Shown here piece by piece: positions 1-64,000 of a stretch of 64,000 nucleotides of DNA. Position 1 is the first letter of the stretch. Each line of letters begins with the position of its first letter. The stretch lies in NCBI RefSeq assembly GCF_900343125.1, contig NZ_OPYL01000001.1:1-64000 (forward strand). The letters run 5' to 3'. The notes under the pieces are model-generated. The model had not been told where the DNA came from and ran no database searches. It was given only the letters and a program-made list of their open reading frames with translations. The position numbers were made by a program, and so were the translations under genes. This DNA comes from Dysgonomonas sp. Marseille-P4361 (GTDB lineage: Bacteria; Bacteroidota; Bacteroidia; Bacteroidales; Dysgonomonadaceae).

Positions 1-172
1 GATCCTGTCCTCAATTTATCAAAGTAAATTGACGGTAGTATTTTTCCCATACATATAAAATATGTATACTTGTACTACACTCTTGATGTTGTTATTTCAG
101 TTCCTTTAAAGATCGCTTTCTTTTTTCACCTCAGCCCCTTAGAACGTCGCCGTTTCAGTGCCAAAGCGGGTG
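1..172 (-). other. Leader of a stable-RNA operon (probable rRNA leader), cut by window edge
   Basis: This is the sequence downstream (leftward) of the promoter at 173-205. It has no ORF. Read on the minus strand it starts GC-rich (CACCCGC) and contains a CGCTTT...AAAGCG pairing, a short motif GCGATCTTTAAAGG and GTAGTACAAG, features I associate with Bacteroidales 16S leaders. It also has a perfect ATACATAT/ATATGTAT hairpin at 49-67. No rRNA sequence is reached before the edge, so the identity is inference; a tRNA cluster or another highly expressed RNA is the alternative. Confidence 0.4.
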
Positions 173-205
173 CAAAGATATGCAATGATTCAGTTTATTT
201 CCAAA
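173..205 (-). promoter_or_regulatory. Strong Bacteroidota promoter facing out of the left edge
   Basis: On the minus strand TTTG (202-205) is followed after exactly 21 nt by TATCTTTG (173-180). This is a full match to the primary sigma consensus of this phylum (TTTG, 19-21 nt, TAnnTTTG). The start region is GC-rich (CACCCGC), unusual in this AT-rich DNA and typical of growth-regulated rRNA promoters. Nothing leftward of it inside the window is a gene. The 206-355 stretch between it and ansA shows no further feature. Confidence 0.65.
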
Positions 206-355
206 TAAATTTCAAACTATTTTTTAATAAAATTGAAACTTTTTTGTAACAACCTATTTTAAAGCATGTTATAAAACACTTATATTTCAACAAAACTACT
301 GTCAATAAGAGATTCGAGCAATACCTACGTTTAGATATAGCAATAAATGATTGGT

Positions 356-1414
356 CTATTCTGTATCTTTTTCTTCCGGACGAGTCATTTCTCCAACTAA
401 AGGAATACTCATCCGACGTTTTATTTCGCTCGGATTATAATCGTGCCCTATAAGAAACATTAATTTAGCTACAGCTGATTCGAATGTAGAATCAAAGCCA
501 CTCACGACTCCAGCCTTCAACAATTCTCGTCCGGTTTCATACCTTTCCATATTAACCATCCCTATTTCACACTGAGTAATATTGACTATTACAACCCCTC
601 TGTCAACAGCTTCTTGAATTAACTTCAGAAACCATGGAGATAAGGGTGCATTTCCCGAACCGTAAGTTTCCAATATTATAGCTTGAATATCTTTCAATCC
701 AAGAACTGTCTCTACTATATACTTATTGATACCCGGAAACAACTTCAATGTAGCTATTCTTGTCTCTAAGTAATAATGAAAAATAGTCTTTTTCGTATAA
801 TCAGGTTGAAAGATTACCTTTTTGTCATATTTTATCTGAATCCCTGATTTTCCCAAGTTAGGATAGTTATAGGATTTAAAGGCATTAAAATTGTCTGCGT
901 TCACTTTTGTGGCTCGATTCCCTCTCAGCAAGTCATTTTGAAAGAAAATTGAAACTTCGGGCACAATTGGACGCCCATTTTCATCTTTATCAGCCGCTAT
1001 CTCAAGTGCTGTGATTAGATTTTCCTTGGCATCTGTCCTCAATTTTCCTATTGGAAGCTGAGAGCCAGTCAATACAATTGGCTTATGTAAGTTTTCGATC
1101 ATAAAACTTAAAGCCGAAGCTGTATATGCCATTGTATCGGTTCCGTGAAGAATAACAAAGCCATCGTATTTGTCATAGTTATCTTCTATGGTTCGTACCA
1201 TCTTTTTCCAATGCTCTGGTGTTATTTCGGAGGAATCTATAACCGGTTCGAAGACAATATGATCTACTTTAAATTTAAAGCGATCCATTTCCGGCATATG
1301 GCTATTTAAGTGAGAAAAATCGAAAGGCTCTAATGATCCTGTATCCGGATTTACAACCATTCCAATAGTACCTCCTGTGTATATTAGTAAAACGCGAGCA
1401 TTTATATCGATCAT
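356..1414 (-). CDS. ansA: Type I L-asparaginase
   Basis: Hydrolyses L-asparagine to aspartate and ammonia; type I enzymes are cytoplasmic, and no signal peptide is present. The N-terminal threonine motif YTGGTIG (catalytic Thr13) and the second active-site block HGTDTM (Thr92-Asp93) are both intact. A lysine in the central region and a C-terminal domain of usual size give 352 residues, the normal length of the family. It is the last gene leftward before the stable-RNA promoter and appears monocistronic: a promoter match lies just upstream at 1461-1494 and the next gene (TatD) ends 57 nt away. The product call is secure; the symbol follows E. coli ansA. Confidence 0.93.
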   Translation of the reverse strand: MIDINARVLLIYTGGTIGMVVNPDTGSLEPFDFSHLNSHMPEMDRFKFKVDHIVFEPVIDSSEITPEHWKKMVRTIEDNYDKYDGFVILHGTDTMAYTASALSFMIENLHKPIVLTGSQLPIGKLRTDAKENLITALEIAADKDENGRPIVPEVSIFFQNDLLRGNRATKVNADNFNAFKSYNYPNLGKSGIQIKYDKKVIFQPDYTKKTIFHYYLETRIATLKLFPGINKYIVETVLGLKDIQAIILETYGSGNAPLSPWFLKLIQEAVDRGVVIVNITQCEIGMVNMERYETGRELLKAGVVSGFDSTFESAVAKLMFLIGHDYNPSEIKRRMSIPLVGEMTRPEEKDTE

Positions 1415-1460
1415 TTATGTTTATGTTAAATTAATAGACATTGGGAAACAAATGAAGATG

Positions 1461-1494
1461 CAAAGATATATCATTTTGTCAAACCAAAGGCAAA
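1461..1494 (-). promoter_or_regulatory. Promoter for ansA
   Basis: Minus-strand TATCTTTG (1461-1468), preceded 22 nt upstream by TTTG (1491-1494). The expected start point is about 40 nt before the ansA ATG at 1414. It lies over the 3' end of the TatD-type gene. Confidence 0.5.
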
Positions 1495-2139
1495 TTTACT
1501 CATATTCCCTAGCATCCTGAAAGCAAATTGATTAAAATCGAACCCCAGACTCATAGAAACCTGCTTATAAATAGCTTCAATCGATTTGCTTGATTCATCC
1601 GTTTCACAAAAAAGAGAGTTCACGGGTATATGCTTTAACGACTCAAGATTGAACTTCTCTCCAATAGACAAATAAAAACCTAAAGAAACGAGCTGCTTTG
1701 TCTGCTCAACTCCACCTCTATATCCATGTATTATCCACGGAATATCAGTTTTCACTCCCTTTTTCAGAGCAACTAATTCATCCCAAGCCTTTACACAATG
1801 AATAATTAAGGGTTTTCCATATTTATTTGCTAAGCTAATTTGCTCTTCAAACACTTCGATTTGTAAATTTAGATCAGGACCTTTCAATTTATCTAACCCC
1901 ACTTCTCCTACTGCTACAACTCTATCGTGTTTGATAATTTCTTCCAAAGACTTCAATCTCTCTGTTTTTCCATCTACATACCATGGATGAATTCCACAAG
2001 AAAACCAAGTTGATTCATTTGCAGACTTACTCAAATCATTAAAATCCTCAGGAAAAGTATTTAATATACTTTTTATATCAATCAAACCTCCCTTAGTATA
2101 AGGTTTTACATTATGGGTATGAATATCAAATAGAGTCAT
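1471..2139 (-). CDS. TatD-family metal-dependent hydrolase (putative DNase)
   Basis: TatD proteins are TIM-barrel metallohydrolases with 3'-5' exonuclease or deoxyribonuclease activity. All metal-ligand blocks are visible in order: DIHTH (His7, His9), GEVGLD, LIIHC, WIIHG and CETDES. At 222 residues it is about 40 shorter than classic TatD (about 260), with shortened loops rather than a missing motif; this short form is common in Bacteroidales. It is cytoplasmic, with no signal peptide. The substrate is not predictable. It sits downstream of the folE terminator (2167-2198), so it is probably transcribed separately. Confidence 0.85.
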   Translation of the reverse strand: MTLFDIHTHNVKPYTKGGLIDIKSILNTFPEDFNDLSKSANESTWFSCGIHPWYVDGKTERLKSLEEIIKHDRVVAVGEVGLDKLKGPDLNLQIEVFEEQISLANKYGKPLIIHCVKAWDELVALKKGVKTDIPWIIHGYRGGVEQTKQLVSLGFYLSIGEKFNLESLKHIPVNSLFCETDESSKSIEAIYKQVSMSLGFDFNQFAFRMLGNMSKFAFGLTK

Positions 2140-2166
2140 ATTAAATTAAGAAGTATAATTATAAAA

Positions 2167-2198
2167 AAAACGAGGTAAACCCTACAGGGAAAACCTCG
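2167..2198 (-). terminator. Intrinsic terminator after folE
   Basis: On the minus strand CGAGGT...ACCTCG, with an inner CCCTGTAGGG helix, is followed by a run of eight T residues. It starts about 20 nt after the folE stop. Confidence 0.85.
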
Positions 2199-2219
2199 CT
2201 ATATTCGATATATCAAAAA

Positions 2220-2783
2220 TTATCGTATGAGGTTAATGAATTCTTCTCTTGTTTTCGCCTGATTAAAAACACCTGTAAAATCGGACGTCGTAGTCGTTGA
2301 ATTTTGCTTTTCAACACCTCTCATCTGCATACACATGTGCTGTGCCTCAATAACAACCATTACTCCCAGAGGGTTCAATGTTTTTTGAATACACTCTTTT
2401 ATCTGCAATGTCATACGTTCCTGCACTTGCAGTCGGCGTGCAAACACATCTACGACCCTTGCTATTTTGCTCAGACCTGTTATATGACCATTAGGGATAT
2501 AAGCTACATGAGCCTTACCCCAAAAAGGAAGCATATGATGTTCACAAAGTGAATAGAAATCAATATCTTTTACGATTACCATTTGCCTGTAATCTTCTTT
2601 AAAGAGCGCTTTATTCAGTATCTCTTCCGGGCTCTCATGATAACCTTTTGTCAAAAAGCGCATTGCTTTAGCGACCCTATCAGGCGTAGCCAGTAAACCT
2701 TCTCTATCGACATCCTCTCCCAAAAGATTGATAATTTCCTTATAATGGCTTGCTAGCGCCTTAATATTTTGTTCTTCTTGCAT
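2220..2783 (-). CDS. folE: GTP cyclohydrolase I
   Basis: Converts GTP to 7,8-dihydroneopterin triphosphate, the first step of folate (and queuosine-type) synthesis. The zinc site is complete: Cys80 and His83 in SLCEHH, and Cys151 in HMCMQMRGV. The QMRGV GTP-binding stretch follows. The length of 187 residues is normal for the homodecameric bacterial enzyme. It is the last gene of the leftward run DUF1599, BT_3928-type, tpiA, SPOR protein, folE, an order I recognise from Bacteroides, and ends at a strong terminator. The SPOR gene ends 26 nt upstream of its start. Confidence 0.96.
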
Positions 2784-2809
2784 TATGAAGATTATTTCTT
2801 TCTGTTTTA

Positions 2810-3313
2810 TTATTTATTTATCGGGCGCTTAACCTCGTCGGCAACCTCGTACATTTCCTTGGCCAAGCCCGGCAATGCATTCTTCATTTCCTGAAGGACC
2901 AACAAGGCATCTTCTCTGGTAAGGAAGTTACCTACCCTTAACCTCCAAAATGGAGACTGGAACTTCACATCTGCTTCTAACTCCGGGAAAGCTTCTTTCA
3001 CTTGTGCTCGTCTAGACTCTGCTTCTCTTTTCGATCTCTGTTGATTATTGCCTGAGTAAACCTGAATTTTGAATCCTCTCACTTTTTCATAATCAGCATT
3101 AGGATCTATAGCTCCCACTTTTTGAAAAGCTATATCTGTTTCTTGACGAACTGCTACCTCTCCCTGAATTGCTTCATCTTGCATTACCATAACATTACCT
3201 TTTCCCCATTTAGAAGAGTTTATCTCGTCAACAATGGTTTTTCCTCCATCTTGAGCAATAGCATTAATAGACAAAAGGCTCAATGCAATAATAATGTGAA
3301 GTATTTTTTTCAT
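2810..3313 (-). CDS. Secreted SPOR-domain protein
   Basis: A 167-residue protein with a signal peptide ([20 protein letters not shown], cleavage near AQD) and a C-terminal SPOR domain from about residue 85 (GFKIQVYSG to the end). SPOR domains bind denuded peptidoglycan glycan strands, often at the division septum, so a periplasmic cell-wall role is likely. I chose the internal ATG at 3313, not the in-frame codon at 3358, because only it places the hydrophobic segment at the N-terminus and because 3358 lies inside the tpiA terminator. The middle part (30-80) has no recognisable domain. The exact function is unknown. Confidence 0.8.
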
Positions 3314-3330
3314 TTTCGTTGTATAAAAGA

Positions 3331-3364
3331 TAATTTGTGGAAGAATAAACTCTTCCACAAATTA
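3331..3364 (-). terminator. Perfect hairpin between tpiA and the SPOR gene
   Basis: A 13-14 bp perfect inverted repeat, (T)AATTTGTGGAAGA and TCTTCCACAAATT(A), with a 6-nt loop, begins 14 nt after the tpiA stop. On the minus strand the 3' flank is only moderately T-rich (ATCTTTTATAC), so termination may be partial with read-through into SPOR and folE. Confidence 0.65.
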
Positions 3365-3377
3365 TTATTGTTTAAAA

Positions 3378-4124
3378 TTAAAATCCTTCGATAACAGGAA
3401 TAAATTTCTCAACGTCTAGAGATGCACCACCAATAAGACCTCCATCGATATCAGGGCAAGAGAATAGTTCTTTAGCATTTCCTCCATTTGCACTACCTCC
3501 GTATAGAATAGAAGTATTGTCAGCTACTTCTTTACCATATTTTTCAGCGATAGTTTCACGGATAAATGCATGCATTTCCTGAGCTTGAGCCGAAGTAGCA
3601 GTAAGACCTGTTCCAATAGCCCATACCGGTTCGTATGCAATTACTATTTTAGAGAAATCTTCTGCTGAAAGTTCGAAAAGAGCATTTACTGTTTGACTTT
3701 TAACTACATCAAAATGTACGTTTTTCTCTCTTTCTTCTTTTGTTTCTCCAATACAGAAAATCGGACTTAAGCCATTTTCCAGAGCAAGTAATACTTTTTC
3801 TTTCAAGATAGCATCAGTTTCTCCGTAATAAGAACGACGCTCTGAGTGTCCTAATATTACATATTTTGCACCAGTAGAAGCTACCATAGCTGCTGATACT
3901 TCCCCTGTATATGCTCCAGAAGCTTTATCTGCACAGTTTTGAGCAGCAACATTAAGTTTTGTAGCTGATGCTACACTAGCCAAATGAATAAACGGAGTAC
4001 CTACGATTACTTCGCATTTCAAAGTTTTACCAGCAAGAGCAGCTTCTAGGGCTTTAGCAAACTCTACACCCTCTTGCAAACTTTTGTTCATTTTCCAGTT
4101 TCCTGCAACAATATTCTTTCTCAT
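3378..4124 (-). CDS. tpiA: Triosephosphate isomerase
   Basis: Interconverts dihydroxyacetone phosphate and glyceraldehyde 3-phosphate in glycolysis. All catalytic residues are in place: Lys11 in NWKMNK, His93 in GHSERR, and Glu165 in [11 protein letters not shown]. The phosphate-binding loop YGGSANGGN is near the C-terminus. At 248 residues it has the standard length. It is cytoplasmic. The BT_3928-type gene ends 33 nt upstream on the same strand, so the two are probably co-transcribed. Confidence 0.98.
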
Positions 4125-4157
4125 AATTTTTTAATTATTTATAATTGTGATACTAAT

Positions 4158-5498
4158 TTATTCTAAAACGGATTCATCTTTTTCTTTATCGGGCTTCTCT
4201 TCGTAACCCCTCCTATTGTAAACTAGGAAATCCAAAACCTTTAGGGTCAACAAAGGAACGAAAAATATAGCACAGATATAGAATAGTTTTTTCTTATTTT
4301 CTTTTTCAGTGTCTTCCATCTTCCCAAACTCAAGTTCGGCCAATGGTTTATTTAGCTCCGATTCACTTGGCACAGCGATATCAGCCCACTTATTAACAAC
4401 AACACCATCTTTCAACAGAATTAATCCGGGATTGGAACGTATAATTGTTTTCAATGTTCTCTCATCCATAGTACAGAAATCGAAATTAATCGTATTTATA
4501 TCTGCCCATTCAATTATACCATCTGTAGTAGATGATGTCAAACAATAAAAACGATAACCATTGTCTGTAGCGTATGCTTCTATATCTTCGAAACTACTAA
4601 GATAGGAGATATTTATATCTTCCAGCAAAGGAGACACCATCAAAAAAACATAATTAGAGTCAGACAAGACAGCCTCTGTTATATCTTCTTGAGCTACAAT
4701 TTCCGTCCTGGAAGCATTTAATTCTAGTTTATTTATAACAAAATCTTTGATAGGAGATACTTCTCCTTCTTTTATTGTCTTTGAATCCATACGAACAAAA
4801 GTCCAGGTACTATCTTCCCAAGGATAATTCTCTTCTGTAAATTCTTTTTCTACGCCATCTTTCTCGTACACCAACACGACTTGTTCTTCACGCCCTTTAC
4901 CTTCATCAATATTTTTCAATTCTGCTATGTTTGCTCCTACTTTATAAGGGCGAAAATCAAATACCGGATCATAGAGATAATTGTAGAAAACAAATAAACC
5001 TATAAACACAAAAATATACAAGAATGCCAACCAGTATGATTTTCCTGTAAAGATGTTACTTATACGTTCCGGATAGACAAATACTATAATAGAACAGATG
5101 AGTAGAACTATATTTTTGTAAAATGTTTGCCAATTACTTATTATCAGGAAATCTCCAAAGCAGCCACAATCTTCAACAGGATCTGTTATTGCCAAATATA
5201 AGGTCAGAAGAGTCATAAAACTCATGACAAGCAACATCAGGCGAGAGTTCCACTTTCGGTAAAGGCCAAACAACATACATGCTCCCATAGCAAATTCCAA
5301 TCCACACAGTAGAACTGAACCCGGGAGAGATAAGAACGAAAGAGAGGATAAATTAAAAGCCGAAAGATAATCCGTAATTTTGTAGGCTGTACCGAACGGA
5401 TCTACAGCTTTCACAAAACCCGAGAATATAAATGTAACACCTAGTAGTACTCTAGATATTTCGACCAAGACTTTTATGACTGCATCTTTCTTGCTCAT
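4158..5498 (-). CDS. BT_3928-family membrane protein (DoxX/MauE-like)
   Basis: The N-terminal ~170 residues hold four to five membrane helices of the DoxX/MauE type, with the typical start FSGFVKAVDPFG and a CGCFG loop like that of MauE-family proteins. These are linked to redox or disulfide maturation in other bacteria. A soluble extracytoplasmic part of about 210 residues follows, then one more helix near residue 405 and a charged cytoplasmic tail. This two-part architecture of about 446 residues is a conserved Bacteroidales family located beside tpiA. Its biochemical role is not established. Only 7 nt separate it from the DUF1599 gene, so it sits in one transcription unit with it. Confidence 0.8.
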   Translation of the reverse strand: MSKKDAVIKVLVEISRVLLGVTFIFSGFVKAVDPFGTAYKITDYLSAFNLSSLSFLSLPGSVLLCGLEFAMGACMLFGLYRKWNSRLMLLVMSFMTLLTLYLAITDPVEDCGCFGDFLIISNWQTFYKNIVLLICSIIVFVYPERISNIFTGKSYWLAFLYIFVFIGLFVFYNYLYDPVFDFRPYKVGANIAELKNIDEGKGREEQVVLVYEKDGVEKEFTEENYPWEDSTWTFVRMDSKTIKEGEVSPIKDFVINKLELNASRTEIVAQEDITEAVLSDSNYVFLMVSPLLEDINISYLSSFEDIEAYATDNGYRFYCLTSSTTDGIIEWADINTINFDFCTMDERTLKTIIRSNPGLILLKDGVVVNKWADIAVPSESELNKPLAELEFGKMEDTEKENKKKLFYICAIFFVPLLTLKVLDFLVYNRRGYEEKPDKEKDESVLE

Positions 5499-5505
5499 TT
5501 AAAGA

Positions 5506-6057
5506 CTATTCTTCTTTATCTGAAAATTTCAATTTAATCAAACCGAATAAAGAATAATTCACCATATCCATGTAGTTTGCATCGATACCTTCCGAAACAA
5601 TTGTTTCCCCTTTATTCTCTTCTATTTGTTTTGTTCTATATATTTTAGTCAGAATAAGATCAGTGTACGAACTTATACGCATAGCCCTCCAGGCTTCATC
5701 ATAATCATGATTTTTGGCATACATAAGTTCTTTTGTCTGCGTCATATACTTATCATATAACTCCAACACTTTATCTTCGTCCAAATCAACACTATCTGCA
5801 TAACCCAATGCAAGTTGGATCTGACCTATTATTCCATAATTAACGATACCTATGAACTCAGAAGCAATGCCTTCATCTATTAGGCTTACCCCTTTTTCTT
5901 CAATACTTCTTATACGTTTAGCTTTGATCAGGATTTGGTCTGTAACTGACTGTGGACGGAGTATACGCCACGAAGCGCCATAATCTTTCAGCTTCTTTGC
6001 AAAAAGACTTCTGCATTCTGCTATTACAATTTCAAATTGTTGTTTGGTATCCAGCAT
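5506..6057 (-). CDS. DUF1599 protein with internal duplication
   Basis: A 183-residue soluble protein built of two homologous halves. The first half has KDYGASWRILRPQSVTDQI and a later EGIASEFIGIVNYGIIG. The second has HDYDEAWRAMRISSYTDLI and EGIDANYMDMVNYSLFG. DUF1599 is a Bacteroidota family of unknown function; the repeated acidic and hydrophobic pattern suggests an all-alpha fold. It is the first gene of the leftward tpiA/folE run. A TAnnTTTG element (TACCTTTG on the minus strand, 6080-6087) lies 23 nt upstream, without a clear TTTG partner. Confidence 0.85.
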   Translation of the reverse strand: MLDTKQQFEIVIAECRSLFAKKLKDYGASWRILRPQSVTDQILIKAKRIRSIEEKGVSLIDEGIASEFIGIVNYGIIGQIQLALGYADSVDLDEDKVLELYDKYMTQTKELMYAKNHDYDEAWRAMRISSYTDLILTKIYRTKQIEENKGETIVSEGIDANYMDMVNYSLFGLIKLKFSDKEE

Positions 6058-6185
6058 ATTTCTTTCTCTATTTTGAGGCTACAAAGGTATGAAAAATACT
6101 TCAATGTATTGAGACGCATTACGATCAATTAAGATTCTTTCTACAGCAATCACATAGTGTTAATTAGAAAGTTTATACAAAAAAG

Positions 6186-6225
6186 AAACAGATTAAATAC
6201 TCATTACTTCATACTTAATCTGTTT
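6186..6225 (-). terminator. Intrinsic terminator after ssb
   Basis: The inverted repeat AAACAGATTAA / TTAATCTGTTT with an 18-nt loop is followed on the minus strand by CTTTTTT. It lies 22 nt beyond the ssb stop. Confidence 0.75.
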
Positions 6226-6247
6226 TATGCTCTTTCAATCCTATTCA

Positions 6248-6709
6248 TTAAAAAGGAAGATCATCCTCTTCTTGAATATTAGGCGCACTATAATTAGTGT
6301 TAGTCGAAAACGATTCATTACTTCCTTGAGTTGGGTAAGGCGGATTATCAGATCCAAACTCAGCACCCTCGCGTCTTCTGCTTCCTAACAGTTCCAAGTT
6401 ATCCGCATATATTTCGTTCACATAGCGTTTAACCCCGTTAGCGTCATCATAAGTTCGAGAACGGATCTTTCCTTCGATATATACCTGAACCCCTTTTTTC
6501 ACAAATTGTTCTGCTACTTTAGCCAAGCCTCGCCAACAAACTATATTGTGCCATTCTGTTCGATCCGGAATTTGAGTTCCATTAGCAGCAGTGTACCCCC
6601 TTTCGGTAGTTGCCAGTGTAAAATTGGCTACAACACTACCATTGTCAAAATATTTAACATCGGGATCTTTCCCTACATTCCCTATCAATATTACTTTATT
6701 TACTGACAT
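6248..6709 (-). CDS. ssb: Single-stranded DNA-binding protein
   Basis: A 153-residue SSB. The N-terminal OB fold (residues 1-105) starts MSVNKVILIGNVGKDP and contains the WHN block (TEWHNIVCW) that contacts ssDNA. A flexible Ser/Asn/Pro linker follows, and the acidic tip EEDDLPF ends the protein; this tip recruits replication and repair partners. It acts as a tetramer in replication, recombination and repair. It is flanked by its own terminator and by a minus-strand TATATTTG element at 6737-6744, so it is probably monocistronic. Confidence 0.96.
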   Translation of the reverse strand: MSVNKVILIGNVGKDPDVKYFDNGSVVANFTLATTERGYTAANGTQIPDRTEWHNIVCWRGLAKVAEQFVKKGVQVYIEGKIRSRTYDDANGVKRYVNEIYADNLELLGSRRREGAEFGSDNPPYPTQGSNESFSTNTNYSAPNIQEEDDLPF

Positions 6710-6807
6710 CTTTTTCTTTCTTAATTAGACTTTTCACAAATATAGAAAAAACTTTGAAACAGAAAACACTTGTATAGACTTAGTATTATTTTCTAAACAA
6801 AAAAAAG

Positions 6808-6831
6808 GAGAAGTGTAGATCTACACTTCTC
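6808..6831 (-). terminator. 24-nt perfect palindrome terminator of the sigma/Dma-like operon
   Basis: GAGAAGTGTAGA/TCTACACTTCTC is a gapless perfect palindrome, followed on the minus strand by CC and a long T run (6798-6806 are all A on the plus strand). It lies 34 nt after the stop of the NigD-like gene. Confidence 0.85.
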
Positions 6832-6864
6832 TTAACAATCATTAATTATATTATTCTCAGATTA

Positions 6865-7674
6865 TTATTCTTCAACGAAAATCATACCATAAACCGGCTC
6901 TGACCCTGAGGTATAGAATGTTCCCAAATAAGAAACAGTTGGTTCTTTATCCGCATCTTTGATATATCTGAATTTGATCAGAACATTTGCAACCTTCTTC
7001 CCTTCCACTTCTTCTTTATAAGTAGGACGATACATTTCTCTGAATTGCTTCAAAGATCCAAAAGCACTCAATGTTTCGTTTTTAGGATCCTTAGACACAC
7101 CACTCTTCAATGTTTTAACAAAACGAACATCAATTATAGCTTGATTTTCTTTAAGTGCTTGCCCGTTTTCGAATTGGTTATCTCTGTCATAGTAATAATA
7201 CGCCTCTATTTCATCACCTTCTTTCTTCGACACATTATAAGATATCTGCCAATTATCATCAAAGACATCTTTATATGGATCCCATGCGCCTATAGCAATA
7301 CTTTTAGGGTTAATAGTATCATTTATCTGAAATTCGGGAACATTAGAGTAAGGCTCTCCTAAATAAGATTTAGCTATAGGCACTGGCTCATTTTCCACTA
7401 GATCGAATCTCTCTGCTATTGCTGCATATCCGCCTCCACTATAACTCGCTTTATATGATACATAATAAGCTCGCCCTACAGTCAATGTACTCACTTTATC
7501 CGCCTTTACAGGACCAGATCTCAAAGTCATTGCATATTTACCAATCTGATCGTCTTCTCTGATGTAAGCAAAATCACCTGACACCTCCATATAATTATCT
7601 CCATCTCCTAAACACGATGTCAGCATAGAGATTGCAAATAATACACTTGCTACCTTAATAAAAATAGTTTTCAT
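6865..7674 (-). CDS. NigD-like lipoprotein
   Basis: A 269-residue lipoprotein with a signal peptide ending LFAISMLTSC; lipidation is expected at Cys21, followed by LGDGDN. The body resembles NigD-like proteins of Bacteroides (two beta-rich domains of unknown role). I chose the ATG at 7674 because it starts the signal peptide; the upstream in-frame extension to 7707 would bury it and overlap the barrel gene. It is the third gene of an operon, 22 nt after the trans-envelope protein gene, and the terminator at 6808 closes the unit. A periplasmic or outer-membrane partner of the upstream anti-sigma protein is a reasonable inference. Confidence 0.65.
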   Translation of the reverse strand: MKTIFIKVASVLFAISMLTSCLGDGDNYMEVSGDFAYIREDDQIGKYAMTLRSGPVKADKVSTLTVGRAYYVSYKASYSGGGYAAIAERFDLVENEPVPIAKSYLGEPYSNVPEFQINDTINPKSIAIGAWDPYKDVFDDNWQISYNVSKKEGDEIEAYYYYDRDNQFENGQALKENQAIIDVRFVKTLKSGVSKDPKNETLSAFGSLKQFREMYRPTYKEEVEGKKVANVLIKFRYIKDADKEPTVSYLGTFYTSGSEPVYGMIFVEE

Positions 7675-7696
7675 TTTTTTACGTCTGTAATAAAAG

Positions 7697-8923
7697 TTAA
7701 AATTCATACTTTACACCCAGATTTAAGTCCAGCTGGGTTTTCTTATCAGAGTATATTGTTCGGTATTTATTATTTGCGTCGAAATAATAAACACCTCCTA
7801 TCGCACCGTAAATATACAACTTTTTATATAAAGGATATGCAACTCCAAGTTTTGTTCTTACAGAAAATTGCGGATTAGTTTGTTTTAAGTGTTTTTTAAT
7901 GTAATAAGGCTCGTCATAAAATATGTCCTCACTAATAGTATTTTCTCCATTTGGTTGCGGAAGATCGAGATGACTAATATATCTACCTTTAACATCTTTT
8001 TGCATCATACCTCCAAGAGAAAGATAAAATTTAGCCCCTCCAACTTTGTAAAAGGTATAATTCAAAGCTACAGGAATACCTATATAATCGAAAGACTGAG
8101 TCTCTCTTATATTATACTGACTGGCGGAAGTCACCTCTGACGAAAGGAGTGTATAAACCAATCCTGTTTCGATACTTAAACTAGGACTAATCTCTTTTTC
8201 AACAGTTACACCAAATGACAAAGGCTTATTGTGTTTAAGAATAAATTCATTTCCTTCCGCATCAAGAATATCCAGAAATTCTTTACCTCTGTTTTTTTGA
8301 GACAAAAGCATATCTCCTCCAGCATCTTTTTTAGTATAACCAGTTAGCCCTATTTCTGACACAACTCCAATAGATACCCCTCGACCTTTTTCCTCCTCTC
8401 GAATAGGAATGATACGTATTTCATCTTCAGGTCTAACTTTTGTCGGCTCTTCTTTTTTCTCTATTACCGGTTCTTCTTCCCTATCTTGAATCTCTATTTT
8501 CTGCTCTATATTTTCCTCTTCAACTAGCGCAGGCTCTGCAATCGCTCTTGCCTTCACTTTAGAGTTAACCATAGGCTCTACCTGAACAGTATCCTCTTCC
8601 AGGACCTCCACTGAATCACCTTCAACTATTGTCTCTGTTTTGGATGGTTCTTCTAATACTATTTTAGGATCCTCTCTGTTAAAAAAGAATATCCCCATAG
8701 CGATTGCCGCCGTTATTCCAACAACTGTTAGTATGGTTTTAAGTGAAGAGGAGTTTCCTGCAGATGATGATGAATTTGAGCTTGAAGAAGAATCTGTAGC
8801 CGGTGTAGACTCAGCAGACAAAAGCTGATCTAGTCCACCCCATACTGAGGCAGGCACATCTGGCTCAAAGCTTCCTAACTTTGAGGAGAATAGATCTTTT
8901 ATTTTGTCTTTTCCTACATCCAT
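7697..8923 (-). CDS. Dma-like trans-envelope anti-sigma protein (inner-membrane helix plus outer-membrane barrel)
   Basis: Four parts are visible in 408 residues. Residues 1-40 are cytoplasmic with the motif FEPDVPASVWGGLDQLL, typical of N-terminal anti-sigma regions. A Ser-rich linker (41-60) follows, then one membrane helix (about 61-81, LKTILTVVGITAAIAMGIFF). A long Glu-rich periplasmic spacer (82-180) leads to a C-terminal beta-barrel (about 183-408) ending in KYEF, an aromatic barrel terminus. This matches the dual membrane-spanning anti-sigma (Dma) family described in Bacteroides thetaiotaomicron, which holds an ECF sigma factor and affects vesicle formation. The sigma gene lies 1 nt upstream, which supports the pairing. 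The specific signal is unknown. Confidence 0.75.
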   Translation of the reverse strand: MDVGKDKIKDLFSSKLGSFEPDVPASVWGGLDQLLSAESTPATDSSSSSNSSSSAGNSSSLKTILTVVGITAAIAMGIFFFNREDPKIVLEEPSKTETIVEGDSVEVLEEDTVQVEPMVNSKVKARAIAEPALVEEENIEQKIEIQDREEEPVIEKKEEPTKVRPEDEIRIIPIREEEKGRGVSIGVVSEIGLTGYTKKDAGGDMLLSQKNRGKEFLDILDAEGNEFILKHNKPLSFGVTVEKEISPSLSIETGLVYTLLSSEVTSASQYNIRETQSFDYIGIPVALNYTFYKVGGAKFYLSLGGMMQKDVKGRYISHLDLPQPNGENTISEDIFYDEPYYIKKHLKQTNPQFSVRTKLGVAYPLYKKLYIYGAIGGVYYFDANNKYRTIYSDKKTQLDLNLGVKYEF

Positions 8924-8924
8924 C

Positions 8925-9473
8925 TTACGATCTTTCCTTTATATATTGGTTAACCTTAGTTTGTAATAATTGCCTCGCACGCACATACTGAGATCGAGAA
9001 GTGCCTTCGCTAATAGCAAGCATTTCTGCAATTTCCTTATGTGAATAATTTTCTATTGCATATAAGTTGAATACAGCCGAATATCCTCTTGGTAGTTCTT
9101 GTATCATCTTCAACAGTTCATCTTCAGAGATTTGATACATCTGTTCTTCTTCGGTTGCATCATCCACTATATCCGGAAGATTTTGAGGATCTTCTGCGAC
9201 TTGAATGAATGATTTCTTTTTCCGTAAGTCTTCTAAAGCATGGTTAATAAAAATGCGCTTAAGCCATCCTTCAAATGAACCTTTATTCTGGAAAGAATTT
9301 ATGTTTGCAAAAACTTTCATAAATCCATCCTGTAACAAATCCTGAGCAGTATCCATATCGGAACTATAACGCAAGCAGATACCATACATCGCACGAGCAT
9401 ACTTCTCGTACAGTATCTTTTGAGCTTCACGCTTTTGTTCTTTACAGCCTGCTATGATTTGCAGTTCATTCAT
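8925..9473 (-). CDS. ECF RNA polymerase sigma factor (Das-like partner)
   Basis: A 182-residue sigma-70 family protein with only regions 2 and 4. Region 2 includes DLLQDGFMKVFANINSF and the -10 contacting GWLKRIFINHALEDLRKK. Region 4 is the helix-turn-helix near residues 130-175 (YSHKEIAEMLAISEGTSRSQ). The separation from the next gene is one nucleotide, so sigma and its membrane partner are translationally coupled. From that partner's architecture I infer an ECF21-type factor that is released on an envelope signal. No full phylum-consensus promoter is visible upstream (9474-9600), which would allow self-regulation. Confidence 0.9.
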   Translation of the reverse strand: MNELQIIAGCKEQKREAQKILYEKYARAMYGICLRYSSDMDTAQDLLQDGFMKVFANINSFQNKGSFEGWLKRIFINHALEDLRKKKSFIQVAEDPQNLPDIVDDATEEEQMYQISEDELLKMIQELPRGYSAVFNLYAIENYSHKEIAEMLAISEGTSRSQYVRARQLLQTKVNQYIKERS

Positions 9474-9600
9474 CTTTGGCTAAGCTTCATTTAGTAGATG
9501 CACTTTTTCAAAAAATGCTGCATGTAGATTGCAAATAAATTTCACCAATTACACAATTAAGAGAATTGACAATATCTATTTGTCTTAATAAATTAAATGA

Positions 9601-10011
9601 TTAGTTTGGTTTTTGGGTAAACAAGACCATCTTCACATGTAGTCTATTACCTATATCAATGACGTCTACCAAGTCTTGGATAGTAAGAGATCTATCAGCC
9701 TGCAATAAAACGTTCATTTCCTCATTCTCTGATTTTTTAGCTAAGATATCTGCCAACATTGGCTCTATTTCTTCTTTAGCTAATTCTTTATCATCGATAT
9801 AATATCGCAGGTCTTGAGTTATAATAAGGTTTATATTTTTCTTAGTAACAACATTCTCTGCTGTTGTAGCATTCGGAAGCAACACTCTGATAGCAGCAGG
9901 TGTTACCATCGTTGATATGATAAGAAAAAAAAGTAACAGGAAGAACATAATATCATTCAAAGAAGCTGTATAAACTTCTGCTGTTCTCATTTTTCTTCGT
10001 TGGATTTTCAT
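9601..10011 (-). CDS. exbD: ExbD/TolR-family energy transducer
   Basis: A 136-residue protein with a short cytoplasmic N-terminus, one membrane helix (about 20-38) carrying the essential Asp in ASLNDIMFFLLLFF, and a periplasmic domain. It pairs with the ExbB-type protein 21 nt upstream to use the proton gradient to drive TonB (or Tol) and thereby TonB-dependent transporters such as the SusC proteins of this window. No tonB is nearby. Whether it serves TonB, Tol or another partner cannot be decided from sequence, so the symbol is by family. Confidence 0.85.
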   Translation of the reverse strand: MKIQRRKMRTAEVYTASLNDIMFFLLLFFLIISTMVTPAAIRVLLPNATTAENVVTKKNINLIITQDLRYYIDDKELAKEEIEPMLADILAKKSENEEMNVLLQADRSLTIQDLVDVIDIGNRLHVKMVLFTQKPN

Positions 10012-10032
10012 ACCTTATCTATCTGTTTTTAA

Positions 10033-10746
10033 TTAGGCTTCTACTGTACCTCTTTTATTTGCTCTAATCGCTTTCAATACCTCATTCGATTCTTTATCTA
10101 TACTTACAACAGCTTTATCTATTCTCCCGTTCAAAATATAGTATCCAGAATAAGCAATTATACCAACTAACAAACCGGCTCCTGAACAGATCATCTTTTG
10201 ATACAACCCTGTCGAAATAGTATCAATGGCCAAATCGTTAGTACGAGCTATATCATAGAAAATTTTTATAACACCAAATATTGTCCCTAAGAATCCTAAC
10301 ATTGGAGCTATAGATGCTGTAATACCCAACCAATTCATTTGATCTTCCATTGTACTGATTTGCACACGGGCTTCAACTTCCATTGCTTCTTGTATTTCCG
10401 CATCTTCTTTATCAAATTCTTTCAATCCTGCTGCGATTACTTTTGCTGACGCATAAGGTCTTTCCACACAGAATTTTAAAGCCTTATCTATTTTCCCTTC
10501 ATGTACTAACTCTACTACTCGAGATAACCATACCGAATCTTTTTTACCAAGTCGGTTTATTACGAGCCATTTATTTATGATCACATAAATGGATAAAAGC
10601 GACAAAAGGAAAATTGGCAATAGAATCCAACCTCCTTTCATTACAAGGCTTAAATAACTTTCTTCGGGTGCTGATTGTACGACTTGATCGACTGAAGCAA
10701 CCACAGATGAGTCCATTGGAACTTGAAGAAGAGTGAATAAGTTCAT
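10033..10746 (-). CDS. exbB: ExbB/TolQ-family proton channel
   Basis: A 237-residue MotA/TolQ/ExbB protein with three membrane helices: about 37-60 (GGWILLPIFLLSLLSIYVII), and the conserved pair about 140-165 (LGITASIAPMLGFLGTIFGV) and 180-205 (GLYQKMICSGAGLLVGIIAYSGYYI). A large cytoplasmic loop separates helices 1 and 2. It forms a motor with the ExbD protein directly downstream. The gene starts 24 nt after the nuo terminator and so begins a separate unit. Confidence 0.88.
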   Translation of the reverse strand: MNLFTLLQVPMDSSVVASVDQVVQSAPEESYLSLVMKGGWILLPIFLLSLLSIYVIINKWLVINRLGKKDSVWLSRVVELVHEGKIDKALKFCVERPYASAKVIAAGLKEFDKEDAEIQEAMEVEARVQISTMEDQMNWLGITASIAPMLGFLGTIFGVIKIFYDIARTNDLAIDTISTGLYQKMICSGAGLLVGIIAYSGYYILNGRIDKAVVSIDKESNEVLKAIRANKRGTVEA

Positions 10747-10770
10747 AAATTTTTATTCTTTTTGATATAA

Positions 10771-10810
10771 AATTCGACAGAAGCTCAAAGATAAAACCTT
10801 CTGTCGAATT
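10771..10810 (-). terminator. Terminator of the nuo operon
   Basis: AATTCGACAGAAG / CTTCTGTCGAATT, a perfect 13-bp stem, is followed on the minus strand by TTATATC. It lies 29 nt after the nuoN stop and before the exbB start. Confidence 0.75.
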
Positions 10811-10838
10811 TTCTTTTATTCTTTAATATTCTTTAATA

Positions 10839-12260
10839 CTATATACCGAAACTTATACTGTTGATATATTCGTAGAAACAGCTTACAACTCCAACTACGA
10901 AGATACCAGCCATTGACATTACAAGCGATACTTTCAAGTAACCATCTGTATTAACAGTCTCGATAGGCGAATTGTTCTTGTTTATAAACATTGCTTTTAC
11001 TACTAACAGATAATAGTATAAAGCAATAACAGTATTTAAGAAAGCAAGGAAAACCAATAATACTTCGTTTTGGCTCATTGCAGCCTTAAACACAAACAGT
11101 TTACTAAAGAACCCTGCTGCAAATGGAATACCACCCAAAGAGAACATTGCAATCATCATTGCTAATGAAAGTTTTGGATTAGTTGCGTACAAACCATTAT
11201 AATCATCCATGTTTACTTTACCCGTCTTATCTTCGATAGCTGAAATAACTCCGAACGCAGCCAAGTTAGAGAATACATAAACAAATATATAATAAATTGT
11301 ACCAGCCATACCTTCAGCTGTTCCGGTAAATAAACTCAACATAATGTATCCTGCCTGCGAAATAGATGAGAACGCAAGGAATCTTTTCAAATTCTTCTGA
11401 CGCAGTGCAAACAAGTTTCCTATTGTTATGGTAACAAGGATAAGAATCCATATAATACCTTTCCATGTGTCTGCCAATACCGGAAATACTTTATAAAGAA
11501 TCACCATCAGAGCAAATACTGCTGCTCCTTTTGAGATTGTAGACAGATATAATGTTATATTAGTAGGAGCTCCTTCGTAAGTATCTGGTGCCCATAAATG
11601 GAATGGAACCAAAGATATTTTGAAGAATAACCCTGACAGCACAAATATCATTGCCATAATAGCCATAGGTGCTGAATAGATATTTGAAGCTATATCCTGA
11701 TAGTAAAGCGTACCGCAAGCACCATAAAGAAGAGATAAGCCAAACACCATTATCCCCGAAGAGAATGCAGCATTAAAAATATATTTCGCACCTGCTTCAG
11801 CTGATTTATGTTTGTGTTTATCAAATGCTACTAATGCGGCAATTGGTAATGATGCTGTTTCTAATCCAATATAGAATAACAAGAAATTACCTGCCGATAT
11901 CATCAGATTCATACCAATCAACGTAAGTATCGTTAGCATAAAATACTCACCTCGCTTGATTATATTATCTGGTTGCTTTAGCCAAGCATTGGCTTGCAAC
12001 ATGATAAGGAATACTCCTATGTTCAAAATATTCTTAATCGTAAGATAAGCTGGACCTGTAACATACATCCCTGCAAATGAGCTTCCATTATCTTTAAAGA
12101 AGAAACAAACAACTGTATGTATCAAGAATAGCGTACAAGCTACCGGGAAATAATATTTTTTTGCACTGTCGGAAGCAAATAGATCATATAGAATAAATAA
12201 GAGGAATACCACTACAAGTGATAACTCATGCTTCATCAACAAATAATTACTTAAATCCAT
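10839..12260 (-). CDS. nuoN: Complex I subunit NuoN
   Basis: A 473-residue antiporter-type membrane subunit with about 13-14 helices, one of the three proton-pumping modules. It has the family features of a charged glutamate in GLETASLPIAAL, the broken-helix region KISLVPFHLWAPDTYEGAP with its Lys, and FSSISQAGY. It is the last gene of the operon, as in most nuo clusters, with nuoM 47 nt upstream. Confidence 0.95.
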   Translation of the reverse strand: MDLSNYLLMKHELSLVVVFLLFILYDLFASDSAKKYYFPVACTLFLIHTVVCFFFKDNGSSFAGMYVTGPAYLTIKNILNIGVFLIMLQANAWLKQPDNIIKRGEYFMLTILTLIGMNLMISAGNFLLFYIGLETASLPIAALVAFDKHKHKSAEAGAKYIFNAAFSSGIMVFGLSLLYGACGTLYYQDIASNIYSAPMAIMAMIFVLSGLFFKISLVPFHLWAPDTYEGAPTNITLYLSTISKGAAVFALMVILYKVFPVLADTWKGIIWILILVTITIGNLFALRQKNLKRFLAFSSISQAGYIMLSLFTGTAEGMAGTIYYIFVYVFSNLAAFGVISAIEDKTGKVNMDDYNGLYATNPKLSLAMMIAMFSLGGIPFAAGFFSKLFVFKAAMSQNEVLLVFLAFLNTVIALYYYLLVVKAMFINKNNSPIETVNTDGYLKVSLVMSMAGIFVVGVVSCFYEYINSISFGI

Positions 12261-12307
12261 TGTTATATCTTATATATTATTGTTTACAATTATGTTCTTA
12301 GCTATTC

Positions 12308-13786
12308 TTAATTCAAATATCCTAAGCTTGAACTAATCAGGTCAGATATCCATCCGGGGAACATACCCATTCCTGCCACACAAACGATCAATCCTACTGT
12401 AGCTACTTTCTCGTGCCATGTTGCATCAGTCAACTCCAGATGATGTGGATCTTGAACTGGTCCAAACAATATTTTACCTACCACTTTCAGTATATAAACT
12501 GCTGTGGCAACGATAGATGAAATAGCAATTATAGTGAATACACGGTGGAACATATCATTATGAGCAAATGCTCCTACAAATATTGTCATCTCAGCAACGA
12601 AACCGCTTAGCCCCGGCAGACCTAGCGAGGCCATACCTGCTATCACATAGCAGACACTTAAGAATGGCATAATTTTCATCAAACCTCCCATTTCTCTGAT
12701 ATCTCGCGTATGAGTACGCCCGTAAATCATACCAATCAGGGCGAAGAATAACGCAGTCATCAATCCGTGAGAAATCATCTGCATCACTGCACCAGTCATT
12801 GCTGTCTGGTTCCACATAAGGATAGCAAACAACACCAAACCACAGTGACTTACTGATGAATATGCATTAATGTATTTCAAGTCTGTTTGAGATATTGCTC
12901 CCAAAGCTCCATATATAACACTGATACCTGTAAGGATGATAAAGATCCAGGACAGCTCATCAGCAGCCTCAGGCATTAATTTCATAGCAATACGGAAACA
13001 TCCATATCCTCCCAGCTTCATCAACACACCTGCATGAAGCATCGATACTGCCGTTGGCGCAGAAGCGTGACCATCAGGAGACCAAGTATGGAATGGGAAT
13101 AAAGCTCCAAGAACTCCAAACCCAACAAAAGTAAGAGGGAATATCCAATATTGTGCTGCAACGGGGATAGCCCCATTTTGAGCAATTTCTAAGATATTGA
13201 AAGTAAAGTCACCTGTTGCTGATGAATTAAAGTAGATACCCAATATTCCCACAAATAGGAAAGCCGATCCACCCATCAACATCAAGGTAAGTTTCATCGC
13301 CGAATATTCTTTTCTTCCGGTTCCCCATATCCCAATCAACAAGTACATTGGAATCAGAGCAATCTCATAGAAGAAGAACATAGTAAACATATCTAGCGAG
13401 ATAAAGAAGCCGTACACCCCTATTGACAAGAAGGTCAACCACATAAAGAAATCTTTAGGGAGCGGATCCATATTCCACGAAGCAAATGTTCCTGTGAATA
13501 TGATAACGGATGTCAAAAGAATCATCAACACCGAAATACCATCAACACCAATTGCATAATGGATATTCAATGACTCGAACCATACTTTATCATACGTAAA
13601 CAACATTTCTGCTGCATTACCTGCTCCTCGCTCTTGGAAGAACATAAATAAGAGTACCAATGCTAAGGCTAACTCAATAACTGCACCTACGACTCCAACG
13701 GTACGCACTTGTTTTATATTGCGGCATGGTATAAATGCCAACATCATAACAACAGGTACAAGAATAAATAATGAAAGAATATTCAT
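12308..13786 (-). CDS. nuoM: Complex I subunit NuoM
   Basis: A 492-residue antiporter-type subunit. Family marks are MFFFYEIALIPMYLLIGIWG with the essential Glu, FPFHTWSPDGHASAPTAVSMLHAG, and KYINAYSSVSHCGLV. About 14 helices are expected. It lies 22 nt downstream of nuoL in the operon and pumps protons as part of the membrane arm. Confidence 0.96.
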   Translation of the reverse strand: MNILSLFILVPVVMMLAFIPCRNIKQVRTVGVVGAVIELALALVLLFMFFQERGAGNAAEMLFTYDKVWFESLNIHYAIGVDGISVLMILLTSVIIFTGTFASWNMDPLPKDFFMWLTFLSIGVYGFFISLDMFTMFFFYEIALIPMYLLIGIWGTGRKEYSAMKLTLMLMGGSAFLFVGILGIYFNSSATGDFTFNILEIAQNGAIPVAAQYWIFPLTFVGFGVLGALFPFHTWSPDGHASAPTAVSMLHAGVLMKLGGYGCFRIAMKLMPEAADELSWIFIILTGISVIYGALGAISQTDLKYINAYSSVSHCGLVLFAILMWNQTAMTGAVMQMISHGLMTALFFALIGMIYGRTHTRDIREMGGLMKIMPFLSVCYVIAGMASLGLPGLSGFVAEMTIFVGAFAHNDMFHRVFTIIAISSIVATAVYILKVVGKILFGPVQDPHHLELTDATWHEKVATVGLIVCVAGMGMFPGWISDLISSSLGYLN

Positions 13787-13808
13787 CTTTTTATATTTTT
13801 ACTATATC

Positions 13809-15743
13809 TTATTTACAAATAAAACAGATTACCCAACCACAGAATCCTACTACAAGGATCAAGGCTCCTACCAAATAAGCCAAAGCATATTGTTGTATAT
13901 AACCTGACTGGAAATTCTTTATTGCACGAGACGATGCTTGCGTTACATATGCCAATGAGTCCATGAAACCGTCAACATATTTTTTATCGAACCAAGCAAT
14001 TGGTTTAGAGATACGTTTAAAGATAATTTTACGTGTCACAAACAACCACAATTCATCAAAATAGAATTTATGTAATGCCCATGTATAAAGCGTATTTATA
14101 TTTGCTACAATTCTATCCGGTATATCATTTTTCTTATAGTATAGCTTGAATGCAACGAACATACCTATAAGAGAGATAACCACACTTGTTATTGCCACTT
14201 GATAATTCAAATGCGCATCATAAGGCACTCCATCGGAAGTCACAAACTTACCGAATGGGATAAGACCAGCAAAAACCGCAAATGTAGCCAACACAATTAA
14301 AGGAATAGCCATAGCAACTCCTGCTTCGTGCGGTTCGTGATGATACTGTTTCTTCTCGTAGAAGAAGATACGGAAGAACAAGCGAGACATATAGAATGCT
14401 GTTAATCCAGCAGCAATACTCAATATGATATATATTGGCATATTGTTCTCCATAGCTGCTGCAAGGATTTCGTCTTTACTCCAGAATCCGGAGAAAGGCC
14501 AAATACCGGCAATTGCAAGCCATGCGATACCAAATGTTATACCCGTGATAGGTAGTTTTTTCCAAAGACCTCCCATATCATCCATTTCATTGCTATGAAC
14601 AGCATGAATAATTGCTCCTGCACCTAAGAACAACAATGCCTTGAAGAAAGCATGAGTAAATAAGTGGAACATACCTGCCATATATCCTAACCCATCGTGA
14701 CCTCCAAATTTAGAGACACCTAACGAAGTTAGCATAAAGGCAATCTGAGATATTGTAGAAAACGCTAACACACGTTTAATATCGGTCTGTGTACAAGCAA
14801 CAACAGCAGCAAAAAGAGCCGTGATTGCACCTACCCAAGCTATCACATCCAAAGCATATGGAGTAATCACATACACAGGGAATAGACGAGCAACAAGGAA
14901 AACTCCCGCAACAACCATCGTTGCAGCATGGATCAATGCCGAAGCCGGAGTTGGACCTTCCATTGCATCCGGAAGCCAAATATGGAAAGGCATCATAGCC
15001 GATTTTCCTGCACCTCCCATAAAGATCAACAACATAGCCCAAGTCAATACAGACAAGCCGATAAATGATGTTCCTTGCATAGATGCGATGAATGGTGCAT
15101 CAGGAGATGTTATAGTTGCAAAATCGAATGATCCTGAAAAATAAGACAGTAATAAGATACCTACTAAGAAGAAGAAGTCTGCAAATCGGGTTACGATAAA
15201 GGCTTTCTTCGAAGCAGCTACTGCCGAAGGTTTTATATAGTAGAAACTAATTAGCAGGAATGACGACACACCTACAAGTTCCCAGAAAATATACATTTGG
15301 AAGATATTGGTAGCGACTACCAATCCTAACATTGCAAAACTAAATAAAGAAAGAAAAGCATAATAGCGTTGGAAGCCTTTTTCCCCCTTCATATAGCCTA
15401 AGCTATACACATGTACCATCAATGATACTGTTGTGATAACTACAAGCATCATCACCGAAATAGGATCAAGGTAGATACCTAAATCGATATGTAATGTATC
15501 TGTAAATCGAAGCCATGTAGTTGCAGTATGAATAGCCTGATAAACTCCATCTACCTTACCTACAACAAAGAAATATTGGTATGCAGTAAAATATGCTAAT
15601 ACTGTCATTATACCTAACGATATCGTTCCTAGTGTTCCGGCTACGATAGGCTTCATATATTTGCCACCCAGTCCCAGAATAAGAAACATAATAGCAGGCA
15701 AAGCAACTATCAGTATCGAATATGTAAAATCAAATTGTCCCAT
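13809..15743 (-). CDS. nuoL: Complex I subunit NuoL
   Basis: The largest antiporter-type subunit, 644 residues, with the core antiporter fold (IFWELVGVSSFLLISFYY, MPFHIWLPDAMEGPTPASALIHAATM, ACTQTDIKRVLAFSTISQ). A C-terminal part includes the long lateral helix (about residues 520-600) that lies along the membrane arm, and a final anchor helix. It lies distal in the membrane arm. The gene sits 20 nt after nuoK. Confidence 0.97.
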   Translation of the reverse strand: MGQFDFTYSILIVALPAIMFLILGLGGKYMKPIVAGTLGTISLGIMTVLAYFTAYQYFFVVGKVDGVYQAIHTATTWLRFTDTLHIDLGIYLDPISVMMLVVITTVSLMVHVYSLGYMKGEKGFQRYYAFLSLFSFAMLGLVVATNIFQMYIFWELVGVSSFLLISFYYIKPSAVAASKKAFIVTRFADFFFLVGILLLSYFSGSFDFATITSPDAPFIASMQGTSFIGLSVLTWAMLLIFMGGAGKSAMMPFHIWLPDAMEGPTPASALIHAATMVVAGVFLVARLFPVYVITPYALDVIAWVGAITALFAAVVACTQTDIKRVLAFSTISQIAFMLTSLGVSKFGGHDGLGYMAGMFHLFTHAFFKALLFLGAGAIIHAVHSNEMDDMGGLWKKLPITGITFGIAWLAIAGIWPFSGFWSKDEILAAAMENNMPIYIILSIAAGLTAFYMSRLFFRIFFYEKKQYHHEPHEAGVAMAIPLIVLATFAVFAGLIPFGKFVTSDGVPYDAHLNYQVAITSVVISLIGMFVAFKLYYKKNDIPDRIVANINTLYTWALHKFYFDELWLFVTRKIIFKRISKPIAWFDKKYVDGFMDSLAYVTQASSRAIKNFQSGYIQQYALAYLVGALILVVGFCGWVICFICK

Positions 15744-15763
15744 ATCTTAATCTTTATCCTTGC

Positions 15764-16108
15764 TTAGTGTTTCATTTTAGTAATATTCTCATCCACATAT
15801 ATACTCTTCACATTGCGGTATATGTTGATGATGATAGCAATCGCAATCGCTGTTTCTGCTGCGGCAATACCTATTGCAAACAGTGTAAAGAAGAAACCTT
15901 CCAGTTGTCCCGGATATAAATAGCGGTTAAACACTACAAAGTTCAAATCGGCAGCGTTAAGCATCAACTCTACTGATATCAGAACCATTAGCATGTTTTT
16001 ACGAGATAGGAATCCATATACACCTGCAAAGAACATAATTGTACTGATAGCCAAATATGCTTCGATAGGCACCGGTCCTGATAAAAGGCTTGTTATAAAA
16101 TCACCCAT
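15764..16108 (-). CDS. nuoK: Complex I subunit NuoK
   Basis: A 114-residue subunit with three membrane helices, slightly longer than the usual ~100. The conserved glutamates of the proton path are present: VLISVELMLNAADLNFV (helix 2) and GIAAAETAIAIAI (helix 3). It follows nuoJ by 13 nt. Confidence 0.95.
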   Translation of the reverse strand: MGDFITSLLSGPVPIEAYLAISTIMFFAGVYGFLSRKNMLMVLISVELMLNAADLNFVVFNRYLYPGQLEGFFFTLFAIGIAAAETAIAIAIIINIYRNVKSIYVDENITKMKH

Positions 16109-16121
16109 AACTTATATCGTT

Positions 16122-16625
16122 TTATCTTTTTCTTGCAATCATAATCCCCCCGATAATACAAGCAAGAAGTAAAATACTTATTGCTTCGAAAGGAAGTAAA
16201 TACTGATATTTATCTGTTCCCATCATAGCCAAACCGACTTGTTGCATCGGCATTTCGGGCTGAGTAACATAAGTGTAGAATTTATTGACATTATAGAATA
16301 TAATATGTCCGCATATAGCTAGCCCTGCAAGAGAAGCTAATGCTGCAATAAACATTCTGCCTGGTTTTTCAAACTTAACATCTCTACCCGGTTCGTTGGT
16401 AAGTAGAATAGCAAAGATGAATAACACCATTACACCTCCCGCATATACAGCAATCTGCACACCCATAAGGAAATGATAGTCTAACAATAAATACAAGCCT
16501 GCCGTACCCAATAGGACAAACAACAGGTATGTTGCTGAACGAATAATCTTTTGTGTTGTTACCGCCATAATAGTGGAAAACACGATTATTATTGCTAAAA
16601 TGTAAAATATAATTTGCTCTGCCAT
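16122..16625 (-). CDS. nuoJ: Complex I subunit NuoJ
   Basis: A 167-residue subunit with five membrane helices. The third helix has the family stretch QIAVYAGGVMVLFIFAILL, whose pi-bulge region couples quinone chemistry to pumping. The length is normal. It lies between nuoI (23 nt upstream) and nuoK. Confidence 0.94.
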   Translation of the reverse strand: MAEQIIFYILAIIIVFSTIMAVTTQKIIRSATYLLFVLLGTAGLYLLLDYHFLMGVQIAVYAGGVMVLFIFAILLTNEPGRDVKFEKPGRMFIAALASLAGLAICGHIIFYNVNKFYTYVTQPEMPMQQVGLAMMGTDKYQYLLPFEAISILLLACIIGGIMIARKR

Positions 16626-16648
16626 AATCTATTGATTATCGTATGTTT

Positions 16649-17347
16649 TTATTTTTCTTCCTCTGGTATATCTGCATCAGTTTTAGATGCAGGAACTGTT
16701 TTCGTTGTCACATCCTTCGGAATGTCTTTCTCCGGATGCACACCGCCATCTTCTTTAATATCTTGTGCAGGTATTGGCTGAACAGGGGTCTGAGGTTTAT
16801 CCTCTACTGTTTTATCTTTACCAAACACAGCTGTTTCTGCTTTTTCTACAGGTTTACTTACCAAAGGTTTAACCTCTTTCTTTTTTTCACGCAATTGAGA
16901 TCCTTCATGATTCAACTGCTGAACAAGCTTGCTTCGTGTAAATATCGAGTTTTCGAATGTATTGGAGAACATTATCGCATCCTGAGGACAAGTAATAACA
17001 CATAGATTACAAAAAGTACACATTCCTAAGTCGTAGATATAACGATCAAGAACTTTCTTTTTCTTACCATCCTCTGTTTCTACACTTCTAGAGATCACCT
17101 TGATTGTTCCGTTAGGACAATTCATTTGGCAAATACCACAAGCTGTACAAGCATGTTCATTATTATCATCATGAGGCATAACCAATTCGCCTCTGAAGCG
17201 ATCCGGAATTACAAGCGTTGCTCTATTTTCAGGGTATTGCTCTGTTATTTTTTTTGTCCATAGCTCACCCCAAGTCACACGCATACCTGTTAGAAGCGAC
17301 TTAATACCTCCAAATAGACCTGAAAAATATTCTGATACTGAACTCAT
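16649..17347 (-). CDS. nuoI: Complex I subunit NuoI with long charged C-terminal tail
   Basis: A peripheral-arm ferredoxin-like subunit carrying two 4Fe-4S clusters (N6a and N6b). Cys67, 70, 73 and 77 (CTACGICQMNC) and Cys110, 113, 116 and 120 (CTFCNLCVITC) are all intact. An amphipathic N-terminus docks to the membrane. The core ends near residue 150. The remaining ~80 residues are a Lys/Glu/Pro-rich tail with low-complexity segments that is absent from textbook NuoI (about 160-180 residues in total). In the absence of NuoEFG the tail could serve contact with an alternative electron donor, but that is speculation. Confidence 0.95.
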   Translation of the reverse strand: MSSVSEYFSGLFGGIKSLLTGMRVTWGELWTKKITEQYPENRATLVIPDRFRGELVMPHDDNNEHACTACGICQMNCPNGTIKVISRSVETEDGKKKKVLDRYIYDLGMCTFCNLCVITCPQDAIMFSNTFENSIFTRSKLVQQLNHEGSQLREKKKEVKPLVSKPVEKAETAVFGKDKTVEDKPQTPVQPIPAQDIKEDGGVHPEKDIPKDVTTKTVPASKTDADIPEEEK

Positions 17348-17365
17348 TGTTTTATTCGCTATAAA

Positions 17366-18475
17366 TTAAAATATATCTGTCAATGTTAATCCTGCTAATA
17401 CAATGATTACCATGAATAATATATTCACCATATTAATTGGCAGTAAATACTTCCACTCTAGACTTAATAGTTGGTCGATACGCAGACGAGGGAATGTCCA
17501 TCTCACCCACAAGCTTAGGAAAACAAGAACTGCTGTTTTTCCAAAGAACCAAATATAAGAAGGAATATAATTCATCACTTGATTAAAACCATCCCATCCT
17601 TCGATTTGGAAAGGCATCCATCCTCCAAGGAATACTGTTGTAGCAATACCTGCAACAATAAACATATTCAGATATTCAGCCAAATAGAAGAACCCGAATT
17701 GCAGACCTGAATATTCAGTATGATAACCTGCTGTCAATTCTGACTCTGCTTCCGGTAAGTCGAATGGTCCACGATTTGTTTCGGCATGTCCCGATATCAA
17801 ATAGATAATAAATGCTATAAGGGCAGGAATGTGACCATTAAAGATATTCCAACAATATGCTTGTTGTTGTACAATTCCTGAAAGGCTCATTGTTCCTGAT
17901 AAGACAACCATTGTCATAAGAGCAAAACCTGCTGACAACTCATAGCTGATAAACTGAGCTCCACTTCGCATTGCTCCGATCATAGAGTACTTATTGTTAC
18001 TAGACCATCCGGCAAGCAATACACCAATAATACCCAATGAAGATACAGCTACTAAATAGAATACACCTATATTAAAATCTACAGCCTGTAGCCCTTCTCC
18101 AAAAGGCAATGCCCCGAAGGTCAACATTGAAGCTACAATCATAAAGAATGGGGCTGTAAAGAAAAGGAATCTATCCGATTTATTTACATGTATAATTTCT
18201 TTGATCAAGATTTTAATCATATCGGCCACACTCTGTACCAACCCGTATTTACCTACACGGTTAGGACCAAGACGAGCTTGAAAGAAAGCCGTTATTTTAC
18301 GTTCTACATATATCAGGATCAAGGCTAGTACTGCATATAAGGTAAGCAACACAATACCTACCAGTACAAATTCTATTGCCAAAACCGCCCATGTAGGCAA
18401 ATTTTCTGTCAAAAATGTATCAAACGTTTTTAACAAGCCTACTAATTCCAACGGTCGTGAATAATTTAACAGCAT
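17366..18475 (-). CDS. nuoH: Complex I subunit NuoH
   Basis: A 369-residue membrane subunit with eight to nine helices that forms the quinone entry with NuoB and NuoD. Conserved blocks are [20 protein letters not shown], the Glu-rich loop [20 protein letters not shown], and [20 protein letters not shown] near the end. Length and motif set are normal. It lies 34 nt after nuoCD. Confidence 0.97.
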
Positions 18476-18509
18476 ATGTTTTTATATTAGTAAAATATAA
18501 ATATTCTTA

Positions 18510-20138
18510 TTAACGGTCAATATCCGGGATTACATAGTCCATAGATCCTCCGATACCAATAAAGTCTGAGATCTTTTCATCCTTACAGATCAAAGGCATA
18601 GCCGATACAGCAGCCATTGATGGAGAACGGAATTTCAAGCGATAAGGAGTTTTATCTCCTCTACTTTCAATGTAAATACCAAACTCGCCACGTCCGGCTT
18701 CAATTCTCTGATAAAATTCGCCTTCAGGTAATTTGATAATGGCTTTTGTTTTTGCCTGAAAATCTCCCTCAGGAATATTATCTATTAATTGTTCGATGAT
18801 ATGCAAAGATTCTTCTATTTCGTCCAAACGATTCAAATAACGAGCATAAGCGTCACCTTCCTCGCGAATCACCTCTTTGAATTCTACCTTATCATACAAA
18901 GCGTAAGGGATATGCTTGCGAATATCACAAGAGAAACCAGAAGCACGACCTGCAGGACCAGTTACAGCATAAGATATTGCATCTTCCTTAGACAGAATGC
19001 CTAAACCTTTCATACGCCCAACAGCAATCACATTACCAGTAAACAGCTTGTTGTATTGTAACAAAGCTTTACGCATTACCGGGATAAATGCTTTTACGTC
19101 TTTCTGGAAGTCATCCTTAATATCGAACATCACTCCTCCTATCACGTTGTAGTTGATAATCAAGCGACCACCAGTATTTTTTTCTATTATTTTAAGAATT
19201 TCTTCACGCTCACGCATTCCGTATATAAATGCGGTAGTAGCTCCCAAGTCCATACACATTGTACCCCATGCTACAAGATGAGAATCGATACGATTCAACT
19301 CATCCATGATAGTACGTATATATTGAGCTCTTTCCGGAATCTCAATTCCCGCTGCTTTTTCTACACACATACACAATCCGTGACGGTTGATATTAGCAGA
19401 AAGATAATCTAAACGGTCTGTGAAGTGTAGTATTTGAGGATAAGACAGCTTTTCGCTCAACTTTTCTATTCCTCTATGAATATATCCACTATGGACATCT
19501 ATTTTCTTTACAATCTCACCATCCAATGCCACACGAAAGTGCATTACTCCGTGAGTAGAAGGGTGTTGAGGACCTATATTGATTATATAATCATCCGGCT
19601 CGAAGATATTTATTTTCTCTTCTTTCAGTTTTCCGCCAACCTCCATTATGCGAGGAGCAATATCTACAATATCTTTACTCTCTACATTAACAGCATTAAG
19701 CACAGGATTTGCATCGTAGTCTTTTCTCAAAGGGAACCCTACCCAGTCTGAATTAAGAAAGAACCTACGCATATCAGGATTATTTATAAAACGTATTCCT
19801 AACATCGCAAATACTTCTCTCTCATTATAATGAGCTGTTTCCCATATATCAGTTACAGTGTAAAGAAGTGGATCTTCTCGGTCATCTGTACCCGTTTTTA
19901 CAGCAACTTCTACTGACAAATCTTTTGAAGGACAAAGCAAATAGGTTACCATCAACTTTTCTCCTTCATCCGTTCCGGTCAACATTGCTAAATAATCGAA
20001 TGGCATATCAGCATTGTCATGCAATGCTATAGCCAACTGACGAAGTTTATCGGGTTCGACTGTTACCGTTAATGGAGCCTTATCTTCTATGACAGCCTCC
20101 GGAACAGCCTCAAGTATTACCTTCTTGATATTTTCCAT
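18510..20138 (-). CDS. nuoCD: Complex I fused subunit NuoCD
   Basis: A 542-residue natural fusion. Residues 1-150 are NuoC (30-kDa subunit), ending in the block FPLRKDYDANPV. From about residue 165 NuoD (49-kDa) follows with IGPQHPSTHGVMHF, the His/Asp quinone-pocket region (VHSGYIHRGIEKL, HFTDRLDY) and a C-terminal GGSMDYVIPDIDR. The fusion is usual in Bacteroidota. It explains why the operon has ten rather than eleven ORFs for eleven subunits. Confidence 0.97.
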   Translation of the reverse strand: MENIKKVILEAVPEAVIEDKAPLTVTVEPDKLRQLAIALHDNADMPFDYLAMLTGTDEGEKLMVTYLLCPSKDLSVEVAVKTGTDDREDPLLYTVTDIWETAHYNEREVFAMLGIRFINNPDMRRFFLNSDWVGFPLRKDYDANPVLNAVNVESKDIVDIAPRIMEVGGKLKEEKINIFEPDDYIINIGPQHPSTHGVMHFRVALDGEIVKKIDVHSGYIHRGIEKLSEKLSYPQILHFTDRLDYLSANINRHGLCMCVEKAAGIEIPERAQYIRTIMDELNRIDSHLVAWGTMCMDLGATTAFIYGMREREEILKIIEKNTGGRLIINYNVIGGVMFDIKDDFQKDVKAFIPVMRKALLQYNKLFTGNVIAVGRMKGLGILSKEDAISYAVTGPAGRASGFSCDIRKHIPYALYDKVEFKEVIREEGDAYARYLNRLDEIEESLHIIEQLIDNIPEGDFQAKTKAIIKLPEGEFYQRIEAGRGEFGIYIESRGDKTPYRLKFRSPSMAAVSAMPLICKDEKISDFIGIGGSMDYVIPDIDR

Positions 20139-20163
20139 CGATAATTTCTGGTTATATCTTATT

Positions 20164-20727
20164 TTATTTTTTTACTTTAAACATAAAGCGCTCTAGCTTT
20201 ATTTTACGTTGTAACTGCATTAGTCCATAGAACAAAGCCTCTGGACGAGGAGGACATCCTGGGACATAAACATCTACAGGTATTATTTCATCAATACCTT
20301 TCACAACATGATAAGAGTCTACAAAAGGACCTCCTGATATAGCACAACTTCCCATTGCTATCACATACTTAGGTTCTGCCATCTGATCGTAAACACGTTT
20401 CAGCAGAGGAGCCATCTTATGCACAATTGTCCCTGCTACAACCATAGTATCAGCCTGACGTGGACTGTTACGAGTAACCTCCATTCCAAAACGAGCCAAA
20501 TCGTAACGAGAAGCTGCAGCTGCCATAAATTCAATTCCACAACAGCTTGTAGCAAAAGCCAAAGGCCACACAGAATTCGAACGTCCCCAGTTTATCAGGT
20601 CATCTAATTTCCCAACAACAATAGGCACGCCTCCTTCGCGAAGCTCTTTTACATAATCTTCAAGGTATTCATTATCCTTAAAATCTTCATTAGGAATACC
20701 TTTTATATAAATATTTTTTATTTCCAT
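20164..20727 (-). CDS. nuoB: Complex I subunit NuoB
   Basis: A 187-residue subunit that carries the terminal 4Fe-4S cluster N2 next to the quinone site. The tandem Cys pair [21 protein letters not shown] and the last ligand [11 protein letters not shown] are all present. I chose the ATG at 20727: the longer reading frame to 20838 lies inside nuoA and adds a non-homologous 37 residues. The start overlaps the nuoA stop by 10 nt (ATGGAAATAA), implying translational coupling. Confidence 0.96.
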
Positions 20728-21071
20728 TTTAGAGCTCCTTTCTTCCAAGCATAAGCCAAGCCTAAGCCTAGTATTAAAATAAAGAACAATATACAATACA
20801 AACCTGGCATCCCTAATTCTCTTACAACTGTTGCCCATGGAAACAAGAAGATAGCCTCCACATCAAACATCAGATAAAGAATAGCAAAAAGATAATAACC
20901 TACCTTAAATTGCATCCAAGATGTTCCATGTGTAGGAATTCCACATTCATAAGGTTCTCCTTTTTGGGCATTAAAAGACTTCGGGGATAATAAAATCGCC
21001 ATACCTAATCCGGCACAGACGAGCAACATTCCTGTTAGAAGAACGACTAAAAAAAGAGCAGAAGTACTCAT
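20718..21071 (-). CDS. nuoA: Complex I subunit NuoA
   Basis: A 117-residue subunit with three membrane helices. The loop ending [20 protein letters not shown] carries the conserved Cys region, and helix 2 contains [13 protein letters not shown] with its acidic pair. It is the first gene of the operon. No clear TTTG/TAnnTTTG promoter is visible on the minus strand in 21072-21200. Confidence 0.96.
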
Positions 21072-21197
21072 GTTTTATATTATATTAGTATAATCTCTGT
21101 TATTTGTCTGTTTTGCAGTATACTTTTGCGACATTATGACACATAGCCCGTTGAAAAAATATAACAAAACCCACTCTACAATGGCGGCAAAATTAAA

Positions 21198-21228
21198 CTT
21201 TTATTTTTTAAACACAAAAAAATAAAAG
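21198..21228 (-). terminator. AT-only hairpin after the glycosyltransferase gene
   Basis: CTTTTATTTTTT / AAAAAATAAAAG, a perfect 12-bp stem with a 7-nt loop, lies 45 nt past the glycosyltransferase stop and upstream of nuoA. The stem is weak because it has little G or C, so a terminator role is only likely. Confidence 0.4.
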
Positions 21229-21273
21229 GTCAAAATACTCAAATTTGACAACTATAGATTACAAAATAGACTT

Positions 21274-22200
21274 TTAAGCTTTTTCTCTAACGATATAGAT
21301 TGGACGTTTTTTTGTTTCCAAATAGGTTTTAGACAGATATTGCCCCAAAATCCCCAAACAAAACAACTGAATTCCTCCCATAAAGAAAATAGCACAAATA
21401 AGAGAAGGATATCCCGCAACCGGGTCTCCCCAAATCAGAGTTTTTGCGATAATAACGCAAATCATAAAAAATGCGATTAAGCAAAATAAGATCCCAAACA
21501 AGGAAGCTATTAACAAAGGTCTGGTTGAAAAGGCAATAATACCTTCTAATGAATAAAGGAATAAACCAATAAAAGACCACTTCGTTTCGCCAGCTACACG
21601 CTCTACATTTTCAAAGGCAACCCATTTCGTCTTAAAACCTACCCAACCAAAAATACCTTTAGAAAAACGATTATACTCTCCCATATCTAAGATAGAGTCA
21701 ACCATTTGCCTTGTCATTAAGCGAAAATCGCGCGCTCCATCCACAACTTCGGTATCGGAGATACTATTGATCAGTTTGTAAAATTGTTTTGCAAAAAAAG
21801 AACGAACCGGAGGCTCCCCTTTTCTATCTAAACGGCGAGTGGCCACACAATCATAATCCTCCGTCTTAAGGGTTTCATACATACCTTTGATTAGAGATGG
21901 CGGATCTTGCAAGTCGGCATCAATAAGGGATATATAATCACCTGTCGCCTCTCTCAATCCTGCGTAAATACCAGCTTCTTTCCCAAAGTTTCTTGAAAAA
22001 GACACATAATGCACTCTATCATCTGACTGTTGCAATTCCTTTAGCAGAGGGAGTGTTCGATCTTTAGATCCATCATTTATAAAGATAAACTCGAACTCTT
22101 GCTCAGGCATTTCTTCTGCCAATTTTACGATCTCTTTATAAAGGAAAGGTAAAGCTTGTTCTTCATTATAGCAAGGTACGATTAACGATATCTTATCCAT
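21274..22200 (-). CDS. GtrB/DPM1-like family 2 glycosyltransferase
   Basis: A 308-residue protein. The N-terminal GT-A catalytic domain (1-215) has the nucleotide-sugar motifs VPCYNEE and NDGSKD, and the metal-binding DADLQD (Asp94 and Asp96). Two C-terminal membrane helices follow (about 225-255 and 265-290). This layout is that of enzymes that move a sugar from UDP- or GDP-sugar to polyprenyl phosphate on the inner face of the membrane for later use in lipid, glycan or protein modification. The sugar is not predictable. It is transcribed alone from the promoter at 22228-22258. Confidence 0.88.
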   Translation of the reverse strand: MDKISLIVPCYNEEQALPFLYKEIVKLAEEMPEQEFEFIFINDGSKDRTLPLLKELQQSDDRVHYVSFSRNFGKEAGIYAGLREATGDYISLIDADLQDPPSLIKGMYETLKTEDYDCVATRRLDRKGEPPVRSFFAKQFYKLINSISDTEVVDGARDFRLMTRQMVDSILDMGEYNRFSKGIFGWVGFKTKWVAFENVERVAGETKWSFIGLFLYSLEGIIAFSTRPLLIASLFGILFCLIAFFMICVIIAKTLIWGDPVAGYPSLICAIFFMGGIQLFCLGILGQYLSKTYLETKKRPIYIVREKA

Positions 22201-22227
22201 GTTTTATGTATTGGTTTATGTTATGCG

Positions 22228-22258
22228 CAAAGTTATATTCTTTCGCCACTTACACAAA
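22228..22258 (-). promoter_or_regulatory. Promoter for the glycosyltransferase gene
   Basis: Minus-strand TTTG (22255-22258), a 19-nt spacer and TAACTTTG (22228-22235), a full consensus match, with a predicted start about 20 nt before the ATG at 22200. Confidence 0.6.
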
Positions 22259-22266
22259 AGAATTGA

Positions 22267-23334
22267 TTATAAATTAACTTCTATCTGCTCCAAATATTTA
22301 TGTATAAGCCGAGATACGGGAAAGGAATCTACAGTTTCTAGTTTTACTGATACATAAGCGTCACTCAGCAGTATACTCGACACATTAACCAAGTAAAAAG
22401 ACGTATATATTACCTGATGAGAGAGAACATGCTTCACTGAAGACATTTCTCTTATCTGAACATTCTTAGCTTCTGAAAACAACAAACGAAATTCCTCATC
22501 TTTCAACAACTCTTCGAGCCGCATCGCCTTAGACTTCTCTATCAAGGGGAACTCATACAGATTTTGCCAAATATCCTTATCTACGCGTTTTCTCAAAAAC
22601 GTATTTTCACCATAACGGATATCGAAATAATAAAAATAACGTTCTCTGATCTTCAGTTTTTTTTCTTTTACAGGTAGCTCTTTCACCCTGCCCTCAGCAT
22701 AAGAAACACATAAGGTAGACAAAGGGCATATCTCACAATTAGGCGAAACCGGCACACATTGCAATGCTCCAAATTCCATTATTGCCTGATTGTGAATCCC
22801 CGGATTACTTATATTTAATAATGCCTGAGCCAGCTCAGAGAATTCTTTTTTTCCTTTAGTTGTATTAATAGGTGTATCTATAGCGAATAATCTTGATAAA
22901 ACTCGATACACATTCCCATCCAACACCGCATATGGTGCTCCATATGCAAAAGAGACTATGGCCGCAGCTGTATACTCCCCCACCCCTTTTAGAGCAAGCA
23001 CATCTTTATATTCTTTTGGAAAATCCCCTCCATGAGAGTTCATAATCATCTTTGACGCCGCATGCATATTTCTAGCTCTGCTATAATAGCCCAACCCCTG
23101 CCACAATTTCAACACTTCTTCTTCTTCCGCTGAAGCAAGTATATTTACAGTTGGAAATCTTTCGACGAACCTCTGAAAATATTCATATCCCTGATCTACT
23201 CTAGTCTGCTGAAGAATAACCTCTGATATCCAGATAACATATGGATCTTGAGTATCACGCCAAGGTAAATTTCTTTTATGATCATTATACCAATCGATCA
23301 ATATATTGCTTATCCTTAAATCTTTTTTACTCAT
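22267..23334 (-). CDS. mutY: A/G-specific adenine DNA glycosylase
   Basis: Removes adenine mispaired with 8-oxoguanine or guanine. The HhH-GPD fold holds the catalytic Glu38 (SEVILQQT) and Asp139 (VLDGNVYRVLSRLF). The hairpin LKGVGEYTAAAI is present. The 4Fe-4S cluster ligands are Cys193, 200, 203 and 209 (C-X6-C-X2-C-X5-C). The C-terminal ~120 residues form the NUDIX-like 8-oxoG recognition domain, including VKHVLSHQ. The 355-residue length is normal. It is divergent from the HU gene; an 8-bp hairpin (23359-23378) lies in its leader. Confidence 0.95.
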   Translation of the reverse strand: MSKKDLRISNILIDWYNDHKRNLPWRDTQDPYVIWISEVILQQTRVDQGYEYFQRFVERFPTVNILASAEEEEVLKLWQGLGYYSRARNMHAASKMIMNSHGGDFPKEYKDVLALKGVGEYTAAAIVSFAYGAPYAVLDGNVYRVLSRLFAIDTPINTTKGKKEFSELAQALLNISNPGIHNQAIMEFGALQCVPVSPNCEICPLSTLCVSYAEGRVKELPVKEKKLKIRERYFYYFDIRYGENTFLRKRVDKDIWQNLYEFPLIEKSKAMRLEELLKDEEFRLLFSEAKNVQIREMSSVKHVLSHQVIYTSFYLVNVSSILLSDAYVSVKLETVDSFPVSRLIHKYLEQIEVNL

Positions 23335-23413
23335 TTACAATTATTTATAAACACTCTGACTTTCTCTATTGAGAAAGTTAATTTACTCGTCTTTTACAAA
23401 AAAATGATAATTA

Positions 23414-23448
23414 TTTGTTTCAAAGGTAAATAAAAAGCTATATATTTG
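23414..23448 (+). promoter_or_regulatory. Promoter for the HU gene
   Basis: TTTG (23414-23417) and TATATTTG (23441-23448) are separated by 23 nt, near the consensus spacing. The expected start is about 40 nt before the HU ATG at 23494. Confidence 0.55.
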
Positions 23449-23493
23449 CAGTCCAAAAAATTAATTACTAGAATTTTAAAAGACAATAAAAAA

Positions 23494-23769
23494 ATGACAA
23501 AAGCTGATATCGTTAACGAGATTGCCAAGAATACAGGCATTGACAAAGCTACTGTATTAAAGACAGTTGAATCGTTTATGGAGGTAGTAAAAGATGCCCT
23601 AAGCAAAGATGAGAACGTTTATTTAAGAGGTTTTGGTAGTTTTATCGTTAAAACTAGAGCGCAAAAAACAGCTCGTAATATCTCTAAAAATACGACTATC
23701 ATCATCCCGGCACATTCAATCCCGGCGTTCAAACCAGCTAAAACTTTCGTTAACCAAGTTAGAAAGTAA
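23494..23769 (+). CDS. HU-family nucleoid DNA-binding protein
   Basis: A 91-residue HU/IHF-type protein that bends DNA as a dimer. It has the helical N-terminus (MTKADIVNEIAKNTGIDKA), the LRGFGSF turn, and a beta-arm region ending in the PAFKPAK motif. I chose the ATG at 23494 because it gives the canonical HU N-terminus; the frame opens 48 nt earlier, inside the promoter. The next gene is the tiny basic protein 40 nt downstream. Confidence 0.95.
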   Translation: MTKADIVNEIAKNTGIDKATVLKTVESFMEVVKDALSKDENVYLRGFGSFIVKTRAQKTARNISKNTTIIIPAHSIPAFKPAKTFVNQVRK

Positions 23770-23809
23770 TAAAAAGAACTTATTAATTAATTATTAAATA
23801 CATACTACA

Positions 23810-23902
23810 ATGCCAAGCGGAAAGAAAAGAAAAAGACATAAAATGTCTACGCACAAGCGCAAAAAAAGACTAAGAAAGAACAGACATAAAAAGAAAAAAT
23901 AA
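23810..23902 (+). CDS. 30-residue basic ribosomal-type protein (AURKAIP1/COX24, mS38-like)
   Basis: The ORF encodes 30 residues, MPSGKKRKRHKMSTHKRKKR followed by LRKNRHKKKK. About two thirds are Lys or Arg. The pattern KRKRHKMSTHKRKKRLRKNRHK matches the C-terminal motif of the mitochondrial ribosomal protein mS38 (AURKAIP1/COX24 family), annotated widely in Bacteroidota between HU and RNase G. It is probably a ribosome-bound peptide. It is too short for usual gene callers and easily missed. The ATG is the only in-frame start that gives the full motif. Confidence 0.8.
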   Translation: MPSGKKRKRHKMSTHKRKKRLRKNRHKKKK

Positions 23903-24071
23903 GTCTAACTCTTTCTTTGAGGGAAATATACGAGAACAAACTTGTAAATTATTCAATTTAGGGTTTGTTCTTTGTGTATTTTAGATCACGCTCCTCTTAT
24001 TTTATTAATAGAGAGGATGACTCTTATACAGATTTATTGATTAAATCTAATTTAAACACTAAAGTATAGTT

Positions 24072-25646
24072 ATGAATAGCGAATTAATTATCGATGTCCA
24101 ACCGGATGAAGTTTCTATCGCTGTACTCGAAGATAAAAAACTTGTAGAGCTACAGAAAGAAGGAACAGATGCTTCATATGCGGTAGGCAACATCTATGCT
24201 GGCAAGGTAAAAAAGCTAATGCCAGGATTAAATGCTGCTTTTATAGATATTGGATATAAGAAAGACGCTTTTCTTCACTATTTAGATCTTGGTGCTCAAT
24301 TTAACTCCGTTGATAGGTTTTACAAACAAGCACTTGCCGACAAGAAGAAATTCCCGAACATATCAAAAATGAAGCTAGAGCCGGAAATTGACAAAAACGG
24401 CACAATTAGCGACATTTTAAAACCAGGGCAAGAAATACTCGTACAAATAGCCAAAGAACCTATATCAACAAAAGGCCCCCGCCTAACATCCGAATTGTCT
24501 TTAGCCGGACGATTCCTTGTCGTAATACCTTTCAACGACAAAGTCTCCGTTTCACAGAAAATAAAATCCAAAGAAGAAAGAGCTCGCCTCAGACAGCTAA
24601 TTCAAAGTATAAAACCTAAAAATTTTGGTGTTATTGTAAGAACAGTAGCCGAAGGGAAAAAGGTTGCAGACTTGGATACCGAGCTAAAAACTCTTATAAA
24701 GAGATGGGAAGACAACCTCCCTAAAATACAAAAAGCGAAGCTCCCTACTTTAATTTTCGAAGAAACCGGACGCATAGTCGGACTACTGCGAGACATATTT
24801 AATCCTAGCTTTCAAGAAATACATGTTAACGATCTAAATACATGCAATCAGATCAAGGATTATATTTCATTCATAGCTCCGGACAAAAAAAATATTGTCA
24901 AATTATACTCGGGAGAACTTCCTGTTTTTGACAACTTTGGAATTACAAAACAAATCAAAGCCCTTTTCGGCAAAACAGTTACATTCCGAAATGGTGCATA
25001 TTTGATTATAGAACATACCGAGGCTTTACATGTCATTGATGTCAACAGTGGCAACAGATCTAAAAAGCCGGAAGCTGGTCAGGAGAACAATGCCTGGGAA
25101 GTAAACACTGCTGCGGCAGAAGAAATAGCCAGACAACTTAGATTGCGAGATATGGGGGGTATCATCGTAATCGACTTTATAGACATGACTGAGGGTGAGC
25201 ACCGAAGTCAGCTGATAGCCAAAATGCAAGAACTGATGGCTAACGATCGTGCCAAACATAATATACTGCCGTTAAGCAAATTTGGCTTAATGCAGATAAC
25301 CAGACAACGCGTTCGCCCTGAAATGGAAATTTCGACTACCGAGACTTGTCCTACATGTTTTGGAAGAGGAGAGATAAGACCATCTATCTTATTCACCGAT
25401 ACCTTGCGAATGAAAATCAGTTATCTTGTCAAAGATTTAAAAGTAAAGAAATTCACTCTGCATATACATCCATATGTAGCAGCATTTATCAATAAAGGAT
25501 TTCCTTCCCTAAAATGGCAGTGGAAATGGAGATATGGAATGGGAGTTAAAATAATTCCAAACCAAAGTCTGGCATTTCTTGAATACCATTTTTATGACAA
25601 CGAAGGAGAAGAAATTGATATGAAGCAAGATTTTGAAGTAAAATAA
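24072..25646 (+). CDS. rng: Ribonuclease G
   Basis: A 524-residue endoribonuclease of the RNase E/G family, acting in rRNA maturation and mRNA turnover. The S1 domain begins near residue 38 (GNIYAGKVKKLMPGLNAAFIDIG). The DNase I-like catalytic domain has metal-binding Asp323 (HVIDVNSG) and Asp368 (IVIDFIDM). The zinc-link CPTCFGRG (Cys426, Cys429) supports dimerisation. There is no long unstructured C-terminal scaffold, so it is the RNase G rather than the RNase E type. It follows the tiny basic protein by 169 nt with no clear promoter, and ends at a strong terminator. Confidence 0.94.
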   Translation: MNSELIIDVQPDEVSIAVLEDKKLVELQKEGTDASYAVGNIYAGKVKKLMPGLNAAFIDIGYKKDAFLHYLDLGAQFNSVDRFYKQALADKKKFPNISKMKLEPEIDKNGTISDILKPGQEILVQIAKEPISTKGPRLTSELSLAGRFLVVIPFNDKVSVSQKIKSKEERARLRQLIQSIKPKNFGVIVRTVAEGKKVADLDTELKTLIKRWEDNLPKIQKAKLPTLIFEETGRIVGLLRDIFNPSFQEIHVNDLNTCNQIKDYISFIAPDKKNIVKLYSGELPVFDNFGITKQIKALFGKTVTFRNGAYLIIEHTEALHVIDVNSGNRSKKPEAGQENNAWEVNTAAAEEIARQLRLRDMGGIIVIDFIDMTEGEHRSQLIAKMQELMANDRAKHNILPLSKFGLMQITRQRVRPEMEISTTETCPTCFGRGEIRPSILFTDTLRMKISYLVKDLKVKKFTLHIHPYVAAFINKGFPSLKWQWKWRYGMGVKIIPNQSLAFLEYHFYDNEGEEIDMKQDFEVK

Positions 25647-25660
25647 AATTACTTTTACAA

Positions 25661-25692
25661 AAAGAGGAACTAAACTAGTTCCTCTTTTTTAA
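25661..25692 (+). terminator. Terminator after rng
   Basis: AAAGAGGAACTA / TAGTTCCTCTTT, a 12-bp stem with a 3-nt loop, runs directly into a T run 14 nt after the rng stop. Confidence 0.9.
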
Positions 25693-25708
25693 TTTCCAGT
25701 TATATTCG

Positions 25709-25716
25709 TATTTTTG
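25709..25716 (+). promoter_or_regulatory. -7 element for rlmH
   Basis: TATTTTTG fits TAnnTTTG and lies 26 nt before the rlmH ATG. No exact TTTG is found at -33, only a T run, so the promoter assignment is tentative. Confidence 0.4.
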
Positions 25717-25742
25717 ACAGTATAAAACAACTCTACCAGAAT

Positions 25743-26216
25743 ATGAAAATAATCTTGCTCACAATAGGAAAAACAGACCTAAACTATTTTTCTGAAGGCA
25801 TTAAAGAGTACGAGAAAAGACTCGCACATTATATCCCATTCGAAATACAGATTATTTCCGATATCAAAAACACTAAAAAACTAACTACCGAACAACAAAA
25901 AGAAAAAGAAGGTGAGCTAATTCTCAAAAACATTCAAAACGGAGATTATGTTGTTTTGTTAGATGAAAAAGGCAAAGATTTTACTTCTACTCAGTTCGCA
26001 TCATATATAGAAAAAAAATCTCATGTAGTATCTAAAAGATTAATCTTTATCATTGGAGGCCCTTATGGTTTCTCTCCAAATGTATATGATAAGGCAAATG
26101 AGAAGATAACACTTTCTAAAATGACATTCTCTCACCAAATGGTCCGTCTCATATTTGTAGAACAGTTGTACCGGGCTATGACTATCTTAAACAACGAACC
26201 CTATCATCACGAATAA
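25743..26216 (+). CDS. rlmH: 23S rRNA pseudouridine-1915 N3-methyltransferase
   Basis: A 157-residue SPOUT-class enzyme that methylates Psi1915 in helix 69 of 23S rRNA using S-adenosylmethionine. The trefoil-knot SAM site is seen as VVLLDEKGKDFTS and FIIGGPYGFSP, and the C-terminus MTFSHQMVRLIFVEQLYRAM followed by NEPYHHE is the family signature. The length is standard. Confidence 0.96.
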   Translation: MKIILLTIGKTDLNYFSEGIKEYEKRLAHYIPFEIQIISDIKNTKKLTTEQQKEKEGELILKNIQNGDYVVLLDEKGKDFTSTQFASYIEKKSHVVSKRLIFIIGGPYGFSPNVYDKANEKITLSKMTFSHQMVRLIFVEQLYRAMTILNNEPYHHE

Positions 26217-26250
26217 TGTTTCTTTCTATATAGTTAATCTATACTGGCAC

Positions 26251-27369
26251 ATGAATAAAAATACAGCATATTTTATAGGAATTATTTTTTCAATAATCCT
26301 ACTATACTCCTGCAACAGCAAAGAGACTCAATCTTCTCAGAAAGAAATAGAGTCAGAAGCTACATTCACTAACCCTCTTCTACCTACGGGAGCAAGACCT
26401 TGGGCTACTTTCTATAACGGAGAATATTTCTATTTACAAGATGCCGATGACAGAATTATCTTGTGGCGAACCAATGATATTACAAATATAAAGAATGCTC
26501 CAAGTAAAGAAATATGGATACCCAAAGACAAGAATAGTGCATCTCATCTATGGGCGCCGGAATTACACAGAATAGATGGTAAATGGTACATCTATTTTGC
26601 CGCCGATGATGGCAATACAGACAACCATCAACTATATGTCATCGAGAATGAGGCGGAAGATCCTTTTGAGGGTGAATTTATAATGAAAGGAAGAATAAAA
26701 ACTGATAAAGAAGATAATTGGGCAATACATCCTAGTGTTTTTAAACATAAAGAGGAGCTATATTTAATATGGTCTGGATGGCAAACAAGAAGAATAGAGA
26801 CCGAAACCCAATGCATATATATTGCCAAAATGGAAAATCCTTGGACTCTAGCATCAGAAAGAGTTCTTATATCTAAGCCCGAATACGAATGGGAACGTCA
26901 ATGGATAAATCCTGACGGGAGTAAAACAGGCTATCCCATATATGTAAATGAAGATCCTCAATGCTACTATACTAAAGATAAGAACAAAATATTAATATAT
27001 TATGCAGCGAGTGGCACTTGGACTCCATATTATGCCGTAGGATTATTAGCAGCAGACAGCAATAGCGATCTGCTGGATGCTAAATCTTGGACTAAATCAG
27101 AAATACCTGTTTTTATTCAGAATATTGAAAATCAAGTCTTTGCAACAGGAACTCCTTGCTTTATTCCTTCACCTGACGGAGAAGAAACTTATTTTCTTTA
27201 CCAGGCTCGTTCTATCGAGAAAGAACCTTATGGATCTCTCCCTGCCAGCACGATGGACACCCGTTCCCCTCGTCTACAAAAGATGGAATGGGATGAAGAT
27301 GGTGTTCCTATTCTAGGGGAAGCTTTATCCGAAATAGAGAAAATAAAAAAACCTTCCGGAACAAAATAA
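26251..27369 (+). CDS. GH43-like lipoprotein with degenerate active site
   Basis: A 372-residue lipoprotein (signal ending IILLYSC; Cys21). The remainder is a five-bladed GH43 propeller most like arabinofuranosidase-type members, with LWAPELHRIDGKWYIYFAA, WSGW and YAASGTWTPYYAVGLL at the expected places. The usual catalytic base segment DPW reads RPW (Arg49). The pKa-modulating Asp of IDG reads IHP (His160). The metal-associated GHxSF block reads GTPCF. Only the acid region NEDP (Glu234) is kept. Such changes suggest a non-catalytic or altered-function protein. It follows rlmH by 34 nt and ends at its own terminator. Confidence 0.75.
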   Translation: MNKNTAYFIGIIFSIILLYSCNSKETQSSQKEIESEATFTNPLLPTGARPWATFYNGEYFYLQDADDRIILWRTNDITNIKNAPSKEIWIPKDKNSASHLWAPELHRIDGKWYIYFAADDGNTDNHQLYVIENEAEDPFEGEFIMKGRIKTDKEDNWAIHPSVFKHKEELYLIWSGWQTRRIETETQCIYIAKMENPWTLASERVLISKPEYEWERQWINPDGSKTGYPIYVNEDPQCYYTKDKNKILIYYAASGTWTPYYAVGLLAADSNSDLLDAKSWTKSEIPVFIQNIENQVFATGTPCFIPSPDGEETYFLYQARSIEKEPYGSLPASTMDTRSPRLQKMEWDEDGVPILGEALSEIEKIKKPSGTK

Positions 27370-27394
27370 CTTATATAAATTCCTATTATAGCAG

Positions 27395-27425
27395 AAAACT
27401 TAGCCAATATTGGCTAAGTTTTTTT
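27395..27425 (+). terminator. Terminator after the GH43-like gene
   Basis: AAACTTAGCCAATATTGGCTAAGTTT palindrome (27396-27421), followed by a T run, 26 nt after the stop codon. Confidence 0.9.
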
Positions 27426-27955
27426 GTGTAATATTATCATTCAGTAGCACGTCTAGCCGCCTACAAGATAAGTTTCATCTCTCAAAATCTCTACCCCGAA
27501 AGAAAAATACGTATACAGAGCTTCTTTTCACCCTTAAAAGCATTTTGCTCAGATATTGTTTTTTTTGAACAGCTTTTGCTCCCCTCACTATATAATTTGA
27601 AATAATTTTGAAACGTCCAGAAACAATAACCAAAGAACAACCATAGAAAAGCCATTAAAAGAAGAATGATAAATAAAAGGGCCCTAAGACATAGAGCTAA
27701 AGTTTATTAACCTCAAAAAGAAATATAAGCTTAAAAGAATACAGGATAATGATCTTCAAATGATAATAATATCCAATACGGCTATTTCCTATATCAGACA
27801 GACATGATCTTTTCTTAAACATTGAGGATATATAAATACATAGCCTATCATTCTGTTTAGAAAAACACATTAAATCAACTAACAACAACGTTAAGAACCT
27901 CTCATTAAAGGTTTTACTCATCTCAGCGAATATAAAATCAAAATCTAATGTAATT
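27426..27955 (+). promoter_or_regulatory. 530-bp control region of carbohydrate operon 1
   Basis: No gene is supported here. The stretch lies between the GH43 terminator and the first gene of the SusCD operon, so it should hold its promoter and regulator sites. One TAATTTTG element (27603-27610) has a TTTG 24 nt upstream (27575-27578); the spacing is too long to be confident. If it is used, the leader would be about 340 nt. A minus-strand frame of 144 codons that enters from the TIG gene is AT-rich noise. Confidence 0.3.
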
Positions 27956-29413
27956 ATGACAATCAAAAGTATTATGAAAAAAACCAAGCGTTGGCAAACC
28001 CATTGGTTAATGCTAGCATTATTGGCTCTTTGCTTAATAAGCTGCAAAGATGATAACAATAACGACAAGGGACAGGCGGCCCCACCATTTGACCCATCCA
28101 AACCTGTCTTGGTATCAGGCTTCCTTCCCAAAGAAGGAGGTATGGGACAACGCCTTGTTATATATGGCGAAAATTTCGGGAATGACCCTGAACTTGTACG
28201 TGTATTAATTGGAGGAAAAGAAGCTAAAGTTATTAGTGTAAACGGAAGTAGCTTATATTGCCTTGTTCCAAGAAAAGCGATGAAAGGGGATATTGAAGTT
28301 CAACTTGGGAGAGGAGAAAGCCCAACTATAGCTACAGCTGATTCGATTTTCAAATACGAAAGAAAAAAGGTCGTTAGCACTTTAGCTGGATACAGAACAG
28401 AAAGAGACGACCAAGGTTGGAAAGATGGGAAATTCAAAGACGAAGATGAACGAAAAATGGCTGCAGGCTTCAGCGAATATGGATGGCTTCATTTTGACCC
28501 TATAAACTCCAAACATCTATGGTTGGTATACGATCATAATGATGGTCTTTATCTACTTAACTTTGAGGACAGTACTGTTACTAAACGAAGGGGTGGATTT
28601 GATAGACCTAGGGCTATCGACTTTACTCTTGATGGTAAGCATATGCTTATCGCTGAAGATAGAGGAGGAGATCAGGACCGTAATATATTGAAGTTATCAA
28701 GAGAAAAGAGGTTTGAAGATCTTGAAGTTGTAACTAGATATAAACAATGCAATACAGTTGCTGTTCATCCTAAAAATGGGGAAATGTATTTCAACAGTTA
28801 CGAAAAAGGTCAATTCTTCCGTTTCGACTTAAATAAATATTTTGAAGAGGGACTGGGTGAAAAAGATTACGAACAACTATTCCTTATACATGACCAGGAG
28901 TGGGAATATAGGATAATCATACATCCTACAGGGAATTATGCATATATAATGGTAGTAAACCAACATTATATTCTTCGTTGTGATTACAATTGGGAAGAAG
29001 AGAAATTCAACCAGCCTTATATTGTCTGTGGTAAACTGAAAAATAAAGGTTATGAAGATGGAGTTGGAACAAGTGCCCTCATAAATCGTCCTTATCAAGG
29101 AGTCTTTGTAAAAAATGCCCAATATGAAGCAGAAAACAAAAGTGACATTTATGATTTTTATTTCACTGAAATAGATAATCACATAATTCGCAAGCTTTCA
29201 CCAGAAGGAGCCGTTACCACATTTGCCGGAAGAGGTAGTTCTAGTATTAATTCTGATCCAAACGGATATGTTAATGGAGACTTAAGGGAAGAAGCACGCT
29301 TCCACCACCCTACTGCTATTACATATAATGAAGTCGAAGATGCTTTTTACATAGTAGATTCATCTAATCGTCGAGTTCGAAAAATTGCCCTTGAGGAAAT
29401 GGACGAAGAGTAA
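27956..29413 (+). CDS. TIG/IPT plus NHL-repeat surface lipoprotein
   Basis: A 485-residue protein (or 479 if translation starts at the second ATG, 27974, which gives a cleaner signal peptide). The lipobox is LALCLISC followed by KDDNNN, a charged context often linked to surface export in this phylum. A TIG/IPT immunoglobulin-like domain covers about residues 45-125. A propeller of NHL-type repeats covers about 150-480 (for example HPTAITYNEVEDAFYIVDSSNRRVRKI at the end). Proteins of this build in SusCD operons are thought to bind glycan at the surface, in the position of SusE/SusF. It is the first gene of the operon; susC follows by 29 nt. Confidence 0.82.
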   Translation: MTIKSIMKKTKRWQTHWLMLALLALCLISCKDDNNNDKGQAAPPFDPSKPVLVSGFLPKEGGMGQRLVIYGENFGNDPELVRVLIGGKEAKVISVNGSSLYCLVPRKAMKGDIEVQLGRGESPTIATADSIFKYERKKVVSTLAGYRTERDDQGWKDGKFKDEDERKMAAGFSEYGWLHFDPINSKHLWLVYDHNDGLYLLNFEDSTVTKRRGGFDRPRAIDFTLDGKHMLIAEDRGGDQDRNILKLSREKRFEDLEVVTRYKQCNTVAVHPKNGEMYFNSYEKGQFFRFDLNKYFEEGLGEKDYEQLFLIHDQEWEYRIIIHPTGNYAYIMVVNQHYILRCDYNWEEEKFNQPYIVCGKLKNKGYEDGVGTSALINRPYQGVFVKNAQYEAENKSDIYDFYFTEIDNHIIRKLSPEGAVTTFAGRGSSSINSDPNGYVNGDLREEARFHHPTAITYNEVEDAFYIVDSSNRRVRKIALEEMDEE

Positions 29414-29442
29414 TTTATAAATAAATAATATATACTGATATT

Positions 29443-32400
29443 ATGAAGAAATTTTTAATAATGTGCATACTACTTCTGGTTGCTTTCCTCAGTATTCTTG
29501 CTCAAGAAAATGTAGAGATAACCGGGATAGTCACTGATACAAATAAAGAGCCTCTTATTGGGGTTAATATATCTGTCGCCGAATCTGCCGGATTAGGAAC
29601 AGTAACTGATCTAGACGGAAAATTCACAATCAACGTAGAGAGATACAAAAAGCTCATTTTCTCTTACGTTGGGTTCGAAAAACAAGAAATTCTTATTACC
29701 GATCAGAAAGTGCTAAACATCACAATGCTAGAGGCTAAAACCAGTGTGTTAACCGAGGTTGTGGTTACTGGTACTGGTGTTCAAACAAAGCAAACTCTAA
29801 CAGGAGCTGTTACAACAGTTAAAGTAGATGATTTAAAATCAAACCCCACTTCTAGTATATCCAATGCACTAGCAGGAAATGTAGCTGGCGTATTAGCAAT
29901 GACAAAATCCGGGCAACCGGGGAAAAATATTTCTGAGTTCTGGATTCGATGTATTTCTACCTTTGGTGGAGGGAATGAGGCTTATGTCCTTGTTGATGGA
30001 TTTGAGCGAGATATAAATGACATCAATATTGAAGATATTGCAGATTTTTCTGTATTAAAAGATGCCTCGGTTACTGCGATATATGGGTCTAAAGGAGCTA
30101 ATGGTGTTATTTTAATCACTACAAAACGCGGTAGTGCAGGAAAAATTAATATTGATGCAAAAGTTGAGACAATATACAATACACGCACAATTACTCCCGA
30201 ATTTGTAGATGGATCTACATATGCAAGTCTAATAAATGAAGCTCGCATAACTAGAAACTTTGCTCCGATCTATCAACCTGAAGAACTAGAAATCTTACGC
30301 TTGGGATTAGACCCTGATTTATACCCCAATGTAGATTGGAAAGATTTATTGTTAAAAGATGGAGCAATGACCTATCGTGCCAATCTGAACCTTAGCGGTG
30401 GGGGTAGTACTGCCCGTTACTTTGCTTCTGCTAGCTATATAGAAGAAGGAGGTATGTATAATACCGATGAGACTTTGAGAAAAGACTATGACACTAATGC
30501 TAATTACAAACGCTGGAACTATCGGCTAAATACAGATATTGACATAACTAAATCCACCCTTTTGAAATTAAGTGTCTCAGGATCGCTCGCTAAGAGAAAT
30601 AGTCCGGGATTAGGAGATGACAAAGTATGGCAATCCCTTTTCGGTTATTCGCCTATCCGCATGCCCATCACATATTCTGACGGAAAAACCCCTTCAATAG
30701 GAGAAGACAATTATGTAAACCCGTGGGTATTCGCTACCCAAACAGGCTACAATGAAAACTGGGAAAATAAAATACAAACAAATGCTTCCCTAGAACAAAA
30801 TTTAGATTTCATAACAAAAGGTCTTCGTTTTGTCGGACATTTCGGATTTGACACGAATAATGAAAGTAATATTAGTCGACATAGGATGCCTGAACTGTGG
30901 AGAGCTGAGCGTTCCAGAAATGAAGAAGGAGAGCTAGTCTACACTAAAGTATCTGATCAATCAGCAATGTTTCAAAACAGCTCGTCCAAAGGGGATCGTA
31001 GAGAATTTTTAGACATGATGCTTAACTATGATCGAGGTTTTGATGGCCATAATGTTGGAGGAGCTCTAAAATACACACGCGACTCCTTTGTAAAAACAGT
31101 AGACATTGGCGACATAAAAGATGGCGTCTCAAAGCGTAATCAAGGCTTAGCTGGTCGTGTTACTTACAACTGGAATCTTCGCTACTTTGCGGACTTTAAC
31201 TTCGGTTATACCGGATCTGAAAACTTTGCAACAGGCAATCAGTACGGATTCTTTCCTGCTTTTTCGGTGGGATGGAATGTTGCAGAGGAAGGCTTCATCA
31301 AAAACAACCTTGAATGGATGGATATGTTTAAAATTCGTTACTCATGGGGAAAGGTCGGTAACGATAAACTAATGAATGATGAGCGTTTCCCATTCCTATA
31401 TGATATAGGAAAAATAGGACATGTTAATGACAAAAATGAATGGGTTCCAGAAGGTGGATATCAATGGGCTGATTATGGATTAAACAGATACTATGGAGGA
31501 ATGAAATATTTTCAGGTTGCATCCCCCTTTGTAACTTGGGAAATAGCGACGAAAGAAAATCTAGGTTTTGACCTGTCATTATTCGGAGATAAGTTTAATG
31601 CCAATGTTGATTTCTTTGACGAAAAACGTGAAGGAATTTACATGGAGCGAAAATACTTGCCGTCTATAGTTGGATTAGAGAGTACACCTAGAGCTAATGT
31701 CGGAGCTGTTAAGTCTTCGGGATTCGATGGGCGTATCGAATACAAACAAAAAGTAGGAGAAGTAAATCTTACTGTTCGAGGAAACTTTACATATAGCAAA
31801 AATGAAATTGAAGAGAAAGATGAAGAGAACAATGTATATCCATACCAAAACGAAAGAGGCTACCGAGTAAATCAGGTTAAAGGTCTTATTTCTCTTGGTT
31901 TATTTAAAGACTACGATGATATAAGAAACAGTCCAAAACAAAGTTTTGGTACATATCAGCCCGGAGATATAAAATACAAAGATGTTAATGGTGATGGTAT
32001 AATAGACGGAGGAGACAAAGTGGCGATAGGCGCAACTTCACGCCCTAATTTAATTTATGGTATTGGAGCTTCTGCTAGTTGGAAAGGCTTAGATCTAAGT
32101 GTACACTTCCAAGGTGCAGGAAAATCGACATTCTCTACATATGGAAAAACAGTTCACGCCTTTAGTGAAGGAGAATGGGGATCAGTCCTAAAAGACATTA
32201 TGGGACCAAATCGCTGGATATCTTCAGAGATTTCTGGTGATCCTTCAACAGAAGACCCAAACGCATCTTATCCAAGACTAAGCTACGGAGCCAATGGAAA
32301 CAACTTCCAAGAATCTACATTTTGGTTGCGCAATGGTCAGTATCTACGCCTGAAAACTATTGATATCGGCTATACATTACCTAAGCATATCGTTAATAAA

Positions 32401-32553
32401 ATATACTGCAACAATATCCGTGTATTCATGGTTGGCTCTAACTTACTAACATGGTCTAAATTTAAACCATGGGATCCAGAGCTAGCTAGTCCACGTGGAG
32501 AAGATTACCCTTTAGCAAAATCTGTTTCATTAGGACTAAGCATTAATCTATAA
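29443..32553 (+). CDS. SusC/RagA-family TonB-dependent transporter (operon 1)
   Basis: A 1036-residue outer-membrane channel. It has a signal peptide ending SILAQ, a carboxypeptidase-regulatory-like domain (about residues 23-105), the TonB-box region EVVVTGTG, the plug with VLKDASVTAIYGSKGANGVILITTKRG, and a C-terminal 22-strand barrel ending SLGLSINL. It imports oligosaccharides, powered by TonB-ExbBD, in complex with the SusD lipoprotein encoded 12 nt downstream. The substrate cannot be read from sequence. Confidence 0.95.
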   Translation: MKKFLIMCILLLVAFLSILAQENVEITGIVTDTNKEPLIGVNISVAESAGLGTVTDLDGKFTINVERYKKLIFSYVGFEKQEILITDQKVLNITMLEAKTSVLTEVVVTGTGVQTKQTLTGAVTTVKVDDLKSNPTSSISNALAGNVAGVLAMTKSGQPGKNISEFWIRCISTFGGGNEAYVLVDGFERDINDINIEDIADFSVLKDASVTAIYGSKGANGVILITTKRGSAGKINIDAKVETIYNTRTITPEFVDGSTYASLINEARITRNFAPIYQPEELEILRLGLDPDLYPNVDWKDLLLKDGAMTYRANLNLSGGGSTARYFASASYIEEGGMYNTDETLRKDYDTNANYKRWNYRLNTDIDITKSTLLKLSVSGSLAKRNSPGLGDDKVWQSLFGYSPIRMPITYSDGKTPSIGEDNYVNPWVFATQTGYNENWENKIQTNASLEQNLDFITKGLRFVGHFGFDTNNESNISRHRMPELWRAERSRNEEGELVYTKVSDQSAMFQNSSSKGDRREFLDMMLNYDRGFDGHNVGGALKYTRDSFVKTVDIGDIKDGVSKRNQGLAGRVTYNWNLRYFADFNFGYTGSENFATGNQYGFFPAFSVGWNVAEEGFIKNNLEWMDMFKIRYSWGKVGNDKLMNDERFPFLYDIGKIGHVNDKNEWVPEGGYQWADYGLNRYYGGMKYFQVASPFVTWEIATKENLGFDLSLFGDKFNANVDFFDEKREGIYMERKYLPSIVGLESTPRANVGAVKSSGFDGRIEYKQKVGEVNLTVRGNFTYSKNEIEEKDEENNVYPYQNERGYRVNQVKGLISLGLFKDYDDIRNSPKQSFGTYQPGDIKYKDVNGDGIIDGGDKVAIGATSRPNLIYGIGASASWKGLDLSVHFQGAGKSTFSTYGKTVHAFSEGEWGSVLKDIMGPNRWISSEISGDPSTEDPNASYPRLSYGANGNNFQESTFWLRNGQYLRLKTIDIGYTLPKHIVNKIYCNNIRVFMVGSNLLTWSKFKPWDPELASPRGEDYPLAKSVSLGLSINL

Positions 32554-32565
32554 AACGTAAGAAAT

Positions 32566-34629
32566 ATGATAAAGAATCTATATATCCTAGCCTTTATACT
32601 TGTAATAGGAATTAACTATTCTTGTTCTGATTATCTAGAATCAGATCAGTATTTTAAAGATCGTACTACAGAAGAATCTGTTTTTAAGAACAAGACTTAT
32701 TCTGAAATGTGGCTATCTCACGTCTTCTCTGAATTTATGGATATGAATGCAGATGTAGCCAGCAAGGGGCATACTCCTCACAATTTCGCAGACGACATGT
32801 ATTATGGAGACCGCGACAGCGATTATGACCCGTCTAAAAATGAACTCTCATATAACAAATTTAAAATGGGACTCTATAATGAAAATGACAAACAAGACTC
32901 ATGGGTAAGATCATACAGAGGAATACGGAATGCTACCACATTTATACATAAAATTTATATGAATGAGGAAATGGATCAAGATGAAATAGAAGACTATAGA
33001 GGACAAGCTCGTTTTGCAAGAGCTTATCTCTATTGGTTGTTGTTGCGCAAATATGGCCCTATTCCTATTCTTCCTGACCAAGGGATTAATTATACTGATA
33101 GTTACGATGATATTGCAACACCTCGCAGCACATACGAAGAATGTGCCGAATATATCAGTAATGAGATGTTATTGGCAGCAAGAGAGATGGAAAAATTATG
33201 GATGACTCGTAGTCAAGATAATATAGCTCGTCCTACTTGTGGTGCAGCCTTAGCTGCTAGAGCTAAAGTTCTTCTATATGCAGCTAGCCCTATTGCAAAC
33301 GGCAACACCCAACCATGGGCAACTACTTTAACTGATGATGCAGGAAGACCTCTTCTTTCTTCTGAATACAGTGAAGAAAAATGGGCTAAAGCTGCAGCTG
33401 CAGCAAGAGATGTTATAGAGCTTGGTGTGTATAGAATTTATACAACTCCGACTAAGACTTCAGGAAACGAAATAGACCCTCCTACAATAAATCCTCCTAA
33501 AGACGGAAATTTCTCTGAAAAAGACTGGCCTAATGGTTGGGCTAATATAGATCCATACAGATCATATAGACATATTTTTGATGGTACTCTCAGTGCATCA
33601 AGTAATCCTGAATTAATTTTTACCCGTGGACAAAATCAAGGAGGGGAAAATTTAGGGAGCATGGTATCTCATCAAATTCCACGTTCAGCAAATGGCTGGA
33701 ATACTCATGGACTTACACAGAAACAGGTAGATGCTTATTACATGAATGATGGTTCTGATGCACCGGGTAGAGACATTGAGATAGGACGTGATGATGGTAG
33801 TCAAAGATTGACGGGCTTTGTTACAAAAGAAGATTACGAGTCTGGTAAATATAGACCGTTAAGAGAGGGTGTCTCTTTACAATATGCCAATAGAGAGCCT
33901 CGTTTCTACGCCTCAGTTTCTTATAATGGTTCTTTCTGGAATCTATTAAATGAAACCCATGATTACAACCGTAACAAACAGATTTTCTATTATCGCAACG
34001 ATCCAAATAGTAATGGCTACAATTCTTCCAATGCTTATTGGCTACGTACGGGAATCGGAGTTATGAAGTATGTTCACATGGACGACACTTACGAAGGAGG
34101 TAATATAAATAAGATTAAAACAAAGGTTGAACCCGCAATACGCTATGCAGACATTCTTCTAATGTACGCTGAAGCATTAAATGAGCTAAAAGGATCATAT
34201 ACGATTCAATCATGGAAAGACGCCAGCTATACTATTAGTCGCGATATTGAAGAGATGAAAAAGGGAATACATCCTATACGTATCCGCGCAGGTGTCCCTG
34301 ATTATCCTGCAGATGTCTATACAGAATCGGGAAGAGACGAAATGCGTAAAAGAATTAAACGTGAGCGTCAAATTGAATTTCTAGCAGAGGGCCAACGTTA
34401 TTATGATCTACGTAGATGGCTAGATGCCTCAACAGAAGAAGCTCTTCCTGTTTATGGATGCAATGTATTAATGACAGAGAAAGATAGAGAATTATTCCAT
34501 CAGCCTGTTGCAATCTGGACTCTAAAGACAACTTTTGCTGATAAAATGTGGTTTTGGCCAATATCTCACAGTGAACTTAAACGTAATAGGCGTCTGACTC
34601 AAAACCCAGGATGGACATATAATGATTAA
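32566..34629 (+). CDS. SusD/RagB-family surface glycan-binding lipoprotein (operon 1)
   Basis: A 687-residue lipoprotein with lipobox GINYSC followed by SDYLES. The TPR-like SusD fold shows the usual marks: YRGIRNATTFIHKIY, RGQARFARAYLYWLLLRKYGPIPIL, IRYADILLMYAEALNEL, and the C-terminal RERQIEFLAEGQRYYDLRRW. It caps the SusC channel. At 687 residues it is longer than the usual 500-600, with extra length in the middle. It overlaps or touches the next gene. Confidence 0.95.
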   Translation: MIKNLYILAFILVIGINYSCSDYLESDQYFKDRTTEESVFKNKTYSEMWLSHVFSEFMDMNADVASKGHTPHNFADDMYYGDRDSDYDPSKNELSYNKFKMGLYNENDKQDSWVRSYRGIRNATTFIHKIYMNEEMDQDEIEDYRGQARFARAYLYWLLLRKYGPIPILPDQGINYTDSYDDIATPRSTYEECAEYISNEMLLAAREMEKLWMTRSQDNIARPTCGAALAARAKVLLYAASPIANGNTQPWATTLTDDAGRPLLSSEYSEEKWAKAAAAARDVIELGVYRIYTTPTKTSGNEIDPPTINPPKDGNFSEKDWPNGWANIDPYRSYRHIFDGTLSASSNPELIFTRGQNQGGENLGSMVSHQIPRSANGWNTHGLTQKQVDAYYMNDGSDAPGRDIEIGRDDGSQRLTGFVTKEDYESGKYRPLREGVSLQYANREPRFYASVSYNGSFWNLLNETHDYNRNKQIFYYRNDPNSNGYNSSNAYWLRTGIGVMKYVHMDDTYEGGNINKIKTKVEPAIRYADILLMYAEALNELKGSYTIQSWKDASYTISRDIEEMKKGIHPIRIRAGVPDYPADVYTESGRDEMRKRIKRERQIEFLAEGQRYYDLRRWLDASTEEALPVYGCNVLMTEKDRELFHQPVAIWTLKTTFADKMWFWPISHSELKRNRRLTQNPGWTYND

Positions 34630-34636
34630 TCTCAAA

Positions 34637-35635
34637 ATGAATAAGTTTATGAAAAAAATATATGGTTTGCTCTCTTTGCTTGCTATACTAATTTTAAGCA
34701 GCTCGTGCAACGATGAGTGGAAAGATGAGCAATATGAACAATACATATCGTTTAAAGCTCCAGTAGGGAGCGAAGGTGTAACTCCTATTTATGTGCGTTA
34801 TAAATCTGACGTAAGCACTCCATACCAACTTCCTATAATCATCAGTGGGTCTGTAAATAATTCTATCAACAGAACTGTAAATATAGCTGTGGATTCTGAC
34901 ACTTTGAAGCAATTAAATTTTGAACGTTTCCAAAGCAGAGTGGATCATTATTATAAAGAACTTGAAAGTAAGCATTTTTCGTTTCCTCAATCAGTGGAAA
35001 TAAAAAGTGGAGAAAATACATCTTTACTTGAAATTAACTTTTCTATGAAAGATGTAGACTTAGTAGATAAATGGGTACTTCCTCTTACGTTAGTAGATGA
35101 TCCTTCCTATAACTATATCTCCCACCCCCGTAAATATTATAAAAAGGCCTTGCTTAGAGTAATTCCTTTCAATGATTATTCAGGTAGATATAGTGGAACC
35201 GGACTAAAAGTATATCTAGATGGGTCTGAAAATGAAACGCCAATAGTGAAAGAGACTATTCCATCCTACGTTGTGGATGAGAAGACTATCTTCTTTTACG
35301 CAGGAAATATAGATGAAGAGCGTATAGATAGAGGAAAATATAAAATTTACGCAGAGTTTAGTGATCAAGGGGGAATTAAATTCTCTTCAGAAAATTCTGA
35401 TATTGAATTTAAAGTAAACAAAGATCCAAGCTACGTTATTATGGAAGAGATGGATAAAGTTCGCCCCTACCTCAAGCATCGTTATCTGACAATTCATAAT
35501 ATAGATTACGAATACACTGATTACACAATGATCCCTAATGTGAAAATCAAATACAAAGTTCAAGGATCTCTAATCATTGAGCGTAAGCTAAATACTCAGA
35601 TACCAGATGAAGATCAGGCTATTGAATGGGATTAA
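34637..35635 (+). CDS. DUF4973/DUF1735-type lipoprotein (operon 1)
   Basis: About 332 residues, with signal and lipobox LLAILILSSSC followed by NDEWKDEQYEQY. The N-terminal part (about 40-165) is a beta-sandwich like DUF1735 (ISFKAPVGSEG, YKSDVSTPYQLPIIISGS). The C-terminal part resembles DUF4973. Such proteins follow SusD in many Bacteroidales loci and probably bind substrate at the surface. Three in-frame ATGs exist (34622, 34637, 34649). The first overlaps susD by 8 nt; I prefer 34637, which gives a normal signal peptide. The operon terminator follows. Confidence 0.7.
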   Translation: MNKFMKKIYGLLSLLAILILSSSCNDEWKDEQYEQYISFKAPVGSEGVTPIYVRYKSDVSTPYQLPIIISGSVNNSINRTVNIAVDSDTLKQLNFERFQSRVDHYYKELESKHFSFPQSVEIKSGENTSLLEINFSMKDVDLVDKWVLPLTLVDDPSYNYISHPRKYYKKALLRVIPFNDYSGRYSGTGLKVYLDGSENETPIVKETIPSYVVDEKTIFFYAGNIDEERIDRGKYKIYAEFSDQGGIKFSSENSDIEFKVNKDPSYVIMEEMDKVRPYLKHRYLTIHNIDYEYTDYTMIPNVKIKYKVQGSLIIERKLNTQIPDEDQAIEWD

Positions 35636-35644
35636 TCTAATAAT

Positions 35645-35674
35645 AAATAAAGGTGCGTTCCTGCACCTTTATTT
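35645..35674 (+). terminator. Terminator of carbohydrate operon 1
   Basis: AAATAAAGGTGC / GCACCTTTATTT with loop GTTCCT, followed by ATTTTC, 10 nt after the stop. Confidence 0.88.
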
Positions 35675-35745
35675 ATTTTCTATCAATAGACATAGACAAA
35701 GCTAAACCTATATTAGCTGCTCAAATAAAAAATGAAGAAAAACAT

Positions 35746-35753
35746 TACTTTTG
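35746..35753 (+). promoter_or_regulatory. -7 element of the hybrid sensor gene
   Basis: TACTTTTG matches TAnnTTTG, 70 nt before the ATG at 35823. No clear TTTG lies 19-21 nt upstream. Confidence 0.4.
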
Positions 35754-35772
35754 TCGCACAAAAAAAGAATCT

Positions 35773-35801
35773 AATACCTGAGCATTTTCTGTTCAGGTAT
35801 T
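35773..35801 (+). other. Hairpin in the leader of the hybrid sensor gene
   Basis: AATACCTGA / TCAGGTATT, a 9-bp perfect stem with an 11-nt loop, ends 21 nt before the ATG. There is no T run after it, so a role in translation or mRNA stability is more likely than termination. Confidence 0.5.
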
Positions 35802-35822
35802 CTTATTCTATAACATAGGATC

Positions 35823-38800
35823 ATGAGGAAACTTTATATTTTTTATATCTTACTTCTATTTGCTTCGTATCCTTTACAAGCAAAACAATTCTATTTCAAG
35901 AAATATCAAGTAGATAAAGGATTATCTCACAATACCGTATGGTGTATTTTACAAGACAGTTACGGTTTTATGTGGTTTGGCACAACAGATGGGCTGAATC
36001 GGTTTGACGGACAGAGATTTGTCGTATACCGAAACGACATACAAGACTCTTCTTCTCTTGGAAACAATTACGTGCAAACTCTATTTGAAGATGATGATCG
36101 TAATATCTGGATAGGAACCAATAGTGGTATTTATATATACAATCGTAAAACTGATAATTTTTCTCATTTCAATAAGAAAACAAAGTATGAAGTATCTATA
36201 AGTGGAGAGATTACAAAAATTATAAAGACACAAAAAGGTCAGATCTGGATTGCAACACTAGGACAAAGTCTTTTCATCTATGATCCTCAGACACAAGAGC
36301 TAGTACAAAATAGTAAAGACACATCCTTCTCTTGGGATCTTTGTGAAGACAAAAATAGTAGAATACATTCTTCCTCTTTGCAAGAAGGATTAATTAGCTA
36401 TGACCAAAACGGAAATAAAGTTAATACATATACTTCTTTCCTAGAGAAGAAAGATTTAAGTAATATAAAAATTAACTGCACACAAGCAATTGAAGATAAA
36501 GTTTGGTTCAGTATCGGGGTAAATAACCTTAATGCTCTGGATACAAAGACAAAGCAAATACAAAGTTTTTCTAACAACAGCCTACATATTGGGACAATAA
36601 AAGCTATCATTGAATATTCAGACAAAGACTTATTAATAGGGTCAGACAATGGTCTCTATTTATTCAATACATTCACTGAAACCTTTCGCAGAGTTGATAA
36701 TCCATTTGACAACAGAAGCTTGAGCGACCAGTCAATACATGCCATAGTAAAGGATAAAGAAGGAGGCATTTGGATTGCAACATATCTCGGCGGAGTTAAC
36801 TATCTGGCTCAGCAAACAAAAGTTTTTGATTACTACCCTCCAACATACGATACTTATTTTAGTACAGGAAAAATCATTACTCAATTTTGTGAAGATAATA
36901 ACAAAAACATTTGGGTTGGTGCACAAGATGGACTAAAAATATTAAACAGAAGAACAGAATCTTTACAACCATACATAATACCTGGCAGTAATAAGAAATA
37001 CGACATTAGGTCCTTACTTATAGATAATGATAACTTATGGATAGGAACCTATTCGGATGGATTAAAAAGACTGAATCTAAAGACAAATAATCTTACAGAA
37101 TATTATCACATAAGAGAGTCTGCTCAAAGTATATGTAGCAATGATATTCTTTCTCTATATAAAGATCGCAAAGAAGATATTTATATAGGAACGACATGGG
37201 GCTTATGTAAATATAATAAAGATCAAGATAATTTTGAGACACTTAACTTTGTTGGCACAATGGCCTCTGTTTCAGATCTTCATGAAGATAAGTCAGGATA
37301 TCTATGGATAGCAACGAATAGTTCCGGAGTATTCAGATATAATTCACAAACTCGCGAATGGAAACATTATTCTCACGAGGATACAAACCTCAACTCAATA
37401 ACAAGTAATTCTGTAATTCGTATCTTCGAAGATTCGAATGGGATAATATGGTTTGGGACAAATGGAGGGGGGCTATGCTCTTTCAATAAAGAAGATGAGT
37501 CCTTCAAAGATTTTGACCCTCAGAATATGATTCTCCCAAACAAAGTAATTTATTCTATAGAGGAAGATAACAGAGGGAATTTTTGGATATCAAGTAATGC
37601 TGGTCTCTTAAGAATTAATCCTGAAACAAAAAACAATAAAAAATTATTCACTCAAGAAGATGGATTGCAAAGTAATCAGTTCAACTTTAAGGCATCATTA
37701 AAAACCTCTTCTGGTGAATTATATTTTGGAGGGATAAACGGATTTAATTCATTTTTCCCAAACGATTTTAAAGAAAATAATTATTTACCTCCTGTATATG
37801 TTGTGGATGTTAGATTGTATAATACAACTGAGAGTGAAAGTAAAGAGCTCCTTCAGCTGACAACACCTGTATATTTAACCGAAAAAATAGAATTACCTCA
37901 CAATAAGAATAGTATTACTGTAGAATTTAAGGCTCTTAGTTACGAAGAGCCAGGAAGAAATAAGTATGCATACATACTGGAAGGTTTCGACAAAGATTGG
38001 GTCAATAATGATCATTCAAACATAGCTTCTTATACCAACCTTTCTTCTGGCGAATATACATTAAGAATTATCGGTTCCAACAATGATAGTAAATGGAACG
38101 AAGATGGAACAGCTATTCATATCACGATATTACCTCCTTGGTGGAGAACAACTATAGCTTATCTGATTTATTCGCTATGTCTATTCACTCTGTTGTATTT
38201 CATATTTAGATTCTTGGCTCATAGATCGAATTTGAAGTTCAAAAAACAATTAGAAGAATATAGATTAGAAAAAGAAAAAGAAGTATATCAGTCAAAAATA
38301 GGTTTCTTTATTAATCTTGTTCACGAAATCAGAACACCTTTGAGCTTAATAAAGCTACCTTTAGAAAAACTATCTGAACAGCATAATCAAGATGAAAAAG
38401 AGTCAAAATATCTGACTATCATAAACAAGAATGTTACATATCTACTTAACATAGTCAATCAACTTTTAGATTTCCAAAAGGTGGATAGTAACAAAAGTGT
38501 ATTGAAATTGCAAGAGCTGAACATCAATTTGCTGCTTCAAGATATATACAATCAGTTTTCTCACTCAGCCAATTTAAATAATATAACAATGTCTCTTTCT
38601 TTACCTGATGATGAGATCATTTCGTTCGTAGACAAAGAGAAAATCATTAAAATCGCCAATAACCTATTAAGCAATGCTCTCAAATTTGCAAACTCTAAGA
38701 TAGAACTCCAACTTAAGTCTTTAAGCAATAGTTTCGAGATTAGAGTCTTAGATGATGGGCCCGGTATTCCTAACAGTGAAAAAGAAAAAATATTTGAGGC

Positions 38801-39842
38801 TTTCTATCAGGCAAAAATGAATAGCGGGAATAGTGCAAAAACCGGAACAGGAATAGGTCTTACTTTTTCTCGGCTATTAGCCGAGAATCACAGAGGAACC
38901 CTTACTCTAAAAGATAACGAATGGGGAGGCTCTTCTTTCGTTTTAACAATTCCTACTGAGTACGAAGAGGACGATTTATCGTTGATTGAGTTTATCTCTT
39001 CTTTTGAAGAGAAAGCTATGATAATCTCTACGAACGAAGAAAATAAGGGTAATGAGTTCTTTAAGAATAAGGTTTTACTCGTTGAAGATAATGTTGATCT
39101 ATTAAATTTAATTGAAGACTCCTTAAACTCTCATTTTACTATTTTTAAAGCAGAAAACGGCAGACAAGCCTTAGAAATTGTATCGAAAGAGAATATAGAT
39201 CTTATCGTTAGCGACATAATGATGCCTGATATAGATGGACTAGAGCTAACCAAATCGATTAAATCAGATATGAACTATAGTCATATCCCTGTCATTCTGT
39301 TAACTGCTAAAACGACTTTAGAATCTAAAATAGAGGGCTTAGAGTATGGAGCGGATGTATATATAGAAAAACCTTTTTCTATCAGGTTTTTACATAAACA
39401 AATCGAGAACCTTCTAAAGCTGAGACAAACATTCCAAAAAATGATAACCTCAAGCCCTTCCCTTGAGGCTAAAATTGAAGCAGCTATTTCTAAAAAAGAT
39501 AGAGAATTCATTGAAAAACTTCACGTAGAGACAGAAAACCATATTGCAGAATTAGACTTCTCTATCGATAATATTGCTGAGACTATGTTTATGAGTCGAT
39601 CCAGTTTTTACCGTAAAGTAAAGAGTATTACAGGTATGTCTCCTAACGACTACCTAAAAGTCTTCCGATTAAACAAGGCTGCTGAACTTCTATTAGAAAA
39701 CAACCTGCCCATATCAGAAATATGTGATCAGGTAGCCTTTAGCTCCTCTTCTTATTTTGCCAAATGTTTCAAAGCTCAATTCGGAGTACTGCCTAAGGAT
39801 TATGTTACAGATATCTTAAATAAGAAAAAGAATAGGGAATAA
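35823..39842 (+). CDS. Hybrid two-component system sensor/regulator (HTCS)
   Basis: One 1339-residue protein spans a whole signalling pathway. It has a signal peptide (to about residue 20), a periplasmic sensor of two propellers from many Reg_prop repeats (such as IWIGTNSGIYIYNRKTDNF, IWFGTNGGGLCSFNKED), and a Y_Y_Y domain (about 690-765). One membrane helix follows at about 778-798. The kinase has phospho-His834 (VHEIRTPLS), N box NNLLSNALKFA from residue 946 and GTGIGL. The receiver domain has Asp1131 (SDIMMPD). An AraC-type helix-turn-helix forms the C-terminus. HTCS proteins bind a specific oligosaccharide and switch on adjacent utilisation genes, here probably operon 1 and the facing enzyme genes. 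Confidence 0.96.
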   Translation: MRKLYIFYILLLFASYPLQAKQFYFKKYQVDKGLSHNTVWCILQDSYGFMWFGTTDGLNRFDGQRFVVYRNDIQDSSSLGNNYVQTLFEDDDRNIWIGTNSGIYIYNRKTDNFSHFNKKTKYEVSISGEITKIIKTQKGQIWIATLGQSLFIYDPQTQELVQNSKDTSFSWDLCEDKNSRIHSSSLQEGLISYDQNGNKVNTYTSFLEKKDLSNIKINCTQAIEDKVWFSIGVNNLNALDTKTKQIQSFSNNSLHIGTIKAIIEYSDKDLLIGSDNGLYLFNTFTETFRRVDNPFDNRSLSDQSIHAIVKDKEGGIWIATYLGGVNYLAQQTKVFDYYPPTYDTYFSTGKIITQFCEDNNKNIWVGAQDGLKILNRRTESLQPYIIPGSNKKYDIRSLLIDNDNLWIGTYSDGLKRLNLKTNNLTEYYHIRESAQSICSNDILSLYKDRKEDIYIGTTWGLCKYNKDQDNFETLNFVGTMASVSDLHEDKSGYLWIATNSSGVFRYNSQTREWKHYSHEDTNLNSITSNSVIRIFEDSNGIIWFGTNGGGLCSFNKEDESFKDFDPQNMILPNKVIYSIEEDNRGNFWISSNAGLLRINPETKNNKKLFTQEDGLQSNQFNFKASLKTSSGELYFGGINGFNSFFPNDFKENNYLPPVYVVDVRLYNTTESESKELLQLTTPVYLTEKIELPHNKNSITVEFKALSYEEPGRNKYAYILEGFDKDWVNNDHSNIASYTNLSSGEYTLRIIGSNNDSKWNEDGTAIHITILPPWWRTTIAYLIYSLCLFTLLYFIFRFLAHRSNLKFKKQLEEYRLEKEKEVYQSKIGFFINLVHEIRTPLSLIKLPLEKLSEQHNQDEKESKYLTIINKNVTYLLNIVNQLLDFQKVDSNKSVLKLQELNINLLLQDIYNQFSHSANLNNITMSLSLPDDEIISFVDKEKIIKIANNLLSNALKFANSKIELQLKSLSNSFEIRVLDDGPGIPNSEKEKIFEAFYQAKMNSGNSAKTGTGIGLTFSRLLAENHRGTLTLKDNEWGGSSFVLTIPTEYEEDDLSLIEFISSFEEKAMIISTNEENKGNEFFKNKVLLVEDNVDLLNLIEDSLNSHFTIFKAENGRQALEIVSKENIDLIVSDIMMPDIDGLELTKSIKSDMNYSHIPVILLTAKTTLESKIEGLEYGADVYIEKPFSIRFLHKQIENLLKLRQTFQKMITSSPSLEAKIEAAISKKDREFIEKLHVETENHIAELDFSIDNIAETMFMSRSSFYRKVKSITGMSPNDYLKVFRLNKAAELLLENNLPISEICDQVAFSSSSYFAKCFKAQFGVLPKDYVTDILNKKKNRE

Positions 39843-39868
39843 AGCATTGTGTATTAAGTATAAAAAAC

Positions 39869-39909
39869 AAGAGCATTAGATCAACCTTTCGGACTGAACT
39901 AATGCTCTT
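39869..39909 (-). terminator. Convergent terminator between HTCS and the DUF4965 gene
   Basis: AAGAGCATTAG / CTAATGCTCTT, an 11-bp stem. On the minus strand it is followed by GTTTTTT; on the plus strand only TTTAAC follows, so it mainly serves the leftward gene but may stop both. Confidence 0.8.
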
Positions 39910-39929
39910 TAACATTCACTATGAAGTAT

Positions 39930-42407
39930 TTACTTTAGTAATCTGTCACTAAGCATCTTAATATAATATCCTCCTACAACAGAACGGGCCTTAAACCCTA
40001 CATGCTTTTTACTGTCTGTATAGTACCAGTCTGACATTGGCACTCTACTATCTGTTTCATTATAAAACTTATGCAATGGAGTAATAAACTGCTGAAAAGT
40101 AGCATCATCGTCTGCTAAAGTAGCTGTCCACATAATCCAGTCAGACTTAGAATATGACATACGGCTATCTAATGGTAATCCATACTCATTTTGCTTAGTT
40201 AAATAGTAAGCTATTTCTTTTTGAGCAACAGACTTTGGGAATATATTAAGTTCTAGAACTTTATCCCATATCAAATTATATTTCTGACTCCATGTACCAG
40301 GCTTATCAAATGTTAAGCGATAATGATCTCCATCATCAGCCATTTTAACCCATGCCTCAGCCATTTCTTTTGCCTTAGATGTATATTTCTCAGCAACATC
40401 TTTCTTACCTAACATATCGGCTAAATAGCCGTAAGAAGCAACACCCATAATAGCTTTCACGGACAAGTTTACATTGTGGGCGAAATGCCCTGCAAAATCA
40501 TCTGTACAAAGTTGATTCTCGGGATCAAGACCATACTCGACAAGATAATCTGTCCATACAGTCAATACATCCCAATGCTTTTCGGCATATTTAGCATTTC
40601 CTTCTACTCTAGCAACCGCAGCTGTTATAGCCAACATATTTCCAGCCTCTTCTATTGGCATATCGCCTCCATAAGTTTGTCCATTACCCCAAGGGTAAGT
40701 ACCTATATCATGTGCAGGAAAAGGTTTTGTCCATTGTCCACTTTCGCTGTAATAGAAAATATGATTCAACAGACCTTTTGCTAACTTAGGATTATAGTAT
40801 AAGAACATTGGGACCGAAGGGTAAGTAATATCTACCGTGCCAATTGAGCCGTTACTATTATTTTCTTTTGAAAGAAAAGCTAAATCACCATTTGGTGTTT
40901 CAACTAATTTGTGAGCTGATATAGCCTGACGATATGCCAATGCACAAAGTTCAGCATATTCTTTTCCTCCCGATTCTATTGCATCAACCATTAATTGATG
41001 GTCAAACTCTGCACTTTTTTCTTTCAGTTTCGAATATTCTTTATTCGCCGTAACAAATATTTCCTCTATTGTTTTATCACCCTTTCTATTCCAATAAGGA
41101 CGTAAATTCTCTTTAAAATATTGAATAGAATAGATATCATCATACCCTATCATGATCTTACCTGATGCAGATGTTGCTTTTCCTAAAGTTTGAGCCAAAG
41201 CTAAATTAGCATTTCCTTTTGGAGATACGTCTCCACTTAGCTCTCCTCCTCTAGCAAACATATTTCTCATTTCATAAGGATTCCCTACATGATAGGTTGA
41301 TCCATCTTTCTCTGCACTCAAGTAAAAGTATCCCCAGTCTATGCGAATATCATCTCCACGCTTACCTAATATTTTTTGATCCACACTTCCTGTTTTCAAG
41401 AACAGAAGACCATCTTTTTCAAAACCTTCTCCGCTATTTGCTTGAAAAGGACCATCTAAAGCCCAATGGGGAGCAGCCTCAAAATATATCTGAACATCAT
41501 GAGCGGCACCATCCAGAGATTTAACATCATAAGATATATAATTCACCGGACGAGAAACGAGTTCTAAATCATCCATTAATAAAGGAGCCAAGAAAGAAAG
41601 TTTTAGCTCCACATTACCACACTCGAATGTGTAATAAGTATGTGTTGCCTGTACATCTGCCGATTTTTGCTCTGCTGTTTTAGCCATAAATGTCTCAACT
41701 TCATCCTCTATATAAAGACCAAAATCCACCAAGGCTCCACCTGTCGTATTGTGGCAATGAGCAGCAATTACATTATCTCCTTTTTTCAAAGAAGCCTTTA
41801 CTTCATCATTTAAAGTCAGCCACACATTCTTTCTCCATTCATACCCCGTTTCTACGACTTGAATACCGTTTATATAAAGTTCAAACGTATCATCGTGAGA
41901 AAACTGTAGAAATACTTTTTTGTTTGTTAAGTCTTCTTCAATATTGATATGACGACGAACCCATATATCTTTAGATTCCCACAATGTGTTTACATTCGTT
42001 TCATCATTAGTTCCAAAAGCTGCTTGTGCCTCTTTCCAACCATTGTCTGAAAAATCTTGTTTTTCCCAACCTTTAGCAGGTGCATCAAATGTATATTTCC
42101 CAGCCCAAGCCTTTTCTGTAGACATCGCCGCTAAAGCTTTCATCGGCGTTTGTTCAACACCCATAAAGCGATAAACTTCACCATCGACACGAATAGCACC
42201 TATCAAAGGAAATTCTTTACCTGTCCAGTGCTTCACAGATTCATCATACAACTTGTCAGTAAGAGACCATGCAGAAGTGTAAGGATCAATCGTTACTAAA
42301 GGATAACCAGGAGCTCTTAAATCATTTTTTATTACTTCAACAGATTTATTTCCGCCATCGCAGCCGAATAAACCTATCAAACAAAATAAATAAAGTATTC
42401 TTTTCAT
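39930..42407 (-). CDS. DUF4965/DUF5127 family lipoprotein (glutaminase A-like)
   Basis: An 825-residue lipoprotein (MKRILYLFCLIGLFGC; Cys17). The layout suggests DUF4964-like start (LRAPGYPLVTIDPYTSAWS), an inserted jelly-roll (WEKQDFSDNGWKEA to about residue 245), DUF5127, DUF4965 (YRQAISAHKLVETPNGDLAFLSKENNSNGSIG is its hallmark region) and an alpha-toroid DUF1793 end. Fungal relatives are called glutaminase A, but in Bacteroidota PULs this family is likelier to be a glycosidase; the true activity is unknown. I chose the ATG at 42407 for the signal peptide. The gene lies opposite the HTCS, downstream of GH2. Confidence 0.78.
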   Translation of the reverse strand: MKRILYLFCLIGLFGCDGGNKSVEVIKNDLRAPGYPLVTIDPYTSAWSLTDKLYDESVKHWTGKEFPLIGAIRVDGEVYRFMGVEQTPMKALAAMSTEKAWAGKYTFDAPAKGWEKQDFSDNGWKEAQAAFGTNDETNVNTLWESKDIWVRRHINIEEDLTNKKVFLQFSHDDTFELYINGIQVVETGYEWRKNVWLTLNDEVKASLKKGDNVIAAHCHNTTGGALVDFGLYIEDEVETFMAKTAEQKSADVQATHTYYTFECGNVELKLSFLAPLLMDDLELVSRPVNYISYDVKSLDGAAHDVQIYFEAAPHWALDGPFQANSGEGFEKDGLLFLKTGSVDQKILGKRGDDIRIDWGYFYLSAEKDGSTYHVGNPYEMRNMFARGGELSGDVSPKGNANLALAQTLGKATSASGKIMIGYDDIYSIQYFKENLRPYWNRKGDKTIEEIFVTANKEYSKLKEKSAEFDHQLMVDAIESGGKEYAELCALAYRQAISAHKLVETPNGDLAFLSKENNSNGSIGTVDITYPSVPMFLYYNPKLAKGLLNHIFYYSESGQWTKPFPAHDIGTYPWGNGQTYGGDMPIEEAGNMLAITAAVARVEGNAKYAEKHWDVLTVWTDYLVEYGLDPENQLCTDDFAGHFAHNVNLSVKAIMGVASYGYLADMLGKKDVAEKYTSKAKEMAEAWVKMADDGDHYRLTFDKPGTWSQKYNLIWDKVLELNIFPKSVAQKEIAYYLTKQNEYGLPLDSRMSYSKSDWIMWTATLADDDATFQQFITPLHKFYNETDSRVPMSDWYYTDSKKHVGFKARSVVGGYYIKMLSDRLLK

Positions 42408-42479
42408 TTTAAATATATTTAGTATGGGCAAAACATCAATATTACCATGTAAAACAGATTAGAGTAAGCCTATTATAAT

Positions 42480-42513
42480 AAACTGATGCTGCGCCAAGGC
42501 ACAGCATCAGTTT
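42480..42513 (-). terminator. Terminator after the GH2 gene
   Basis: AAACTGATGCTG / CAGCATCAGTTT, a 12-bp stem with a 10-nt loop, followed on the minus strand by ATTATAATAGG. It is 53 nt after the GH2 stop and before the DUF4965 gene. Confidence 0.7.
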
Positions 42514-42565
42514 TAAATTAGTATATGATATTGATAGCTTGTCAATCATCATTTACCTATGCAAA

Positions 42566-44386
42566 TTATTTATTTAGGCTATTGATTACTTCTTGATTAG
42601 CCTTACGAATTCTGTCTTCTTCTACTTTGACAACTTTTCTGTCATAAGTAATTAACCCGTTTACTTCTCCTTCAACGTCTGTTGTTTGAGTATAAACAGC
42701 TGCTGAATAAGCAGTTTTAACCAGTCCTAGCAGATCTTTACAGTATTGAACATAAACATCTGTTACTTCTTTTGCACTCTTAAACTGTACATATCCCCAG
42801 TTTTTATCTGTTTGCCATAAGTGCCCTTCCAATGGAAGTCCAATACCTCCATATTCTCCCAATACTGTTGCTACATTTGTTTGTCTCTCATACAAAGTAA
42901 GCTCTGGTCCTGGGTAATGATGAACATCAAGAATATCACCTACTCCACTATAGTGATTACCTCCACTTGCAGGGTTTACTAGACGAGAAGGGTCATATGC
43001 CTTAGTCCATTCTGCAATATCCTTAGTTTTAAATTGCCCCCAAGCTTCGTTAAATGGCACCCAAACAGCAATTGAAGGGTAAGAATACAGATAATCCATA
43101 ATTTCTTTCCACTCTTTACGATAGTCTGCTTCCGACTCTGCTGTACGTTCTAACTCTTTACCATCAAAGAATTTTCTCATTTGCCATTGAGGAGAAGTTT
43201 GATTTCCATTAGGCATATCTTGCCATACAAGAATACCTTCGCGGTCGCAATGAGTATACCAGCGTGCTGGTTCTACCTTCACATGCTTACGGATCATATT
43301 AAATCCTAAATCTTTTGTTTTCTTGATGTCATATAGTAGAGCTTCATCTGTTGGTGCTGTATATAATCCATCAGGCCACCATCCTTGATCAAGTGGACCA
43401 AAATGAAAATAGTCCTTATTGTTTAGTTGAAGACGAACAACTTCTTTGCTATCTCTCTTTATAGAAACTTTACGCATTGCTGCATAGCTCTTCACATTAT
43501 CCTGAAGCTTGCCATTGCTATAAAGGTTCACTTCCATATCATATAAAAATGGAGACTCAGGAGACCATAGTTTAGCATTATTTATAGCAATCTGAGCATT
43601 TTGCCCTACAGTAAACTTAGTACGAGAAATAACAGTAGAACCATCTTTAAGAACCACTTCTGCAATATCGTTAGCAGCTGCATTTTCCGCACATACTTTT
43701 ACATTCAAAACACTCTTGTCAATATCAGGAACAGTCTTAACATTAGCAATGTGTTTTTTATTTACTGGTTCTAACCAAACTGTTTGCCAAATACCAGACA
43801 CAGGAGTATACCAAATTCCGTGAGGATTGTTTATCTGTTTTCCTCTTGCTTGGTAACCATCATTTGTTGGATCCCATACCTTCACTACTAGTTTTTGTTT
43901 TCCTGATGTCAGGAACGGAGTAATATTGAAATTGAATGGAGTATATCCACCTGTATGAACCCCCACTTTTACATCATTCACGAAAATTTCAGCTTTCCAA
44001 TCTACTGCGCCAAAATGCAACAAGACATCTTTTCCTTTCCAATTTGAAGGAACAGTAAAAGTACGTTTGTACCATAATTCATTTTCTTTGCCTAATGGCT
44101 TTTGAACACCTGAAAGGCTAGATTCGACAGCAAAAGGGACTAAGATTTCTCCCTCAAAATTAGTAGGCTCTGCTTTTCCTACAGGAAGAATTGCATATTC
44201 CCACAAGCCATTCAAATTAGCCCAATCTGAACGTTCCATTATTGGACGTGGGTATTCAGGCAAAACATTTTTAGGGTCCAATGTCTCAGCCCACTTAGTC
44301 TTAATTTTGTCTCCTGCAGGCTTCCACTGAGCAAATGCAGTTACACTGACAAATACTAACACAATAAATAAAAGTCTTTTTTTCAT
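42566..44386 (-). CDS. Glycoside hydrolase family 2 enzyme (beta-galactosidase/glucuronidase type)
   Basis: A 606-residue secreted protein (signal ending SVTAFAQ). The sugar-binding jelly-roll covers about 50-215 (WYKRTFTVPSNWKGKDVLLHFGAVDW), an Ig-like domain about 215-325, and a TIM barrel the rest. The acid/base is Glu447 in WVPFNEAWGQF and the nucleophile Glu511 in LGEYGGIGLP. The length is that of small GH2 enzymes without C-terminal extensions. I chose the ATG at 44386 because the 22 upstream codons would bury the signal peptide. The gene is a good candidate member of the regulon of the neighbouring HTCS. Confidence 0.88.
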   Translation of the reverse strand: MKKRLLFIVLVFVSVTAFAQWKPAGDKIKTKWAETLDPKNVLPEYPRPIMERSDWANLNGLWEYAILPVGKAEPTNFEGEILVPFAVESSLSGVQKPLGKENELWYKRTFTVPSNWKGKDVLLHFGAVDWKAEIFVNDVKVGVHTGGYTPFNFNITPFLTSGKQKLVVKVWDPTNDGYQARGKQINNPHGIWYTPVSGIWQTVWLEPVNKKHIANVKTVPDIDKSVLNVKVCAENAAANDIAEVVLKDGSTVISRTKFTVGQNAQIAINNAKLWSPESPFLYDMEVNLYSNGKLQDNVKSYAAMRKVSIKRDSKEVVRLQLNNKDYFHFGPLDQGWWPDGLYTAPTDEALLYDIKKTKDLGFNMIRKHVKVEPARWYTHCDREGILVWQDMPNGNQTSPQWQMRKFFDGKELERTAESEADYRKEWKEIMDYLYSYPSIAVWVPFNEAWGQFKTKDIAEWTKAYDPSRLVNPASGGNHYSGVGDILDVHHYPGPELTLYERQTNVATVLGEYGGIGLPLEGHLWQTDKNWGYVQFKSAKEVTDVYVQYCKDLLGLVKTAYSAAVYTQTTDVEGEVNGLITYDRKVVKVEEDRIRKANQEVINSLNK

Positions 44387-44800
44387 GGATATAACTTTCT
44401 TAAAATTAAAATTTATATAATTATCGATTATTTCTATTTTACAATTGGGCAAATAATAAGGAATAAGATCTTTTTATGTTTATTTCGTGGCAAGCAGATA
44501 TTACAATCTGTTCTAACGATACGATTCACAGTAGACTCTCTGTTTCTATTAAAAAAACGTTCAAAAATACAATTCCTTCATATAAAACGTATCGTTTATA
44601 TCAAATTTCTTTCCAGAATATCAAATATAGTTATAATTATCAGCAAGAAGCGATTTTACAGTTCAAAATCAACTATAAACAAAGATATATACAACAAAAC
44701 AAGGAAGAGTCTATTTCCTATTCAAAAAATAGTAATATCTGGTCACTAAGAGCCCAATATTCCCTTTTTCTTAAATTCATCAAAAAAAAACTCTCTTTTT
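44387..44800. other. AT-rich intergenic region between GH2 and tRNA-Gln with paired CGTATCG boxes
   Basis: No gene is supported; the plus-strand frame of 111 codons is AT-rich, low in complexity and unlike any family. The stretch carries AACGATACGATT (44515-44526) and, in the opposite orientation, AAACGTATCGTT (44585-44596). The two agree at 11 of 12 positions once inverted. They lie 130-210 bp upstream of the GH2 start, so could be regulator sites. Confidence 0.35.
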
Positions 44801-44831
44801 TTTGTTTTTAAATAAAATTGATATACTTTTG
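44801..44831 (+). promoter_or_regulatory. Promoter of tRNA-Gln
   Basis: TTTG (44801-44804), an exact 19-nt spacer and TACTTTTG (44824-44831), a full match to the phylum consensus, ending 20 nt before the tRNA. Confidence 0.85.
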
Positions 44832-44851
44832 TACCGCCTTAGGCAAAGGAT

Positions 44852-44922
44852 TGTCTCATGGTGTAATGGTAGCACTGCAGATTTTGGTTCTGCCTGTCAA
44901 GGTTCGAATCCTTGTGAGACAA
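44852..44922 (+). tRNA. tRNA-Gln (anticodon TTG)
   Basis: The full cloverleaf folds by eye: acceptor TGTCTCA / TGAGACA, D arm GTG/CAC with the AATGGTAG loop, anticodon stem GCAGA / TCTGC with loop TTTTGGT (anticodon at 44884-44886), T arm CAAGG / CCTTG with TTCGAAT, and discriminator A. No CCA is encoded. The terminator follows within 20 nt. Confidence 0.97.
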
Positions 44923-44936
44923 CAAAGAAATTTCAT

Positions 44937-44976
44937 AAACGACCAATTATCAATATAGATAGTTGGTCGTTTTTTG
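44937..44976 (+). terminator. Terminator after tRNA-Gln
   Basis: AAACGACCAATTATC pairs with GATAGTTGGTCGTTT (one G-T pair), giving a long stem with a 6-nt loop that runs into TTTTTT on the plus strand. Confidence 0.92.
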
Positions 44977-45026
44977 TTTGGGGTGAAACACATCTGCCCT
45001 TTATATTTAAAGAAGCATGGATTAGA

Positions 45027-45061
45027 ACTGGCAATCACGAGTGTCTTTATAAGTTGCCAGT
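45027..45061 (-). other. Inverted repeat after carbohydrate operon 2
   Basis: ACTGGCAA / TTGCCAGT with a 19-nt loop, about 30 nt after the stop of the last gene of operon 2. No T run follows on the minus strand, so the terminator role is uncertain. Confidence 0.35.
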
Positions 45062-45091
45062 CCTAACCCGAGATTGATGACGAATTTAGTG

Positions 45092-45700
45092 CTAACCTTT
45101 ATTTTTCTCAATCTCTGCTTTTTCTTCTTCGGTCATTTCTCGTATTTTAAGATCTCTCATTATGAGAGTTATACCCGCTTCTGTACCAATATCCATACGT
45201 ATGAAATCTCCTTCTTTTCCCCACTCGAAACTTTTGATCGGATCGGCAATGTTAAAGGTGAACTCTTTCCACTCGTAACCTTCTGTTTTCTTTACAGATG
45301 GCGATACAGCAGATCGTCCGCCTGCTATGGGGGAAAAGAATAGTTCAACATCGGAAAGGTCTTTGCCCAGTTGATAACGGAAAGAGAATATAACGCATTC
45401 TTCGGGTCTGTCTTTTGTCAGAGCTTCTAAATGAAACTGAGGATCTCCTCCAGTGGTCACAAATGTATATTCCCCGGATGAACTTTCTTCTATTGTAACA
45501 TGATACATGCCTGACTGAAGATTAGGTTTCAGCTTGACTACGGGGGTAACTTTGCCGGGTTCGTAAGTTTCGTCCAGCGTTATGGTCGGAATATCTATCA
45601 TCTCATAGTCTCTGCAAGCAAAAAATGTTGTAGAAACCAATAAAGCCAATGCCATCCGTAGCATCCATATCATTTTTGAGTTTTCTTTATTTGTGTTCAT
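45092..45700 (-). CDS. Small secreted lipoprotein of unknown function (operon 2)
   Basis: A 202-residue protein with a lipobox LVSTTFFAC followed by RDYEMIDIP. I do not recognise a named family. Residues 50-185 are rich in alternating beta-strand patterns (GMYHVTIEES, YTFVTTGGDPQFHLEAL, CVIFSFRYQLG, IRMDIGTEAGITLIMRDLKI), which suggests a jelly-roll like a carbohydrate-binding module. The tail is highly charged (EEKAEIEKNKG). It is the last gene of the leftward operon, 54 nt after the GH71/99-like gene, so it probably binds or presents the same substrate. Confidence 0.55.
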   Translation of the reverse strand: MNTNKENSKMIWMLRMALALLVSTTFFACRDYEMIDIPTITLDETYEPGKVTPVVKLKPNLQSGMYHVTIEESSSGEYTFVTTGGDPQFHLEALTKDRPEECVIFSFRYQLGKDLSDVELFFSPIAGGRSAVSPSVKKTEGYEWKEFTFNIADPIKSFEWGKEGDFIRMDIGTEAGITLIMRDLKIREMTEEEKAEIEKNKG

Positions 45701-45754
45701 AATCAGAAATTAATAATTAAAAAATAATATCATTGAACATAGGCGAAATGCTGT

Positions 45755-47770
45755 TTATTTCTTCCAGATATACCGATAGTTAAATCGTCTGTTGGGAGCA
45801 GTATCGCCATCGATGCAAAATGATATAGGATCTTTCAGTTCTCCGGCATTGTCGCTCCACTTGAAGTCGAAAGTGAATTCGTTTTTATCCAAATTCAGTT
45901 TTTCTCTTGGGATCTCTATTTCTATTTTGTTACCATCTACATAGTAGTTCAGATCACACACTTCGATCCACTGCCCGTTATCATACTTCATTAGTGTAGT
46001 TACACGATCGCTTTTTACTTTCATGTTGACCGCAAAGTCGTAGCCATACCAACCTGTCTGGGTGTTAGCATCTTTGTCTATAAAGAGCATCATCCAATGT
46101 TTGTCGGTGTAAGGACTAATCGTGTTACCTGTTTGAGCAAAGAAATAAATGCTGCCTTTGTCTACAGATACCTTACTGGTTAAGAAGTCGTTTCTGCCCG
46201 ACGTGTTGGTGTAATGCAATCCGTTATAACCATTGTAGTCTCTGTGGAAAACATCTCCCTGCGTATCGCGAAATTCGGTCTCTATCTTATTCCAGTCGTT
46301 GAACTCGTTACCCATATTTATTGGGTTGAATCCTTTGTTTTTGGGTATAGGAGTAACTCCCTTGTAACGACGTATATTTTGAGCCATTTGCATGTAGTAA
46401 TTGTCTGTATATCCGTCCTTCATCGGTTGGATAGTTCTGTTAAACTCAGCATTGTATTGATCTACAAACCAGAAATTACTTTTGCGTCCAAGAAAATTAG
46501 CTGGTCCTCCATCTTCACGCTGATATTTTCCCGCTGTCCATTCGTTCCAATCGTTTATGTAGATGAAGTGAGGATTTGCGGGTAGGGTTTCGTCCCATCT
46601 CTCCTGAAAGTAGATACCATAAGCCGTAGGATCGTCCACCGTTTTTCCCAACCATGGCACATAGGTAGGAACGGGCATGTCGTATTCATTCAGTTTGGGC
46701 TGCCTGTTCTTTCTTGTCCACGATTTACCTACATTCAGGATCGAATGCTGAGCAGGGGTAATCGCTGCCTGTTCGGGCTTACCGTTGTAAGGAGAGATAA
46801 GCTGATCTGGTCTCAACGAATCTCTGCCCAACCCCATTGGTTCGCCCGGTATTGGTTCGTCTCCCAGTTCGTAGCCGAAACTCCAGTTGCCTTCTGTACC
46901 TACAAAGCGTTCGCCTCCCCACATGTAGCGTCCCCACCACATATTACGTAGTGTGAAGAATTCTTTCACTTCTTTGGTGTAATCTTCGTAATATTCTAAG
47001 GCATAATCCGGATCTCCATAATACATGCTTGCCGGATTGTTGGCGGCAATGGAGGAATAATTAGGGTTTTTACTTTTAGGAGCTTTGCCTCCCGAGTCGA
47101 ATTCGGGGTGTGCATTGTAGAGCAACAATGGTTTGTCGTCCCAATAAAACCAAAGGTCTTTATATTTGCCGACTTTGTACACTTTCTCGTAGAGGTCTTG
47201 TACCACTTCTATAGCAGGACCGTTGTAGGACCAGAAACAGAATTGAGGAACTTTGTTTCCATTCTTGCGCATATCCAACATGGTGTTGAAGAGTACATCC
47301 CATTCGCTCCAATACCTTACAGCATTGGTGACATCCATTACCAAAACATCTACACCGGCATCGGCGAGCATCGAAATATCTTTTCGGATAACGTACTCGT
47401 CTTTTGATAAGAAATAACCCATTTCGGGTTCTCCCCAATGGAAAGAAGAGTTATTCCAAAGGGGATGTTTCCCATCTAGCCTGGCCGAAGAATCTTTTTC
47501 TAGTATTTCGGTTACGTTCATCCTTATTCCGGGAATATTGTGATGACTATCAGCGTGCCATGTAATATAGAATATGCCCACTACTCTGCGCTGGTCGTTC
47601 TTTCTAGGACCAACTTCTTCATAGTCTGGCATGATACGCCCTAAGGCATCTGTTGCCACCCAAGTGTCGGGGTAGATGTCTCTATATGCCTCTTTATCTT
47701 GGGCTGGGAGTATCATGTAGGATGCAGAAAAACTTAACAACAGTAGTGCTTGCTTTATATTTATTTTCAT
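45755..47770 (-). CDS. GH71/99-like glycoside hydrolase with C-terminal beta-sandwich (operon 2)
   Basis: A 671-residue secreted protein with signal cleavage near ILPAQ. The N-terminal ~450 residues form a TIM-barrel of the GH71/GH99-like type: GIFYITWHADSHHN, DISMLADAGVDVLVMDVTNA, DKPLLLYNAHPEF and FIYINDWNEWTAG (acidic residues near the barrel end are candidates for catalysis). GH71 and GH99 members cleave alpha-glucan or alpha-mannan. A C-terminal DOMON/CBM9-like sandwich (about 530-671, MMLFIDKDANTQTGWYGYDF) may bind sugar. The true ATG is 47770; the frame opens 9 nt earlier only at a TTG. It is the only likely enzyme of this operon. Confidence 0.72.
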   Translation of the reverse strand: MKINIKQALLLLSFSASYMILPAQDKEAYRDIYPDTWVATDALGRIMPDYEEVGPRKNDQRRVVGIFYITWHADSHHNIPGIRMNVTEILEKDSSARLDGKHPLWNNSSFHWGEPEMGYFLSKDEYVIRKDISMLADAGVDVLVMDVTNAVRYWSEWDVLFNTMLDMRKNGNKVPQFCFWSYNGPAIEVVQDLYEKVYKVGKYKDLWFYWDDKPLLLYNAHPEFDSGGKAPKSKNPNYSSIAANNPASMYYGDPDYALEYYEDYTKEVKEFFTLRNMWWGRYMWGGERFVGTEGNWSFGYELGDEPIPGEPMGLGRDSLRPDQLISPYNGKPEQAAITPAQHSILNVGKSWTRKNRQPKLNEYDMPVPTYVPWLGKTVDDPTAYGIYFQERWDETLPANPHFIYINDWNEWTAGKYQREDGGPANFLGRKSNFWFVDQYNAEFNRTIQPMKDGYTDNYYMQMAQNIRRYKGVTPIPKNKGFNPINMGNEFNDWNKIETEFRDTQGDVFHRDYNGYNGLHYTNTSGRNDFLTSKVSVDKGSIYFFAQTGNTISPYTDKHWMMLFIDKDANTQTGWYGYDFAVNMKVKSDRVTTLMKYDNGQWIEVCDLNYYVDGNKIEIEIPREKLNLDKNEFTFDFKWSDNAGELKDPISFCIDGDTAPNRRFNYRYIWKK

Positions 47771-47804
47771 TTCATACAAATATTAGTTTATAATCGCTTG
47801 GTGA

Positions 47805-49574
47805 TTAATAATCCCATCCCGGATTTTGCCATTGTTCTCCTGTCTGTTTGAATATGATTCTCAGTTCGGCAGGATGGATAGGGAAAATCAGGAATTTATC
47901 GGTATTTGACTTACGTTCTCCCAAAGGAATTCGTTTGTAAGAATACTTGCTATTATCATCGCGAGTGATCTCTATACCCGAAATAAATGTTTCGCCAGAC
48001 AATACTTTCCATCGACGTATATCGAAAAAGCGGTGCGCCTCGAAGGCCAGTTCTACTCTTCTTTCGTTACGATAGACTTTTTCGAATGCTTCTTTTGTCA
48101 GACCAGTTGGTATAGGCGGCATTTGGGAACGGGCGCGGACTGTGTTGACTGCTTCGCGGGCACTCATTTTCATGCCATTTCCTATATCTACAGCTTGATC
48201 GGGGCCATAGGCCTGATAGGCTGTTTCGGCAAAGTTGAGATAAAGTTCTGCCAGACGGAATACTCTCATCGTTCCGTCGATATGTGTACCTTGTTTAGAG
48301 CCGGGATGAGCATATTTTCGTGTATAATATCCAGTATAACTGTATTTTCTGTTGTTTTGTCGATAAGCATCTCCTCCGCCTAGGTACGATTCTACTTTTC
48401 TTCCGTTAGGATCTTTAGGGTCAACGGCTGCCGAATTGTAAAATACGGTGGCATAGAAGCGAGGATCTCTATCTTCATACGGATTTTCAGGATCATAGCC
48501 CGAAGCGGTATTAACGATTGGAATCAACTTTTCTTTATCCGAATAGCCGGTTATAGGAGCAAGTCCTGTGCTTTGCATTTCGTATGCATCTACCAGATTT
48601 TGAGTAGGACATGGACCCGAATTTACCTGTCCCGGTGTGGTAGGTAATCCTACCTGGTCCCACATTCCGATGCGTCCTCCTACTCGGAATATAGTTTCCT
48701 TGTCTTCGGTTCTTGAATTATCTACACTGTAGAAATAATTGGCATATGCATTTACTGCATCAGGCGACTCTGTTTTAAACAGTTCGTATCCGTGGGCTAA
48801 ACATTCGGATAGAGATCTGCCTGTTATTTTCGCAGCTTCTTCTTTTGTAAATGTGCCATCGTCCCAAAGTGGACTTACGGCATAAGTTACGGCTTGTGAC
48901 ATGATAGCATGAACTCCGCCTTTGGTAAGTTGTCCTTCCAGTTTGCTTACAAAACTCCATGGGTAACCAGAAATAGATTCAGGTCCTATTTCCATTACGA
49001 GTTCTCCGTCACTGATAATCTGCTTGACAACTTCTCCGAATGAGATCTTCTTATCTGTAGTGAAATCATGTTCGGCTCCCATCATTTCAAGAGACAGCGG
49101 AATGTCTCCATAACGTTTGGCCAGCATCCATATGTAGTAAGATCTCATTGCATACACTTGAGCTTTCCACCCATTTCTTTCATCATCTATCAGTCCGGCA
49201 GTTTCTTCATCTATATATTTCAAGAAAATATTGCAACGGCGTATATATGAAAACAGTTCATCCCAAGGGTTTCCTCCATGCCTGTTCCAGCTCAAAAAGG
49301 AAGTAGAAGTGATAGTTCCGTCGTACCAATTCTGGAAAGACGCATCTTCAAAATAATTGCCAGCAAAAGCTTCGTCGGTTACACTGGCTGAGTGTATGTC
49401 GGGACCGGCAACACCTATGTTTAAGCACATATTTTTGAATGTTTCTATCTTAAATCTGTTGGCGAATATGACCTCCGGTGTTTGATACCCCAGATCTTCA
49501 TGATCTAGCGTTCCGGAGCATGATCCTAACAGCAGTAACAGACCCAGTGTTATATTTATGTATATTTTATTCAT
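47805..49574 (-). CDS. SusD/RagB-family lipoprotein, second pair (operon 2)
   Basis: A 589-residue lipoprotein with lipobox LLLLGSC followed by SGTLDHEDLG. The SusD fold is visible in WKAQVYAMRSYYIWMLAKRYGDIPL, FRLAELYLNFAETAYQAY, and RNERRVELAFEAHRFFDIRRW. It caps the SusC encoded 18 nt upstream, and the enzyme gene is 34 nt downstream. The sequence is clearly different from the other SusD proteins here, so the two pairs are not a recent duplication. Confidence 0.95.
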   Translation of the reverse strand: MNKIYINITLGLLLLLGSCSGTLDHEDLGYQTPEVIFANRFKIETFKNMCLNIGVAGPDIHSASVTDEAFAGNYFEDASFQNWYDGTITSTSFLSWNRHGGNPWDELFSYIRRCNIFLKYIDEETAGLIDDERNGWKAQVYAMRSYYIWMLAKRYGDIPLSLEMMGAEHDFTTDKKISFGEVVKQIISDGELVMEIGPESISGYPWSFVSKLEGQLTKGGVHAIMSQAVTYAVSPLWDDGTFTKEEAAKITGRSLSECLAHGYELFKTESPDAVNAYANYFYSVDNSRTEDKETIFRVGGRIGMWDQVGLPTTPGQVNSGPCPTQNLVDAYEMQSTGLAPITGYSDKEKLIPIVNTASGYDPENPYEDRDPRFYATVFYNSAAVDPKDPNGRKVESYLGGGDAYRQNNRKYSYTGYYTRKYAHPGSKQGTHIDGTMRVFRLAELYLNFAETAYQAYGPDQAVDIGNGMKMSAREAVNTVRARSQMPPIPTGLTKEAFEKVYRNERRVELAFEAHRFFDIRRWKVLSGETFISGIEITRDDNSKYSYKRIPLGERKSNTDKFLIFPIHPAELRIIFKQTGEQWQNPGWDY

Positions 49575-49592
49575 AGCAGTTCATTTTTAAAG

Positions 49593-52500
49593 TTAGAAAT
49601 CAATACTGAGACCAATGTTGTAAGACCGGGAAATAGGTATTTCTCCTATATGGTTGTTCTCCGGATCAAAATCTACGTCACCTAATTTGTCCCAAGTGAT
49701 GAGGTTATTGCCGCTCAGCCAAAAACGAACTCGTTCCATCTTAGCTTGTCGTGTGATATGACGCGGAAGTGTATAACCTATTTCTACATTTTTAAGCCTG
49801 AGGAATGATTTGTCGAGCAAGTAGAAATCGCTAGAGTTGGTATTAGGAGAAGCAGGTCTGTCTGTCAATGCCGGGTATTTGATTGTTTCCCCATTTTCGT
49901 ATTTTTCCTGAGTCCAAGAATCTAAATGCATTTTTGAATAAACCCGCTCGGTCGAACCTCCGCCTGGGTTTTCCCAAAAACCATACGATCCGCTAACAAT
50001 AGATTTATAGTCGCCTATCCCTTGGAACATAATGCTGAGATCAAAATCTTTGTATGCTGCCGAAATGTTGAAAGCATAGTTGTATCTAGGGATTGCACCT
50101 TTATTGAGAGGCACCTGATCTTTGTCGTCTATCATCCCATCTTCGTTCAGATCTTGATATTTTAGGTCTCCTACACGAGGTGTGTTCGAACCGTAAGAAA
50201 TTCTATTCAAGTATTCATCCAGTTCCTCTTTTGTGTTGAAGAAGCCATTCCCATTGCTATAGTCGACAAGGTAACCCCACGAAGTTCCTATGGAATAACC
50301 TTCGGTGCGAATAGGGTAAACGTAGTCTTCGCCTCGTTCCATTTCTTGAACGTCAATGAATTCATTTTTGCTGAAGGCTACATATCCTCCGACTCCTATG
50401 GTCAGGTCTTTATTGAACTGTTTCGTATAGTTTAGCTCCAACTCATAGCCCTTGTTGGACATTTTTCCTTGCTGTACGTTAGGATAAGAGCCTCTATCAC
50501 CATGATAGCTTGGAATCCATCCAGTGACACCAATAGTCATGTTATTCATTTTGTGACGGAAGAGATTGAACCCGATATAGAATTCGTTGAATAATCCTAA
50601 CTCGATACCGTAATTTTGTTTTTTTACTTTTTCCGGTTCAAGTAGAGGATTTCCTTGTCTGATCTGACCAGAGAAATCAAATTTGTCTAGGTATGGATAA
50701 CGATATGGTGCGGCAATTTGATCGCTTGAGTTAATACCATAAGATGCTTTAAATTTCAGAAGACTCAACCAACTGATATTTTCTTTTATAAAACTCTCGT
50801 TAGACGCTATCCATGCTCCCGAAACGGCAGGTGTTGCTTTAAATCTGTTTCCCGGTGCAAAGTTATCCGACCCAGAATATCCAGTGCCTAATGATATTGC
50901 ATACCTTTTGTCGAAGTCATAAAATACATTGACCCCAGAATAGATGAATTTAGCATCTATGCTTTCGCTTGGCGATGATAGATTCTGATATAAAGCATAA
51001 CCATTTAGCGACAGATTGTGAAGTCCGAATGATCTCTTGTAATTAACATAGGCTTTTAGATTTAAGTTATGTAAATTGTCATTGCCGCCGTTGTATGACA
51101 AAGGAGAATCTTCGGTAGTTCCTATTTTCTCATACTTATAGGCATCCCAGTCTTCGAGAGAATCGATTACTCTGATCCAACGTTCTCTGTTTTGTCCCGT
51201 ATTGTTTCGCTTATTGCTACTAACGGCATAACCGATATCTCCTCCAATGCTCAAGCCTTTGGTAAGGAAAGACAAATCGAGTTCGAGTCCAGCGTTGGTG
51301 TATATATATGTAGTCGTAATAGTGTTGTACCCCGATCTGTTGATCATTCTATATACACTCTCGTTTCCCGGCATATTGGGTGTTGTTAATATTTTTCCTC
51401 CTTCGTGTACAATATTCCCGTCTTTATCCACTAATTGAGGAGTTACAGGACCAAAAATGGTAGGGGGAGTCATTAGAATGTACCGGTACACATCCCCTAA
51501 GTCGGATGTGAGCCCTCTATCTCTCTTTATGCTAGCAGCTATATTGAGATAACTCTTAAGGTATTTGTTCAGATTTACATCCAGATTTGTTCTGAGGTTT
51601 ACTCCATAATACGAAGGCGGATTCTTGTATTGCTCGTTTCCTCTAACTTTAACAGGAAGATCGTTGTGCATGAAATTCACATTGGAAAAGAAACGGGCTT
51701 TTTCGCTACCGGCCGATAGGTTGAGTCCTACTCGTTGCATATAATGGTAATTTGACAAGTATTCGTCGTACCAATTGTTGTCAGGATATAAATTCCGGTT
51801 TTCGCCTGAATTAAACTTTGCAATTTGCTCATCAGTGAATATTTGATTTTTTCCAAGACCCGGATTGTCGTTATAGGCTGCCTGATTTTTCAAGGTTGCA
51901 TATAATCCTGAATTTGGTCTGAATGGTTTCTTGATAGACTCCATCATTGTTCCTTCTACCCTGATGCCAATATCCAGTTTTCCGATTTCTCCTCTTTTGG
52001 TATTGACTACAATAACTCCGTTGGCACCCTTCATACCATATAGAGCCAAAGCCGAAGCGTCCTTAAGGATTGTAACGGTTTCTATCTCCGAAGGAGTAAT
52101 CTGATTAAGGTATTGGATACCATCGGCAGGGATAATCAATCCATCGATAACGATGACTAGCTCATCTTGTCCATTATTCGTATTGTATCCTCTGATCTTA
52201 AGATGATGACTCATATCATGCCATGAATTTCCGGTTTGCCTGACCATCAATCCAGGTAGTCTACCTGTGAATGTCGCTGTTAGGTTGGAGGCAGGAGTCT
52301 TTTCCAACTCTCTGCCCGCTACTGTGGATGCTGCTCCGGCAAAGACTTCTTTTTCTACCCTATTCAATCCTAAATCAATCATCTGATTTTGATTATAAAT
52401 GTCTTCTTTCAGTGTTATTTGAAGGGGTTGATCGGTATCGGTATCGAACCTTTGTGATCTGTAGCCTAAATAATTAACAGTAATGTATTTACTATCATCA

Positions 52501-52703
52501 TTCACATTTAAAATGAAAGCCCCATCTATACCAGTAGTAGTCATGTTATTCCCGTTTTCGGAAACAATCATAACGCCAACCAAAGGCTCTCCATATTTGT
52601 CTTTTATAATACCGCTCATGCTTGTAATGGCTTCTTGCGCAAAAATGGATGATGCAACAAATGCAAAAGCGAGTATTAACTGTATAATCTTTTTGTTTAT
52701 CAT
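49593..52703 (-). CDS. SusC/RagA-family transporter with atypical TonB-box region, second pair (operon 2)
   Basis: A 1036-residue channel with signal ending SSIFAQ, a regulatory-like domain (about 25-105) and the plug ILKDASALALYGMKGANGVIVVNTKRG. The barrel ends SYNIGLSIDF. The canonical segment with several valines and GYG before the plug is missing: after LKEDIYNQNQ the sequence reads MIDLGLNRVEKEVFAGAAS. The TonB contact therefore looks altered, although the rest is intact. The gene follows the first SusD by 46 nt. Confidence 0.94.
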   Translation of the reverse strand: MINKKIIQLILAFAFVASSIFAQEAITSMSGIIKDKYGEPLVGVMIVSENGNNMTTTGIDGAFILNVNDDSKYITVNYLGYRSQRFDTDTDQPLQITLKEDIYNQNQMIDLGLNRVEKEVFAGAASTVAGRELEKTPASNLTATFTGRLPGLMVRQTGNSWHDMSHHLKIRGYNTNNGQDELVIVIDGLIIPADGIQYLNQITPSEIETVTILKDASALALYGMKGANGVIVVNTKRGEIGKLDIGIRVEGTMMESIKKPFRPNSGLYATLKNQAAYNDNPGLGKNQIFTDEQIAKFNSGENRNLYPDNNWYDEYLSNYHYMQRVGLNLSAGSEKARFFSNVNFMHNDLPVKVRGNEQYKNPPSYYGVNLRTNLDVNLNKYLKSYLNIAASIKRDRGLTSDLGDVYRYILMTPPTIFGPVTPQLVDKDGNIVHEGGKILTTPNMPGNESVYRMINRSGYNTITTTYIYTNAGLELDLSFLTKGLSIGGDIGYAVSSNKRNNTGQNRERWIRVIDSLEDWDAYKYEKIGTTEDSPLSYNGGNDNLHNLNLKAYVNYKRSFGLHNLSLNGYALYQNLSSPSESIDAKFIYSGVNVFYDFDKRYAISLGTGYSGSDNFAPGNRFKATPAVSGAWIASNESFIKENISWLSLLKFKASYGINSSDQIAAPYRYPYLDKFDFSGQIRQGNPLLEPEKVKKQNYGIELGLFNEFYIGFNLFRHKMNNMTIGVTGWIPSYHGDRGSYPNVQQGKMSNKGYELELNYTKQFNKDLTIGVGGYVAFSKNEFIDVQEMERGEDYVYPIRTEGYSIGTSWGYLVDYSNGNGFFNTKEELDEYLNRISYGSNTPRVGDLKYQDLNEDGMIDDKDQVPLNKGAIPRYNYAFNISAAYKDFDLSIMFQGIGDYKSIVSGSYGFWENPGGGSTERVYSKMHLDSWTQEKYENGETIKYPALTDRPASPNTNSSDFYLLDKSFLRLKNVEIGYTLPRHITRQAKMERVRFWLSGNNLITWDKLGDVDFDPENNHIGEIPISRSYNIGLSIDF

Positions 52704-52749
52704 AGTTGTCTTTTTTACAAATTTGAAGTACGCATAGTGTATAGTGGGA

Positions 52750-54711
52750 CTACCAACCAGGGTTTTGCCAACTCATTCCTGTAAGTGTATAAAACTTATT
52801 TGCTTCGGCTTGAGGGATTGGAGCTTTCAGGTATTTGTTGTCGTAGCAAGATCTTTCCTGAGCTCTTACATTGCGTCTCTTATATGTGTAGTGAGAGAAA
52901 CTTCCATCAGCTTTTTCGTGTCTTGTGATTTCCATAGCAGTGGCCCATCTGTCTGTTGCCAGCAAGTTACCATCAGGTTTTTGCCATCTGCGAATATCGA
53001 AAAAACGATGTCCTTCTAGAGCTAGCTCGATACGTCTTTCGTGTCGTACACGAAGCCTCATCTCTTCTTGGTTTGAAGTTATTTCGGACTTAAGTTTAGG
53101 CATGCCTGCTCTCTCTCTTATCTGATTAATGAGTAGAGTTGCTTCTTCCAGATGGTTGGTTTCTACGGCTGCTTCAGCCAGATTAAGCATAACTTCGCCC
53201 AATCTGAATAGTTTTGGTTTAGGTTCATTGCTTTCGTAGCCATCGCCATGATTAGGAGTTAAGAACTTCCGGATGTAATATCCTGTGCGTGTTGCTGCTC
53301 TGGAGGTAGGATGTATTCCGGTAAGAGGTTCTCCTACCCAAGTAGAGATAATGCGGGTTCTGAAAACAGGTCCGTTTCCGTTAGGACTGTAATTCCAATT
53401 GTCTTTGCATTCTTCAGATTCAGATGTTGACCATTTACAACTTCGTTTTGAACCATTGTAGTAGATGGAAGCATAAAAACGTGGGTCGCGGTTTACATAC
53501 GGATCATTTTCTTTATATAATGTGTTCTTAGGATTGAAATTCGGTTGTAGATGTTTTTCATCTAAATATGGCTTTTTCAGATCGAGAATTGTTTCACCAT
53601 CTATAGTTTCGTAGGCATCTACCATTTCCTGTGTAGGGACAGTTCCTGCTTTACCACTCTGCGCACCAATGCCTTCGATGTCGAAACTAGCTCCAGCCGA
53701 GTTCCAATGAAAATAGATTGTTTCTTTATCTACTGGATTGGTAGAATAAGCAGGGTCGCGAGTGAAATATTCATTCATTAGAGCGGCATGCTTATTGGGG
53801 AGATGTGATTGATTGTTAGGGTTGTCTATGTCATTTTGGTAAATGCCGGGAAAGTTAATTTTGTTATATAGTTCATAGCCGTTTTTGGAAAGATTATCAT
53901 ATGCCTCTTTATTTATTTTGTATGCTAGCTCCCAAAAATTTTCACCTTCATTGTAGAGCGGACTGGCTGCATATAGAGTCATTCGTGATTTTAGAGCTTC
54001 TCCAACGGCCTTAGTCATTCGTGCAGTTTCGGAACTGGAGGTAATCCGCCAAGGTAGTTCTTCGGTGTTCATGCCCACAGCTATGTCTTCGAGGATAAAA
54101 TCTATGACTTCTTTGTAAGTTGGTTTCTCAAGTGTGGTATAATCTGCATTTATGGGATCCTCGTACGGTTCTCTGACAATAGGAAGACCTGTGCCATACC
54201 ATTTCAGTAGCTCCGAATAGTAATATGCACGAAGCATATGCGCTTCAGCCCTCCATCTTCTTCTTTCGGCTTCGGTATTGACTGTGGCTTCGTTGATGTT
54301 TGCTATAAAGACACAGCAGTCCTTAATCCCTTCATAAAGACGTTCGAAATATTTTCCGTCGCCGTAGCCTGTGAAGCCAATCAATTCTGTCATTGGATAA
54401 AGGGCACTTGTTGCCTCTCCATTATACATCATTCCTGCTACTCCTTGGGGATATTCGATGTCGTCGTTGTCCCAAGCCTCGTCGCTTACCACAACTGGTC
54501 CTCTGGTAGTATACCAATAGTGTAAGCCTCCTTGTGGAATCTTACGATAGCATGTATTTAGGTATGCACCCGTCTTGAAGTGATCTTCAAATACTTCTTT
54601 TAAGGTTATTTTTCCATCAGGTGCCTGATCGAGTACTTCATTACAGCTTAATAGTCCTAATATGAGGAGTAATATGAGGCTATTCTGTATCTTATATATA
54701 TTTTTTTTCAT
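52750..54711 (-). CDS. SusD/RagB-family lipoprotein, first pair (operon 2)
   Basis: A 653-residue lipoprotein with lipobox LLILGLLSC followed by NEVLDQAPDG. The family marks are RRRWRAEAHMLRAYYYSELLKWYGTGLPI, RLGEVMLNLAEAAVETNH and RHERRIELALEGHRFFDIRRW, ending NPGW. It sits 12 nt after its SusC partner and is the larger of the two SusD proteins of this operon. Confidence 0.95.
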   Translation of the reverse strand: MKKNIYKIQNSLILLLILGLLSCNEVLDQAPDGKITLKEVFEDHFKTGAYLNTCYRKIPQGGLHYWYTTRGPVVVSDEAWDNDDIEYPQGVAGMMYNGEATSALYPMTELIGFTGYGDGKYFERLYEGIKDCCVFIANINEATVNTEAERRRWRAEAHMLRAYYYSELLKWYGTGLPIVREPYEDPINADYTTLEKPTYKEVIDFILEDIAVGMNTEELPWRITSSSETARMTKAVGEALKSRMTLYAASPLYNEGENFWELAYKINKEAYDNLSKNGYELYNKINFPGIYQNDIDNPNNQSHLPNKHAALMNEYFTRDPAYSTNPVDKETIYFHWNSAGASFDIEGIGAQSGKAGTVPTQEMVDAYETIDGETILDLKKPYLDEKHLQPNFNPKNTLYKENDPYVNRDPRFYASIYYNGSKRSCKWSTSESEECKDNWNYSPNGNGPVFRTRIISTWVGEPLTGIHPTSRAATRTGYYIRKFLTPNHGDGYESNEPKPKLFRLGEVMLNLAEAAVETNHLEEATLLINQIRERAGMPKLKSEITSNQEEMRLRVRHERRIELALEGHRFFDIRRWQKPDGNLLATDRWATAMEITRHEKADGSFSHYTYKRRNVRAQERSCYDNKYLKAPIPQAEANKFYTLTGMSWQNPGW

Positions 54712-54723
54712 TACTGTTTTACT

Positions 54724-57700
54724 TTAGAATGTGACATTAACTCCAAATCCAAGAACTTTCTGAATAGGGTATTTTCGAGGGTGTTCAGCTTCCGGATCGT
54801 ATTGGTCGATAAGAAGTTTATCCCATACGAATAAGTTTTGTCCGGTTACATATACTCTTAAGTCATTTACTCCTATTTTGGATAAAAAACCTTTAGGTAT
54901 GGTATATCCTATTTCTAGATTTCTTAAGCGTAAAAAGGCTCTGTTCTGAACAAAGAATTCGTTAGACGAATGATTATAATTGCTTTTCGATGAAAGTGCA
55001 GGATAGGTTATTTTTTCGCCGTTAGCATATCGTTCCGATGTCCATGCATTTTTGTGGTATTTGTAATAAGTTCCTTTACCTTCAACTTCATTAACTCCTA
55101 GTCCGTACCAATAGGTTTTTATATCACCTACTCCGGTAAAGAAGATGGAAAAATCGAAATCTCGGTATTTGGTATCAAGTCCAAATCCGTAATTATAACC
55201 CGGAACTGAGCCTGAAAAACCGATAGGAGCATGATCTTTCTCACTTATTTCTCCGTCTCCGTTCAGGTCTTTAAAGACAAGGTCGCCTGGTCTTGGAGGG
55301 TTGGGATACTTTACTCCACTTTGGTCTATTTCTTCTTGAGAAGTCCAATAACCTTTTCCGGGAGAGTCCCAGTCAACCAGATAACCCCATTGCTGACCTA
55401 TCTGATAACCCGTATTACGATATTGGTATGCGTAAGAATCGTCATACATGGCTTCATCATGAGAGGTTATTTTATTATTGTTTGTTGACATATTTGCATT
55501 CACTGAGATAAAAAAGTCAGGAGTTACTTGTTTGTTGTAAGATATCTCAAATTCATATCCATAATTTTCCAACTCTCCTATATTCGATTTTGGCAAAGCG
55601 CTGGCAGGATGTCCCTGTATGAGAGGAATCACACCTCTGTTTATTAACATTTTGGATGTGTTTTCTTTAAAATAATCGAAACTTCCTTTTATATCATTGG
55701 TTATCTGGAGATCAACTCCTAAATTAAGTTTGTCGCTGACTTCCCATTGTATATGTTTGTTTCCTAATAGGATTATGTTTACTCCCTGACCTTCGCCAAG
55801 TCCTCCTACCCCTTGATCTTTACCTCCATATTGATAATTGTCCTGATATAAAAATCTGCTAGAGCCGAGTTTATCATTTCCTACCCTTCCGTAAGAAGCT
55901 CTTAGTTTCAAAAAAGTAAGTATGCCATTCTTAGGAATAAAGCTTTCGTTAGTCAGTACCCATCCTAATGATCCTGCGGGAAAGAATCCGAATCTGTTGC
56001 TAGGCGCAAATTGTTCGGTTCCGTTGTATCCCAGATTTACTTCAACAAAGTATTTTGAATCGTAATTGTATGTTCCGCGTCCGGCAAAAGATAGCACATT
56101 ATATGGTATCTCAGCTCCTTCTGACTCCCAATGATCTCTTTGTATCAGTATCATACCTGTAACATTGTGCTTGCCAAAGGCTCGGTTATAGTTGATAGAC
56201 CCTTGTGCATTGAATTTATAATGATTACTACTAGATCGCCCTAAACTCATAGGAGAGTCATGGGTTGTTTTTTCTTGTAGTTCAACAGTATCATTTTCAT
56301 AATTAGGATCAGCATAATAGTCTCTTTCTGTTCTTTGCCCTATTATGGTTGTTCTTGGGTAAGTATCAAACGAGATTAAGCCTTTAAAACTTAATCCTTC
56401 TGTTATAAAGGAACTTAGGTCTAGCTCTACCTCTAAGGATGAATTTAAGTTGATTCGGGTGTTTTTATGATATCCCGATCTGTTTATAAGGTTTCCCGGA
56501 GAATTGTCTCCTACACGAGGTTTGATCATCATATTAGGCATCACGTCCGGAAATAGACCTTCGCCTGTGGTTGGGCCTAGTGTAGTCGGGTTCATTCTCA
56601 TTATCTCTTGCATAACTCCTCTTGTCATTTCTTCTACGTCTTTGAACTGATTGATAGGAGGGGTATTTTGCTTTTCTATATAAGTCCCTATATTTAATCG
56701 CGTAGTTAAGAATTTTGTAGGTTTATAATCCATATTGGATCGGAAACTCCATCTGTCGAGTTTCAAAGACGGATCATAGCCCAACTGTGATTTCTTTTCT
56801 GTATTGAAGTGTCCTCCTTGATGTATGTATCCTACGTTCATATAGTATAACACCGTTTCGGTACCTCCTCTGACGTTTACATTTGCTCTTGTCTCGGGAA
56901 CCCAGTCTTTAAAATACATACCATAGTAATAATGATTGGGATACAGATAGTCTCTTAAAGCCATTTGATGTTCATAATCTTCGGCATTAGGGTCTAAACC
57001 TAGATAAGGGTTCATGAACTTTTCTCTTACTTCTGGAGAATAGGCCTCTGGTAACCCGTCGTTCCTAAAAGCTTCGTTACGCATATCTATGTATTCAATA
57101 GATGAGAGTCTGTCTGGTTTGCGCGTAAAGGCTGTGAATGTTTGGTGGATAGATGCTGACAGTTCGGCTTTTCCTACTTGTCCTCTTTTGGTTGTAACCA
57201 TAATTACACCATTTGCACCTCTTACTCCAAATACTGCAGTTGCAGAAGCATCCTTTAGTACACTGACTGATTCTATCTCATTTACATCCAGCGTTCTGAA
57301 GTTCTCTCTGGGAACGCCATCTATCAGAATTAAAGGAGACGATTCGTTTATTGTGGTTCGTCCACGGAGGAAGATACGTGCATCGTCAAGACCCGGCAAT
57401 GCTCCGTCAGACTGTGTAATAGACAGACCTGTGATACGTCCTTGCAGTGCATTCCCAAAGCTGGTTGCTGTTGCTTTCTTTATATCATCGCCTTTGACGG
57501 CCGATACAGCTCCAGTAACGGATACTTTCGATTGAGTTCCATAACCAACTACTACGACCTCACTCAGAGCGGAAGTTTCTTCTTTCAGAACTACTTCTAT
57601 ATAGGTTTTTCCGTCTAGTTTAACAGACTTCGCTTCCATCCCTATATAGGTGAAATCAAGTGTGGCATTAGGACTACTTACTGAAATACTGAATTTTCCA

Positions 57701-57951
57701 TCTATATCAGTAAGGCTTGTTTGTGTGGTACTCGCCTCTTTTATGGTTACTCCTATCAAGAGTTCGCCATTTTGGTCTTTGACGACACCAGTAACTTGAA
57801 TCTTATCTTGCTGTATCTGTTTTGTAGAAGCAGACTCTTGTTGTGCCATCGTTAATAATGGTAAAACAAGGAGCAAGAGAAACATAGGAAATGATATCCT
57901 CAGTTTTCTGAAAATAGCATTCATGTCTAGTGTCTTCTTGTTGTTTTTCAT
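54724..57951 (-). CDS. SusC/RagA-family transporter, first pair (operon 2)
   Basis: A 1075-residue channel. A longish N-terminus (MKNNKKTLDMNAIFRKLRIS) leads into the signal helix FPMFLLLLVLPLLTMAQQ. The carboxypeptidase-regulatory domain (about 55-135), the canonical box EVVVVGYGTQ, the plug VLKDASATAVFGVRGANGVIMVTTKRG and the barrel ending GFGVNVTF follow. I prefer the ATG at 57951; 57924 is possible, and the frame also opens at a TTG at 58023 that sits 14 nt after AAAGGAGGT. It is the first gene of operon 2 and follows a long leader. Confidence 0.94.
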   Translation of the reverse strand: MKNNKKTLDMNAIFRKLRISFPMFLLLLVLPLLTMAQQESASTKQIQQDKIQVTGVVKDQNGELLIGVTIKEASTTQTSLTDIDGKFSISVSSPNATLDFTYIGMEAKSVKLDGKTYIEVVLKEETSALSEVVVVGYGTQSKVSVTGAVSAVKGDDIKKATATSFGNALQGRITGLSITQSDGALPGLDDARIFLRGRTTINESSPLILIDGVPRENFRTLDVNEIESVSVLKDASATAVFGVRGANGVIMVTTKRGQVGKAELSASIHQTFTAFTRKPDRLSSIEYIDMRNEAFRNDGLPEAYSPEVREKFMNPYLGLDPNAEDYEHQMALRDYLYPNHYYYGMYFKDWVPETRANVNVRGGTETVLYYMNVGYIHQGGHFNTEKKSQLGYDPSLKLDRWSFRSNMDYKPTKFLTTRLNIGTYIEKQNTPPINQFKDVEEMTRGVMQEIMRMNPTTLGPTTGEGLFPDVMPNMMIKPRVGDNSPGNLINRSGYHKNTRINLNSSLEVELDLSSFITEGLSFKGLISFDTYPRTTIIGQRTERDYYADPNYENDTVELQEKTTHDSPMSLGRSSSNHYKFNAQGSINYNRAFGKHNVTGMILIQRDHWESEGAEIPYNVLSFAGRGTYNYDSKYFVEVNLGYNGTEQFAPSNRFGFFPAGSLGWVLTNESFIPKNGILTFLKLRASYGRVGNDKLGSSRFLYQDNYQYGGKDQGVGGLGEGQGVNIILLGNKHIQWEVSDKLNLGVDLQITNDIKGSFDYFKENTSKMLINRGVIPLIQGHPASALPKSNIGELENYGYEFEISYNKQVTPDFFISVNANMSTNNNKITSHDEAMYDDSYAYQYRNTGYQIGQQWGYLVDWDSPGKGYWTSQEEIDQSGVKYPNPPRPGDLVFKDLNGDGEISEKDHAPIGFSGSVPGYNYGFGLDTKYRDFDFSIFFTGVGDIKTYWYGLGVNEVEGKGTYYKYHKNAWTSERYANGEKITYPALSSKSNYNHSSNEFFVQNRAFLRLRNLEIGYTIPKGFLSKIGVNDLRVYVTGQNLFVWDKLLIDQYDPEAEHPRKYPIQKVLGFGVNVTF

Positions 57952-58730
57952 ACGAATTATTATACAGGTTATAGAATATCTATTTATTCTCAATCTTTGA
58001 GGTAAACGATATAGTAGTGACAATAGGAGCGGGTTTTACCTCCTTTAAGATGAGTATTAATATTTTCTTTTATTAATACTCCATTCAGTACATATACAAG
58101 TTGGTCCGTAGCCAATCAGTGTATGAAATGGGCATTATCTAAGTTTCGGTACTTGAGTGAATGGTCGTTTATCGAAACTTTCAGTAAATCATCTTTTGTT
58201 TGATGACGTGCGTTGGATTAGGTTAAATTCTTCTTTTTTCTCTTCCTTTTCTTTTGCTTCTTCGAAATCCAGAGCCTGATTTTCTGCATTAATTGGTTTA
58301 TCTTATACGCTGCGAACACCGCGCTTATTTTTCGAAAGTTATAGTTGCAGAATAAAACTCTTTTATTTTTCTACTGAGTGTCAATCTTTTCGATCTTAGG
58401 CTCCTCTCGTCGTTGAGTTACGAAAGTCAGTTATATTGTATATTTAATATAAAAGTAGTGGTAAAGTGTTTAAAATCTCTTTGAATAGAGATATAATTTC
58501 TTTGAAAAATGACACTCACACTTGTCGAATCAACTAGCCACACTGATTTGATATATTGATATTTATGACTTATGTGCACGTTTCCATCACGCAGTTTTGT
58601 GTCATATTTCCAAGTGCATTTTTGGTTATAGAAAGAACAGAAAGTTGAAATAAAGGATAGTAGCAACCTATTTCATTGTTATTTTGCTCCTTACATAAAA
58701 ATGTAGGCTATCCACAACTATCGTATAAAA
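57952..58730 (-). promoter_or_regulatory. 780-bp leader/control region of carbohydrate operon 2
   Basis: No gene is supported. On the minus strand, in order toward susC: two CGAAAGT direct repeats 90 bp apart (plus-strand positions 58423-58429 and 58333-58339), an AAGTTTCG / CGAAACTT inverted pair (about 58140-58180), a perfect 11-bp palindrome GAGTATTAATA / TATTAATACTC (58052-58081), and AAAGGAGGT (58038-58046). No TTTG/TAnnTTTG promoter was found, only a near match TAACTTTC near 58334. Regulation by a dedicated factor is therefore likely. Confidence 0.4.
58052..58081 (-). repeat. 11-bp perfect inverted repeat in susC leader
   Basis: GAGTATTAATA / TATTAATACTC with an 8-nt loop; it lies 101-130 nt before the susC ATG at 57951. 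It is too AT-rich and lacks a T run for termination, so it may be an operator or an mRNA structure. Confidence 0.6.
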
Positions 58731-58731
58731 C

Positions 58732-58767
58732 AACCCCGATTAATACATGATATATTAATCGGGGGTT
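58732..58767 (-). terminator. Terminator of carbohydrate operon 3
   Basis: CCCCGATTAATA / TATTAATCGGGG, a 12-bp stem with a 7-nt loop, followed on the minus strand by TTGTTTTATA. It is 40 nt after the SusD stop. Confidence 0.88.
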
Positions 58768-58803
58768 AATTATTCTAATTTTTAATCTCTTCAGGAATGC
58801 TTA

Positions 58804-60669
58804 TTATTTCCAATTTGGGTTCTGAACTAATAATCCTTCCATAGTTACAATTTGAGCATCTGGGATAGGCAAGGTCACCCATTTTGAATTATAGTTTGAC
58901 TTAGCAAATTTATTCAGATACTGTTTCTCATATGCAACATATTCATTCAAATCGTTCTCAATATTACCCCAACGTGCTAGATCATACCAACGATGTCCTT
59001 CTAAAGCAAGTTCTAAGCGTCTTTCAAACTTCAAAGCTGCTAGCGCCTTTTCTTTTGTACTAAATTGAGCCGGTGTATATAACCCAATACGATAGTTAGA
59101 AGCGGCATCTTTACCGGTCACATTGTTTATTTTATCATCTAAAACATAATTAGAGGTAGATTCAAGCATTGTTGCTGGGTCAACGGCCTTAACATAGGAT
59201 TTTGCAGCTCGTTCCCTCACCATATTTACATACTTAAGTGCATCTGCATGCTGCCCTGTTTCGATTAAAGCTTCTGCATACCAAAGGAGTACATCGGCGT
59301 AACGAATAAGGTGTATATTTTTAGCAGAAGAACAAGTTTGTGTACCGTTACTCAAACTTCCTTTATCTGATTTCTTCGGCATTAATTTCTTGTTCATATA
59401 ATACCCGCCATTAGTCAAGTCTCTCACCCAACCATCTATAGAAGTAGGTACAGTCCAATCCCAGAAAGGAAGGTGGAAACGACCTACCGAAATATCTAAA
59501 CGAGGGTCTGTATAAACAGTAAGATCTGTTTCCGGAAAGTTTGGTGCAGGCTTACCATCTTGGTCTACCCCTGCTTTTGTTAATGCAGGTTTACTTCTGT
59601 AAGATTTATCTACATACGGAAGACCTGCCTCATCTACGATATATGCATTTACAAGGTCATTCGACGGTTGATAAAAGCCCCATCCACTATTTCCCATACC
59701 TCCTGGAGGTGCTGTATGCCATCCTCCATTCACACAACTTATCATTTCATTTGTTCCGACAATGGTCATCTGAATATCAAAGATAGACTCTCCTGTCCAA
59801 TCACTTTCTCCAGCAGTCCAAAGTGCTTCATAAGAATCAGCTAGACGATATTTTGTGCCTTTAGAGTCTTTACCATTATCAATCACTGTTTTAAGTAAAT
59901 CTTTTACTTCTCCCCAACGATTTACAGTATTATTCGTTCCATTGTATGGAGATGATTGATACATCTTAACTTTTGCAAGAAGAGCTGCGGCAGCCCATTT
60001 ATTTACTCGACCAGGTTCTTCTGGCCATGCATCAGGCAAGTTATCATATGCATATTGTAAGTCTTCATATATTCTATCCCAGATATAGATATAATTATTA
60101 GATTCATCTACATTTGAAACTTTAGGGTTAACATTTGAAGCAAATTCCTCAGAACCGATATATGGTATTGCTGCTCCGAAAGTTTTAACACCTTCGAAAT
60201 GAAAGAATCCGCGCATAAAACGTCCTTGAGCTACAGTTTCTGTGTAAAAGTCTTTTTCACGCCCATTTATTGCAGACAAGGCATCTTTATTAGATTCTAC
60301 ATCACTAATCAACTCATTTGCTCTAAAAACGCCATCATAAACTCTCACCCATTTAGTACCTAAATATCCATTGTCTACAGTCATAGTGTATAGTTCTAGA
60401 CTTGTAAAATCAGGCTGGTCTCCATAAGTACTTCCTTTATTTGCATCACCAGCTATAACATCCCCATAAACATAATTTGTCAGGGGTGCCTCAAAATAGC
60501 TATCATTTAATAAAGAAGCATACATTCCTGCCAACAACATGTTTATACCATCTTCATCTGCTAACTGCTCTTTACCAATAGAACCACTTGATCGTTGCTC
60601 TAAAAAGTCGCTACATGAAATGAAGCTAAAGAGGCTAAGTATAATAATTGAATATAATATCTTTTTCAT
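58804..60669 (-). CDS. SusD/RagB-family lipoprotein (operon 3)
   Basis: A 621-residue lipoprotein with lipobox LFSFISC followed by SDFLEQRSSG. The SusD fold is supported by VYDGVFRANELISDV, AQGRFMRGFFHFEGVKTFGAAIPYI, IRYADVLLWYAEALIETGQHADAL and KFERRLELALEGHRWYDLARWG, ending VQNPNWK. It caps the SusC encoded 38 nt upstream. No enzyme or regulator follows; the operon ends at the terminator 58732-58767, so any hydrolase must be upstream, outside the window. Confidence 0.95.
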   Translation of the reverse strand: MKKILYSIIILSLFSFISCSDFLEQRSSGSIGKEQLADEDGINMLLAGMYASLLNDSYFEAPLTNYVYGDVIAGDANKGSTYGDQPDFTSLELYTMTVDNGYLGTKWVRVYDGVFRANELISDVESNKDALSAINGREKDFYTETVAQGRFMRGFFHFEGVKTFGAAIPYIGSEEFASNVNPKVSNVDESNNYIYIWDRIYEDLQYAYDNLPDAWPEEPGRVNKWAAAALLAKVKMYQSSPYNGTNNTVNRWGEVKDLLKTVIDNGKDSKGTKYRLADSYEALWTAGESDWTGESIFDIQMTIVGTNEMISCVNGGWHTAPPGGMGNSGWGFYQPSNDLVNAYIVDEAGLPYVDKSYRSKPALTKAGVDQDGKPAPNFPETDLTVYTDPRLDISVGRFHLPFWDWTVPTSIDGWVRDLTNGGYYMNKKLMPKKSDKGSLSNGTQTCSSAKNIHLIRYADVLLWYAEALIETGQHADALKYVNMVRERAAKSYVKAVDPATMLESTSNYVLDDKINNVTGKDAASNYRIGLYTPAQFSTKEKALAALKFERRLELALEGHRWYDLARWGNIENDLNEYVAYEKQYLNKFAKSNYNSKWVTLPIPDAQIVTMEGLLVQNPNWK

Positions 60670-60707
60670 ATTTATTTATTTATTTATAACGATTGTTTAT
60701 CAATCCA

Positions 60708-63700
60708 TTAGAAACTAAGATTTACCCCTAAAATATATGAACGAGGCATTCCATAAGAACCATAATCATATCCCATACGTTTATCATTACTGCTCAGTAC
60801 TTCCGGATCTAGCCCATCATATCCTGTAATAGTAAACACATTGGTTAACTGACCATAAAAACGAACTCTCGACAATGATACTTTTTCTGTAAGTTTTTTA
60901 GGCAATGTATAACCTAAAGTCAAAGTCTGCATTCTCAAATATGAACCATCTTCTATATACATTGAATGAGATTCTGCTGTTGCTTCTGAACCATCTCCAT
61001 TCAAAGTAGCCCACAATGGATATTTACCATCCGGATTGTCTGTAGGGTGCCATGAGTTATCACGTCTATCTTTCGAATAATTACTTTGCAATGCCCCATA
61101 ATGTGTAAAATATTGATATGCTTTCATTATGTCATTACCTACTGAGAAATAAAGATATGTACCTAAATCGAATCCTTTATACGTAAGACTTAGATTTAAT
61201 CCTCCAGTGAAATCCGGATGCGGATTTCCTATAATAGTGCGGTCATCTGCATCTATTTTTCCATCTCCATCTACATCTTTGAATTTATAACGACCTACCC
61301 AATCTTCAGCTACTAAAGATTTAGCATCTGCTACAGCAAATGGAAGAATTGTATTTCCATTTTTATCCTTATTATTCATTACGTCATCTACGCTCTTATA
61401 GATACCCTCTACCTGATAGCCATAGAATTGACCAATCGGCTGACCTACTGTTGTTATAGAAGTGTTCTTCAAACGGTCACCTTCAAACAAATTAGATGAA
61501 CCTAATTTTGTAACTTTGTTTTTATAAGAAGAGAGATTAGCTGTGATATTGTAACCAAAATCTCCAGCTTTATCGCGCCACCCAATACTAAAATCAAATC
61601 CTTTATTTTCCATATCACCGATATTGATTTGAGGTTTGCTAGCATTACCGGCTAGTGCCGACCAGTTTGCAGGAACTAATAGGTCTGATGTTTTCTTTAT
61701 ATAATAGTCCGCGTTGAAAGTCAATCTATTATTTAGTAAAGTTCCGTCTAAACCAACGTTTAACATTTTTGTTGTCTCCCATTTTGCGTTCGGGTCACCC
61801 AGGTCTGTTACTACATATCCTGTATATTGACCAGAATCTGTTCCGGCAAAATCGTATCCATAGCCTGTACCTGTTCCATACAAGAAAGCATAATTGATAG
61901 ATCTACCAACTTGTGCATTACCTGTAGTACCATATCCAATACGGAATTTAAGGTCATCAAGCCAAGTTCTTGAATTCTCCATAAACAATTCGTCCGACAT
62001 ACGCCATCCTACTGACACAGAAGGGAATGTACCCCAACGATTATTCTTAGCGAAACGAGAAACTCCATCTCTACGAACTGTAGCGGTCAATAAATATTTA
62101 CTTTGATATGAATAATCTAAACGGCCAAAATAACCTAATGTAGTAATTGTAGATTGAGGAGTTCCACTATTTTCAACAGTTCCAGCATCTCCATTGTTAA
62201 GAGTCCAAGTATTTAAGTCGTTCTCGAAAATATAGTTTTTACGTTTACCCCATATTTCTCTACCTAAACCATTTTTCATAGCTTCCAAACCTACTAGAGC
62301 TTGTATATTGTGATGCTCTTTTATAGTTGTTTTATACTCAGCAATATTCGTCCACTGCCAATCTAGCCAGTAGGCAGCACCTTCTGCATAATGGTTATAA
62401 GATTGTCCCTCTTTATTGGCAAAAATATCTTTTGACCAAAATTCTCTATTCCATCTTCCACCCAAGCGTGTACTAAATTGTGTACGAACTCTCAATCCTT
62501 CAAGTGGTGTTATTTCTGCAAACAATGCATTTTGTGCAAAGAAACGACGATTCCAGTTATTTTCTGATCTCGATATTTGATGTATTGCTGTTTGCTCTCG
62601 TCCTCCTTCTGTTGCCTGCGATCCGGCGAAGTCGCCTCCTACATTATAAACCGGCACCCATGGCTGAGCCTGATAAACTTTAGCAAAAGCATGTGAGTCA
62701 CCTTGACCTCCGCGCTCTCCACTAAACTCCATCAATGAAGCATTAGTGTTTTGTCCTATACTAAAATATTTAGTAGGATTGAATGTCGTATTAGCCCGGA
62801 AAGAAAAACGTTCAAATCCAGAACCTTTAATAGTTCCTTCTCTATCTTCATAACCCAAGCCAACAGTATAACTAGCCTTTTTGCTTCCTCCTATCAAAGA
62901 TAGCTGATGACTATTGATAAACCCGGTCTGAGTAATCATATCATACCAATCAGATCCTTTTCTGGCTTCTGCCTCTGAATAACCATCTTCTAACATCTGA
63001 TAATAGGCTGAACGAGCCCAAGAGTCAGATCCATTTGGTTTGTATGAAGATACCCATGCATCAACACTTCCATACTTATTTACAATTTGGTCTTTTGACA
63101 TACCTGAAGGTTTTATTGCATATGGCATTGTTAGCTGATCCTGAGCATTAAGAGATCCGAACTGAGGATGAGTTTGACCTTGTACACCTCTGATATCTCT
63201 ATTGTTAACCATACCTGTAGCCTGGAATTCCATTGCCTCCCATGCATTAAGCAAATCAAATCCATCATTTGCCATTGTAGCCCATCCTAAATAACCGTCA
63301 TAGGTTATAGAGACTTTTTCTTCTTTACTACCTTGTTTTGTTGTAACAATGATAACTCCATTTGCCGCTTTTGCTCCATAGATAGCAGTTGCTGCAGCAT
63401 CTTTCAATACTTGAAATGATTCGATATCATTTGGATTAACAGAGTTGATATCTACATCAGATACTCCATCCACAATAATAAGTGGCCCTGAGTTATTCAA
63501 TGAACCAACTCCACGAATACGAATAGTCGTATCAGCTCCGGGAGCCCCAGAAGATAAAATATGCACCCCTGATGCTTTCCCCTGCAAAGCTTCAGCAAAT
63601 GTAGCAACTGGAGTTTCCGCCAAAACATCTGCACTAACAACAGAAACGGATCCTGTTATATCTTTCTTCGCTTGCGTACCATAACCAACAACAACAACTT

Positions 63701-64000
63701 CTTCCAATATTTTTGTATCCTCTACCAATGTAACTTCTATCGAACTTTGAGCCCCAACTTTGATACGTTGCGTCTGATACCCGACGAATGATATAACTAA
63801 AGTTGCACCTTCTGGAACATTATTAATAGTCACACGACCATCAATATCTGTTACACTACCATTTGTTGAATTATCAACTATCACGGAGGCGCCTATCACA
63901 GGGCCTAAATGATCTTTGACAATACAAGTCACAGTTTTGCTCTGTTGAACAACACCTGTGTTTTGTATCTTAGCCGATGGATTATCACCCATAGCAAAGA
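60708..64000 (-). CDS. SusC/RagA-family transporter, cut at its N-terminus by the window edge (operon 3)
   Basis: At least 1094 residues are present. The first in-frame ATG is 63990-63992, but the frame stays open to the edge (reading Phe-Ala before that Met), and the visible part lacks a signal peptide, so the true start lies beyond 64000. The carboxypeptidase-regulatory domain starts at once (VTCIVKDHLGPVIGASVIVD). EVVVVGYGTQAKKDITGSVSV and the plug VLKDAAATAIYGAKAANGVIIVTTKQG follow, and the barrel ends SYILGVNLSF. This is the classic SusC type, partner of the SusD next to it. Confidence 0.95.
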   Translation of the reverse strand, partial: FAMGDNPSAKIQNTGVVQQSKTVTCIVKDHLGPVIGASVIVDNSTNGSVTDIDGRVTINNVPEGATLVISFVGYQTQRIKVGAQSSIEVTLVEDTKILEEVVVVGYGTQAKKDITGSVSVVSADVLAETPVATFAEALQGKASGVHILSSGAPGADTTIRIRGVGSLNNSGPLIIVDGVSDVDINSVNPNDIESFQVLKDAAATAIYGAKAANGVIIVTTKQGSKEEKVSITYDGYLGWATMANDGFDLLNAWEAMEFQATGMVNNRDIRGVQGQTHPQFGSLNAQDQLTMPYAIKPSGMSKDQIVNKYGSVDAWVSSYKPNGSDSWARSAYYQMLEDGYSEAEARKGSDWYDMITQTGFINSHQLSLIGGSKKASYTVGLGYEDREGTIKGSGFERFSFRANTTFNPTKYFSIGQNTNASLMEFSGERGGQGDSHAFAKVYQAQPWVPVYNVGGDFAGSQATEGGREQTAIHQISRSENNWNRRFFAQNALFAEITPLEGLRVRTQFSTRLGGRWNREFWSKDIFANKEGQSYNHYAEGAAYWLDWQWTNIAEYKTTIKEHHNIQALVGLEAMKNGLGREIWGKRKNYIFENDLNTWTLNNGDAGTVENSGTPQSTITTLGYFGRLDYSYQSKYLLTATVRRDGVSRFAKNNRWGTFPSVSVGWRMSDELFMENSRTWLDDLKFRIGYGTTGNAQVGRSINYAFLYGTGTGYGYDFAGTDSGQYTGYVVTDLGDPNAKWETTKMLNVGLDGTLLNNRLTFNADYYIKKTSDLLVPANWSALAGNASKPQINIGDMENKGFDFSIGWRDKAGDFGYNITANLSSYKNKVTKLGSSNLFEGDRLKNTSITTVGQPIGQFYGYQVEGIYKSVDDVMNNKDKNGNTILPFAVADAKSLVAEDWVGRYKFKDVDGDGKIDADDRTIIGNPHPDFTGGLNLSLTYKGFDLGTYLYFSVGNDIMKAYQYFTHYGALQSNYSKDRRDNSWHPTDNPDGKYPLWATLNGDGSEATAESHSMYIEDGSYLRMQTLTLGYTLPKKLTEKVSLSRVRFYGQLTNVFTITGYDGLDPEVLSSNDKRMGYDYGSYGMPRSYILGVNLSF

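Follow-up and report, generated by a model that had tools for sequence, protein, structure and literature searches.

The 64,000-nt stretch of Dysgonomonas sp. Marseille-P4361 DNA analysed here (hereafter the window) carries on its minus strand three consecutive genes coding for an ECF sigma factor, a 408-aa protein and a lipoprotein. This raises the question of whether they make up an envelope switch of the Das/Dma (EcfO/Reo) kind and, if so, what such a switch controls. Systems of this kind are already known; in the literature covered, gut Bacteroides and Phocaeicola are the only bacteria for which the Dma class has been studied in detail.

The operon and its products

The initial annotation had described a three-gene operon, and the genes das, dma and the lipoprotein gene do lie between an ECF-type promoter and a terminator-like hairpin:

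9496..9522, minus strand: ECF-type promoter, TGCAGCATTT-N12-CATCT, with the box YGCARCRTTT-N12-YRTCT
8925..9473, minus strand: das, ECF sigma factor (Das/EcfO-type), 182 aa, recognised by Pfam and TIGR02937 profiles
7697..8923, minus strand: dma, anti-sigma factor of the Dma/Reo type, 408 aa, assigned from its architecture, motif and predicted barrel
6865..7674, minus strand: lipoprotein gene, NigD-like fold by model, with signal peptide and Cys21
6808..6831, minus strand: intrinsic-terminator-like hairpin 3′ of the lipoprotein gene, 10-pair stem with T8 tail

On this strand dma lies downstream of das at a distance of 1 nt, and the lipoprotein ORF spans 6865-7707, its probable coding part starting at the inner start 7674. 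The terminator search found one structure against a mean of 1.2 in shuffled sequences, the argument being the position of the hairpin and not the count. Directly upstream of das are exbD and exbB (window positions 9601-10746), followed by genes which we take to be nuo genes, and downstream of the operon are ssb and a DUF1599 gene. The order nuoM-nuoN-exbB-exbD-das-dma-lipoprotein is kept in all 17 same-genus neighbours. Since the promoter is located between exbD and das, and exbB/exbD do not stand beside das-dma in the regions fetched from other genera, ExbB/ExbD were rejected as a component of the system and are treated as a neighbour; three regions (L068, L072, L073) contain more distant homologues several kb from das-dma.

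A match to the Dma protein was found in 59 of the 61 Dysgonomonadaceae genomes, some of the matches covering the barrel only, and at the order level matches with E ≤ 1e-10 were found in 18 of 60 genomes, two of these being the window's own genome and another from its genus. The conserved triplets that the initial annotation had proposed to look for did turn up: das and dma are adjacent in all 43 regions fetched, and a lipobox protein comes next in 42. The number of genomes behind these regions is 42 at most; L068 and L073 seem to belong to a single one, and L071 is a second pair in the window's own genome. In two of the 17 same-genus neighbours, L047 (G039) and L048 (G053), das and the lipoprotein gene are kept together with a dma that has no recognisable barrel, these being either natural barrel-less variants or assembly faults.

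The Das protein matches Pfam Sigma70_r2 and Sigma70 r4_2 as well as TIGR02937, which places it in the ECF superfamily only, with no ECF21 model among the matches. As for the second product, it had been claimed from the letters alone that one chain combines a cytoplasmic anti-sigma-like part, an inner-membrane helix, a Glu-rich spacer and an outer-membrane barrel, and a stretch corresponding to each of these parts was found. The N-terminus carries a motif conserved in relatives, with Trp28 invariant in 32 sequences; residues 63-81 form the most hydrophobic stretch, the putative inner-membrane helix, and a comparable one is present in the other 31 sequences; and the tether at 82-182 contains 26 Glu in 101 residues. 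The AlphaFold2 model of the protein alone, built from input alignments of 4 rows, shows strands at 183-193 and 227-407, thus giving the barrel that was expected in residues 183-408. Structure comparison (Foldseek and VIA-align) placed it with OmpA, OprF, OmpW, OmpX and NspA, and the Pfam barrel match was below the cut-off. In this model 101 of the 408 residues have a pLDDT of 70-90 and nearly all of 1-181 are below 50, which agrees with an unfolded tether and proves nothing about it, and the N-terminal, putatively sigma-binding part has no confident model. The barrel is the best conserved part of Dma; the chain ends with Phe in 30 of the 32 proteins and with Phe-Lys in the other two.

The identification of the locus as a Das/Dma (EcfO/Reo-type) system, put forward by the initial annotation, is supported by the predicted barrel, the conserved triplet, and the agreement of gene order and four-part architecture with the Dma/Das systems of B. 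thetaiotaomicron, which likewise consist of an ECF sigma factor beside one chain with an anti-sigma domain, a helix, an unfolded tether and a C-terminal barrel, encoded in a small operon (PMC13088901). The EcfO/Reo systems of Phocaeicola vulgatus and Bacteroides fragilis similarly include a sigma factor and an anti-sigma factor spanning all five compartments (PMC13114119, PMC9308784).

The third product was predicted to be a NigD-like lipoprotein, and this found support from the modelled fold and not from the sequence family. Ser20-Cys21 is invariant in all 38 aligned relatives, and a low-confidence model (mean pLDDT 52) matches structures of NigD-type and similar Bacteroidota lipoproteins. 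Searches with the Pfam families NigD_N and NigD_C gave no match for the window lipoprotein, and NF051862 (the NigD1/NigD2 family) gave 12.8 bits (E = 0.078) for the version with the longer start, below the curated cut-off of 60 bits, so assignment to NigD by sequence profile was rejected. Among the 38 relatives, three had NigD_N-like matches (best 6.2e-4) and one a NigD_C match (0.022). BamI was also considered, as it matches 7 of the 38 relatives, and was dismissed with the match in the window member restricted to residues 1-34, i.e. to the signal peptide and lipobox. PDB sequence searches with the lipoprotein and Dma profiles gave nothing useful.

The promoter box and the genes behind it

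The box YGCARCRTTT-N12-YRTCT was searched for within 160 nt upstream of das in 44 places, namely the window and the 43 loci, and was found as an exact match in 35 of them and with one or two mismatches in 7, compared to none of the 44 for a reversed control box at up to 2 mismatches. The two places with no match are L043, where the box overlaps a mechanically called start, and the second pair of the window's own genome, L071. On the scale of whole genomes, the 25 genomes of the genus contain 50 exact matches to the box and 5 to its reversed control; for the box extended by one base, the 61 family genomes contain 199 and 8, respectively (all summed by hand). The window's own genome has two exact copies of the box, one at das and the other at C11:855188-855214, and a third exact site of a shorter pattern (L076) was dropped as lying inside a 571-aa ORF. 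Relaxation by one mismatch gave 25 sites against 19 for the control there, so only exact sites were used; intergenic one-mismatch sites in this genome are L092, L096 and L099.

All 40 non-das sites were then read in nine chosen genomes of other genera (G001, G008, G009, G013, G014, G017, G018, G022 and G042). Behind 37 of them an ORF of at least 60 codons starts on the same strand within 330 nt, and a crude lipobox pattern fits 22 of these 37. Some of the sites are chance matches or lie at mis-called starts, as 6 of the 40 overlap an ORF of at least 90 codons. Seven sites, in seven of the nine genomes, precede proteins of the NigD1/NigD2 family, with 212-231 bits against the cut-off of 60 and E values of 7.8e-63 or lower; one of them, in L217, was picked up by reading, owing to an ORF call that overlaps it. 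Other genes behind a das-type box code for serpin-type lipoproteins (L207, Pfam Serpin E = 6.3e-104, and L230, the latter by reading), a radical-SAM-associated lipoprotein and a further ECF sigma factor (L214, by reading).

The position of the box before NigD1/NigD2-family genes agrees with the reported control of nigD genes and is the best evidence that the window sigma factor is of the EcfO/Das1 type, as far as sequence can indicate. In P. vulgatus EcfO controls nigD genes (PMC13114119), the EcfO/Reo regulon including three of them, and the nigD gene M0N98_03762 is numbered next to ecfO (M0N98_03761) and reo (03760) (PMC13114119, PMC9308784), whereas the NigD-like gene described here is the last gene of the operon. 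A B. fragilis EcfO motif has been published (PMC7366714), and the das-type box may itself already be known for Bacteroides. The box derived from the present loci allows a regulon to be predicted from sequence and links it to the NigD1/NigD2 family, for which a vesicle effect has been described in B. thetaiotaomicron.

The window's own genome contains another pair with a box of its own:

C4:177811-179121: dma of the second Das/Dma pair (L071, L002)

The sigma factor of this pair is 45% identical to that of the window. Its box, GCAACTT-N14-GCATCA, occurs at two sites in the genome, at das2 and before C10:98454, which is the only gene of this genome over the NF051862 (NigD1/NigD2) cut-off and thus carries the box of the second pair, not that of the window operon. 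The form GCARCTT-N14-GCATCA gave 35 matches against 3 for the control in 25 genus genomes (summed by hand); of the 30 loci read, 12 stand before a sigma gene and 7 before genes of other proteins that look exported; 8 fall within ORFs and 3 are followed by no ORF. The sequences thus indicate two Das/Dma systems with different boxes that operate in parallel, both of them linked to a NigD-type lipoprotein. As a side observation, a das-dma-lipoprotein operon stands before a fur-like gene in Dysgonomonas sp. PH5-45 (L074), and a fur-like gene follows the nigD gene of the second box in the window's own genome (both by reading).

The proposed switch and other readings of the operon

From the computed architecture, gene order, conservation, promoter box and genes behind the box, we infer that das, dma and the lipoprotein gene very probably constitute a Das/Dma (EcfO/Reo) type of switch that answers envelope stress and regulates itself, with sequestration of Das, its release upon a signal, a lipoprotein as output and, probably, an RNA. 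Dma would be anchored in both membranes, with the barrel in the outer one, the tether passing through the periplasm and the helix crossing the inner membrane, and its short N-terminus would hold Das at the inner face. A change in the outer membrane or at the surface, such as damage or a ligand, would alter Dma by pull or by cleavage and set Das free, and Das would then transcribe its own operon from the box at 9496-9522, giving more Dma and hence a reset. It would also raise the NigD-like lipoprotein, the putative output that remodels the envelope and perhaps promotes vesicle release, and in the window's genus it probably makes a small non-coding RNA tuning other mRNAs. Points that weigh against this reading are the two same-genus dma genes with no recognisable barrel (L047, L048), the low confidence of the modelled N-terminus, and the NigD1/NigD2 gene of the window's own genome, which carries the box of the second pair. 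An effect on vesiculation may reasonably be expected from the example of Dma1 and Dma2 of B. thetaiotaomicron, where cells lacking dma release more vesicles and the increase depends on das; NigD1 (BT_4005), the reported output of Dma1, is induced and required for the extra vesicles when Dma1 is lost, and with Dma2 vesiculation was unchanged after removal of the upregulated neighbour genes (PMC13088901). The present system differs from it in its third gene, whose lipoprotein product has a NigD fold (by model) and scores below the NigD1/NigD2 cut-off, and in a predicted regulon that extends to a non-coding RNA.

Classical anti-sigma factors of the envelope undergo cleavage in both the periplasm and the membrane, and it is possible, if somewhat short of probable, that Dma is activated in a similar RseA-like way, by stepwise proteolysis instead of pull, which would be a version of the same explanation. 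The stretch from the helix to a conserved barrel residue, 149-207 residues long in the 32 Dma proteins, is a plausible protease substrate; on the other hand, the operon has no protease gene, and the data fit cleavage and pull alike. That the 408-aa protein is no more than a common barrel of the outer membrane, anchored at its N-terminus and sharing an operon with the sigma factor without further connection, is very improbable. Such a protein would have its barrel best conserved, as is the case here, and would go well with a sigma contact that has no confident model, but it would leave the invariant Trp28, the conserved N-terminal motif and the constant das-dma pairing unaccounted for, and the B. 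thetaiotaomicron and P. vulgatus relatives are backed by genetic evidence (PMC13088901, PMC13114119). As to the lipoprotein, the initial annotation saw in it a sensing or gating partner. As a gate or co-sensor it would sit at the surface, bind to the barrel of Dma and determine the threshold of the latter. The gene order would suit such a stoichiometric partner, since the lipoprotein gene comes after dma in 42 of the 43 regions, at a distance of 18-33 nt in 14 of the 17 same-genus neighbours. However, NigD1/NigD2 genes elsewhere stand alone behind a das-type box, and nigD genes have been reported as regulon members and targets (PMC13114119, PMC13088901), so the third gene is likelier to be an output than a gate, the latter role being considered unlikely.

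The candidate small RNA beside pbpC

The second exact box of the window's own genome, C11:855188-855214 (L149, minus strand), is located between pbpC and the convergent rplQ-rpoA (genes named by profile). Of 18 good genomes of the genus, 15 have a box at the pbpC-rplQ place, and in a sixteenth, G005, it follows pbpC next to another neighbour; it was not found beside pbpC in the remaining two, G025 and G053. Downstream of the box there is a conserved core, GACTTCCCAACCTT-ACACAA, followed by a hairpin with a T run, the distance from the end of the box to the T run being 154-189 nt. In all 15 copies the core is less paired than the remaining sequence, a difference to which the terminator contributes by lowering the unpaired average outside the core. 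Single folds of the 15 related sequences gave a mean z of -1.47 for a 5′ hairpin, compared to -1.11 for a control stretch after the core, so the predicted 5′ hairpin is weak; RNAalifold on A5 found only the terminator, with double changes in 7 of its 12 pairs.

Two box-less copies of the core occur in the same genome, at C4:146931-147003 (L282), beside a gene read as AraC-type, and at C6:460006-460066 (L300), between prfA and uvrA, and such copies are nearly the same across species. Of the 16 genus copies, 15 went into the model R1, which consists of box and core, so that its strong hits there are given by construction, except for G055 and the box-less copies. No Rfam family exceeded its gathering score on the candidate RNA (15 loci), and none did on the box-less core copies. 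FopS and GibS of Bacteroides were considered for it (PMC11697453) and set aside; FopS, said there to be deposited in Rfam, did not come up.

We consider it somewhat probable, on the strength of box, place and core, that the Das/Dma switch has a non-coding arm. The freed sigma factor would transcribe, besides its own operon, a conserved RNA of about 150-190 nt beside pbpC in the window's genus, with an exposed pyrimidine-rich core and a terminator, representing one of three copies of a family absent from Rfam, so that stress would both make the NigD-like lipoprotein and tune other mRNAs, as sigma-E does in other phyla. The box thereby predicts one specific RNA. A doubtful yet possible alternative is that the box beside pbpC, instead of being the promoter of a small RNA, is part of a terminator or 3′ untranslated region or serves the expression of a short peptide. 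The terminator may serve rplQ, the hairpin and T tract simply ending the rplQ operon on the other strand, and copies of the core with no das-type box exist elsewhere. In addition, 7 of the 15 copies hold an ORF of at least 12 codons between box and terminator, and 8 of the 15 have a longer one (60 codons or more) on the same strand which begins no further than 400 nt away and continues beyond, mostly antisense into rplQ. Against it, no ORF is common to the set and eight copies have none of at least 12 codons inside, while the genus conserves the core together with its box and location, and the core is the more unpaired part throughout, although the terminator lowers the average it is compared with.

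MicA and RybB of E. coli are small RNA targets of the sigma-E response. In Fusobacterium nucleatum, an ECF sigma factor of the envelope similarly has small RNA targets, FoxI and FoxJ, and FoxJ, at about 156 nt, is close in size to the candidate (PMC11005410). Both cases come from other phyla. Should the candidate RNA be real, the control of envelope stress in Bacteroidota would have two arms in the way that sigma-E has in those distant phyla. In the same phylum, an ECF-type promoter precedes a putative regulatory RNA in Flavobacterium psychrophilum (SM6 and Rfp11), which differs in having a CGT box and type IX secretion targets, and no Das/Dma pair is described in the passages covered (PMC9723704). 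Neither the RNA arm nor the regulon of Dysgonomonadaceae was found in print in the literature covered.

In three genomes (L132, L147 and L137, from G021, G047 and G049), another das-type box stands before a stretch which ends in a hairpin with a T run and lies after a gene reading like a biotin carrier protein. Judging by the box and the hairpin, the boxed non-coding stretches, beside pbpC and here, are candidate sigma-dependent small RNAs. A separate observation concerns L139 (G051), where two lipoprotein genes each have a das-type box 127-141 nt upstream and the leader of the first contains a sequence resembling the RNA core.
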